A stretch of 37,193 nucleotides of DNA from assembly GCA_027482195.1 (NCBI GenBank), contig JAIXWE010000002.1, positions 1 through 37,193 of the forward strand. The letters are read 5' to 3'. Source of the stretch: Alphaproteobacteria bacterium (lineage in GTDB: Bacteria > Pseudomonadota > Alphaproteobacteria > Micavibrionales > Micavibrionaceae). Positions 1 through 37,193 of this stretch are shown here, one piece after another; within the stretch, counting starts at the first letter, position 1; the number at the start of each line of letters is the position of its first letter. Position numbers and translations under genes: made by a program. The notes under the pieces are model-generated. The model was not told where the DNA came from and searched no databases. It was given only the letters and a program-made list of their open reading frames with translations.

Positions 1-40
1 AAGTCCCAAAAAAGGCTAAAGATCATGACGCTTTAAATCA

Positions 41-115
41 GCCGGCTTAGCACAGGGGTAGTGCAGCGGTTTTGTAAACCGAAGGTCGGGGGTTCAAATC
101 CCTCAGCCGGCACCA
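41..115 (+). tRNA. tRNA-Thr (anticodon TGT)
   Basis: Full cloverleaf: acceptor stem GCCGGCT (41-47) pairs with AGCCGGC (105-111), D stem GCAC/GTGC, anticodon loop TTTGTAA (71-77) giving anticodon TGT at 73-75, T arm GGGGG-TTCAAAT-CCCTC, discriminator A at 112 and an encoded CCA at 113-115. It reads ACA threonine codons. Its 3' half from the anticodon loop onward is the attachment site of the neighbouring island and is copied at 4364-4409; the gene itself remains intact. Confidence 0.95.
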
Positions 116-459
116 GTTTTCTTTCCACAATCATTATGGGTCTATCAAAAAGCCGCTTGAGTCGGCAGGAACACTTTTTCTCTTATTCAGTCTCTTATTG
201 AGTAAGCCTTGAGTAAAATAGGTTTTTGTGTCCTTCCCGATGCACAGCATGAAGCCTTCTAATTCCGTATCGGAATAAAAGATTTGTTTCTTTGAATCGG
301 ACAGCAACTTATCGATATTGCTTTTGTTTAATTTCAGTTTTGGCATACGTAACCTCCCACAGCTACCCTTTGGCATTTATTACGTGGGACGGAGGAAGTA
401 CATATTGAAAGACCCTGAGTGAGCCCATTCAAACATCTTCAGTAATAGTCATGGAAAAT
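71..459. repeat. Left copy of 389-bp att/int-fragment repeat
   Basis: Aligns without any gap to 4364-4752 (constant offset 4293). The first 46 bp (tRNA 3' half) are identical; the remaining bases are about 88-89% identical by hand count. The repeat covers the att core, the 70-aa Arm-domain gene on the minus strand with its ribosome binding site, and roughly 110 bp upstream of that gene. Homology stops abruptly after the shared ATGGAAAAT. Confidence 0.9.
134..346 (-). CDS. Stand-alone Arm-type integrase N-terminal domain (copy 1)
   Basis: Seventy residues that match the Arm-type DNA-binding domain (DUF4102) of P4-like tyrosine integrases: a KLNKSNIDKL helix, then FYSDTELEGF and TKTYFTQ strands, in the same order as the family. 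The core and catalytic domains that normally follow (full enzymes are about 400 aa) are absent; the frame stops 18 bp from the tRNA end. I chose the internal ATG because GGGAGG sits about 6 bases upstream of it, and that site is conserved in the second copy. In intact elements this domain binds arm sites near att. Here it may be a decayed remnant or a retained small DNA-binding protein; see findings. Confidence 0.7.
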   Translation of the reverse strand: MPKLKLNKSNIDKLLSDSKKQIFYSDTELEGFMLCIGKDTKTYFTQGLLNKRLNKRKSVPADSSGFLIDP

Positions 460-781
460 AGAATATAAGAATTTTATGTGCTTTTACTAAAGCTATGGTT
501 TTGAAAGAAGCATTGTAGCCAAATCGTCCGGAATCAATGCTAAAATTTATGAAGATCTTGATCTTATAATTTCACTTGCAGAGGATGTTTTTTGCCTGGA
601 ATGGATATTGATAAACCAACAGGATTTATTTGATTGAAATCATGCAACATAGATTTGAATCTAATAATATTAGTCATAATATAAACAACGCTCATACTTA
701 AATTTTTTCTTGCTAAAAATTATAGAAAAATGATCTTATTGCCTCATAAGTTCAAAAAATTTTGCGTAAGGGAGTAAAAAC
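347..781. other. AT-rich intergenic region with possible gene remnant
   Basis: 347-459 is the conserved upstream flank of the Arm-domain gene. From 491 to 634 there is a 48-codon open stretch on the plus strand, ending in TGA at 635, without a usable start codon or ribosome site; it could be a gene remnant but resembles nothing I know. CTAATAATATTAG at 661-673 is a perfect AT-rich palindrome. A weak ribosome site (AAGGGAG) precedes the ATG at 782. No RNA gene is visible. Confidence 0.5.
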
Positions 782-2167
782 ATGTCATCTGAGTCCTTTA
801 AAAAACCACCTGAAAATTGGGCACCCAATCATTTCGAAATTCTTGCAGGTCCATCGGCCGTTGTTGATGCTGTCGCTCGTAAAGCGGATGTTAGAGACAA
901 TTTTACCCCAAAAGAATTAGGTGTTGATGCGGGGCGTGCTGTGCTTGATCATTATTATCTGGCAAAGGGTGAAAATAATAAAGGTGGAGAATTCCGCGCA
1001 TCGCTCTCATTCCAAAATGCAACCAATCAAGCATCAAATGCTCTGCCTATTGCTGGTTTAGCGGCCGCAATCGGCGTGGACGCCGCCATTTTTGGTTCAG
1101 CGGCAGAAGGTATGCATCAAGCATCAATTTTGCCATTTAATGCTTTCGCCTTTGGCGCGCTTATATTTGCAACCGCGTTGGGACTTTCTGAGAAATATGA
1201 GAACACTAGCAAAAAGATGTTTTTATATGCGGCTTTAGTAACGGCATCTTTGGGAGCCTCGTTCCTTGCTGCTGATAATGATACATTCAGAGCTAAATTC
1301 ACTGATACAATCACCAGTGTGGTTACAAAAGGAAGCGACGATGAAGAGGCGAGGGTTGCAAGTTTAGAGTCGTCGATAGAGGGTTATCAAAAAAAGATAG
1401 ACGAATATAAGGGAAGGCTGGAAAAAGAAGGTAATGGCGGACAAAACATGCTTGCCGATGGATCAACAGGGAACGATGAACTGGCCAAAGATTTAAGTGA
1501 TGAAATATCTCGTTTGGAAGGCTTGCAATCAAGAGATCAGGCTTCGTTAGATTCCGCAAAGCCTCAACTTGAACAGGCTGAGAGAAAAGACCCAGCTGAT
1601 TTTGCAGGGCGTTTGCTTGCGACCGCTTATACGGCTGCGTGGTTGATTGCGGCTCAGCTTTTATTGTCTGAAGTCATTCGTACAGCTTCAACCAATTTTC
1701 AAAACTTTCGAAATAATATTGTCGCTCGGGTAAGACAAAGAAAATTCGTAAAGGATATTGAGAGCCCAGATCTTGTTAAGCGCTCAGCCACAATCAGGTC
1801 TGCTGTTGCTGTTATGTTGTCTCATTTTTCCGAGAAACTCAGTTTATCAGAGAAAGAAGCGCGGCATCCTAACAAGCATCAAAATTTTGCAAATCTTTAT
1901 CAAGATGAGCCTCATGCATTAATGGTCGAAGCGGGCGCCGGGATTGTTGAGGGCATGATTACGCCACGAGGTCCAAGCCTGTGGGAGCGTATTCAATCTT
2001 TCAGACAAGCTTTTAATGATCGTTCTATCGCCCCAGGTGACGATTCGGGCTTTCAAGTCAATCAAGAAGCACAAGCGAATGATAATGTCGATCCAACAAA
2101 AGGAAGCGCTGGCTCTGATGATGAGTTACGCACATCGACAGGGAAGTCTGGCCCAAACCCAGCCTAA
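782..2167 (+). CDS. Unknown four-helix membrane protein with coiled coil, island cargo
   Basis: I do not recognise this 461-aa protein. Hydrophobic segments lie at about residues 88-110, 117-136, 145-164 and 282-303. Between the third and fourth is a charged region of about 110 residues (roughly 170-280) rich in Glu, Lys, Gln and Ser, likely a coiled coil and most easily placed in one compartment. The C-terminal 150 residues are soluble, with a disordered, polar tail rich in Asp, Asn, Ser and Gly. It starts after AAGGGAG with a spacing of 7. It converges on the other cargo gene 46 bp away, so the two are not one operon. Position between tRNA-derived repeats makes it accessory DNA; a conflict or defence role is possible but unproven. 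Confidence 0.75.
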   Translation: MSSESFKKPPENWAPNHFEILAGPSAVVDAVARKADVRDNFTPKELGVDAGRAVLDHYYLAKGENNKGGEFRASLSFQNATNQASNALPIAGLAAAIGVDAAIFGSAAEGMHQASILPFNAFAFGALIFATALGLSEKYENTSKKMFLYAALVTASLGASFLAADNDTFRAKFTDTITSVVTKGSDDEEARVASLESSIEGYQKKIDEYKGRLEKEGNGGQNMLADGSTGNDELAKDLSDEISRLEGLQSRDQASLDSAKPQLEQAERKDPADFAGRLLATAYTAAWLIAAQLLLSEVIRTASTNFQNFRNNIVARVRQRKFVKDIESPDLVKRSATIRSAVAVMLSHFSEKLSLSEKEARHPNKHQNFANLYQDEPHALMVEAGAGIVEGMITPRGPSLWERIQSFRQAFNDRSIAPGDDSGFQVNQEAQANDNVDPTKGSAGSDDELRTSTGKSGPNPA

Positions 2168-2178
2168 CTTTAAGAGAG

Positions 2179-2200
2179 AAGAAATAGTTTCTTTTTGATT
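2179..2200 (+). terminator. Weak terminator-like hairpin after the membrane cargo gene
   Basis: AAGAAA (2179-2184), loop TAG, TTTCTT (2188-2193) followed by TTT. The stem is short and AT-rich, so efficiency is doubtful, but it sits immediately after the stop codon. Confidence 0.3.
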
Positions 2201-2213
2201 GTATAACTTATTT

Positions 2214-3878
2214 TTAAGCCGCGGATGGGCTTGCTGACTTGCCCATCCGCGCATTGTTTGCGGCAATTCTATTTGCCAAAGATTCCATGGCGGGCTTTCT
2301 CACTGACACGAATGCGCGATAATGGTTTCCTTCAGTTTGGATGACATCTCCCACCTTTGCGCAGCCTTCTTGATGGAATGCAACGGTTTCATTTTCCCAT
2401 GCAGATAATGATGCCGAGTAATCAGCAGCACTTTGTAGTGTGACATCTTCAATCATACTCAAAGTGGCTGTAGTTTCAGGTACCTTAAAGACAACTTGTT
2501 GAATAATAAAATCAATGCCGTATTCTGCGTGTTCTTCTGCGGCAAGGGAAAAATTGTGAACAAGTCCCAAGTGGCGTGATGTAATTTCTCGCTGAGCCTC
2601 TAAGAAAAGTTTTTTAACCTCACCGCGGCGATCAATCAATAATACTTTATCGAGCCACGTGTTCTCAGGAAGTTGTGAGATCGCTTCGTGGGTCGACTGT
2701 GATAATCTGTGTTCTGCGTCTCGGAGCCCTTCGCTATAAGCATCTTTCAAATCGCTCATAAAGGATTTGATAGCATCTTCCTCATTAATATCAGGGCATT
2801 CGTTCAGGCGGCGCGCAAGTTCTTCTTGGAAATTGCGCGTGGCTTCGTTCACAGCGTACAAAACTAATCTGTGGCAACCGGCAATTTCATCTTTCAAACG
2901 TTGAAGCTGTTCTTTCAGCCTTCGATTCTCATTTTCGATCACTTCATCACCAAGAAGCTTACCCAAAGATCTACCCAAAAATGTAAACGCACCCATACTC
3001 ATACCGCCAGTGGCAGCATCGAGACTTATTCCTATTTTCATGCCTAGGGATTTTAAGAACCAAGGAACGCCACCGCTAATGAAGGCATCACCAAGGGAGG
3101 TTTGGTCGTTGGTCACCATTTCGAGTTCGCGTTTAATTGTAGCCAACCCCGAGTATAAGCCGGGTATGGAGTGTAAGCTGGATAAAATCTCAGCAGCATG
3201 ACCAAGATGATCAGAGGCCGCGTCATGAATATGTGCAGACATAAAGTCTTGTATTGCCTGCATGATCTCAACTGACTCGTCTATAACGCCAATCTGATCA
3301 AGAAGATCAACGATCTCCTGCTCAAAGGCATCAAGGTGCGGAGCTACATGTTCACTGATCACTTCATATTGAGTATCAATTGTATCTGTGGCTTCTGATG
3401 CCGCGGCTGTTGCAGCAGCTATTTTTGCAGCTTCTTCCGCTGTTTTCTTGGCCGCCGCTTTCTTTACTTCTTCAAATCTGTATTTGACTTGTTCTACGTA
3501 AAGATGCTCGATTTTATGGCCATAACTTTTCGCTAAAGCACTCAGGAAAACTTCTTTGTTTGCCTGCATATCTTTTTCTATTTGCGGAAAATCTAAAAGA
3601 ATATGGGCGCTCGGGATTTTCAATTTTTTGACGGCCTCGAGAATTGCTTCCCGCGTCTGTCTTGATTTACGAATAGTAGTGCGCATAACGGTCGCTACAG
3701 CTTCAGACTCTTCTGAAATCTTACCGACATAAACATTTTCTTTTTTGAATTTTTCAATATCTGCTGTGGCTGCTTCACAAGCTCTTTTGATAGCCACGCG
3801 TGCAAAGACGTCACGCAAGGCAAAAGTGCCAATCGAAACACCACCAAGAGACGCAGCAACGGTAAACGGATCAAGCAT
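2214..3878 (-). CDS. Unknown large coiled-coil protein, island cargo
   Basis: A 554-aa protein I cannot assign. It begins with a mildly hydrophobic Gly/Ala segment (residues 5-25), followed by long amphipathic helices. Residues about 125-165 are Lys/Ala/Glu-rich (VKKAAAKKTAEEAAKIAAAT), strongly coiled-coil. A Gly-rich moderately hydrophobic stretch at about 265-312 could insert in a membrane or form a tight helical hairpin, and is followed by another charged helix (NENRRLKEQLQRLKDEI). The C-terminal 200 residues look globular. The last codons form a perfect 11-bp hairpin (2220-2251). No nucleotide-binding or nuclease motif is visible. It may work with the convergent membrane protein, as both are the only cargo of this island, but that is inference. 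Confidence 0.75.
   Translation of the reverse strand: MLDPFTVAASLGGVSIGTFALRDVFARVAIKRACEAATADIEKFKKENVYVGKISEESEAVATVMRTTIRKSRQTREAILEAVKKLKIPSAHILLDFPQIEKDMQANKEVFLSALAKSYGHKIEHLYVEQVKYRFEEVKKAAAKKTAEEAAKIAAATAAASEATDTIDTQYEVISEHVAPHLDAFEQEIVDLLDQIGVIDESVEIMQAIQDFMSAHIHDAASDHLGHAAEILSSLHSIPGLYSGLATIKRELEMVTNDQTSLGDAFISGGVPWFLKSLGMKIGISLDAATGGMSMGAFTFLGRSLGKLLGDEVIENENRRLKEQLQRLKDEIAGCHRLVLYAVNEATRNFQEELARRLNECPDINEEDAIKSFMSDLKDAYSEGLRDAEHRLSQSTHEAISQLPENTWLDKVLLIDRRGEVKKLFLEAQREITSRHLGLVHNFSLAAEEHAEYGIDFIIQQVVFKVPETTATLSMIEDVTLQSAADYSASLSAWENETVAFHQEGCAKVGDVIQTEGNHYRAFVSVRKPAMESLANRIAANNARMGKSASPSAA
2220..2251. repeat. Perfect 11-bp inverted repeat inside the 3' end of the coiled-coil gene
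   Basis: CGCGGATGGGC (2220-2230) and GCCCATCCGCG (2241-2251) are perfect complements around a 10-base loop. The structure lies in the last codons of the 554-aa gene, next to its stop at 2214-2216, between two convergent genes. There is no clear T-run on either side, so it is either an unusual terminator or an mRNA 3'-end stabiliser. Confidence 0.6.
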
Positions 3879-4363
3879 AAATTTTTACTCAACTTATAAA
3901 TTTAAATATAAGTTAGCATTTTCTGACAAAATTTAGCAAACAATATAACTTCGAACAGTCTTTCAACAAATTTAAGCCTTGATTAGGGTTAATTCTTGGT
4001 TGGTAGTAGTTAGAACTGATTAAGAATATAGTCTTTATTGATGTAATAATTTGGCTTTGTAAATATTTATCAAATAGTTATCAATATGATTTCACTCCTT
4101 TGGTACGAACAACAGTCGAAGTCCGTTCTGTGATTTGGGCACCGCTCTAATGGGGAGGGTTATTAATTTAGGCTAGTTTGAAGATGGGACTGCCTTCGAA
4201 TTAATAATAGTATAATAATAAAGTGAGCTCAAGGAACTGCGCATGGAATCAAAAAATTTCAAATTCAGTTTTGTGAGAAGCGCGGAATAAGCTTATGATT
4301 TATCAAATAATTTCTAGTAATTTCATCTCAGCTCATGCAAAATAAAAAACTGTTTGGGCAAAA
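3879..4363. other. AT-rich intergenic region at the right end of the island
   Basis: No convincing gene on either strand. It contains one copy of the 55-bp repeat (4208-4262) also found at 6765-6819, and then about 100 bp of AT-rich DNA leading to the right att copy. The start region of the 2214-3878 gene must have its promoter in the first part, but no good -35/-10 pair stands out. Confidence 0.5.
4208..4262 (+). repeat. 55-bp dispersed repeat, copy 1
   Basis: TAGTATAATAATAAAGTGAG followed by CTCAAGGAACTGCGCATGG and an AATC/AAAAAATTTCAA tail. It matches 6765-6819 with only two mismatches by eye. In this copy it lies about 100 bp before the right att repeat, so it marks the distal end of the island unit. 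Confidence 0.8.
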
Positions 4364-4752
4364 TTTGTAAACCGAAGGTCGGGGGTTCAAATCCCTCAGC
4401 CGGCACCAGATTTTTTTCCACAATCATTATGGGTCTATCAAAAAGCCGTTTGAGTCGGTAGGAACACTTTTTCTCTTATTCAGTCTCTTGTTGCGTAAGC
4501 CTTGAATAAAATAGGTTTTTGTATCCTTACCGATGCACAACATGAATCCCTTTAATTTCGTATCAGAATAAAAGATTTGCTTTTTTGAATCCGACGGCAA
4601 CTTGTCAATGTTGCTTTTGTTCAATTTCAATTTTGGCATCCGCCACCTCCCACAGCTATCCTTTGGCATTTATTACGTGGGGTGAGAGATGTACATATTG
4701 AAAGACCCTGAATGGGTCTATTCAAACAGCTTCAGGAATAGTCATGGAAAAT
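4364..4752. repeat. Right copy of 389-bp att/int-fragment repeat
   Basis: Starts with the 46-bp tRNA-Thr 3' half (4364-4409), which cannot fold as a tRNA because the 5' half is missing. It then continues collinearly with 71-459 without gaps. It carries a second copy of the Arm-domain gene. An att copy followed by integrase DNA is what a second tandemly inserted island would leave at its left end. Confidence 0.9.
4427..4639 (-). CDS. Stand-alone Arm-type integrase N-terminal domain (copy 2)
   Basis: Same 70-residue architecture and same stop position as the gene at 134-346, with 7 amino-acid differences between the two from the chosen start. The motifs KLNKSNIDKLPSDSKK, FYSDTKLKGF and TKTYFIQ are typical of the integrase Arm-type domain. 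The ribosome site GGGAGG is retained upstream of the ATG. This copy is slightly closer to the family consensus (Pro at residue 15, LKGF). There is no catalytic domain downstream; the frame ends 18 bp from the att core. Confidence 0.7.
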   Translation of the reverse strand: MPKLKLNKSNIDKLPSDSKKQIFYSDTKLKGFMLCIGKDTKTYFIQGLRNKRLNKRKSVPTDSNGFLIDP

Positions 4753-4888
4753 GGACGGACAGAAAAGTAAGTTTTGAATGATATTTTGTTCTAAGGTTCA
4801 AGTCTTAAAGTCCTTTATATTAGGTGATATTTTGATACCTTAAGTGTAGTATTCTTATAAGAAATAACTTATTGCAGGATTGCTTTAT

Positions 4889-5620
4889 ATGAAGACCTAC
4901 GAAACATTTTCTGTTCTGAATGAACAATCAAATCATCCGATTGTTATCACAGCCGAGCATGCGGGGAATGAGTGGCCAGTGGGTGAGCCTATTTTTGGTA
5001 TGCCACATAATTGGCAAGAACAGCATTACGCTTATGACCGAGGTGTTAGAAATTTTGTTACTGACCTCGCGCGAGCATTGGGGTGTCCTGCTGTTTTGGG
5101 TAAATATAGTCGCGTGTTAATTGATTTGAATCGTGTTCCTGGTGCTGAGGACATTATTAAGACATCAAATGACGGTGTTGAGTTTCCCATGAATCAGAAT
5201 CCGTTAGATCTTTTAAATCAGCGCTTTGATAAATATTACATTCCTTATCATGCAAAAGTAAAAGAGCTATTGTGGAATAAGCCTAATAGATTTCATTTAT
5301 GTGTTCATAGCTATATTCAGAAAAAAATGACAGATGACTTTGATAATCCGTGGCATTTGGGCATTCAATATCCAGTAAGAAATAATTTGGTTCAATCTGC
5401 TCTCGACTATTTTTTGACGCTTGAGGATGCTGTTGTCGCCGATAACCTTCCCTATGATTTGCGCAAAGGTCTGCCTGGCTCCATCAGTTTGCATGCTGCT
5501 GCATTTGGAATGCCAACAGTTGAGTTGGAGTTTCGTGATGATCAATTAACAGACCTTGATCGTTCTTATCATTGGCAGGGCTTAGTTCTAGAATGGATTA
5601 GATCGCTTGCTAAAGAGTAA
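4889..5620 (+). CDS. N-formylglutamate amidohydrolase family protein
   Basis: The 243-aa product has the N-formylglutamate amidohydrolase (FGase) signature: HPIVITAEHAGNEWP near the N terminus, YDRGVRNFVTDLARALGCP, then KYSRVLIDLNRVPG and the C-terminal GMPTVELEFRDDQL with the glutamates expected around the metal site. FGases hydrolyse N-formyl-L-glutamate to glutamate and formate at the end of one histidine-degradation route, but no hut genes are nearby, so the true substrate may be another N-acyl amino acid. I prefer the ATG at 4889, 9 bases after AGGA, over the TTG at 4880. It is followed by a separately promoted GNAT gene. Confidence 0.85.
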   Translation: MKTYETFSVLNEQSNHPIVITAEHAGNEWPVGEPIFGMPHNWQEQHYAYDRGVRNFVTDLARALGCPAVLGKYSRVLIDLNRVPGAEDIIKTSNDGVEFPMNQNPLDLLNQRFDKYYIPYHAKVKELLWNKPNRFHLCVHSYIQKKMTDDFDNPWHLGIQYPVRNNLVQSALDYFLTLEDAVVADNLPYDLRKGLPGSISLHAAAFGMPTVELEFRDDQLTDLDRSYHWQGLVLEWIRSLAKE

Positions 5621-5639
5621 ATTTTTAATAAAAAATTTC

Positions 5640-5669
5640 TTGACATACAGATAACTGTATTAGTATATT
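5640..5669 (+). promoter_or_regulatory. Promoter with embedded palindrome upstream of GNAT gene
   Basis: TTGACA (5640-5645) and TATATT (5664-5669) are spaced by 18 bp. The spacer contains the perfect inverted repeat ATACAG-ATAA-CTGTAT (5645-5660). A repressor dimer bound there would block RNA polymerase. The gene start follows at 5692 with AGGAAA as ribosome site. Confidence 0.65.
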
Positions 5670-5691
5670 AACACAATTAAAGGAAATTATT

Positions 5692-6327
5692 ATGGGTTTG
5701 CAAGATTTTAAAGCCTCTTTTGGCAATGCTGTTGCTGTGGTCAGTTTTTCTGACATCAGAATTGATCAAATATCTTCTATTGAGATGCTTAATCAGGTGG
5801 CAGATAAAGGGCTCATTCGCCTTTATCAAGAGGCGTTCGCTGACCCTCCTTATGATGAAAAATTTGATGATGCTCAGGTTTATGAGATTATGCAGGAGGT
5901 TATTCAATCTTCTGGATTCTTGTTTACCGCAATGTCAAAAGAGTCTCTCGGGCAGATAGTGGCTTTCGTTGCATCAATCCCCCTTGTGGCGAAGCCCAGT
6001 GTAGTAGAGTTTTTAGGAGAAAGGGTGAACCCTGAAACGGCATCATACTTTGCTGAGGATGCGGTCGATAAAAATTTTCGTCGTCGTGGTATTTCAGCAC
6101 AAATGAAGAAAATATTATTAGAAGCAAACGCAGAGTGCGGTTATGAGACTATGGTTCTGAGAACCAGTGCAGATGAACGTAATGTACAGCTTCCTGCTGT
6201 TCTCAAAGCAGGATTTATCCCTATAAAAGATGTATTTCAAGATGTTATGAGTATGAAAAAAGATGGCATTGAGCGTCCAGATCGGCGCTGTTTCTTTTTA
6301 TATGATTTACAGGCCCTAAGGCCTTAA
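5692..6327 (+). CDS. GNAT family N-acetyltransferase
   Basis: A 211-aa protein with the GNAT core: a central strand leading into EDAVDKNFRRRGISAQMKKI (about residues 122-141), which contains the R/Q-x-x-G-x-A/S-type acetyl-CoA loop (here RRRGIS), followed by ETMVLRTSADERNVQL and a GFIPIKD strand, as in motif A/B of the fold. The N-terminal region is LYQEAFADPPYDEKF, which resembles aminoglycoside- or small-molecule-directed GNATs, but the substrate cannot be named. It has its own promoter with a palindrome, so it is probably inducible. The neighbour downstream is a TrpR-like regulator. Confidence 0.8.
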   Translation: MGLQDFKASFGNAVAVVSFSDIRIDQISSIEMLNQVADKGLIRLYQEAFADPPYDEKFDDAQVYEIMQEVIQSSGFLFTAMSKESLGQIVAFVASIPLVAKPSVVEFLGERVNPETASYFAEDAVDKNFRRRGISAQMKKILLEANAECGYETMVLRTSADERNVQLPAVLKAGFIPIKDVFQDVMSMKKDGIERPDRRCFFLYDLQALRP

Positions 6328-6378
6328 ATCTTTTATCTCTTCATTTGACTTGAGCTATAAAATTCTTATCCTTTGGGT

Positions 6379-6672
6379 ATGAAAACAAAAAAGCAGCGGC
6401 AAGACTTATTCAAGGCCTTTCTTCATCTTAAAACTGCGGATGAGGTGGAGAGGTTTATGACGGATCTGTGTACGCCCGGCGAGATAGACGATTTTTGTGA
6501 GCGGTGGGAGATTGCCCAGCTTTTACACCAAGAATCTCATAGCTATCGCGATATAGCGGGGATGACGGGTGCGAGCACGACAACTGTGGCGCGTGTAGCG
6601 CGCTTCCTCAATCAAGAAAGTTACCAAGGTTATAAGATTGTTTTAGAGCGTTTAAAGATTCCGAAGAAATAA
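6379..6672 (+). CDS. TrpR-like protein, YerC/YecD family regulator
   Basis: A 97-aa all-helical protein of the YerC/YecD (TrpR superfamily) group: residues LKTADEVERFMTDLCTPGEI, then EIDDFCERWEIAQLL and a helix-turn-helix SYRDIAGMTGASTTTVARVA. Length and order match the family. These are presumed DNA-binding regulators; E. coli TrpR itself represses tryptophan genes, but this subgroup is not known to bind tryptophan. I used ATG at 6379 rather than the TTG two codons earlier; neither has a clear ribosome site. Its target could be the palindrome in front of the upstream acetyltransferase, which is only a guess from proximity. Confidence 0.85.
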   Translation: MKTKKQRQDLFKAFLHLKTADEVERFMTDLCTPGEIDDFCERWEIAQLLHQESHSYRDIAGMTGASTTTVARVARFLNQESYQGYKIVLERLKIPKK

Positions 6673-6764
6673 AATGATCAGCCTGTTCTTAGTAGATACC
6701 TGCACCTGATATGTGGGGTTGGTTGATGGGCAAGCTGATTTCCGCTCTAAAATTAATAATAATA

Positions 6765-6819
6765 TAGTATAATAATAAAGTGAGTTCAAAGAACTGCGCA
6801 TGGAATCAAAAAATTTCAA
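6765..6819 (+). repeat. 55-bp dispersed repeat, copy 2
   Basis: Same sequence as 4208-4262 apart from two substitutions (GAGTTCAAAG for GAGCTCAAGG). Downstream sequence is unrelated to that after copy 1, so the repeat ends at a recombination boundary at 6819/6820. It may mark the distal end of a second decayed island unit that began at 4364. Confidence 0.8.
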
Positions 6820-7007
6820 GGCATACTTATGCTCAAGTTATCATCATTGATAAGTGTGCCGGGGCTGAAGAATTGGAAACGGGTACAGGTTTAAATTTCA
6901 ATCCAAATGGGTTAAGAGCTCTAACTTATATTGACGCTTTAAAGGAAGATGAGTTTATATTCTTAAACATACCCCCTTCGCATACTCATGATTTTAAATC
7001 AAGATAG
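6780..7007 (+). pseudogene. Remnant of an FAD-dependent monooxygenase (N-terminal piece)
   Basis: The open frame reads the 55-bp repeat and then QVIIIDKCAGAEELETGTGL and NFNPNGLRAL. This resembles the segment just after the Rossmann dinucleotide motif in class A flavin monooxygenases, where a V-x-V-x-E/D strand is followed by GAGI-x-L-x-PNALRAL. The GxGxxG motif that should precede it is replaced by the repeat, and everything beyond about 25 residues afterwards is gone. It is almost certainly a truncated, non-functional fragment produced at the repeat junction. Confidence 0.5.
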
Positions 7008-7029
7008 AAGATTGCCGAGGAGGCGACAA

Positions 7030-8301
7030 ATGATTGCATGCGGTATAGATTTTGGAACATCAAACTCAGTTTGTTCAATAACTGATGGTGATAAAGTATC
7101 TCTTGTTCCTTTGGAAAATAATAAAAATATTATACCAAGCTCAATCTTTTTCTTCAAAGATGGGGCTGTAGCTTTTGGTAGAGCTGCGATGGAGGCTTAT
7201 GTGGAGGGGGATGAAGGTAGATTGATGCGGGGGCTAAAGTCTATATTGGGCACCTCTTTAATGCTTGAAAGAACAGTAATCTACGGAAAATCAGTAGACT
7301 TTTCTGAAATTTTAAAAATATATTTTAATCATTTAAAAGTTCAAATCGAAAAATTTGCGAATCAGTCTGTTGATACTGTTGTTTTGGGTAGGCCAGTTCA
7401 TTTTCATGATAATGATATTAATGCAGATAACTTATCTCAGGAGACCTTAAAAAAAATAGCGGCTGATGTAGGATTTAAAAATATCAGTTTTCAATATGAG
7501 CCTGTCGCAGCTGCCTACGCGCATGAGGTGCGTTCAAAGAAAGAAAAGATAGCTATTGTTGCGGATTTTGGTGGAGGAACATCTGACTTTACAGTTATTA
7601 GGCTTGCCGGTCAGAATCAACAAGATGTTATTAATAAAGATGCTGTTTTGTCTACCGAGGGCGTAAGAACCGGTGGTAATAATTTTGATAAGTTGTTGAG
7701 TATGCGCTCATTCATGCCATCTCTTGGTTACGGCAGTAGTTATAGAGATATGTTTGATCCTGTGAAAATATTGCCCATACCGAACAACGCCTATGTTGAT
7801 TTATCGGATTGGCCGAGAGTGAGTCTTGCTCAAACATCAAAAGTTATCCTTCAGACAAAGAAACTAATACCATATGCTCGCGAGCCTCAAAAACTAAAAA
7901 ACTTACTTTCTATACAGGAGGGAGGATTAGGTTATTTATTTCTTCAAACTGTGGAAGATACTAAAATAAGCCTATCTTCTTTTGATAAAGTATCAAAAAT
8001 TTTTAATGAAGGGGGTCTGTCATTAGATTTTCAGATTATAAGGGAGGATTTTGAGCAGTCCTTGGAATATGAAATGACTAAAATTTATAATGCTATTATT
8101 AACTGTCTGCAAAAGGCGAGCGTTTCTAATAAAGATGTTGATACAGTTCTTTTAACAGGTGGATCTTCACAACTTCCGGTTATTCAAAGAATGATCTCGA
8201 ATATTTTCCCTCAAGCCGAGTTATCTAATTTAGATAAATTTTCAAGTGTAGGGCTGGGTCTAGGTTTTATTGCAAAGTCAAATTTTGATTTGGAGTTTTG
8301 A
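7030..8301 (+). CDS. Hsp70-family ATPase, YegD-like
   Basis: A 423-aa actin-fold ATPase: phosphate-1 loop GIDFGTSNSVCSI at residues 4-16, connect motif YEPVAAAYAHE (about 157-167), phosphate-2 loop ADFGGGTSDFTVIRL (about 178-192) and adenosine motif LLTGGSSQLPVI near residue 375. The DnaK substrate-binding domain and lid are missing, as in E. coli YegD (450 aa), so this is an ATPase-domain-only putative chaperone. The ATG at 7030 follows GAGGAGG and is preferred over the upstream ATG at 6988. The gene is visibly richer in A and T (AAA, ATA, TTT codons) than the housekeeping genes later in the window, which suggests acquisition. Confidence 0.85.
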   Translation: MIACGIDFGTSNSVCSITDGDKVSLVPLENNKNIIPSSIFFFKDGAVAFGRAAMEAYVEGDEGRLMRGLKSILGTSLMLERTVIYGKSVDFSEILKIYFNHLKVQIEKFANQSVDTVVLGRPVHFHDNDINADNLSQETLKKIAADVGFKNISFQYEPVAAAYAHEVRSKKEKIAIVADFGGGTSDFTVIRLAGQNQQDVINKDAVLSTEGVRTGGNNFDKLLSMRSFMPSLGYGSSYRDMFDPVKILPIPNNAYVDLSDWPRVSLAQTSKVILQTKKLIPYAREPQKLKNLLSIQEGGLGYLFLQTVEDTKISLSSFDKVSKIFNEGGLSLDFQIIREDFEQSLEYEMTKIYNAIINCLQKASVSNKDVDTVLLTGGSSQLPVIQRMISNIFPQAELSNLDKFSSVGLGLGFIAKSNFDLEF

Positions 8302-8390
8302 TAAAGCATATCAATTTCTATTGAAAACCTTTTAAATTTTTGAGTCGGATGGTATTTCTCAGATATTGGCTTGTATACGTTTCATCATCT

Positions 8391-8735
8391 ATGCAGGAGT
8401 TAAAAAAATTGATATTAAAAGATATGGATCAATTTTTTAAAAAAATAATTCATAAAATTTTGATATTCATCATACCAAAGCATGGCGCAGGTTTGCTTGC
8501 GGCAATGGCTATTTATGGTGTTATTTTGGGGATCACCAGTATTAATTTCTTTATGCTTTTAAAGGCGAATCTGGAGTTTATTTATAACTATAAATTTGAT
8601 GCCTTAATGGACGGTGCCTTAAAGCAGTTGGCGTTTTTATTTATCAATGGCTATGTTTGCCTTATGGCTTATGTGTGCTTTGAGACATGCAAAAAGATCC
8701 TGATCAAGAAGATCATAAAAAACAAGGAGACCTAA
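8391..8735 (+). CDS. Small two-helix membrane protein, unknown
   Basis: I do not recognise this protein. From the ATG at 8391 it has a basic amphipathic N terminus (KKLILKDMDQFFKKIIHK), two transmembrane segments (HGAGLLAAMAIYGVILGITS and QLAFLFINGYVCLMAYVCF) and a Lys-rich C-terminal tail (KKILIKKIIKNKET). The start is uncertain: TTG at 8340, ATG at 8391 and ATG at 8424 are all possible and none has a good ribosome site. It follows the Hsp70-like gene by about 90 bp. A small hairpin, GGAGAC-CTAA-GTCTCC (8726-8741), overlaps its stop and may terminate transcription. Confidence 0.55.
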   Translation: MQELKKLILKDMDQFFKKIIHKILIFIIPKHGAGLLAAMAIYGVILGITSINFFMLLKANLEFIYNYKFDALMDGALKQLAFLFINGYVCLMAYVCFETCKKILIKKIIKNKET

Positions 8736-8775
8736 GTCTCCCTGCTTACTCTTCAACTTGTAAAAGGAATAAATA

Positions 8776-9096
8776 TTAGCCTTTTTCACCACCGGCTAAT
8801 TTGCCGCATAATCCTGCAGGAACATAAAGCCAAGCGTTTTTGTCAGCATCTTTTGTGGCTGATCCAGCGCAGGAATTGCTACCGTCTTTTGAGGCGCAAT
8901 CATTCTTGCCCGCTTTAGCAACACCATAGCATTTCTCTTTATCGGTTTTCGCTTCAGCATGGTTACAGCTATTGGTGCCTTTGCATCCGTTTGCTTCTGT
9001 TTTGGCGCCTTCGGCATTTGCCGTCATTGGCAAGACCATTCCGCCTGTTGACATCATGGCTGCTAAAACAGCGGTACATAAAAGTTTTTTATTCAT
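8776..9096 (-). CDS. bufA1: Bufferin-type (DUF2282) metal-binding peptide precursor
   Basis: A 106-aa exported precursor: signal peptide [15 protein letters not shown]...TANA, then a Cys-rich chain with the DUF2282/BufA1 signature [23 protein letters not shown] and the C-terminal [13 protein letters not shown]. In this family an MNIO enzyme with its partner converts cysteines to heterocycles so the exported peptide binds copper. Six cysteines lie in the mature part. Unusually, an extra NGCKG/NSCNH segment precedes the DUF2282 core and matches motifs in the second precursor at 9875. I chose the ATG at 9096 because the signal peptide starts there; ATGs at 9105 and 9111 would add 3 or 5 residues. 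It has its own promoter with a TetR-type operator and is separated from the modification genes by the regulator. Confidence 0.85.
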
Positions 9097-9116
9097 AGTT
9101 TCCATCCTCATGGTTA

Positions 9117-9147
9117 TATTCTACCTACCGTTAGGTAGAATAATCAA
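9117..9147 (-). promoter_or_regulatory. Operator and promoter of the bufferin precursor gene
   Basis: A perfect inverted repeat with 11-bp arms, TATTCTACCTA (9117-9127) and TAGGTAGAATA (9132-9142) around CCGT. On the minus strand TTGATT (9147-9142) and TAGAAT (9123-9118) are spaced by 18 bp, so the palindrome fills the promoter. The core CTACCTACCGTTAGGTAG differs by one base from the site at 9835-9852. Confidence 0.8.
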
Positions 9148-9185
9148 AAAATAGAAAACTTTATAAAAGGATGCAAGTTTAAAAT

Positions 9186-9752
9186 TTAGGTATATTCACG
9201 AATAATGATTTCGGCCGTTTGCCGGGCGTTTGTCACGGAGTCTTTGCTGCCAGTCACGAGCCAGGCCGCATATCCTGATAAAATAAGAGCCGCAACTTTT
9301 TGTCCCACAATCTCTGGTTGCTTTAACTTAGCGTGCTGTGCAAACTCGGTTAAGTGATTGACCACAAATTTATAATGCGCGTGACTTACTTTTCTAACAG
9401 GACTCTTTTTGTCCGTTATTTCGGCAGAAGCATTTAAGAAAGGACAGCCGTAAAAGTCAGGATCATTTAAAGAAAGTTTTGTTTTATCGAATAGAATCAA
9501 TAGCTTTTTCTTATAATTGTCGCCACATTCTTCCCATGCCAACATATAATCGGCACGACACCGTGCACTGAAAAATTTGTAAGCTTCTTCAATAAGTTGG
9601 TCTTTGTTGGGAAAATAATGATACAAAGAAGGCTTGCTGATCCCAACGGCTTTTGCGATATCTTCCATGCCTGTTGCACGGATTCCTGCTTTGTAAAAAA
9701 GCATAGATGCCGTTTCTAAAATCTTCTCACGGGTTGCGCGCGCCTTGGGAAT
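9186..9752 (-). CDS. TetR family repressor, apparent ATT start
   Basis: A 188-aa TetR regulator: helix 1 ATREKILETASMLFYKAG, helix-turn-helix IRATGMEDIAKAVGISKPSL then YHYFPNKDQLI, and a ligand-binding C-terminal domain containing YGCPFLNASAE. The first ATG in frame (9704) would cut away most of helix 1. The frame extends upstream through the complete helix to a TAG without any ATG, GTG or TTG, but AAGGAG (9765-9760) stands exactly 7 bases before an ATT codon at 9752-9750, so ATT is the likely start. It lies between the two precursor genes, whose promoters share an operator, and is the obvious candidate repressor. Cys in YGCPF could take part in metal or redox sensing, which is inference. Confidence 0.85.
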   Translation of the reverse strand: MPKARATREKILETASMLFYKAGIRATGMEDIAKAVGISKPSLYHYFPNKDQLIEEAYKFFSARCRADYMLAWEECGDNYKKKLLILFDKTKLSLNDPDFYGCPFLNASAEITDKKSPVRKVSHAHYKFVVNHLTEFAQHAKLKQPEIVGQKVAALILSGYAAWLVTGSKDSVTNARQTAEIIIREYT

Positions 9753-9796
9753 GGCTTTTCTCCTTACAGTAATAAAATTGCTTATCTATGCTTACA

Positions 9797-9810
9797 CTGT
9801 CACTTGACAG
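9797..9810. promoter_or_regulatory. Palindrome overlapping a strong -35 in the divergent intergenic region
   Basis: CTGTCA-CT-TGACAG is a perfect inverted repeat. Its right part with the preceding T gives TTGACA (9804-9809), spaced 17 bp from TATTTT (9827-9832), a plausible plus-strand promoter for the lipoprotein-MNIO operon. It may be a second regulator site distinct from the TetR-type operator. Confidence 0.45.
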
Positions 9811-9830
9811 CACAAAAGGGAAGCGATATT

Positions 9831-9859
9831 TTGACTACCTACCGTTCGGTAGATAACAT
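9831..9859 (+). promoter_or_regulatory. TetR-type operator upstream of the Cys-rich lipoprotein operon
   Basis: CTACCTACCGTTCGGTAG (9835-9852) contains the perfect inverted repeat CTACCG-TT-CGGTAG (9839-9852). An alternative promoter TTGACT (9831-9836), 17 bp, TAACAT (9854-9859) would enclose it, and with the TTGACA/TATTTT promoter just upstream it would cover the transcription start. It shares 17 of 18 bases with the operator at 9121-9138. It also lies upstream of the TetR gene on the other strand, allowing autoregulation. Confidence 0.75.
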
Positions 9860-9874
9860 GAGGAAGGAAAATAC

Positions 9875-10123
9875 ATGTCACATACATCATTGAAAAATAA
9901 TATTACCCGCAATGTCTTGGCATCCATGCTTTGTGTTGGTCTGGGGGCGGTTGCGCTCACCGGCTGCACAACTCCGGATCAAAACGCCTGCAATCATACT
10001 AATGGTTGCAAGGGTAAGACAACCGCAGAGAAAAATAGCTGTAAGTCTGCAAATGGCTGTAAAGCGGCTTCGAAGGACGGTAACGGCTGTTCCTCCAAAG
10101 AAGCAAATGGTTGTAACCATTAA
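9875..10123 (+). CDS. Cys-rich lipoprotein with N-x-C repeats, likely MNIO substrate
   Basis: An 82-aa protein. Residues 14-31 are a lipoprotein signal ending in the lipobox L28-T-G-C31. The remaining 51 residues contain six cysteines (39, 45, 56, 62, 72, 80), every one preceded by Asn two positions earlier (NAC, NGC, NSC, NGC, NGC, NGC), spaced 6-11 apart in a Lys/Ser/Ala/Gly linker. This low-complexity regular Cys pattern resembles MNIO substrates such as the EGKCG-repeat peptides, and the next gene is the MNIO enzyme. I infer a modified, envelope-anchored metal-binding peptide. AGGAAGGA lies just upstream of the ATG. Lipid anchoring of such a peptide is unusual. Confidence 0.75.
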   Translation: MSHTSLKNNITRNVLASMLCVGLGAVALTGCTTPDQNACNHTNGCKGKTTAEKNSCKSANGCKAASKDGNGCSSKEANGCNH

Positions 10124-10144
10124 TTATATCTAACCTGATATGTG

Positions 10145-10166
10145 GTCCTCGCTATTAAGCGAGGAC
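10145..10166 (+). terminator. Perfect 9-bp hairpin between precursor and MNIO gene
   Basis: GTCCTCGCT (10145-10153), loop ATTA, AGCGAGGAC (10158-10166). There is no T-run after it, so it is not a standard terminator. It sits 15 bases before the MNIO start codon and could act as a partial attenuator or an mRNA-stabilising or processing structure that keeps precursor mRNA in excess over enzyme mRNA. Confidence 0.5.
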
Positions 10167-10181
10167 ACATGAGGTGTAGGC

Positions 10182-11864
10182 ATGCGTCAACAAAATCACA
10201 TTCTTGGATTTGGTTTGGGTCTTCGGTCTCCGCATATTGCGCAGATTAAGCAGGATCATCCAAATTATATTGATTGGTTTGAAATTATCTCCGAAAATTA
10301 TATTGAGATGCAAGGTATCGCCCACCAGAATCTTGAGGCAATCAAAGAGCATTATCCGGTTATCCTGCATGGTGTGTCTTTGTCGATTGGGACGATTGAC
10401 ACCTTAAATTCGGAATATCTTACAAAGCTTAAAAAACTGGCGGACTGGGTGAATCCCGCATGGGTATCGGATCATTTATGCTGGACGGGTATTGCCCATC
10501 AGAATACGCATGATTTATTGCCTGTTCCTTACACGGAAGAGGCGTTGGCACATATTGTTGCGCGTATAAAGCAAGTACAGGATTATTTGGGTCGGCGTTT
10601 GATTTTTGAAAACCCATCAACATATTTGGAATTCGCATCGTCTTATATGCCGGAGGAAGAGTTTTTATCGCGCATGTCTGAGGAGTCAGGCTGCGGACTT
10701 TTGCTCGATGTCAATAATATATATGTGAGCTGTTACAATCACAAACGTGATCCAAAATCATATATCGATGCTTTGCCGCTGGATCATGTTTATCAAATTC
10801 ACCTAGCGGGGCATACAAATAAAGAAACCCATATTATCGATACACATAACGGCCCCGTTATTGATGAAGTTTGGCAGCTCTATAAATATGTGATTCACAA
10901 AGCCGGGTTTATCAGCACGATGATTGAATGGGATGATGACATTCCACCTTTATCGGATGTTGTTGCCGAGCTTGATAAGGCACGAAAAATTGTTGCAAAT
11001 ATAGATGATGATTTTTCTTTACCGAAATTTTCTCCTGCGCCCCATCACATCGCTAATCAAAATGTTCCGTTGAATGAAAATATGTCTTTGATGCAGGGGG
11101 TTATTTTAAACGGTTTATCACCGGATGATCATCTCTCCTGGATTAAGCCGAAACAAGAATTAACCCAAGCGGAGCAGATTCAAATTTATGCCGGCGGATA
11201 TCGCGAAAGACTTATTTCAATCACGCTTAAAGACTATCCTTTTCTTGAGGTTTATGTGGGGCCTGAGAAAATGCGCCGTTTAGTGGGTGATTTTGTGAAC
11301 AAAACCCCATCACCTTTTTATGATACCGGGCGTTATCCCGCACTTTTTTATGAGTTTTTGTTGCAACAGAATATAGACGACCACATTTTATTAGAGATTG
11401 CGGAGTTTGAGTCCGTCTTATCCGCAACCGAGTATAAGAAAGAAAATCAAGCTCTTTGCTCAAAGGATATAAATAACTTTGATATTTCAAGCTTTCTTAC
11501 GCATAAAGTTGAGTTTGTTGAGAGCTTATCCATCCATTCATTTTCATGGAATGTTTTTGATTGTTACAATCATTTTCTTGAGAAAAAAGAACTCTGTTCT
11601 CTTGATAAAATCCCGTCTCATATAGCTGTCTTTTACAAAGACGGAAAAGTGTGGCGACTGGAGCTTGAGGCGCTTGAGAAAGATTTTATTTTATCCCTTC
11701 TATCACATTCTTCGTTTGAAGAAGCGTTGGACTATTTTATCGAAGGTAATTCACAAATTGATCCAGCATTGCTTCAAGAAAAACTATCAACCTGGTTTTC
11801 AACATGGCTTTCGAACGGAATTCTGAAAGCTCCCGAAATTCAAACCCTTCAAAAATCAGCATAA
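10182..11864 (+). CDS. bufB: Fused MNIO (DUF692) and DUF2063 peptide-modification enzyme
   Basis: A 560-aa two-domain protein. Residues about 1-280 are a complete MNIO (DUF692, BufB/HvfB) TIM-barrel oxidase: ILHGVSLSIGT, VSDHLCW, HDLLPVPYTEEAL, FENPSTYLEF, GLLLDVNNIYVSCYNH, HLAGH, DTHNGPV and MIEWDDDIP, containing the His/Asp/Glu positions for the iron cluster. Residues about 305-550 are the DUF2063 (BufC/HvfC-like) partner that recognises the precursor: QIQIYAGGYRERLISITLKD, YPFLEVYVGPEKMRRLVGDF and a C-terminal region. In most clusters these are separate genes; here one frame covers both with no frameshift. It should oxidise cysteines of the two precursors at 8776 and 9875 in the cytoplasm before export. 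DoxX follows by 13 bp. Confidence 0.9.
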   Translation: MRQQNHILGFGLGLRSPHIAQIKQDHPNYIDWFEIISENYIEMQGIAHQNLEAIKEHYPVILHGVSLSIGTIDTLNSEYLTKLKKLADWVNPAWVSDHLCWTGIAHQNTHDLLPVPYTEEALAHIVARIKQVQDYLGRRLIFENPSTYLEFASSYMPEEEFLSRMSEESGCGLLLDVNNIYVSCYNHKRDPKSYIDALPLDHVYQIHLAGHTNKETHIIDTHNGPVIDEVWQLYKYVIHKAGFISTMIEWDDDIPPLSDVVAELDKARKIVANIDDDFSLPKFSPAPHHIANQNVPLNENMSLMQGVILNGLSPDDHLSWIKPKQELTQAEQIQIYAGGYRERLISITLKDYPFLEVYVGPEKMRRLVGDFVNKTPSPFYDTGRYPALFYEFLLQQNIDDHILLEIAEFESVLSATEYKKENQALCSKDINNFDISSFLTHKVEFVESLSIHSFSWNVFDCYNHFLEKKELCSLDKIPSHIAVFYKDGKVWRLELEALEKDFILSLLSHSSFEEALDYFIEGNSQIDPALLQEKLSTWFSTWLSNGILKAPEIQTLQKSA

Positions 11865-11877
11865 AAGGAAAATTATT

Positions 11878-12345
11878 ATGAATCTTGTCACAATTTTTCG
11901 TTCAATATCTCAAATTTATATGAATAAAATTATTCCGATCCTTGATCAACTCAGCGCCCTTCCGCTTTTGGGCATGCGGCTGTGGATTGCGCTTATTTTC
12001 TGGAAGTCTGGCTTAAGTAAGCTTGATTATTGGGAAGGCACGGTCACGCTTTTTCAAGATGAGTATATGGTGCCCTTTTTGCCCCCGGAATTTGCTGCAC
12101 AATTGTCAACGGCGGTCGAGCTGTCTGCACCTGTTCTTTTATTCCTTGGTCTTGGGACTCGTTTTGCCGCGTGCGCTTTATTGGGTATGACTCTTGTGAT
12201 TGAGTTTACTTACATGAGCTTTCCTATACATCAAGTATGGGCCCTCATTCTTTTGATGTTGATCACAAAAGGGGCGGGTAAAATTTCTTTGGATTATTTG
12301 ATCTTATGTTTAAAAGATTCTCTCATTTTCTTCAAAAAGAAATAA
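11878..12345 (+). CDS. DoxX family membrane protein of the bufferin-like operon
   Basis: A 155-aa inner-membrane protein with four hydrophobic segments. It shows typical DoxX features: LLGMRLWIALIFWKSGLSKL in the first helix, TVELSAPVLLFLGLGTRFAA-like second and third helices, and IHQVWALILLMLI in the last. DoxX proteins (HvfD-like) accompany MNIO/DUF2063 genes in peptide clusters; their role there is not settled, with electron transfer or quinone-linked redox proposed. Start ATG at 11878 follows AGGAAAA, 13 bp after the fused enzyme, so it is co-transcribed. A weak AT hairpin at 12344-12364 follows the stop. Confidence 0.88.
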   Translation: MNLVTIFRSISQIYMNKIIPILDQLSALPLLGMRLWIALIFWKSGLSKLDYWEGTVTLFQDEYMVPFLPPEFAAQLSTAVELSAPVLLFLGLGTRFAACALLGMTLVIEFTYMSFPIHQVWALILLMLITKGAGKISLDYLILCLKDSLIFFKKK

Positions 12346-12471
12346 TCAAATAGCTTTTTTGATTCATCAAATATGGGAAGTTTTCTAATAAAAAGATTGT
12401 CACTCTTCACGTTTAATCAATATGTTGCTGTTGCCGAAGTCAGGCGGGCTGTTTGATTTTTTCCTCAAGTG

Positions 12472-12867
12472 ATGTATATAAATAATATGATTTACAATTT
12501 TGTTCACAAAATTAGATTTGTTGCGGCCCTTGCGGTCGTGTTTTCTATTTTGTTCACAGGATTTGCACAGGCGTCTTTCGTCTCAACCATAGATCCGTGT
12601 CACGATTCTGAGCACAGCATGAATTTCTCCGCTGACGCGTCGAAGCATTGCGATGAAAATACTGATGATCAAAATCATAATGGTCATGATCATAAAAAAC
12701 CTGGCCATTGTTGCGTTAGCCATTGCTGTGTCACAAAAATCAGTGCTTTATCAGAATACACTCATCCTTTTTCTGTCCTAAAAGAGGATATCGTTTTTGT
12801 TTATAGGACTGTCTTGTCTGTAGATTTTCTTTACGGTATTTTTCGACCCCCTCGGTTTTTTGTTTGA
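12472..12867 (+). CDS. Small His/Cys-rich exported metal-binding protein
   Basis: A protein of about 131 aa with an N-terminal hydrophobic segment (FVAALAVVFSILFTGFAQAS, signal peptide or anchor) and a metal-rich middle: HDSEHSM, HCDENTDDQNHNGHDHKKP and GHCCVSHCCV. The C terminus VDFLYGIFRPPR resembles the short proteins often encoded just before czc/cus efflux genes (DUF2946-like). It probably binds metal in the periplasm and delivers or buffers it for the efflux pump encoded next. The start is unsure: GTG 12469, ATG 12472 or ATG 12487, none with a good ribosome site. It lies 69 bp before the outer-membrane efflux gene. Confidence 0.65.
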   Translation: MYINNMIYNFVHKIRFVAALAVVFSILFTGFAQASFVSTIDPCHDSEHSMNFSADASKHCDENTDDQNHNGHDHKKPGHCCVSHCCVTKISALSEYTHPFSVLKEDIVFVYRTVLSVDFLYGIFRPPRFFV

Positions 12868-12935
12868 TGAAATAAACAGGCATCGGCGCATACGCGGATG
12901 CAGATCTTATATCAAACAATCAACGAGTAGTTTCC

Positions 12936-14204
12936 ATGACAAGAATTATTTGTGAGCGATCTTGCTCCGTAACGGTGTTTTTTTCACTGATTATATTTGC
13001 TTTGGCTGTGCCCTCTCATGCCTTAAGTGCGGAGATAACAGAAGATTCGGTTTTGAAGGCGAGTATGCAACACAGCCCTATATATCAGGCTGTTTTGCGC
13101 AATTCGGCTGAAGAAAAGGCCGATGCCGAACAGGTGGGGCGGCTACAAAACCCGACGATTGATTTTAGCCGTAAAAACATATCTACCCCTGGCGATGATG
13201 AAACAGCTACGGATATAGAGATTGAGCAACCGCTCAAAATCTCACAAATAACAGGCACACGCCTGCTGCTATCAAACACGCTTTTGAAACGGGCTAATTT
13301 ACGAGAACGGCATGGACTTATTCAAGCGTATTGGGATGTCAAACTTCTTTACGCGCAAACATGGCAAGCGCAGGAAAGAGTGGGAATCTTAAGTCGGTTC
13401 TTGAAACAAGCCGTGGTCACGGCCGCACAGATTCAAAAATCAGTAAAGGCAGGGCAAAAGCCTGTGAGTGAAGGAAGTTTATTTGAAGGAGATGTGGCAA
13501 AATTTGAAGGGAACTTGGCGCAGGCTCAAGCGGAGCATAGCCGCCTGAGGACCCTTTTGGAAAAATCATCCGGGATATCCTTGGAGGGGGATGTAAAACT
13601 ACAAAGCCCCGTTCTTTCGTCTTTCCCGCGTGACATTGCCGACCTTGAGCAAAAAGCCAAAATTAATGCAAGTTTAGTGCATTTATTGGATGCCGATATG
13701 AAAGCGGCGGAACGGCAAAAAGCAGCCGCAGTAGCAGATAGCGGAGCACCCGAAATTGCGCCGCGCTTTATTTACGGTCGCAATGATGATGCAGATGAAG
13801 ATGCCGTTGGTTTTGGTGTGGTTCTTACCATCCCGCTGTGGGATAGAAACACCAATGAGCGGCAAAAAGCTGAAGCCGCTAAACGCTATGCGCAGTCACA
13901 ATTGGATAGCTTGCAATCTGTGCCACTGACACAAAGATTGAAAAGATATCTTGAAGACATTGAACGGCTTGATACGCGCCTCGAAAAACTTTCGAACAAG
14001 GCTCTACCCAATTACCGCAAGGCTTTTTCTCAGGCACAGAAAAGTTTCAATGCGGGTCAAACGGATGCTGTCTCTTTGTGGCAAATTCGCGAGCGTTTGA
14101 TGCAAACAGAGATGGAGGCGTTGACGTCCACACTCGAGGCCTTGAATGCACGACAAATATTATCTTTAGAAACCGGAATAATTCCAGATGAGGTTACGCC
14201 ATGA
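12936..14204 (+). CDS. czcC: Outer-membrane efflux protein, CzcC/TolC family
   Basis: A 422-aa TolC-fold outer-membrane channel subunit. Signal peptide at residues 1-32 (VFFSLIIFALAVPSHALSA), no lipobox, then long helical hairpins; VGRLQNPTIDFSRKN and GFGVVLTIPLWDRNTNERQK are the conserved sequence positions of the OEP repeat, ending in ALNARQILSLETGIIPDE. It forms the exit duct of the tripartite metal pump with the next two genes; its stop overlaps the adaptor start by four bases (ATGA), implying translational coupling. Confidence 0.9.
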   Translation: MTRIICERSCSVTVFFSLIIFALAVPSHALSAEITEDSVLKASMQHSPIYQAVLRNSAEEKADAEQVGRLQNPTIDFSRKNISTPGDDETATDIEIEQPLKISQITGTRLLLSNTLLKRANLRERHGLIQAYWDVKLLYAQTWQAQERVGILSRFLKQAVVTAAQIQKSVKAGQKPVSEGSLFEGDVAKFEGNLAQAQAEHSRLRTLLEKSSGISLEGDVKLQSPVLSSFPRDIADLEQKAKINASLVHLLDADMKAAERQKAAAVADSGAPEIAPRFIYGRNDDADEDAVGFGVVLTIPLWDRNTNERQKAEAAKRYAQSQLDSLQSVPLTQRLKRYLEDIERLDTRLEKLSNKALPNYRKAFSQAQKSFNAGQTDAVSLWQIRERLMQTEMEALTSTLEALNARQILSLETGIIPDEVTP

Positions 14205-15154
14205 AAAAACTTTTCATCATCTCTGTATGTTTTATGTTTTTGACATCTGTTGCGATTGCTGGCCCCGGCCATGATCACGGCGCACCCGGCGAGAGCGCCG
14301 GCGGGCCATTAGATGAAATTGAACTGACCGAAGCCATGATCAAAAATTTGGGTGTGCAAACATCACAAGCCACTTTGCAAGATGTAGCAAGGACGATTGA
14401 TCTCAACGGCAATGTTGAATATTTACCCGAGCGTCAAGCGATTATCAGTTCAAAAGCGGAAGGATCGGTTGCACAAATTTTTGTAAACTCAGGTGAGAGA
14501 GTAAATAAAGGCGATCCTGTGCTTGAGATTCAGCCGCGCCTTGTTGGCAATCCTGTCATCACATTAGCAGCGCCGTTGAGTGGTTTTGTGATTGAACAAA
14601 ATATTGTCCAAGGTGAAGCCGTATCACCAGAAGAAATTTTGATGCGCATTGCCGATATATCACAAGTGTTGGTACGTGGTCAGGCATTCGAAGATTTACA
14701 GCAAGCGGGTATCCGCGCTGGACAAAAAGTCACTGTGACAACGCCAAGCTTTGCAGGTGTTTTGTTTCAAGGAACGGTGCAACGTGTTGATGCGACTTTA
14801 AGCGCTGGCAGCCGTGCACGCGGTATTATTGCGTTGGTTGATAACCCACAAGGACAGTTATTAGCGAACATGCAGGCTATGTTGGCCGTGCAAACGGGTG
14901 ATCAAAACATGGCTCTTGTTGTTCCACAACGCGCGATTTTAGGTGATCTCGGAAATTATTTTTTATATGTGCGCGAGGATAATCATTTTTACCGCCGTGA
15001 TCTGGTTTTGGGTCAGAAATTTGGTTCGCTACGTGAAATTATCGAAGGCGTTTTGCCGGATGAGCACGTCGTCACAATTGGCAATTATCAATTGCAGTTT
15101 GTCACACCACCAAAAGACGGTGGCGCCGAAGATGACCATGGCCACGACCATTAA
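14201..15154 (+). CDS. czcB: Periplasmic adaptor of metal RND efflux, CzcB family
   Basis: A 317-aa membrane-fusion protein: signal peptide MKKLFIISVCFMFLTSVAIA, a His-containing N terminus (GPGHDHGAPGESAGG), barrel-sandwich halves at about 90-150 (GSVAQIFVNSGERVNKGDPV and PLSGFVIEQNIVQGEAV), a beta-barrel region and an acidic His-rich tail (DDHGHDH). There is almost no coiled-coil hairpin between the lipoyl halves, so it is a short adaptor. His-rich termini could bind metal ions and pass them to the pump. It links the inner-membrane pump and the outer-membrane channel of the same operon. Confidence 0.9.
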   Translation: MKKLFIISVCFMFLTSVAIAGPGHDHGAPGESAGGPLDEIELTEAMIKNLGVQTSQATLQDVARTIDLNGNVEYLPERQAIISSKAEGSVAQIFVNSGERVNKGDPVLEIQPRLVGNPVITLAAPLSGFVIEQNIVQGEAVSPEEILMRIADISQVLVRGQAFEDLQQAGIRAGQKVTVTTPSFAGVLFQGTVQRVDATLSAGSRARGIIALVDNPQGQLLANMQAMLAVQTGDQNMALVVPQRAILGDLGNYFLYVREDNHFYRRDLVLGQKFGSLREIIEGVLPDEHVVTIGNYQLQFVTPPKDGGAEDDHGHDH

Positions 15155-15165
15155 GGATTATAAAA

Positions 15166-18100
15166 ATGATAAACGCATTGATTGATTTTTCTATTCGCCA
15201 TCGCCTACTTGTTGTGGTGATGACCTTGCTTATCACGGCCTACGGTGGATGGGTGTTGACGAAATTACCCGTTGATGTGTTCCCTAACCTCAACCGCCCA
15301 ACTGTCACCATATTCAGCGAATCTCCTGGTTTGGCCGCTGAAGAAGTTGAAACATTGGTCACGAGGCCGATTGAGGCCGCCGTTAATGGCGCGCCGGGCG
15401 TTGAGCGTGTGCGGTCGTCGTCCATGGTTGGTTTATCCCTTATTTGGGTTGAGTTTGATTGGTCCACCGACATGTATATCGCACGGCAAATTGTTGCCGA
15501 GAAATTACAAGGCGCACGGGAAATTTTACCGAAAGACATTGATCCTTATATGGGGCCGATTGCCTCAATCATGGGGGAAGTGTTTCAAGTGGGGCTCACG
15601 GCAAAAGATAAATCTGTCACATCAGTTGATTTACGCACTTATGCCGAATGGGATATGCGCAACCGCTTATTATCTATTCCGGGAATCGCAGAAATTACCG
15701 TTCTGGGTGGAGATCTCAAACAATATCAAGTGTTGGTTGATCCCGTAAAATTAATCCAGTACGGCAAATCCTTGCATGATGTGAAGGCTGCCATTGAAGG
15801 CGCAAATGTGAATGCCACTGGCGGTTTCATGATTTCTGACTACACGGAAACACTTATTCGTGTGAATGGCCGTGTTGGAAGCATTGATGATTTGGCCCGC
15901 GCACCATTGCCGCAAACAGAGGATGACAGTTCCGTCATTCGCCTCGGGCAAGTGGCGGAAGTACGTCTGGGTGGCCCATTAGGTAAACGTGGTGATGCCA
16001 GTATCAACATGACCCCGGCCGTTGTGCTTTCCATTCAAAAACAGCCCGATGCTGACACATTAGATTTAACCAAAAAAATTGAAGCTGAGATTAAGAGTAT
16101 CAAAGCGTCGTTACCGCAAGGAATGGAAATTCACGATGATATTTTTCGTCAGGCGAATTTTATTGAACGCGCGATTAAAAATGTTGAAGAAGCCTTACGT
16201 GACGGCTCAATCTTGGTTGCGCTCATCTTGACCGTCTTTTTGCTCAATTTTCGGACAAGCTTTATTACCCTGACCGCTATTCCCTTGTCCCTATTGATCA
16301 CAGCGATTGTATTTTATTGGATGGGGTTGTCGATCAACACTATGACGTTGGGTGGCCTTGCGGTTGCGATTGGGGAGTTGGTGGATGATGCGATTGTTGG
16401 TGTTGAAAATGTTTATCGTCGCTTGCGTGAAAACCGACTGAAGGGCAATAAGATTGACCCTTATGAAGTTATTCGTGTGGCGTCATCTGAGGTACGCGGG
16501 TCGATTGTTTTTGCAACCATTATTGTGGTGTTGGTGTTTATCCCGCTTTTTGCCATGCAGGGAATTGAAGGACGCATTTTTACACCATTGGGTATTGCTT
16601 ATATTGTTTCCATTCTCGCGTCTTTGCTGGTCTCGCTTACACTTACGCCCGCACTTTGTGCTTATATGTTGCCGAAGTTAAAGCGACTGGAGTCAGAACA
16701 TGAAGGCTGGGTCGTGCGTCAGGTGAAGTCAACCCAACGTTTTATCTTAGATAGGCTTTTTCCGCGCTCAACCTTGGTATTTATCATCATTGCAGTGGCG
16801 TTTTTGGGTTCGGTTGCTGTCTTTACCACCTTTGGTCGTGAATTTTTGCCACAGTTTAATGAAGGTAGTATGACCGTCACCATCTTTCAAAAACCTGGCA
16901 CATCACTGGCCGAAAGTAACCGTATCGGAAATATCGCCGAACGACTTATGCAAGAACTGCCTGAGATTGAAAAGACGTCTCGCCGCGCAGGCCGCGCGGA
17001 GCGCGATGATCATGTGAAGGGGGTTTATGCAACCGAGCTTGAAGCCACATTGTTGCCATCAGATCGCACACGCGCAGAGATTTTTGCCGACATCAGGGAG
17101 AAGCTTGCAACAATACCTGGTATTTCTGTGGAAGTGGGGCAACCGATCTCGCACCGCATTGATCACATGTTATCGGGTGTGCAAGCACAAATTGCGGTCA
17201 AGCTTTTTGGCCCTGACCTGAATATTTTGCGCGCTAAGGCGGAGGAGATTAAAGCCGCGATGGGCAACGTGAAGGATGTTGTTGATTTAGCCGTTGAGAA
17301 ACAAGTTCTGATCCCGCAATTACATGTGTTGGTGGATAGAGAAGCGGCCGCAGCACGCGGCTTGATGGCCGGAGAGGTTGCCGCATATGCGCAACTTGCG
17401 ATGCAGGGTGAAGTGGTTGGCTCTATTCTAGAGAATGAGCGCACGCATGACATTATCATGCGCCTTAAGGATGACGCGCGCGACTCTGCCGAGGCTATTC
17501 GTAAAATTCCGATTGATACATTCGATTCGCATATTGTCCCGCTTGATCTGGTGGCTGATATTGAAGAAGCGAAGGGTGCCAATCTGATCAATCGTGAAAA
17601 TGCTCAGAGGCGCATCATCATTCAAGCCAATAGCAGTGCGCGCGATTTGGTGGGTGTTGTTGAAAATATAAAAACAGCGATCAATGAGAAAGTGGAGCTG
17701 CCCGAAGGTTATTATATTGTCTATAGCGGGCAATTTGAAAGCCAAGCAAGTGCGAGCAAGATGATTATATTATTATCTACTCTCTCATTCTTAGGCATGT
17801 TCATTGTTCTTTATGCCCACTTCAAAAGTGCAAATCTGGCGGTGCAAGTCATGCTGGCAATTCCCCTTGCTTTTATCGGGGCCGCTATCGGGATTGCGGT
17901 AACGGGCGGCGTGTTCTCGATTGCAACACTGGTTGGATTTATTACGCTCACCGGGATTGCGGCACGCAATGGTATTATGATGATTGCGCATTATCTTCAT
18001 CTGATGGAGCATGAAAATGAGAAATTTGACCTTGCGATGATTTATCGCGGCACAGCGGAGCGGATTATCCCTGTGATGATGACGGCGTTGACTGCAGCGC

Positions 18101-18288
18101 TTGCCCTTGTTCCTATTTTAATAGCAACGGACGAGCCGGGGCGCGAAATTATTTCTCCTGTAGCGGTTGTGATTTTCAGTGGGTTATTTACGAGTACCTT
18201 ATTGGATTTAACCGTACGGCCACTTTTATTCTGGCGTTTCGGGCGCGCGCCAGTTGCAAAACTTATTCCCCAAGCGTTTAATACTTAA
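15166..18288 (+). CDS. czcA: Heavy-metal RND efflux permease, CzcA/CusA family
   Basis: A 1040-aa proton-driven inner-membrane RND pump of the HME group: LPVDVFPNLNRPTVTIFSES in the first periplasmic loop, RSSSMVGLSLIWVEFDWSTD, two sets of transmembrane helices with a large periplasmic loop after each of TM1 and TM7, and the TM4 motif AIGELVDDAIVGVENVYRRL containing the acidic proton-relay residues. CzcA-type pumps have DFG...DGAVV at this point and CusA has AIG..VDAA; this DDA variant belongs to a different HME subgroup, so the metal cannot be fixed from the motif. RIDHMLSGVQAQI in the second loop carries His and Met where CusA has its first methionine. AAGGA precedes the ATG. Confidence 0.92.
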   Translation: MINALIDFSIRHRLLVVVMTLLITAYGGWVLTKLPVDVFPNLNRPTVTIFSESPGLAAEEVETLVTRPIEAAVNGAPGVERVRSSSMVGLSLIWVEFDWSTDMYIARQIVAEKLQGAREILPKDIDPYMGPIASIMGEVFQVGLTAKDKSVTSVDLRTYAEWDMRNRLLSIPGIAEITVLGGDLKQYQVLVDPVKLIQYGKSLHDVKAAIEGANVNATGGFMISDYTETLIRVNGRVGSIDDLARAPLPQTEDDSSVIRLGQVAEVRLGGPLGKRGDASINMTPAVVLSIQKQPDADTLDLTKKIEAEIKSIKASLPQGMEIHDDIFRQANFIERAIKNVEEALRDGSILVALILTVFLLNFRTSFITLTAIPLSLLITAIVFYWMGLSINTMTLGGLAVAIGELVDDAIVGVENVYRRLRENRLKGNKIDPYEVIRVASSEVRGSIVFATIIVVLVFIPLFAMQGIEGRIFTPLGIAYIVSILASLLVSLTLTPALCAYMLPKLKRLESEHEGWVVRQVKSTQRFILDRLFPRSTLVFIIIAVAFLGSVAVFTTFGREFLPQFNEGSMTVTIFQKPGTSLAESNRIGNIAERLMQELPEIEKTSRRAGRAERDDHVKGVYATELEATLLPSDRTRAEIFADIREKLATIPGISVEVGQPISHRIDHMLSGVQAQIAVKLFGPDLNILRAKAEEIKAAMGNVKDVVDLAVEKQVLIPQLHVLVDREAAAARGLMAGEVAAYAQLAMQGEVVGSILENERTHDIIMRLKDDARDSAEAIRKIPIDTFDSHIVPLDLVADIEEAKGANLINRENAQRRIIIQANSSARDLVGVVENIKTAINEKVELPEGYYIVYSGQFESQASASKMIILLSTLSFLGMFIVLYAHFKSANLAVQVMLAIPLAFIGAAIGIAVTGGVFSIATLVGFITLTGIAARNGIMMIAHYLHLMEHENEKFDLAMIYRGTAERIIPVMMTALTAALALVPILIATDEPGREIISPVAVVIFSGLFTSTLLDLTVRPLLFWRFGRAPVAKLIPQAFNT

Positions 18289-18306
18289 AACTAAAGGAGT
18301 CTTTCC

Positions 18307-18720
18307 ATGAAAAAACTTACCCTCTCTCTTATGGCTGTTTTGTTGCTCAGCGGATCCCCCGTGATAGCGGACGATGATCACGGCTATATTAAAGCCGATG
18401 ATCACAGTGCTATCCAACCATTGGATGTTTCAGGTGATGAAGCTCTCAAGATTATTCAACAAGGCGTCCCTGAACTTGCTCAGAAAATTGAAGCCTCTCA
18501 AGTCGAGCTTATAAAGGCAACAGCCTTAAGATTAATTTCAGCTATTAAAACCCTAGACAAAGAACCTCTGAGCGATAGGCAGAAATCGGCCCTAAAGCAA
18601 CTTGAAAAGCAAATTGATAATGCCAAGCATGAGACAGAAGAAAAAAACTTTACCAAAGCCAAATCTTCTATACAAAAAGCTCAATCCGCTCTCAAGCTCT
18701 ATGAAGCGATGAAGCAATAA
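18307..18720 (+). CDS. Small periplasmic helical protein of the efflux operon
   Basis: A 137-aa protein of unknown family. Signal peptide MKKLTLSLMAVLLLSGSPVIA is followed by DDDHGYIKADDHSA (Asp/His-rich, potentially metal-binding) and then about 100 residues of amphipathic helix with heptad-like Leu/Ile/Ala spacing. It has a strong ribosome site (AAGGAG) 19 bp after the pump gene and precedes a CDF transporter by 2 bp, so it is part of the operon. A periplasmic metal-sensing or chaperone role is the reasonable inference. Confidence 0.7.
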   Translation: MKKLTLSLMAVLLLSGSPVIADDDHGYIKADDHSAIQPLDVSGDEALKIIQQGVPELAQKIEASQVELIKATALRLISAIKTLDKEPLSDRQKSALKQLEKQIDNAKHETEEKNFTKAKSSIQKAQSALKLYEAMKQ

Positions 18721-18722
18721 AT

Positions 18723-19340
18723 ATGGGCGTGCATTGCGGGCATGAGGATGTATTTGATGGCAATGACCCGCATTTTCGGCGGGCGTTGATAATCGTTATC
18801 GCCATAAATTTTTTGATGTTTATTGTCGAGGTTGGTGCAGGTCATGTGTCAAACTCACAAGCATTATGGGCCGATGCTTTAGATTTTTTTGCCGATGCAA
18901 TCACATACACGATCACACTTTTTGTGATTGGTAAGCCGCTTAAAATTCGCTCTCGGGCGGCATTTATGAAGGGGCTGAGTTTATTGTTGATGGCGATTTG
19001 GGTTCTGGGAAGCACGGTTTATGATATCTTTTATCTCAAAACACCCGAAGCTCACATTATGGGTGTTATTGGAATGATGGCGTTGCTTGCGAATGTGATG
19101 AGCGTGTTGATTTTGATGCGCTGGAGTAAGGGGGATTCGAATGTGCGCTCTGTGTGGTTGTGTTCGCGTAATGATACGATTGGAAATTGTGCTGTTATGC
19201 TGGCCGCATTTGGTGTGTGGGGGACGGGTACGGCGTGGCCTGATTTAATTGTCGCAGCGATTATGGGTAGTTTATTTTTAACAAGCTCAATCAAAATCAT
19301 GCAGCAAAGCAGGCATGAAACACATCATCATTCTTCATAA
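18723..19340 (+). CDS. Short cation diffusion facilitator (CDF) transporter
   Basis: A 205-aa inner-membrane protein with six hydrophobic segments of the CDF fold. TM2 carries SQALWADALDFFADAITY (usual family pattern H/D-S-x-x-x-D) and TM5 SRNDTIGNCAVMLAAFG, the two halves of the metal site. The CDF cytoplasmic C-terminal domain (about 90 residues) is absent; instead the chain ends in RHETHHHSS. A Cys/His-containing N terminus (VHCGHEDVFDG) may bind metal. Such short CDFs occur beside czc operons. It would move divalent cations from cytoplasm to periplasm, supplying the RND pump. Confidence 0.85.
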   Translation: MGVHCGHEDVFDGNDPHFRRALIIVIAINFLMFIVEVGAGHVSNSQALWADALDFFADAITYTITLFVIGKPLKIRSRAAFMKGLSLLLMAIWVLGSTVYDIFYLKTPEAHIMGVIGMMALLANVMSVLILMRWSKGDSNVRSVWLCSRNDTIGNCAVMLAAFGVWGTGTAWPDLIVAAIMGSLFLTSSIKIMQQSRHETHHHSS

Positions 19341-19458
19341 AAATGCCTTAAATCATTATGTGGAGGGGTGCTCTCTGCGTAGAGTTTGATACAGATTGCT
19401 TGGTTATCCTTGCTTTATTCCGGCTGAGGTTTAAATAGATGACAAAAGGAGATAACAC

Positions 19459-20553
19459 ATGCCTACGCTTTATGAACCTGCGCAATTTGGAAAAATTGAA
19501 GTCAAAAACAGAATATTTTTAGCGCCACTTACACGCAACAGATCAAAGCCAGATTTTTCACCAAGCGATCTTGCGCCTGAATATTACAGCCAGCGCGCAT
19601 CAGGTGGTCTTTTGATTACGGAAGCATCACAAATAAGCCCCGAGGGAATTGGTTATATCAACACGCCCGGCATTTATAATGAGGCTCAGGTCGCGGGTTG
19701 GAAAAAAGTAACCGATGCCGTTCATGCCAAGGGCGGTAAAATTTTTATTCAGTTGTGGCATGTTGGACGAATTTCGCATACGTCTCTTTTGCCAAATGGT
19801 CAAGCGCCACTTGCGCCTTCTGCCCTTCGCGCAAAATCACAAACTTTTGTTGGTGATGCGGGTATGGTTGATGTCTCTGAGCCAAAAGCGATGAGTTTGG
19901 AAGATATTGCACGCACAATTGCAGATTATAAGCATGCTGCGGAATGTGCAAAGAAAGCTGGCTTTGATGGTGTTGAGATTCATGCGGCAAATGGATATCT
20001 GATTGACCAGTTTTTAATGGATGGCAGTAATCAACGCACAGATCAGTATGGCGGCCCTATAGAAAATCGTTTTCGTTTCCTGAGGGAGGTTTTAAATATG
20101 GTTTTGAGCGTATGGGATGCGGGAGAAGTTGGAATTCGTCTTTCCCCCACCGGAAAGTTTAATGACATGTCAGATACAAAGCGTCTTTCAACGTTTTCTT
20201 ACGTTGTTGAACAATTGAACGCATTCAATCTCGCGTATCTTCATTTCGTGGAAACCTTCCCAGGTATGCAAAACACAGATGAAGAGCAAAATATCATTGA
20301 AGCGCTCATCAAGAAGTGGACAGGATTTTACATCGCCAATGGTGGCTATGAGAAAGAAAACGCGGAATCGGCAATTATCTCCGGTAAGGCGGATGCGATT
20401 GCTTTTGGGCGTTCTTTTCTTGCGAATCCTGACTTGCCAAAACGTCTTGAATTGGGCGTGGCGTTGAATGACCCAGATCAAAGCACATTTTATGGTGGGG
20501 GTGCGGAAGGTTATACGGATTACCCAACATGGGATCAGAAAAAAGCAGCCTGA
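19459..20553 (+). CDS. Old yellow enzyme family NADH:flavin oxidoreductase
   Basis: A 364-aa FMN-dependent ene-reductase of the NemA/xenobiotic-reductase group. Conserved parts: KNRIFLAPLTRNRS near the N terminus, QLWHVGRISH, GFDGVEIHAANGYLIDQFL with the substrate-binding pair His175 and Asn178, QYGGPIENRFRF and AIAFGRSFLANPDLP. The protein reduces activated C=C bonds and some nitro compounds or quinones using NAD(P)H in the cytoplasm. It has its own ribosome site AAAGGAG and lies after a 118-bp gap from the metal cluster. A perfect 12-bp terminator follows. Stress-detoxification context is plausible, but no regulator is adjacent. Confidence 0.93.
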   Translation: MPTLYEPAQFGKIEVKNRIFLAPLTRNRSKPDFSPSDLAPEYYSQRASGGLLITEASQISPEGIGYINTPGIYNEAQVAGWKKVTDAVHAKGGKIFIQLWHVGRISHTSLLPNGQAPLAPSALRAKSQTFVGDAGMVDVSEPKAMSLEDIARTIADYKHAAECAKKAGFDGVEIHAANGYLIDQFLMDGSNQRTDQYGGPIENRFRFLREVLNMVLSVWDAGEVGIRLSPTGKFNDMSDTKRLSTFSYVVEQLNAFNLAYLHFVETFPGMQNTDEEQNIIEALIKKWTGFYIANGGYEKENAESAIISGKADAIAFGRSFLANPDLPKRLELGVALNDPDQSTFYGGGAEGYTDYPTWDQKKAA

Positions 20554-20574
20554 TCAATTTTGGAAAGAATACAC

Positions 20575-20607
20575 AAAGCTCGGGGAGTGATCCCCGAGCT
20601 TTATTTT
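20575..20607. terminator. Bidirectional intrinsic terminator
   Basis: AAAGCTCGGGGA (20575-20586), loop GTGA, TCCCCGAGCTTT (20591-20602): a perfect 12-bp stem followed by TATTTTA on the plus strand and with A-rich sequence on the other side. It separates the convergent old yellow enzyme and GNAT genes. Confidence 0.92.
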
Positions 20608-20611
20608 ATGA

Positions 20612-21463
20612 TTATTGTGGGCCGTTGAGATTCCGCAAGCTCGGAATAATCGGCACATTTGGTAATGGCCCTTGTGGATAAGGTGTTGCCGCATCTTTAA
20701 ACGACAATGCAACAAGAGAGTTCATTGTTGTTTGATAATCGGGCCCTTTTTTCCCGTGATGAAGCGCGTTGATAAAACGCCCAACATCCGAGAATGTTGG
20801 GATATCCGGATTATCAAGCGGGTAACACATCAATTTGATACGCTCAAAAGGTATTTGGCCGGGGGTTATGGCGGGTTGAATATAATTGATAGGAATGTGA
20901 AGAGCGCCCCATTTTTTGAAAAGTTTCTCACGCGCCTCAGGGCTGTAAGAATCCTCATGCGCATTGACTTGCTCAGGATCATTGATTTCAAGATAAATTC
21001 CGCGCAACTCATGACCAGCTTCTTCCGCCATGTCATAGAATGCTTTACGACGCAATTCGACCATCACTTTGCCCAAGCCTTGGCCACGTGCGCTTGGCGC
21101 AACGGCGTTATAATCCATGAGACCAGCTTGCGCTTCGCGGTAATAAATACCGACCGACAGACCTTTTAGTGTGCAAGTATCTGCGGATTGCAGATTGTCA
21201 CCCGCAACAAAAATCGCATAACGAAACTGAACATCAGGTCCGTTATCTTCCAAACGCTTCATCCACAGCCCAAGGGGGGTTCTTTCCTCTTCAATCGGAA
21301 AAGCAGGCATATAAACTTCTTTATAGGCGCGTTGCAAAAGTTTCCGATGTGAAGGAACGGAAAAATCTATCTGAATCACTTCAGGAGCCGTTTGTTCTTT
21401 TGTTTGCTCTTTTACAGGAGGATGTACAAGCTTCATGTTGTCAAAATCTTCACGCAGTTTCAT
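20612..21463 (-). CDS. GNAT acetyltransferase-like protein paired with nitrilase homologue
   Basis: A 283-aa protein with a GNAT-like acetyl-CoA motif: GLMDYNAVAPSARGQGLGKV followed by MVELRRKAF, containing the R-x-x-G-x-G loop. It is longer than typical GNATs, with about 100 extra C-terminal residues (GQIPFERIKLMCYPLD, RFINALHHGKKGPDY). It lies 3 bp downstream of the nitrilase-superfamily gene and is co-transcribed. GNAT and carbon-nitrogen hydrolase domains are fused in some other bacteria, so these two probably act on one substrate, which I cannot name. Confidence is good for the fold and low for the chemistry. Confidence 0.75.
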   Translation of the reverse strand: MKLREDFDNMKLVHPPVKEQTKEQTAPEVIQIDFSVPSHRKLLQRAYKEVYMPAFPIEEERTPLGLWMKRLEDNGPDVQFRYAIFVAGDNLQSADTCTLKGLSVGIYYREAQAGLMDYNAVAPSARGQGLGKVMVELRRKAFYDMAEEAGHELRGIYLEINDPEQVNAHEDSYSPEAREKLFKKWGALHIPINYIQPAITPGQIPFERIKLMCYPLDNPDIPTFSDVGRFINALHHGKKGPDYQTTMNSLVALSFKDAATPYPQGPLPNVPIIPSLRNLNGPQ

Positions 21464-21466
21464 GGC

Positions 21467-22360
21467 TTATCCTCTTACTTGGTGTTGAGGGTTGTAAGGC
21501 ATTTCAATCACACAAATATCTTGTGATGGTGCGATATTTGCAGGATTTGTCGTTGTCATTTCATTACGCGCGATGTCAAAAACATCTTGCGCAATTTTGA
21601 ATGTATCAACGGAGTAACCGGAAGTTTGCGGTTCTGACTCACGAATACGTGTCACCGACTCAAGCCCCGCAAGAGAGGGGAGGTAAAAGCCGGTGCGGCC
21701 AATATTCGCATCAAGAAACTCATATCCCGCGACTTCGCCACAAATGGCACTCGTGACCACAACTGCGCCAAGCTCAACTGCGCGCGCCGAAGCACAACGT
21801 GCAATTCTTTCAACGCCCATCAGGCTTTCGGTCGCACTTGGAATGAACAAAATATCAAGCCGTGGAGTGCTGTTTTTCAATTTTGTGATCAGATCTGGCA
21901 TCTCACAATCAAGGCAGATCAAAACAGCTGCCCTTTGCCCGGATGGCAAGGTGAAGGGGGTGATTTGCGCACCGCCCGCAAACATGCTTTCCCACGGGGT
22001 AAGGGCAAGTTTGTCTTGATAAATCACCTCTCCGGAGCAGATGATAGGGCAAGTATTATAAAGTTTGCCTTGCGCATCACGGCGTGGGACGCTTCCCAAA
22101 ATTACCGTTTTCCCGGTGCGCGTTAATGCTGATTGCAGCCGTGGCCATGCTTGACCCCAAAAAATATCGGCAAGAGCGTTTAAATCTGGCTGTGGTGTGT
22201 GATATTGCGCAAATGTGCCCCACATATATTCAGGGAAAAGCACAACATCAGAGCCTTCATCCCACAATTTTTTTGTTTGTGAAATAACGAATTCAACCGT
22301 TCCGGATGTGGAGGTGTGGCTTTGTCCTATATCAAAACACACGCTGGTGATCGATACCAT
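21467..22360 (-). CDS. Carbon-nitrogen hydrolase (nitrilase superfamily)
   Basis: A 297-aa protein with the complete nitrilase triad: Glu44 in VVLFPEYMWG, Lys117 in IYQDKLALTPWE and Cys149 in VLICLDCEMPD. The family hydrolyses amides or carbamoyl groups in the cytoplasm. The remaining signatures (ILFIPSATES, ARAVELGAVVVTSAICGEV) are also in place, so it should be active. AAGGAG lies upstream of the ATG. It is the first gene of a two-gene unit with the GNAT protein. Exact substrate unknown; the E-x-x-W after the lysine and the general length are typical of amidase branches rather than true nitrilases. Confidence 0.88.
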   Translation of the reverse strand: MVSITSVCFDIGQSHTSTSGTVEFVISQTKKLWDEGSDVVLFPEYMWGTFAQYHTPQPDLNALADIFWGQAWPRLQSALTRTGKTVILGSVPRRDAQGKLYNTCPIICSGEVIYQDKLALTPWESMFAGGAQITPFTLPSGQRAAVLICLDCEMPDLITKLKNSTPRLDILFIPSATESLMGVERIARCASARAVELGAVVVTSAICGEVAGYEFLDANIGRTGFYLPSLAGLESVTRIRESEPQTSGYSVDTFKIAQDVFDIARNEMTTTNPANIAPSQDICVIEMPYNPQHQVRG

Positions 22361-22702
22361 CTTACAGGTTCTCCTTACTAGTTATTAAGAGCAAAACTCT
22401 TAGTTGTTAATACTGGGGGAAATATCCCCAATGGTTAAAACCAAAGATTTGCCGTTACTTAACCAGCCTTTTGAAGGAAAATCCTTTGCGGGCGCCCCCA
22501 TTTGTAGGGGGTCACGGGACAGTGGCACGTGCCCTTGTTTTATAAGAGATATCTCACATAAATTGCAAGAAAAAAATAAGCCTTTTTTGAGAAAAAATGA
22601 AACAGCCACCGTCGTGCTGTCTGGCGTTCCAAAGGGGTGGTGTAAGTGATCCAATGATGCAAAAAGGCCGTAAAAATGACGTTTTTGAGAAGAGAGGAAA
22701 AC
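22361..22702. other. Divergent regulatory region upstream of alternative oxidase
   Basis: A 342-bp gap between divergent genes without an evident gene. It contains several short palindromes: TGGGG..CCCCA (22414-22430), CCCCC..GGGGG (22495-22511), GGCACGTGCC (22524-22533) and GAGATATCTC (22546-22555). Ribosome site AGAGGAAA precedes the oxidase ATG. No clear sigma-70 promoter pair could be chosen. Confidence 0.45.
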
Positions 22703-23467
22703 ATGTCTCAACCCCACACCACATTTGCGGCTCCTTTTTCAGGCGAAGATCCCCAAAATTCTGTTGCCTCATCTCCCGATCTTGCCCCCACCCTTTACGA
22801 ACAGCAAACGATTCTTCAAAGCGAAAATGTGGTGATTCGCGACAAGGTTGAGCCGGAGAATGCGCTTGATTACCAGTATAAGCCGCAAAGCTTAAGCGAT
22901 AAATTTGCCAAAGCGGCGTGTGACCTTTTTGGTCGATGGGCAGATCTATTTTTTCAAAAACGTTTCGGTCATCGCGCGGTGGTCTTGGAAACGGTTGCGG
23001 CCGTGCCCGGAACGGTTGCGGCTTTTCATCATCAGTTGGAAAGTTACCGCACCGTCAATCCTTCAAAACCTTTGATCCGCGTTTTTCAAGATGAGGCCGA
23101 GAATGAGCGTATGCATTTGCGCATCTTCTCAGAGATTGCTCAGCCCACCAAGTTTGAGCATTTCGTTATTCGTTGGACACAAATGGGTTTTACGGCTCTT
23201 TTCTCCGCCGCTTATTTCTTTTTCCCTCACATGGCGCACCGTTTTGTTGGCCATATTGAGGAAAAAGCGGTTGACAGTTACACCCGTTATTTGGCGGAGA
23301 TTGATGCGGGGAATATCGAGAATGTACCCGCGCCACAAATTGCAATTGATTATTATCGTTTGCCGCCCGAGGCAAGATTGCGGGATGTGGTGATCGCCGT
23401 GCGCCGCGATGAAATGGAACATCGTGATGTCAACCACCGCGTTGCCCATGAATTCAAGGTGAAATAG
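22703..23467 (+). CDS. aox: Alternative oxidase (ubiquinol oxidase, diiron)
   Basis: A 254-aa cyanide-insensitive quinol oxidase. Conserved blocks carry the diiron ligands: LETVAAVPGTVAAFHHQL (Glu96), RVFQDEAENERMHL, GHIEEKAVDSYTRYL and AVRRDEMEHRDVNH. The enzyme is a monotopic inner-membrane protein that passes electrons from ubiquinol to oxygen without pumping protons. The ATG at 22703 follows GAGAGGAAAAC. Bacterial AOX is found in a limited set of alpha- and gammaproteobacteria and helps under cyanide, nitric oxide or sulfide stress or when copper for haem-copper oxidases is short; the nearby metal locus makes the last idea attractive, but unproven. Confidence 0.95.
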   Translation: MSQPHTTFAAPFSGEDPQNSVASSPDLAPTLYEQQTILQSENVVIRDKVEPENALDYQYKPQSLSDKFAKAACDLFGRWADLFFQKRFGHRAVVLETVAAVPGTVAAFHHQLESYRTVNPSKPLIRVFQDEAENERMHLRIFSEIAQPTKFEHFVIRWTQMGFTALFSAAYFFFPHMAHRFVGHIEEKAVDSYTRYLAEIDAGNIENVPAPQIAIDYYRLPPEARLRDVVIAVRRDEMEHRDVNHRVAHEFKVK

Positions 23468-23541
23468 AAAAATATCCTTTTATCTTAGGGCTTATCCGGG
23501 GGCTTCTATACAGATAAAAAATCCTCTGATACGTTAAAAAG

Positions 23542-25002
23542 ATGACAGATATTCTCTCCCGTCATTCGGCTTTGTGGTGCGATCATTACGCGCTGACAAT
23601 GGCTCAAGCTTTGTGGCGTGATCATCGCCACCTTCGCCGCGCAGTTTTCCACGCTTATGTGCGGCGCACACCTTTTGCCGGTGGTTATTTGTTAACGGGC
23701 GGACAAAATATTATTCGGGATTGGTTGGAACATCATTGGTCATTCACCGATGAAGATATTTACCAGCTTCGCGCAAAGAAAATTTTTCACGATGATTTTT
23801 TGGCAATGTTGGCAAGCGCGCAGTTAGAACTTGATATTTCTTGCATGCCAGAGGGGGAAATTGCCTTTGCCGACGAGCCGATTTATCGCGTCACCGGCCC
23901 CATCTGGCAAGGCTTGATGGTTGAGGCCGCTATTTTAAATACATTGAATTCCCAATCTCTCATCGCAACCTTGGCGGCGCGCATGGTGGCGGCGGCGAAA
24001 GGCAAGCCCGTTTATGAGATGGGCTTACGACGGTCACAAGGGGTGGATGGGTTATCGGCGTCGCGCGCCGCGTGGCTTGGGGGTGTAACAGCCACCGCAA
24101 ATATGTTGGCGGAGAAATATTACCACATACCCGCGATGGGCACGATGGCACATGCCTATGTCATGGCCTATGAAAGCGAATTAGATGCTTTTAAAAACTT
24201 TGCGGCAACTTACCCTGACCAAGGCGTTTTTTTGGTTGATTCTTACGATACGTTGCAAGGTGTTCATCACGCGGTTGCGGCATGCCGCGCGCAAAATATT
24301 CCTCTCAAAGCCATTCGTATCGATTCCGGTGATCTTGCGTATTTTTCCCGCGCGGCGCGAAGCATCTTGGATGAAAACGGCTTTTCGGAGAGTAAAATTA
24401 TCGCATCCAATGATTTGGATGGAAGCACAATTTTATCTTTGAACCTTCAAGGTGCCAAGATTGATGCATTCGGTATTGGTACGCATCTTGTTACCTCTGC
24501 CGCCCAACCTTCCTTGGGGGCTGTTTATAAATTGGGCATGATGGAGAATGATAACGGCGTGATGATTCCCGTGATTAAAATTTCTGAGGAGCCAGGAAAA
24601 ACAACCATTCCCGGATCATTGGCGGTTGTGCGTTATATGGACGATAACGGGAATTTCGCCGGTGATACGATTTTGGATTCCGCGCAATGTGATACGCTTA
24701 TTGATGACGGAAGATTGCAACGTGCGGTAAAGTCCAAGCGTCTTTTGGATCCTTACACCACACGCGTGTTTGAAAAAGATATGCAGGCTTACGCGCCGCT
24801 TCAACCGCTTTTTCGCGGTGGGAAAGCAGTTTGTGATAAAGAAAATCTGATGACGGCGCGCGCGCGTGCAGCCGCACAACTTGAAAAACTTGACATGTCA
24901 CACCGGCGTCATTTAAACCCTCATCGTTATGGGGTTGGGTTGGAAGAAAATCTTTTCACCCAACGCCGCCAGCTTGTTCAGGATCATAAAAAACATGAAT
25001 AA
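23542..25002 (+). CDS. pncB: Nicotinate phosphoribosyltransferase
   Basis: A 486-aa cytoplasmic enzyme converting nicotinate and PRPP to nicotinate mononucleotide in the Preiss-Handler NAD salvage pathway. Family features: DHYALTMAQALW at the N terminus, RRTPFAGGYLL, YEMGLRRSQGVDGLSASRAA, MGTMAHAYVMAYESELDAF, LVDSYDTLQG, IRIDSGDL and DAFGIGTHLVTS, which together make the phosphoribosyltransferase active site. It lies 74 bp after the alternative oxidase and overlaps pncA by 8 bases, so pncB-pncA is translationally coupled. Confidence 0.95.
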   Translation: MTDILSRHSALWCDHYALTMAQALWRDHRHLRRAVFHAYVRRTPFAGGYLLTGGQNIIRDWLEHHWSFTDEDIYQLRAKKIFHDDFLAMLASAQLELDISCMPEGEIAFADEPIYRVTGPIWQGLMVEAAILNTLNSQSLIATLAARMVAAAKGKPVYEMGLRRSQGVDGLSASRAAWLGGVTATANMLAEKYYHIPAMGTMAHAYVMAYESELDAFKNFAATYPDQGVFLVDSYDTLQGVHHAVAACRAQNIPLKAIRIDSGDLAYFSRAARSILDENGFSESKIIASNDLDGSTILSLNLQGAKIDAFGIGTHLVTSAAQPSLGAVYKLGMMENDNGVMIPVIKISEEPGKTTIPGSLAVVRYMDDNGNFAGDTILDSAQCDTLIDDGRLQRAVKSKRLLDPYTTRVFEKDMQAYAPLQPLFRGGKAVCDKENLMTARARAAAQLEKLDMSHRRHLNPHRYGVGLEENLFTQRRQLVQDHKKHE

Positions 25003-25678
25003 AATTGTTTTGAATCCGCACGCCGATGCGTTGATTGTTGTTGATGTGCAAAATGATTTTTGCGAAGGTGGAAGCTTGGCCGTCTCAGGTGCGGGGGGTA
25101 TTATTCCCGTGATTAATCACTTGCGATCATTATTTAATTTTATTGTTTTGACGCAAGATTCACATCCTGAAAATCACACAAGTTTTGCGCTTAATAACAT
25201 CAACCCGCAAACGGGAAAAGCTTATGATCCTTTTATCGATATTATGATGCCTTATGGCCCGCAAACATTGTGGCCGAGACATTGTGTGATGAACACACAA
25301 GGGTGGGAATTGCACCAAGATCTTATCCGCGAAGAAAAAGATTTTGTGATCCGTAAAGGTCAAAATCCAAATGTTGACTCTTATTCGGCCTTTTTTGAGA
25401 ATGATAAGAAAACAGCGCCTTGTTTTGAAAACGGAAAAACTCTGTCTCAAGCCTTGCAAGATGCCGGGATGACACGTTTGTTTTTTGTTGGCTTGGCGGA
25501 AGATTACTGTGTGGGCTCATCCGCCATTGATGCCGGTACACATGGGTTTCAATCATTTATTATTTCTGATGCCACGCGCCCCATTCGTGGGGGAGAAGAT
25601 ATCGCAACATGGCGCGCTCAAGCACGTCAAGGTGGGGTTCGTTTTATCACTTCCCATGATTTAAAAATAGCGGCGTAA
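24995..25678 (+). CDS. pncA: Nicotinamidase
   Basis: A 227-aa isochorismatase-fold hydrolase converting nicotinamide to nicotinate, the substrate of the overlapping pncB product. The triad is visible: Asp in LIVVDVQNDFC, Lys in VIRKGQNPNVDSYS and Cys in FVGLAEDYCVGSSA. A metal-binding D-x-H motif appears in LTQDSHPENH. The ATG at 24995 lies inside the last codons of pncB; an earlier in-frame start at 24929 would add 22 residues that do not belong to the family. The stop is only 3 bp from the stop of the convergent flagellar-type gene. Confidence 0.95.
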   Translation: MNKIVLNPHADALIVVDVQNDFCEGGSLAVSGAGGIIPVINHLRSLFNFIVLTQDSHPENHTSFALNNINPQTGKAYDPFIDIMMPYGPQTLWPRHCVMNTQGWELHQDLIREEKDFVIRKGQNPNVDSYSAFFENDKKTAPCFENGKTLSQALQDAGMTRLFFVGLAEDYCVGSSAIDAGTHGFQSFIISDATRPIRGGEDIATWRAQARQGGVRFITSHDLKIAA

Positions 25679-25681
25679 GAA

Positions 25682-26083
25682 TTAAGCGCGCTCATCAAAA
25701 ACGCGGTTCAGCTCATCTTGCATGCGCTTGGTGATCATCATCACCGTGGCATTTGCCTTGTAAGCTTGTTCGGCTTGCTTACTTGTAATCAACTCTTCCG
25801 CAAGGTTGACATTCGGTGCATTGACAAGGCCTTGCGTATTTGCAAACGGCGAGTCCGGATCAAAGCTTGGTACAAACGGGTTGATGCGCGGTTGAACTTG
25901 GGAAAAAACACCCCCGCCCGGTGCGGCTTGATCAATCGTGTCATTGGGGACAAAGGCGGCCGGACCGTCCGCGGGGTCAATCGCCCCTTTTGTATCGGCA
26001 TTCGCAATATTATTGGCCGCAACGTCCAGTTTTTTTGACGAAGCTATCAGTCCGCTGAGGGCGATATTCAATGGATTGATCAT
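25682..26083 (-). CDS. FlgC-like flagellar rod protein, isolated gene
   Basis: A 133-aa protein with both conserved ends of flagellar basal-body rod proteins: N-terminal NPLNIALSGLIASSKKLDVA then ANNIANADTKG, and C-terminal NVNLAEELITSKQAEQAYKA then NATVM. The middle is Pro/Asp/Gly-rich and short. FlgB, FlgC and FlgF/G belong to this family; length and termini point to FlgC. No other flagellar genes are in the window, so it is either an orphan structural subunit of a flagellum encoded elsewhere or a leftover. Confidence 0.8.
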   Translation of the reverse strand: MINPLNIALSGLIASSKKLDVAANNIANADTKGAIDPADGPAAFVPNDTIDQAAPGGGVFSQVQPRINPFVPSFDPDSPFANTQGLVNAPNVNLAEELITSKQAEQAYKANATVMMITKRMQDELNRVFDERA

Positions 26084-26145
26084 TTATCCATTTTACCGCA
26101 AAATGACTTAAGAAATATTTTAGATAGAGGCGTTAAGATTAAAAG

Positions 26146-26619
26146 ATGCGGTTTTTAGCAATTTTTGCACTGTTCTTTCTGATGAGCGCTCCCACCAAGG
26201 CCGATGGGGGTGGCAAACTCCTTGATTTATGGTGGTGGCCATCCCATTGGGTCAACCAAGATTTCGTTCCCCATTTTGAAAATGGAACCGATCCGCACAA
26301 TACCCAGTGGAACAGCATAAACAAAAATTGGACACCGCAAGAATGGATTACCCAAGATGGTGGTGATCCTTTTCGTCTTGTCAATCGTTGGGTGAAGGTC
26401 GGTATCCTGCAAGACCGTTATATGGACGGCAAGGTTCCGGTTGTGATTGTTGGCCCAAATTTTTATCATCTTTCCGGGAATGACAAACGCCGCGTTGCCG
26501 CCACTGTTGACTATGTTTACAACATCTCGACCCGGGCGCCAGGAATGTTTTATCTTGAAGACTGGAAAACAGAAGAGCGTATTGGATATTATACAAACCG
26601 CCAGCTTATCCTCCAGTAA
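26146..26619 (+). CDS. Exported protein of unknown function
   Basis: A 157-aa protein with signal peptide MRFLAIFALFFLMSAPTKA. The mature part is rich in Trp and aromatic residues (LLDLWWWPSHWVNQDFVP, NKNWTPQEWITQDGG) and contains VPVVIVGPNFYHLSGNDKRR and YLEDWKTEERIGYYT. No family recognised; it is probably periplasmic. It is not visibly linked to a neighbour: it runs against the next gene, with the two stop codons touching (TAA at 26617-26619, TTA from 26620). Confidence 0.7.
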   Translation: MRFLAIFALFFLMSAPTKADGGGKLLDLWWWPSHWVNQDFVPHFENGTDPHNTQWNSINKNWTPQEWITQDGGDPFRLVNRWVKVGILQDRYMDGKVPVVIVGPNFYHLSGNDKRRVAATVDYVYNISTRAPGMFYLEDWKTEERIGYYTNRQLILQ

Positions 26620-27063
26620 TTACGGGATAAAAGCCGGTGGTTCATGCTGTATTTTGTAAACAGTGTGAAAACGATTGATAATATCTTGAAGCGCACAAAC
26701 CTCATCATGAATGACTTTTTTGAGGGGCTCCACATCAATCTCACCATCGCACACGCGGTCAACATCCTGCGCGATGTCCGCAATTGTTTGATTTAGAATA
26801 TCATCTTGATCTTGCTCGGTTTGCAACTCGGCCATCATCGTTAAAAGAAATGAGATTGTAAGGCTGGATGTAAAATCAGGTCGATCTTGCATTTGTGATG
26901 CGATATTTTTTACCGTGGGTTCAATCAAAGCTTTTATGCGCGACAACGCAGTATCTATCACCGTGGTCGCAGATTTTTGCGCATTCGCATCTGTTGCATA
27001 GAGTGCGGGAATAACCGTGTCGCGCCTGTCTTCAAGAGACTCTTTTATAAGATCAATCATCAT
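26620..27063 (-). CDS. Small helical cytoplasmic protein, unknown
   Basis: A 147-aa acidic, all-helical protein with no signal peptide and no recognised motif (TVIDTALSRIKALIEPTVKN, FLLTMMAELQTEQDQDD, VEPLKKVIHDEVCALQ). It is the last gene of a minus-strand series miaA, lipoprotein, EamA transporter, this gene. The 42-bp gap from the transporter suggests co-transcription. Function not inferred. Confidence 0.65.
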   Translation of the reverse strand: MMIDLIKESLEDRRDTVIPALYATDANAQKSATTVIDTALSRIKALIEPTVKNIASQMQDRPDFTSSLTISFLLTMMAELQTEQDQDDILNQTIADIAQDVDRVCDGEIDVEPLKKVIHDEVCALQDIINRFHTVYKIQHEPPAFIP

Positions 27064-27105
27064 AAGAGGGCTTTATCAATTCTCAGCTTTGAAAGTCAAT
27101 AAAAA

Positions 27106-28002
27106 TCAAACAGGGGCGGGAGGATCATTCTTATGCTGGATGGATAAGGATCGTTCGCGCCACAAAATCACGAAATTGCTGAGAATAATCAAGCCAGAGC
27201 CGATGATCACCGCCGGTGTAGGCACATCTTTAAAAACAGCCCATCCCAACAATGTCGCCCAAACAATTGAAAGATATTGATAGGGACTTAAAAGCGAGGC
27301 CTCAGCCATGCGGTAGCTTTGTGTTTTGATGATAAGGGCGATTAACCCAGCGACACAGGTGATCACAATTGCGATTACTGCATCGGGATGGGGTGGGTTC
27401 CCTTTGGCCAACATATAAATTCCGCTGAAAATCGTGCCAGTGAGCACGAAATAAAAAACAGTGGTGAAGGTGTGTTCGGTCTTTCCCAAGGATCTTAAAA
27501 GAATGACAACAAAAGCGGTGCTGACAGCCGCGGATAAAGTAACAATCACACCATGCGCGTGAAAAGAGGCGGCTTGGGGTTGCGCTACAATCAACGCACC
27601 CAATAATCCCAACGCGACCGCTGACCAACGATAGGGCCCAACATGCTCCCGCAAGAAAAGAGATGAAAAAATGGTGATAATAAAACTATTGGTCATCATG
27701 AGTGCGGAAACTTCCGTCATCGGCATGAGAGAGTAAGCCCAAAAAACCAACACCACACTGATATTGCCGCAAATGGCGCGACCCATTTGTGCCATGGGGC
27801 GGGTGGTTTTTAAAAGATTAAAGCGGCGCGTGATAAAAAGCCAACACGAAAGAAGAATTAGCCCCATCACGCCGCGGTAAAAGACAATCTCAACAGGGTT
27901 GTGATAGGTGCTGGCGGTCTTTGCACCCGCATTCATCACCGCAACCAAAAAAACTGCCACGACCATCATCAAGATGGCTTTGAGGGATTGTGACAGTTTC
28001 AT
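27106..28002 (-). CDS. EamA/DMT superfamily transporter
   Basis: A 298-aa inner-membrane protein with ten predicted helices in two EamA repeats. Typical positions: NPVEIVFYRGVMGLILLSCW, MTEVSALMMTNSFIITIFSS and FLREHVGPYRWSAVALGLLG in the first repeat, and LSPYQYLSIVWATLLGWAVF at the corresponding place in the second. Members export amino acids, nucleosides or other metabolites; the substrate cannot be predicted here. It is 6 bp from the preceding lipoprotein gene and likely co-transcribed with it. Confidence 0.9.
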   Translation of the reverse strand: MKLSQSLKAILMMVVAVFLVAVMNAGAKTASTYHNPVEIVFYRGVMGLILLSCWLFITRRFNLLKTTRPMAQMGRAICGNISVVLVFWAYSLMPMTEVSALMMTNSFIITIFSSLFLREHVGPYRWSAVALGLLGALIVAQPQAASFHAHGVIVTLSAAVSTAFVVILLRSLGKTEHTFTTVFYFVLTGTIFSGIYMLAKGNPPHPDAVIAIVITCVAGLIALIIKTQSYRMAEASLLSPYQYLSIVWATLLGWAVFKDVPTPAVIIGSGLIILSNFVILWRERSLSIQHKNDPPAPV

Positions 28003-28008
28003 AGGATT

Positions 28009-28431
28009 TTATTTCAAAGTAGCATCAACAGACTGGGTAATAAGAAGAAAATCTTTCATGTCACCCAAAATCTGACCATCTTTTTTTCCAAAGCTGGTTT
28101 CACCGATATTCATTTGTACAATCTCAATGGACTCGCCGAAGGGGCCAAACAATGTGCCAACATTAAACACACAGGTAAAAGCTTCGTCTTGCAAATATCC
28201 GTATTGTTTATTTTTTGTTTGCACCTGAAGAATAATTTGCCGACCATCAGACACCTCAGACGCACTCATGTTTTTGCGCGTTGCAATTTGGCGATCAAAT
28301 TTTTCTTGTGCCAGTAATGCGCTAATTCCCGCTTCGCACGCTTTGGCAAGACGCTTATTTTGCTGTTCCGGTGAGGGGGAGCAATTGGTTAAGAATAAAA
28401 GGGTAAGGGCGGGAATAAGAATCTTTTTCAT
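28009..28431 (-). CDS. Putative lipoprotein, unknown
   Basis: A 140-aa protein starting MKKILIPALTLLFLTNCSPS: a short lipoprotein signal with lipobox L-T-N-C, so the mature protein is lipid-anchored. The rest (AKACEAGISALLAQEKFDRQ, TKNKQYGYLQDEAFTCVFNV) has two further cysteines that could form a disulfide. No family recognised. It begins 9 bp after the stop of miaA, which implies translational linkage. Confidence 0.7.
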   Translation of the reverse strand: MKKILIPALTLLFLTNCSPSPEQQNKRLAKACEAGISALLAQEKFDRQIATRKNMSASEVSDGRQIILQVQTKNKQYGYLQDEAFTCVFNVGTLFGPFGESIEIVQMNIGETSFGKKDGQILGDMKDFLLITQSVDATLK

Positions 28432-28440
28432 GGTGTGATT

Positions 28441-29355
28441 TTAAGACAAAAATTGAATTTGTGCGATATTTTTTTGCGGGGTTATTTGGTGGCGAAACCA
28501 GGTCATTTGCCGTTTGGCGTAATGGCGCGTCTCATTCTGAGCCAGAAAAAGCGCGGTTTCGATATCGATTTCCCCGCGCACATGAGATTGAAAGGCACGA
28601 AAACCCAAGGCCCGCGTGACCGGTGCTTTATCATCCAGCTTTCCCATCATGATGAGATCATCGAGTATGCGCACTTCATCAATCATATTTTCTCGGATCA
28701 TATCTTGTAAGCGCAGATTGCAGCGTTCGTATAAAACAGTGCGTTCGGGGAGCAGGCACATGATCTCAAAAATAAATTCAGGATCGGTATCAATTTTTTC
28801 TTCCCGCTGCCATGCGGCCAAAGATCGCCCGGTATGTACCAAAACTTCCCACGCGCGAATAAGGCGTTGGCGATCATGCGGATGAAGGCGCGCGCCCATC
28901 TCGGGGTCTTTTTCCATTAAGCTTTTGTGAAAATTTTCAACACCGATTTTGTCACATAAATCTTCCGCCATCACACGTATATCATCGGGAATATCAGGAA
29001 TGGGCGAGAGGCCTTCGATCAAGGCTTTGAGATAAAAACCCGTTCCGCCGACCAAAATCGGTTGATGATTTTTTTCCCAGGCCGCGCGAATTTCAAGTGC
29101 AGCCATTTGCCGCCACGCTTGCGCGGAGCAGACCATGTCATCGGGTAAAATCTCATAAAGCCGATGGGGGATGGTGGCTTTGTCATCCTTTTTGGGTTGT
29201 GCGGTCAAAAGGGGAAGACGCGGATACATCTGAAGACTGTCCGCGTTAATAATGACCCCGTTTCTCTCCCGCGCCATCATCATGGCGTGCGCTGATTTAC
29301 CGCTGGCGGTGGGGCCGCACACAATTGTGATAGGGTCTTTTTTGTGCTGCGTCAT
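28441..29355 (-). CDS. miaA: tRNA dimethylallyltransferase
   Basis: A 304-aa enzyme that adds a dimethylallyl group to A37 of tRNAs reading UNN codons. P-loop VCGPTASGKSAHAMMMA at residues about 12-28, then INADSLQMYPRLPLLTAQP, LVGGTGFYLKALIEGL, HDRQRLIRAWEVLV and the C-terminal KRQMTWFR, all diagnostic. Length is normal. First gene of the minus-strand series running to 26620. Confidence 0.97.
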   Translation of the reverse strand: MTQHKKDPITIVCGPTASGKSAHAMMMARERNGVIINADSLQMYPRLPLLTAQPKKDDKATIPHRLYEILPDDMVCSAQAWRQMAALEIRAAWEKNHQPILVGGTGFYLKALIEGLSPIPDIPDDIRVMAEDLCDKIGVENFHKSLMEKDPEMGARLHPHDRQRLIRAWEVLVHTGRSLAAWQREEKIDTDPEFIFEIMCLLPERTVLYERCNLRLQDMIRENMIDEVRILDDLIMMGKLDDKAPVTRALGFRAFQSHVRGEIDIETALFLAQNETRHYAKRQMTWFRHQITPQKNIAQIQFLS

Positions 29356-29420
29356 GCCAAGAAAAAGAAAGTTGGTTAAGGTCTCTTTCTAACTCATGCA
29401 GCATAGGAGCAAAAAAAGCA

Positions 29421-29651
29421 ATGTCGACGATTGGTGTAACTGAACTTATTGAACATTATGATGGAAAGCTACCCGTCTCAATGGGGGATCACTTTTTGGC
29501 ATCTGTCATCATGGCCGCGGCCGAAAATGCCGATTATCACGGCGGACGTGAACGCGCCATGTTGGAGTCACGTGATGAACAGCTTCAAGCGGGGTTGCGT
29601 TCTTCACACCCGCAAATTCGTCAAGTCTGTCAGCAAGTCTTGAAGATTTAA
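29421..29651 (+). CDS. Small conserved-looking protein, unknown
   Basis: A 76-aa soluble protein (IEHYDGKLPVSMGDHF, GGRERAMLESRDEQLQAGL, PQIRQVCQQVLKI) without signal or membrane segment. AGGAG about 10 bases before the ATG supports translation. It stands alone between divergent miaA and convergent degP and ends before a shared terminator. Function unknown. Confidence 0.6.
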   Translation: MSTIGVTELIEHYDGKLPVSMGDHFLASVIMAAAENADYHGGRERAMLESRDEQLQAGLRSSHPQIRQVCQQVLKI

Positions 29652-29672
29652 AATTTAAAATCCTGAGACAAA

Positions 29673-29696
29673 AAACCCGCCGATGATGGCGGGTTT
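29673..29696. terminator. Bidirectional intrinsic terminator
   Basis: AAACCCGCC (29673-29681), loop GATGAT, GGCGGGTTT (29688-29696): perfect 9-bp GC-rich stem with T-rich and A-rich flanks. It serves the small gene on the plus strand and degP on the minus strand. Confidence 0.92.
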
Positions 29697-29700
29697 CTTA

Positions 29701-31302
29701 TTATGGGGTCCCAGACTCTTCTGTCTCAGCTGGAGGCTTTTTATCTACCGGTGGTTTTTCTGATTTTGCCGCCGGCGATTTAAAGCGAATGGCAACAAAA
29801 CGCACATCGCCCTTGCCTTGGTTATCCACCAACAACAAGACCGAAGATTTGCCGCCCGCTTTTGCCGCATCGACAATCTCTTTTGCTTTTTCCGCATCTT
29901 TGACGGCTTGTTGGTTGATCTCAACGATCACATCACCAACCATCAAATTTTCTTCCGCCGCTTGGGAATTGGCGATGACATCTGTGACCAAGACACCTTG
30001 TGCTTTGTCGGGAATTTCAAATTGATTCCGCAACGCTGTTGTCAATGTTGTTGCCGTCACGCCCAAATCGGGAATTTCAACGCCGCGCGGCAAGGCATTT
30101 TGATTTTCGGCCTTCTCAATCAAGCCTTTTTCTTCCGCCTTTTCAAGCTCACCGACCACAGCCTTTGTAGTAAAGCTTTTCCCATCGCGCCAATAAAGAA
30201 TAGTGGCGGTTGAGCCAATTTCGGTCTCGGCCACCAAACGCGGGAGCGCACGCATGGCATCGAGTTTTTGGCCATTAAACTCTAAAATCACATCACCTTG
30301 TTGAAGGCCGGCTTTTGCCGCAGGGCCGCCTTCGGTCAAGCTTGCAACAAGCGCGCCGCGTACTTCTGAAAGACCAAGCGAGTCGGCAATTTCCTTGGTC
30401 ACGGTTTGAATGCGAATGCCCAACCAACCGCGACGCGTTTTTCCGAATTTAATCAACTGCTCCACAACGGGTTTGGCAAGATTTGTTGGAATGGCAAAAC
30501 CAATTCCCACAGAACCACCCGAGGGGGAGAAAATAGCGGTGTTGATTCCAATCACTTCCCCTTTCAAGTTAAACATCGGCCCGCCAGAATTTCCGCGATT
30601 GATTGAGGCGTCGGTTTGCAAATAATCATCATAAGGGCCTGATTGAATATCACGCTGGCGCGCCGAGATAATTCCACTTGTGACCGTGCCGCCTAAACCA
30701 AACGGATTTCCGATGGCCAAAATCCAATCGCCAACACGGATTTGGTCGGAATTGCCAAACGGCACAGCCATGAGGCTTTTATCAGATGTAACTTGCAAAA
30801 CAGCCAAGTCCATTTTCTCATCTTTACCAATGATTTTTGCATCTAATATCGTGTCATCGTGCAATGTCACCCGCACTTCTTCCGCGTCGCGGATCACGTG
30901 ATTGTTGGTGACGATATAACCTTTTTGTGCATCGATAATAAAACCGGAACCCAAAGATGCCGCAGGTTGCGCGGGACCTGAATCCGGCAATCCTTGGCCG
31001 CGACGTTCCAAGAAATCTTTGAAGAAATCTTCAAACGGAGATCCGGGTGGAAATTCCGGCATTTGTGGCATGTCTTGCGAGTCAGGTTCGGCAATTTTTT
31101 GTGTTGAGGAAATGTTTACGACGGACGGCAAAAGTTTTTGTGCCAAGTCTGCGAAACTTTGAGGGGCACCTTTGGGTGCGGTCACTTCGACGCGCGGTTC
31201 TGTTTTCTCAGTCTTGTTAAAAAGCTGGGCATGCGCAGAAAGGGGCAGGGCGGAGACGGACACAACACACACGCCAAAGACAGCAAAAAGAACGTGACGC
31301 AT
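29701..31302 (-). CDS. degP: Do-family periplasmic serine protease DegP
   Basis: A 533-aa envelope protease/chaperone. Signal peptide MRHVLFAVFGVCVVSVSALP...AHA; chymotrypsin-like domain with triad His in IVTNNHVIRDA, Asp in KMDLAVLQV and Ser in RGNSGGPMF; then two PDZ domains (GWLGIRIQTV and GVEIPDLGVTATTL onward) and a Pro/Lys/Glu-rich tail. I use the ATG at 31302 because AAGGAG is positioned 8 bases upstream and the signal peptide begins there; an earlier start at 31371 would add 23 residues before it. It follows hflC, the standard order in alphaproteobacteria, and acts in periplasmic protein quality control. Confidence 0.96.
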   Translation of the reverse strand: MRHVLFAVFGVCVVSVSALPLSAHAQLFNKTEKTEPRVEVTAPKGAPQSFADLAQKLLPSVVNISSTQKIAEPDSQDMPQMPEFPPGSPFEDFFKDFLERRGQGLPDSGPAQPAASLGSGFIIDAQKGYIVTNNHVIRDAEEVRVTLHDDTILDAKIIGKDEKMDLAVLQVTSDKSLMAVPFGNSDQIRVGDWILAIGNPFGLGGTVTSGIISARQRDIQSGPYDDYLQTDASINRGNSGGPMFNLKGEVIGINTAIFSPSGGSVGIGFAIPTNLAKPVVEQLIKFGKTRRGWLGIRIQTVTKEIADSLGLSEVRGALVASLTEGGPAAKAGLQQGDVILEFNGQKLDAMRALPRLVAETEIGSTATILYWRDGKSFTTKAVVGELEKAEEKGLIEKAENQNALPRGVEIPDLGVTATTLTTALRNQFEIPDKAQGVLVTDVIANSQAAEENLMVGDVIVEINQQAVKDAEKAKEIVDAAKAGGKSSVLLLVDNQGKGDVRFVAIRFKSPAAKSEKPPVDKKPPAETEESGTP

Positions 31303-31377
31303 GGTAAAAACTCCTTTGAAAACAGGGGGGCAGATGGCTGATAAATTAGCCTTCCCCCACACAGCTTTCAATAGGTT

Positions 31378-32283
31378 TTACGGTGCGGCCGGTGTTTGAC
31401 CTTTAAAATATTTGAAAAAGTCACTATCCGGGGAAAGCAACAAGGTCGCATCCGGCTTTGCGAGCGAGGTGCGGTAAGCCTCTAAAGACCGATAAAAAGC
31501 GTAAAAGCTGGGGTCTTGGTTAAAGGCCTTGGCGTAAATGCTGATGGCTTCTTTGTCGCCTTCCCCGCGCAAAATCTGTGATTCTTTTTGGGCTTCGGCC
31601 ATCAAAATGGTGCGTTCCTTGTCGGCCTTTGACTTGATCTCTAAGGCCATTTGTTCCCCTTCGGCGCGCGCTTCACGGGCTTCGCGTTCCCGCTCAGAAC
31701 GCATACGCGAAAACGTGGCTTGGGTTACTTGCTCGGGAAGGTCGGCGCGGACAATCCGCACATCCACCACTTGAATCCCGAAACGGCGTGCTTCCTCATT
31801 GACGTCTTTGACGATGTCGCGCATCAGTTGGTTGCGTTTATCCGACAACACATCTTTTAAGGTGGCGCGGCCCAAATTGCTTCGTAATGCGGAATTCACG
31901 ATGGTGTGAAGGCGTTGTTGTCCCGCCATCTCCGTATTCAAGGTTTGGAAGAATTTCAACATATCAACAATGCGATACCGCGCAAAGGAATCAACGACCA
32001 AGCGTTTTTGATCCGTCAACAAAACTTCTTCCGAAGGTGGATCAACATTCAAAATCCGTTTTTCAAAAGTGCGGATGTCATCCAAAATGGATGCTTTGAA
32101 ATAAAGGCCGGGTTCTTTGATTTGTTCAATCGGATTCCCAAAACGCACCACCATCACTTGTTGTGTTTCTTTGACAATAAAGATTGACGTGCTGATGAGA
32201 AAAATAACAAACGCCACCACCGCGGCAATTGTCACGGGGGTGTTGCTTGGAGCGCTTGAGGTGTGAGTGTGTGAACCGTTCAT
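31378..32283 (-). CDS. hflC: HflC, membrane protease modulator (SPFH)
   Basis: A 301-aa inner-membrane protein with one N-terminal transmembrane segment (TIAAVVAFVIFLISTSIFIV), then the SPFH/band-7 domain (KETQQVMVVRFGNPIEQIKE, EPGLYFKASILDDIRTFEKR) and long C-terminal helices (REREAREARAEGEQMALEI). With HflK it forms a periplasmic cage around FtsH and limits its proteolysis. The start at 32283 is favoured over 32292 because AAGGA, overlapping the hflK stop, is 8 bases upstream. Confidence 0.95.
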   Translation of the reverse strand: MNGSHTHTSSAPSNTPVTIAAVVAFVIFLISTSIFIVKETQQVMVVRFGNPIEQIKEPGLYFKASILDDIRTFEKRILNVDPPSEEVLLTDQKRLVVDSFARYRIVDMLKFFQTLNTEMAGQQRLHTIVNSALRSNLGRATLKDVLSDKRNQLMRDIVKDVNEEARRFGIQVVDVRIVRADLPEQVTQATFSRMRSEREREAREARAEGEQMALEIKSKADKERTILMAEAQKESQILRGEGDKEAISIYAKAFNQDPSFYAFYRSLEAYRTSLAKPDATLLLSPDSDFFKYFKGQTPAAP

Positions 32284-32295
32284 ATCAATCATCCT

Positions 32296-33558
32296 TTAGC
32301 GTAGTGAGTTACGCGGCATTGTGGGTTGCGGTGTGGGCGGCGACACTGCTTGCACTGCTTCTGCCGCCGGCATCTCGGGCGTGTCCGTTGCGGGGGTGGG
32401 TTTTGCCTTCATCAAATTATCAAGCGGCAAATAAGGCATGATGTTTGTTCCAGGGCTTGAGCCAATCACAACCGTGCGCGCATTGTTTAAAACATCTTCG
32501 ATTGTTTCAAGATACATACGTTGTGCTGTCACGCGTTCACCGGTGCGGTAAGCCGCAAGAACCGATTCAAACCGTGAGGCGTCCCCGGTTGCGCGCTTGA
32601 CAATCTGCTCCTTATAAGCTTGAGCTTCTTGACGCAATTTTTCCGCTTCCCCTTTGGCAACGGGGATAATGCTGTTGCGATAAGCTTCGGCTTGGTTCTT
32701 TGCACGCTCTTGATCTTGGCGTGCGCGTTGCACTTCGTTAAACGCATCGACCACGTCTTTGGGTGGATCAACTTTTTGAAGTTGAACATTGTTAATCGTC
32801 ACACCTGTTTTATATTCATCCAAAATTTTCTGCATCAAAGTGCGCGTATCTGTTTGAATTTTTGTACGGCCTTCGGTGAGGGCAGATTGAATGGGAGTTT
32901 GACCAATAATTTCCCGCATCGCGGATGAAGATACAAGTTGGATCGTATCTTCCGGATTGCGCACCGAGAACAAAAAGTCGCGTGCGTTGCTGACGCGCCA
33001 CAAGACAACAAAATCAATATCAATGATGTTTTCATCACCGGTTAACATCAAACTTTCGTCGATATTATCGGTCGCGTTGCGCGAAGCCGTTTGCGATGTA
33101 CGATCATCAAAGCCAACTTGAATGCGCCGTTCTTGAGTGACATCAACAATCGTGACACTTTGCACAGGCCACGGCACATGAAATTTTAATCCTGAAACTT
33201 CTTCGGTGCGGGTGTATTTGCCAAAGGTCAAGACCACACCATGTTGGTTGGGTTGCACCAAGTAAAAACCACTTGCAAGCCACAAGACAAGCAACGCCGC
33301 AACGCCCAATAAAATTAATTTCGATGGCGGTGCGCCGCCCGGAAGAAAAGATTTAAAACTCTCAACCACTTTGCGCAGCATATCATCCATCTCGGGCGGT
33401 TGACCGCCACCGCCAGATCCTCCACGTTGCGGGCCGCCGCCATATCCCCAAGGGCTGCGGGGTGGTGGTTCCGGATTGCCCCACGGATTTTTCTTACGCG
33501 GGGGTTGCGTGTTGTCATCATTGGCAAGAATATGATCGGGAATTTCGGGCCACGGCAT
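32296..33558 (-). CDS. hflK: HflK, membrane protease modulator (SPFH)
   Basis: A 420-aa partner of HflC. It begins MPWPEIPDHIL, a family-typical start, followed by a Pro/Gly/Arg-rich cytoplasmic tail, one transmembrane helix (LILLGVAALLVLWLASGFYL), the SPFH domain (VQPNQHGVVLTFGKYTRTEE) and helical segments rich in Ala/Glu/Arg, ending in a Pro/Thr tail. I chose 33558; the alternative at 33603 lacks a ribosome site. It is divergent from mrp and first in the hflK-hflC-degP unit. Confidence 0.95.
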   Translation of the reverse strand: MPWPEIPDHILANDDNTQPPRKKNPWGNPEPPPRSPWGYGGGPQRGGSGGGGQPPEMDDMLRKVVESFKSFLPGGAPPSKLILLGVAALLVLWLASGFYLVQPNQHGVVLTFGKYTRTEEVSGLKFHVPWPVQSVTIVDVTQERRIQVGFDDRTSQTASRNATDNIDESLMLTGDENIIDIDFVVLWRVSNARDFLFSVRNPEDTIQLVSSSAMREIIGQTPIQSALTEGRTKIQTDTRTLMQKILDEYKTGVTINNVQLQKVDPPKDVVDAFNEVQRARQDQERAKNQAEAYRNSIIPVAKGEAEKLRQEAQAYKEQIVKRATGDASRFESVLAAYRTGERVTAQRMYLETIEDVLNNARTVVIGSSPGTNIMPYLPLDNLMKAKPTPATDTPEMPAAEAVQAVSPPTPQPTMPRNSLR

Positions 33559-33629
33559 GAAAAAGAAATCCTTTGTCTTGATTATCTTCTCAAACATAGT
33601 CATTTTGAAAAGAAAGGCAATGTAATCCG

Positions 33630-34715
33630 ATGTTTTTTAAGAAAAAACTCCCTTCTGAGACAGATCTTGCGCATGTTTTGGATGCGCAAGGGGTGGGATC
33701 TTATGTCGCCGGTCGGGTGATTCAAGAAGACGGCACGGTTATTGTCACGTTAAATATCCCGCCAGAGCGCGCAGCCGAATTTGAAACGCGGCGCATTGCC
33801 TTGGAAACAGCCATCACCACAATAAAAAATGTTACCAAGGCTTTGGTCATTTTCACGGCTGAAAAACAGCCCGCACCTTCGCCACCACCGCCCAGCAAAA
33901 AATCCCCGCGGTTAGAATTGCCGAATATTCGTTTTATTGTTGCCGTAGGATCGGGAAAGGGCGGTGTCGGCAAATCAACCGTCGCCGCAAACTTGGCGGT
34001 GGCGTTACATCGTTCAGGCTGGCGCGTGGGGTTGATGGATGCCGATATTTATGGGCCGTCTGTTCCAACTGTGATGGGGCTTGCGCACCAAAAGCCGGAT
34101 CAAGATTCACATGGTCAACTTATTCCCTTTACCGCGCACGGTGTAAGGGCGATGTCGCTTGGATTTTTGGTGGAACAAGACACACCGATGATTTGGCGTG
34201 GGCCGATGGTGCAATCGGCGATCTTGCAATTATTGCGTGACGTCGCCTGGGGGGATTTGGATTGTTTGGTCATTGATATGCCACCGGGCACCGGTGATGC
34301 GCAATTAACCTTGGCACAAAAAGTGCCTCTCTCGGGTGCGGTGATTGTCTCCACACCACAAGATTTGGCATTGATTGATGCGCGCAAAGGTCTTGAGATG
34401 TTCCGCACCGTACAGGTGCCGATTTTGGGTGTCGTGGAGAATATGAGTTTTTATTGCTGTCCCTCCTGTGGTCACCGCGACGACATTTTTGGAAGCGGTG
34501 GGGCAGCGGCGGCGGCCCAAAATATGCAGGTTCCGTTTTTGGAGGCTATTCCTTTAAATGGGGTTATTCGTGCGGCGTCAGATGCGGGTGTACCGGTGGC
34601 TTTGGCCGATGATGCACTTGGGCAGATTTACGAAAAACTTGCTTTTTCTGTCAAAGAAGGGTTAGAGTTTGGCGTCTCCCAAAAACCACCACCACGGATT
34701 ATTTTTGATGCGTAA
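33630..34715 (+). CDS. mrp: Mrp/ApbC iron-sulfur cluster carrier ATPase
   Basis: A 361-aa P-loop ATPase that carries and delivers iron-sulfur clusters to apoproteins in the cytosol. The N-terminal about 80 residues are a MIP18/DUF59-type domain, then a Pro-rich linker (PSPPPPSKKSP) and the deviant Walker A GSGKGGVGKSTVAANLAVAL from residue 107. MDADIYGPSVP, DMPPGTGDAQLTL and YCCPSCG, whose C-x-x-C pair binds the cluster, complete the family. It overlaps the next small gene by 8 bases. Confidence 0.95.
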   Translation: MFFKKKLPSETDLAHVLDAQGVGSYVAGRVIQEDGTVIVTLNIPPERAAEFETRRIALETAITTIKNVTKALVIFTAEKQPAPSPPPPSKKSPRLELPNIRFIVAVGSGKGGVGKSTVAANLAVALHRSGWRVGLMDADIYGPSVPTVMGLAHQKPDQDSHGQLIPFTAHGVRAMSLGFLVEQDTPMIWRGPMVQSAILQLLRDVAWGDLDCLVIDMPPGTGDAQLTLAQKVPLSGAVIVSTPQDLALIDARKGLEMFRTVQVPILGVVENMSFYCCPSCGHRDDIFGSGGAAAAAQNMQVPFLEAIPLNGVIRAASDAGVPVALADDALGQIYEKLAFSVKEGLEFGVSQKPPPRIIFDA

Positions 34716-35121
34716 TGTTACTGAGTTCCAAAATTTTGCAGCCTGGTTCAATCTGCACATTGATCTTGTGCGCTTTGTGAATCACAACCCTTCACTTGAA
34801 GAAGCGCATAAAGAATCGGTTTATAAAATGTTGCTATCTGTGATCGAGATGCAAACGAAATTTGTCACCCTTGGTGTGGCTTCTGAGAAAACAGATTTTT
34901 CACAAAAAGAACTTCCTGGTTTGTATCAATTAATCACCCCCACCGAGTTGGAAAAAAAGATCTATCATGGCACTGAGCCAATTGCACAAAGATGTCTTGA
35001 TGCCTTCCAAGCAGTGGCCGCAAATTCGTCACATGTTTTCCCAGCGGATATTCAACAACGCTTGGATGTTTTAAAGCCTCAGAAAAAAGCAAGCCGAAGT
35101 CTTGAGCCAAGCTTTGCGTAA
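34708..35121 (+). CDS. Small soluble protein coupled to mrp, unknown
   Basis: A 137-aa helical protein (FNLHIDLVRFVNHNPSLEEA, SVYKMLLSVIEMQTKFVTLG) with no signal or cofactor motif. Its ATG lies within the last codons of mrp (overlap 8 bases), so translation is coupled. An upstream in-frame start would extend into mrp and is less likely. Function unknown; a role near iron-sulfur metabolism is only suggested by position. Confidence 0.65.
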   Translation: MRNVTEFQNFAAWFNLHIDLVRFVNHNPSLEEAHKESVYKMLLSVIEMQTKFVTLGVASEKTDFSQKELPGLYQLITPTELEKKIYHGTEPIAQRCLDAFQAVAANSSHVFPADIQQRLDVLKPQKKASRSLEPSFA

Positions 35122-35156
35122 CGCCACAAAAAAGTCACAATAACATCACAATAAAA

Positions 35157-35184
35157 AAGAGCCCAGTTGAGCGGGCTCTTACTT
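35157..35184. terminator. Intrinsic terminator
   Basis: AAGAGCCC (35157-35164), loop of 8, GGGCTCTT (35173-35180) followed by ACTTATCATTT; A-run on the left side. It can serve the plus-strand gene ending at 35121 and the small minus-strand gene ending at 35208. Confidence 0.85.
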
Positions 35185-35207
35185 ATCATTTAACATCCGA
35201 TCGTTTA

Positions 35208-35357
35208 TCACGGTGCCGGGGGAATTAAGTCGCGATTTTGATCCGCGCTTTGCGAACTACTCAATCCAGTCATTTGTCGTGCAAACTCTTGAATAAGATG
35301 TAATCTCCAAGAACGCTCAACAAGGACCTGAACAGCTGGCTGAAAAGAATGACTCAT
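35208..35357 (-). CDS. Possible 49-aa small protein
   Basis: The frame encodes 49 residues beginning MSHSFQPAVQVLVERSWRLH and ending in DLIPPAP. GGAG lies 5 bases before the ATG, and the intrinsic terminator follows 28 bp after the stop, so it has the layout of a real short gene. The first half is amphipathic helix, the second half polar. Not recognised; it could be a spurious frame, but the context favours expression. Confidence 0.5.
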   Translation of the reverse strand: MSHSFQPAVQVLVERSWRLHLIQEFARQMTGLSSSQSADQNRDLIPPAP

Positions 35358-35501
35358 AGTTACTCCAATTCAGTCAAAGGTTAAGGTTTAAGTTGAGAGA
35401 AAATTAATATAAGCGCAATGCTGACCCAAGAAATTTCAAAACAAAACTTTGAAAAATATTTTGTGCAGTGCCGTCTAAACGATTTTGTGAAACAAAGAAA
35501 T

Positions 35502-36014
35502 TTAATTACGTTCGTACGCAATAAAATGAAAAAACGGGCTGTTTTCTTCGTGACTTTTTCGTGAAACTTCATGCCATTCTGGCCCGATTGGCGGGAACCA
35601 TGCGTCCCCCGCAACCGTGATATCCACTTTTGTAATATAAAGACGATCCGCATACGCAAGGCTTTGCGCATAAATCTGCGCGCCGCCCGCAATCATCATC
35701 TCATCCACCCCAAGATCTTGCGCTACGTGCTGTGCGCGCGTGAAGGCATCGTCCAAAGACGTGACACATGTCACATCTTCATGATCATAAGAAAAACCAC
35801 CGCGCGAAATCACAATGGTTTTGCGGTTGGGAAGGGGTTTGTTGATCCGGCTTAAAATACTTTCAAAGGTTTTGCGCCCCATGATCACGGGCTTGCCCGT
35901 GGTGAGATTTTTGAAGTGTTTTAGATCTTCCGGAACATGCCACGGCAAATCATTATTGATGCCGATCACATGATCATTCCCCATCGCTACAATGATTGAT
36001 TTTTTGATGGTCAT
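35502..36014 (-). CDS. folA: Dihydrofolate reductase
   Basis: A 170-aa NADPH-dependent enzyme that regenerates tetrahydrofolate after thymidylate synthesis. Signature IVAMGNDHVIGINNDLPWHV then PEDLKHFKNLT, GRKTFESI, NRKTIVISRG and EMMIAGGAQIYAQSLAYADR are all present. The start codon is 2 bp after the thyA stop, so the two are one operon in the alphaproteobacterial order thyA-folA. Confidence 0.97.
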   Translation of the reverse strand: MTIKKSIIVAMGNDHVIGINNDLPWHVPEDLKHFKNLTTGKPVIMGRKTFESILSRINKPLPNRKTIVISRGGFSYDHEDVTCVTSLDDAFTRAQHVAQDLGVDEMMIAGGAQIYAQSLAYADRLYITKVDITVAGDAWFPPIGPEWHEVSRKSHEENSPFFHFIAYERN

Positions 36015-36016
36015 GT

Positions 36017-36811
36017 TTAAACCGCCACAGCCGCCTTGATATGCGGATGGGGATCATATCCGATCAATTCAAAATCTTCGAATTTGAAATCAAACAGATT
36101 GGTCACGTGCGGGTTCAAGTGCATATCGGGAAGTTTGCGCTCTTCCCGTGAAAGTTGAAGTTGGGCTTGTTCGATATGGTTGGTGTATAAATGCGCATCA
36201 CCCAATGTATGTACAAAATCACCGGGTTTCAGGCTGCAAGCTTGCGCCATCATCAATGTCAAAAGTGCATAAGAGGCGATGTTGAACGGCACGCCTAAGA
36301 AAATATCCGCACTGCGTTGATAAAGTTGGCACGATAATTTTCCATCTGCGACATAAAATTGAAAAAAGCAATGGCAAGGCGGTAACGCCATGCGCGGAAT
36401 ATCCGCCACATTCCATGCGGAGACAATCAAACGGCGCGAATCCGGATTGGTTTTAATCTGGTGAATCAAGTTTGAAATTTGATCAACATGATGACCATCC
36501 GGTGTCGGCCATGACCGCCATTGATACCCATAAACGGGGCCCAAATTTCCTTGCTCATCCGCCCATTCATTCCAAATGGACACGCCATTATCTTTTAAAT
36601 ATTTTATGTTGGTATCGCCGGACAAGAACCACAATAATTCATGAATAATCGATTTTGTGTGAAGCTTTTTGGTGGTGATAAGGGGAAAGCCTTGGGAGAG
36701 ATCAAAGCGCATTTGATGCCCAAACACACTTATTGTGCCCGTGCCTGTGCGGTCGTCTTTGCGAACGCCGTTATCCAAAACATGCTGCATCAAGTCGTGA
36801 TATTGCTTCAT
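36017..36811 (-). CDS. thyA: Thymidylate synthase
   Basis: A 264-aa enzyme, the same length as the E. coli protein, making dTMP from dUMP with methylene-tetrahydrofolate. [43 protein letters not shown], the catalytic Cys in [32 protein letters not shown] and [14 protein letters not shown] are canonical. AAGGAG precedes the ATG. First gene of thyA-folA. Confidence 0.98.
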
Positions 36812-36905
36812 GTGTTTCTCCTTAATAATTGCTATTTTTACCTAGTAGCACGATTCTGGCCGTTTTTTGTTGACATAAAATATGTATTCACATTATTTTT
36901 CATGC

Positions 36906-37193
36906 ATGACACATTCTTCGCAACCACCCAATTTGGGAGATGATTTTAAATCCCCCTCTGGAAACGCGGCTTTAAATCCGCCGCGGGCAATTTTCTTGGT
37001 GGATTGCGATGGAACTTTTTTCAATTTTAACGGCCAGCCCGTGAACAAACCTCTTCTTAATTTTTTGGTGGAAGCGAGCCAAGCGGGTTGCCGGGTGATT
37101 TTTAACTCCGCCGTGCCCACTGAAAATGACAAAAAAGTAAGAGCAGTCTTTGATCGTGAAAGTGAGGCGATCAACAATCTCATGTTCGGTGAA
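36906..37193 (+). CDS. HAD-like hydrolase, 5' part only (runs off window)
   Basis: An open frame of 96 codons reaching the window end. After a polar leader it contains AIFLVDCDGTFFNFNGQPVN, resembling the HAD motif I (D-x-D-G-T), then LLNFLVEASQAGCRVIFNS, like the motif II region with a terminal Thr/Ser. Such proteins are phosphatases or nucleotidases. The start is tentative (ATG at 36906, no good ribosome site). Only the N-terminal part can be judged. Confidence 0.6.
   Translation, partial: MTHSSQPPNLGDDFKSPSGNAALNPPRAIFLVDCDGTFFNFNGQPVNKPLLNFLVEASQAGCRVIFNSAVPTENDKKVRAVFDRESEAINNLMFGE

Follow-up and report, generated by a model that had tools for sequence, protein, structure and literature searches.

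The window (the whole 37,193-nucleotide stretch of DNA analysed) encodes a natural fusion of an MNIO (DUF692) enzyme with its PME1 partner, and comparison with other genomes confirms it as one genuine gene of 560 codons. We consider it probable that the fusion belongs to a metallophore RiPP locus of the bufferin/captophorin type that answers metal stress, with BufB and BufC/PME1 united in one polypeptide that would mature both of the exported peptides encoded around it. A more specific reading, to which we give about even chances, is a bispecific single-chain MNIO-PME1 maturase with matched metallophores, one lipid-anchored and one free in the periplasm, under one TetR repressor and twin operators. 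The fusion gene lies downstream of a gene for an N-x-C lipoprotein and upstream of doxX; a DUF2282 bufferin gene is divergent, with a tetR gene in between (Table 1). The bufABC order of separate, consecutive genes for precursor, MNIO and DUF2063 partner is thus absent, MNIO and partner being one ORF. A preliminary description of this DNA had recognised the TetR gene between two precursors, the DoxX gene and the operators, all of which our searches bear out.

Table 1. Features of the fusion locus, in window coordinates
Feature	Position	Strand	Basis
DUF2282 (Buf1-type) bufferin precursor	8776..9111	-	PF10048 81.8 bits, cut-off 22.4
Operator copy 1, CTACCTACCGTTAGGTAG	9121..9138		Upstream of DUF2282 gene; genome search and palindrome/shuffle test
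TetR-family repressor gene	9186..9752 (stop at 9186)	-	PF00440 58.9 bits; translation
Operator copy 2, CTACCTACCGTTCGGTAG	9835..9852		Upstream of lipoprotein-fusion-doxX genes
Lipobox-bearing Cys-rich N-x-C precursor	9875..10123	+	ORF; Cys contexts
MNIO-PME1 single-chain maturase, 560 aa	10182..11864	+	Profile search, trees, structure models
MNIO domain (PF05114) of fusion	10209..10994	+	358.6 bits; PDB 3BWW TM-score 0.87 (by target length)
PME1 half of fusion: DUF2063 and RRE-type domain	11136..11825	+	PF09836, HvfC model, PDB 3DEE/TglI
DoxX-family membrane protein, HvfX-like	11878..12345	+	PF07681 65.9 bits

Pfam profile searches place PF05114 (MNIO/DUF692) at residues 10–271 and PF09836 (DUF2063; 36.3 bits, cut-off 27.2) at residues 319–393 of the same protein, and the bufferin-maturase model MNIO_BufB (NF050167) matches it with 364.4 bits, above the curated cut-off of 310. 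The preliminary description had proposed a fusion of MNIO with DUF2063. The fusion is real, but its C-terminal half comprises an entire PME1 partner, with the RRE as well as DUF2063. This follows from a weak, near-full-length match of the HvfC model (NF050145; 34.1 bits, model positions 17–234 of 237) to residues 324–548 and from a confident structure model of this half, which in the PDB best matches NGO1945 (3DEE) and then TglI, both MNIO partners. A DUF2063 domain above its cut-off is thus followed by an RRE-type domain that ends at residue 548; with the HvfC cut-off at 142 bits, this half is homologous to HvfC without being an HvfC equivalog. In the full-length model (mean pLDDT 85, pTM 0.81), the barrel matches 3BWW, TglH and MbnB. 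A linker of about 25–45 residues separates the two halves. The motifs HG, SDH, EN, LDVNNIYV, IHxAGH, DTH and E-x-D are common to the fusion and 3BWW and are kept throughout the alignment of fusions. At the position of FonB Phe250 the protein has Asp (EWDDDIP), and it lacks the second Arg of FonB Arg15–Arg16. We rejected this Asp as proof of Cys-Lys specificity, with which it is consistent, since some unfused relatives adjoining DUF2282 genes have it too.

The draft genome consists of 125 contigs, in which sequencing or assembly might have merged two neighbouring genes, and the preliminary description had itself named a joining of two frames as one finding that would overturn it. Such an artefact is extremely improbable. 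The same uninterrupted, full-length fusion occurs in 16 other genomes, the isolates Methylophilus sp. 42 and M. aquaticus included, while a 17th copy is interrupted by a contig end; the reading frame across the junction is kept in independent genomes, and the fusions form one clade. Moreover, in three unfused sister loci (L109–L111) the MNIO and partner genes overlap by 4 bases in different frames, so a single missing stop would not join them. On the same ground we rejected plain stop read-through as the origin of the fusion: one lost stop is insufficient, and the genes must have been joined through an indel or internally.

The survey for the same fusion, which the preliminary description had suggested, shows it to be rare. 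Its hosts belong to several families of Alphaproteobacteria and to the genus Methylophilus. Among 95 relatives, 41 gave a match; besides the window, seven have a full-length fusion (residues 8–549 aligned, 47–51% identity), and in an eighth a contig end truncates it. The fusion is present in 10 of 142 genomes of the order (the window and the contig-end-cut copy counted). In a class sample of 385 genomes, a related MNIO occurs in 143 and the fusion in five (window counted); a phylum sample of 398 genomes yielded no further fusion. Three Methylophilus genomes and one alphaproteobacterium, CG11, came in addition from a scan of named genomes. MNIO-domain trees unite all fusions in one clade (support 100/96 with 13 rows, 97/85 with 18 rows), which spans two proteobacterial classes and includes cultured Methylophilus. 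Among the nearest unfused relatives, L050, L052 and L060 adjoin DUF2282 genes. Several other candidates were rejected: the best plasmid matches are two separate annotated genes, seven further long or in-frame matches all proved to be separate genes, and the large open frame in one genome (G129) is an upstream overrun.

Both precursors named in the preliminary description are present. The divergent gene encodes a DUF2282 bufferin, as had been proposed, although its ORF starts at 9111 and not at 9096. The peptide is of the Buf1 type, with four conserved cysteines (61, 72, 81 and 102) and a Sec signal, judged by eye. It also carries an N-terminal extension, an 11-letter stretch with two extra N-x-C motifs. 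This stretch is similar to the lipoprotein, and inspection of about 40 other DUF2282 sequences found it in none of them. All four of its modifiable (core) cysteines lie in N-x-C contexts. Its two presumed disulphide cysteines do not, and these match by position the disulphide of studied bufferins described in passages of a 2025 landscape survey (PMC12452194). The lipoprotein has an LTGC lipobox, identified by eye, and N-x-C at six of six cysteines beyond the lipidation cysteine. Cys-Lys motifs, as in the captophorin Cys-Lys group, occur three times in the lipoprotein (NGCK, NSCK, NGCK) and once in the DUF2282 extension (NGCK). The lipoprotein belongs to known Cys-Lys/lipidated precursor types and is not a new type. 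Three of the four fusion-linked DUF2282 genes encode Asn at position −2 of the third cysteine, against none of 36 others (Fisher p 0.0004), a comparison devised after the motif had been noticed, on few and related genes, which we therefore take as supporting evidence only.

Does one enzyme serve both peptides? The host genome, 99.8% complete, holds a single PF05114 and a single PF09836 in a profile search, so the DUF2282 peptide, if modified, must be modified by the fusion. A fusion with a divergent DUF2282 gene recurs in genomes of three other families (G104, G400 and G453), each with one MNIO, and G453 repeats the whole layout, TetR in between included. Divergent DUF2282 genes thus adjoin the fusion in four families in total, always without another MNIO. 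In four genomes that have the fusion plus a second, unfused MNIO (G005, G042, G017 and G054), DUF2282 lies beside that second MNIO instead. Sole MNIO, recurring divergent DUF2282 and the placement of DUF2282 beside the second MNIO in those four genomes make dual substrate use, as the preliminary description had envisaged, a well-supported prediction from sequence comparison. The preliminary description had also called the fusion and the layout apparently unusual; the fusion is rare, and the divergent DUF2282 beside it is not unique.

Alternatively, the fusion may mature only the N-x-C lipoprotein encoded upstream, with the DUF2282 peptide exported unmodified or left over from a lost bufABC operon and kept under the same repressor. 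Nearly all inspected fusion genes have a same-strand gene for a Cys-rich exported peptide upstream, mostly with N-x-C or x-C-K repeats, and only four adjoin DUF2282; at most of the other loci, the gene ahead of the fusion encodes a peptide with a Sec signal and x-C-K repeats. No precursor was recognised upstream of the fusion in one genome (G194) and at one Methylophilus locus (L105). The dual layout is not universal, since other fusion loci of the window's own family have one precursor and lack a divergent DUF2282 gene and TetR; in the fusion-only genomes of loci L102 and L108, DUF2282 is on a different contig. Passages of the 2025 survey also describe DUF2282 genes far from any MNIO gene as common (PMC12452194). 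We nonetheless consider a lipoprotein-only role unlikely, given the four families with divergent DUF2282 and no other MNIO, and given that the window's DUF2282 gene has its own operator copy and encodes the other precursor's N-x-C motifs.

The two operator copies are nearly identical and are the genome's only sites within three mismatches, which excludes a wider TetR regulon at that threshold. Each precursor gene is preceded by the consensus CTACCTACCGTT(A/C)GGTAG. Copy 1 is palindromic at 18 of 20 positions, flanks included, and a shared 14-mer with at most one mismatch arose in one of 200 shuffles. The TetR protein is 35% identical to that encoded in the same position in G453. We rejected shared operators in that genome, where an 11-mer with one mismatch is explicable by chance and suggestive only. 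The dedicated TetR would bind both copies, repress both transcription units and respond to an effector.

With the fusion acting on both peptides, its C-terminal DUF2063/RRE half may bind the signal region (Sec or lipoprotein) of both precursors and, by analogy with captophorins (PMC13097082) and HvfBC (PMC13419390), enable a mixed-valent iron cluster. The N-terminal iron site would then oxidise the cysteines of N-x-C motifs, with 5-thiooxazoles the likeliest product. After export the soluble periplasmic bufferin and the membrane-anchored lipidated peptide would bind Cu(I). In captophorins, characterised MNIO-PME1 pairs form 5-thiooxazoles, and the resulting peptides as a rule bind copper (PMC13097082). 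A metal role fits the downstream genes for an RND pump with periplasmic and outer-membrane parts, an assignment that stops at the CusA/CzcA subfamily. Copper might, however, be wrongly projected from these better-studied relatives, with the locus answering another stress (zinc, gold, electrophiles or thiol) or carrying a different Cys modification. To this alternative belong the limit of the pump assignment, the GCPF motif of TetR, whose Cys is also present in the G453 protein, a NemA-like reductase encoded at 19459–20553, and the response of gig operons to gold as well as copper (PMC5413113). Given the chemistry of the characterised pairs, we regard it as very unlikely.

The locus resembles several known systems without matching any of them. 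Bufferins (Buf1/DUF2282, Buf2; bufABC/gig), in the relevant passages of the 2025 survey, share the DUF2282 peptide with a Sec signal and four core-domain cysteines, a BufB-type MNIO, a DUF2063-RRE partner and DoxX (PMC12452194). Here, in contrast, BufB and BufC are one chain, and where those passages give a conserved bufABC order, DUF2282 is divergent, and a TetR gene and a second precursor lie between it and the enzyme. Captophorins of the Cys-Lys group likewise have N-x-C-K precursor motifs, Asp at the FonB-Phe250 position and no second Arg, whereas here the partner is fused and a DUF2282 and a Cys-Lys precursor stand beside one enzyme (PMC13097082). An engineered HvfB-HvfC fusion (2026 preprint), from the oxazolin system HvfABCX with its DoxX-like gene, has the same MNIO-then-PME1 order in one chain and surpasses the two co-expressed proteins in activity (PMC13419390). 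That protein is laboratory-made and has no linker, and HvfABCX acts on EGKCG, not N-x-C. Lipidated MNIO products also exist: RiPP-lipoprotein hybrids (DAG-RiPPs) have a lipobox in the MNIO precursor (PMC12636315), but at the present locus one enzyme stands beside both a lipobox-bearing precursor and a soluble bufferin.

The 2025 survey describes tandem precursors and an MNIO-nitroreductase fusion, and its passages on fusions do not mention an MNIO-PME1 fusion (PMC12452194). One Pfam protein with DUF692 at the N-terminus and DUF2063 behind it was mentioned in 2009, in a passage that gives the domain architecture only, without organism, context or function (PMC2954202); the architecture as such had therefore been noted before. 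We found no description of the natural fusion clade or of dual-precursor loci in the literature searched, with subscription papers and UniProt outside its scope. Together they are a rare, real and apparently new variant of the bufferin/captophorin system. MNIOs of this kind need a partner, with a supposed double role in substrate binding and in bringing the iron cluster to its active mixed-valent form. HvfB and HvfC, the pair that has been studied, associate weakly, and the 2026 fusion, with a reported mixed-valent diiron occupancy of roughly 20%, was made to overcome this; evolution produced the same kind of fusion and retained it as a clade. With both parts in a one-to-one ratio, the natural protein suits spectroscopic and structural work and is a test case for catalyst-helper cooperation. 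Tandem precursor genes have so far been the ground for supposing that a single MNIO can act on precursors of two classes, and the locus also allows this to be tested cleanly.

Some smaller points concern individual genes. The TetR ORF has no ATG, GTG or TTG ahead of its HTH, and the first ATG (9704) would cut it; translation likely starts at an ATT at about 9752, behind AAGGAGA. The HvfX model matches the DoxX protein with 61.1 bits, below its cut-off of 80. Locus L108 encodes a second probable lipobox variant. The neighbours of the window's locus also include a gene for a CopL-like protein, a sub-threshold match.

The layout of the window's locus looks closer to that of fusion loci in other families than to L033–L039, the fusion loci of its own family and order, in which no DoxX, TetR or divergent DUF2282 gene was seen. 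This pattern suggests either an ancestral layout or transfer. The three Methylophilus (Betaproteobacteria) loci, L105–L107, contain the fusion and DoxX, and two of them have an ACKG-motif precursor upstream of the fusion. These genomes, which include two that are not MAGs, also encode a second, unfused MNIO. The Methylophilus fusion possibly reflects horizontal transfer with alphaproteobacteria.

At L077 the fusion is followed by DoxX, no recognisable precursor lies upstream of it, and the genome (G194) lacks DUF2282. Ahead of the fusion gene at L108 is a second probable lipobox-bearing precursor, with VSAC followed by NSCKS/NSCES repeats.

The window's TetR gene seems to start at an ATT codon behind a strong AAGGAGA motif; ATG, GTG and TTG are absent between the upstream stop and the HTH. 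A metal island lies downstream of the locus, and a short, isolated ATPase gene lies immediately 5′ of it.

Features of the window and of locus L108
Feature	Location	Strand	Remarks
Hsp70/MreB-like ATPase gene	6988–8301	+	437 aa
TetR gene	9186–9752	-	
Metal island	12469–20553	+	
CopL-like protein	in island	+	sub-threshold match
OEP	in island	+	
CusB-like adaptor	in island	+	
CusA/CzcA RND pump	in island	+	
CDF-type protein	in island	+	205 aa, shorter than the 285-position model; 75 bits, below cut-off 82
NemA-like reductase	in island	+	
Second probable lipobox-bearing precursor	L108, near 4670–4900
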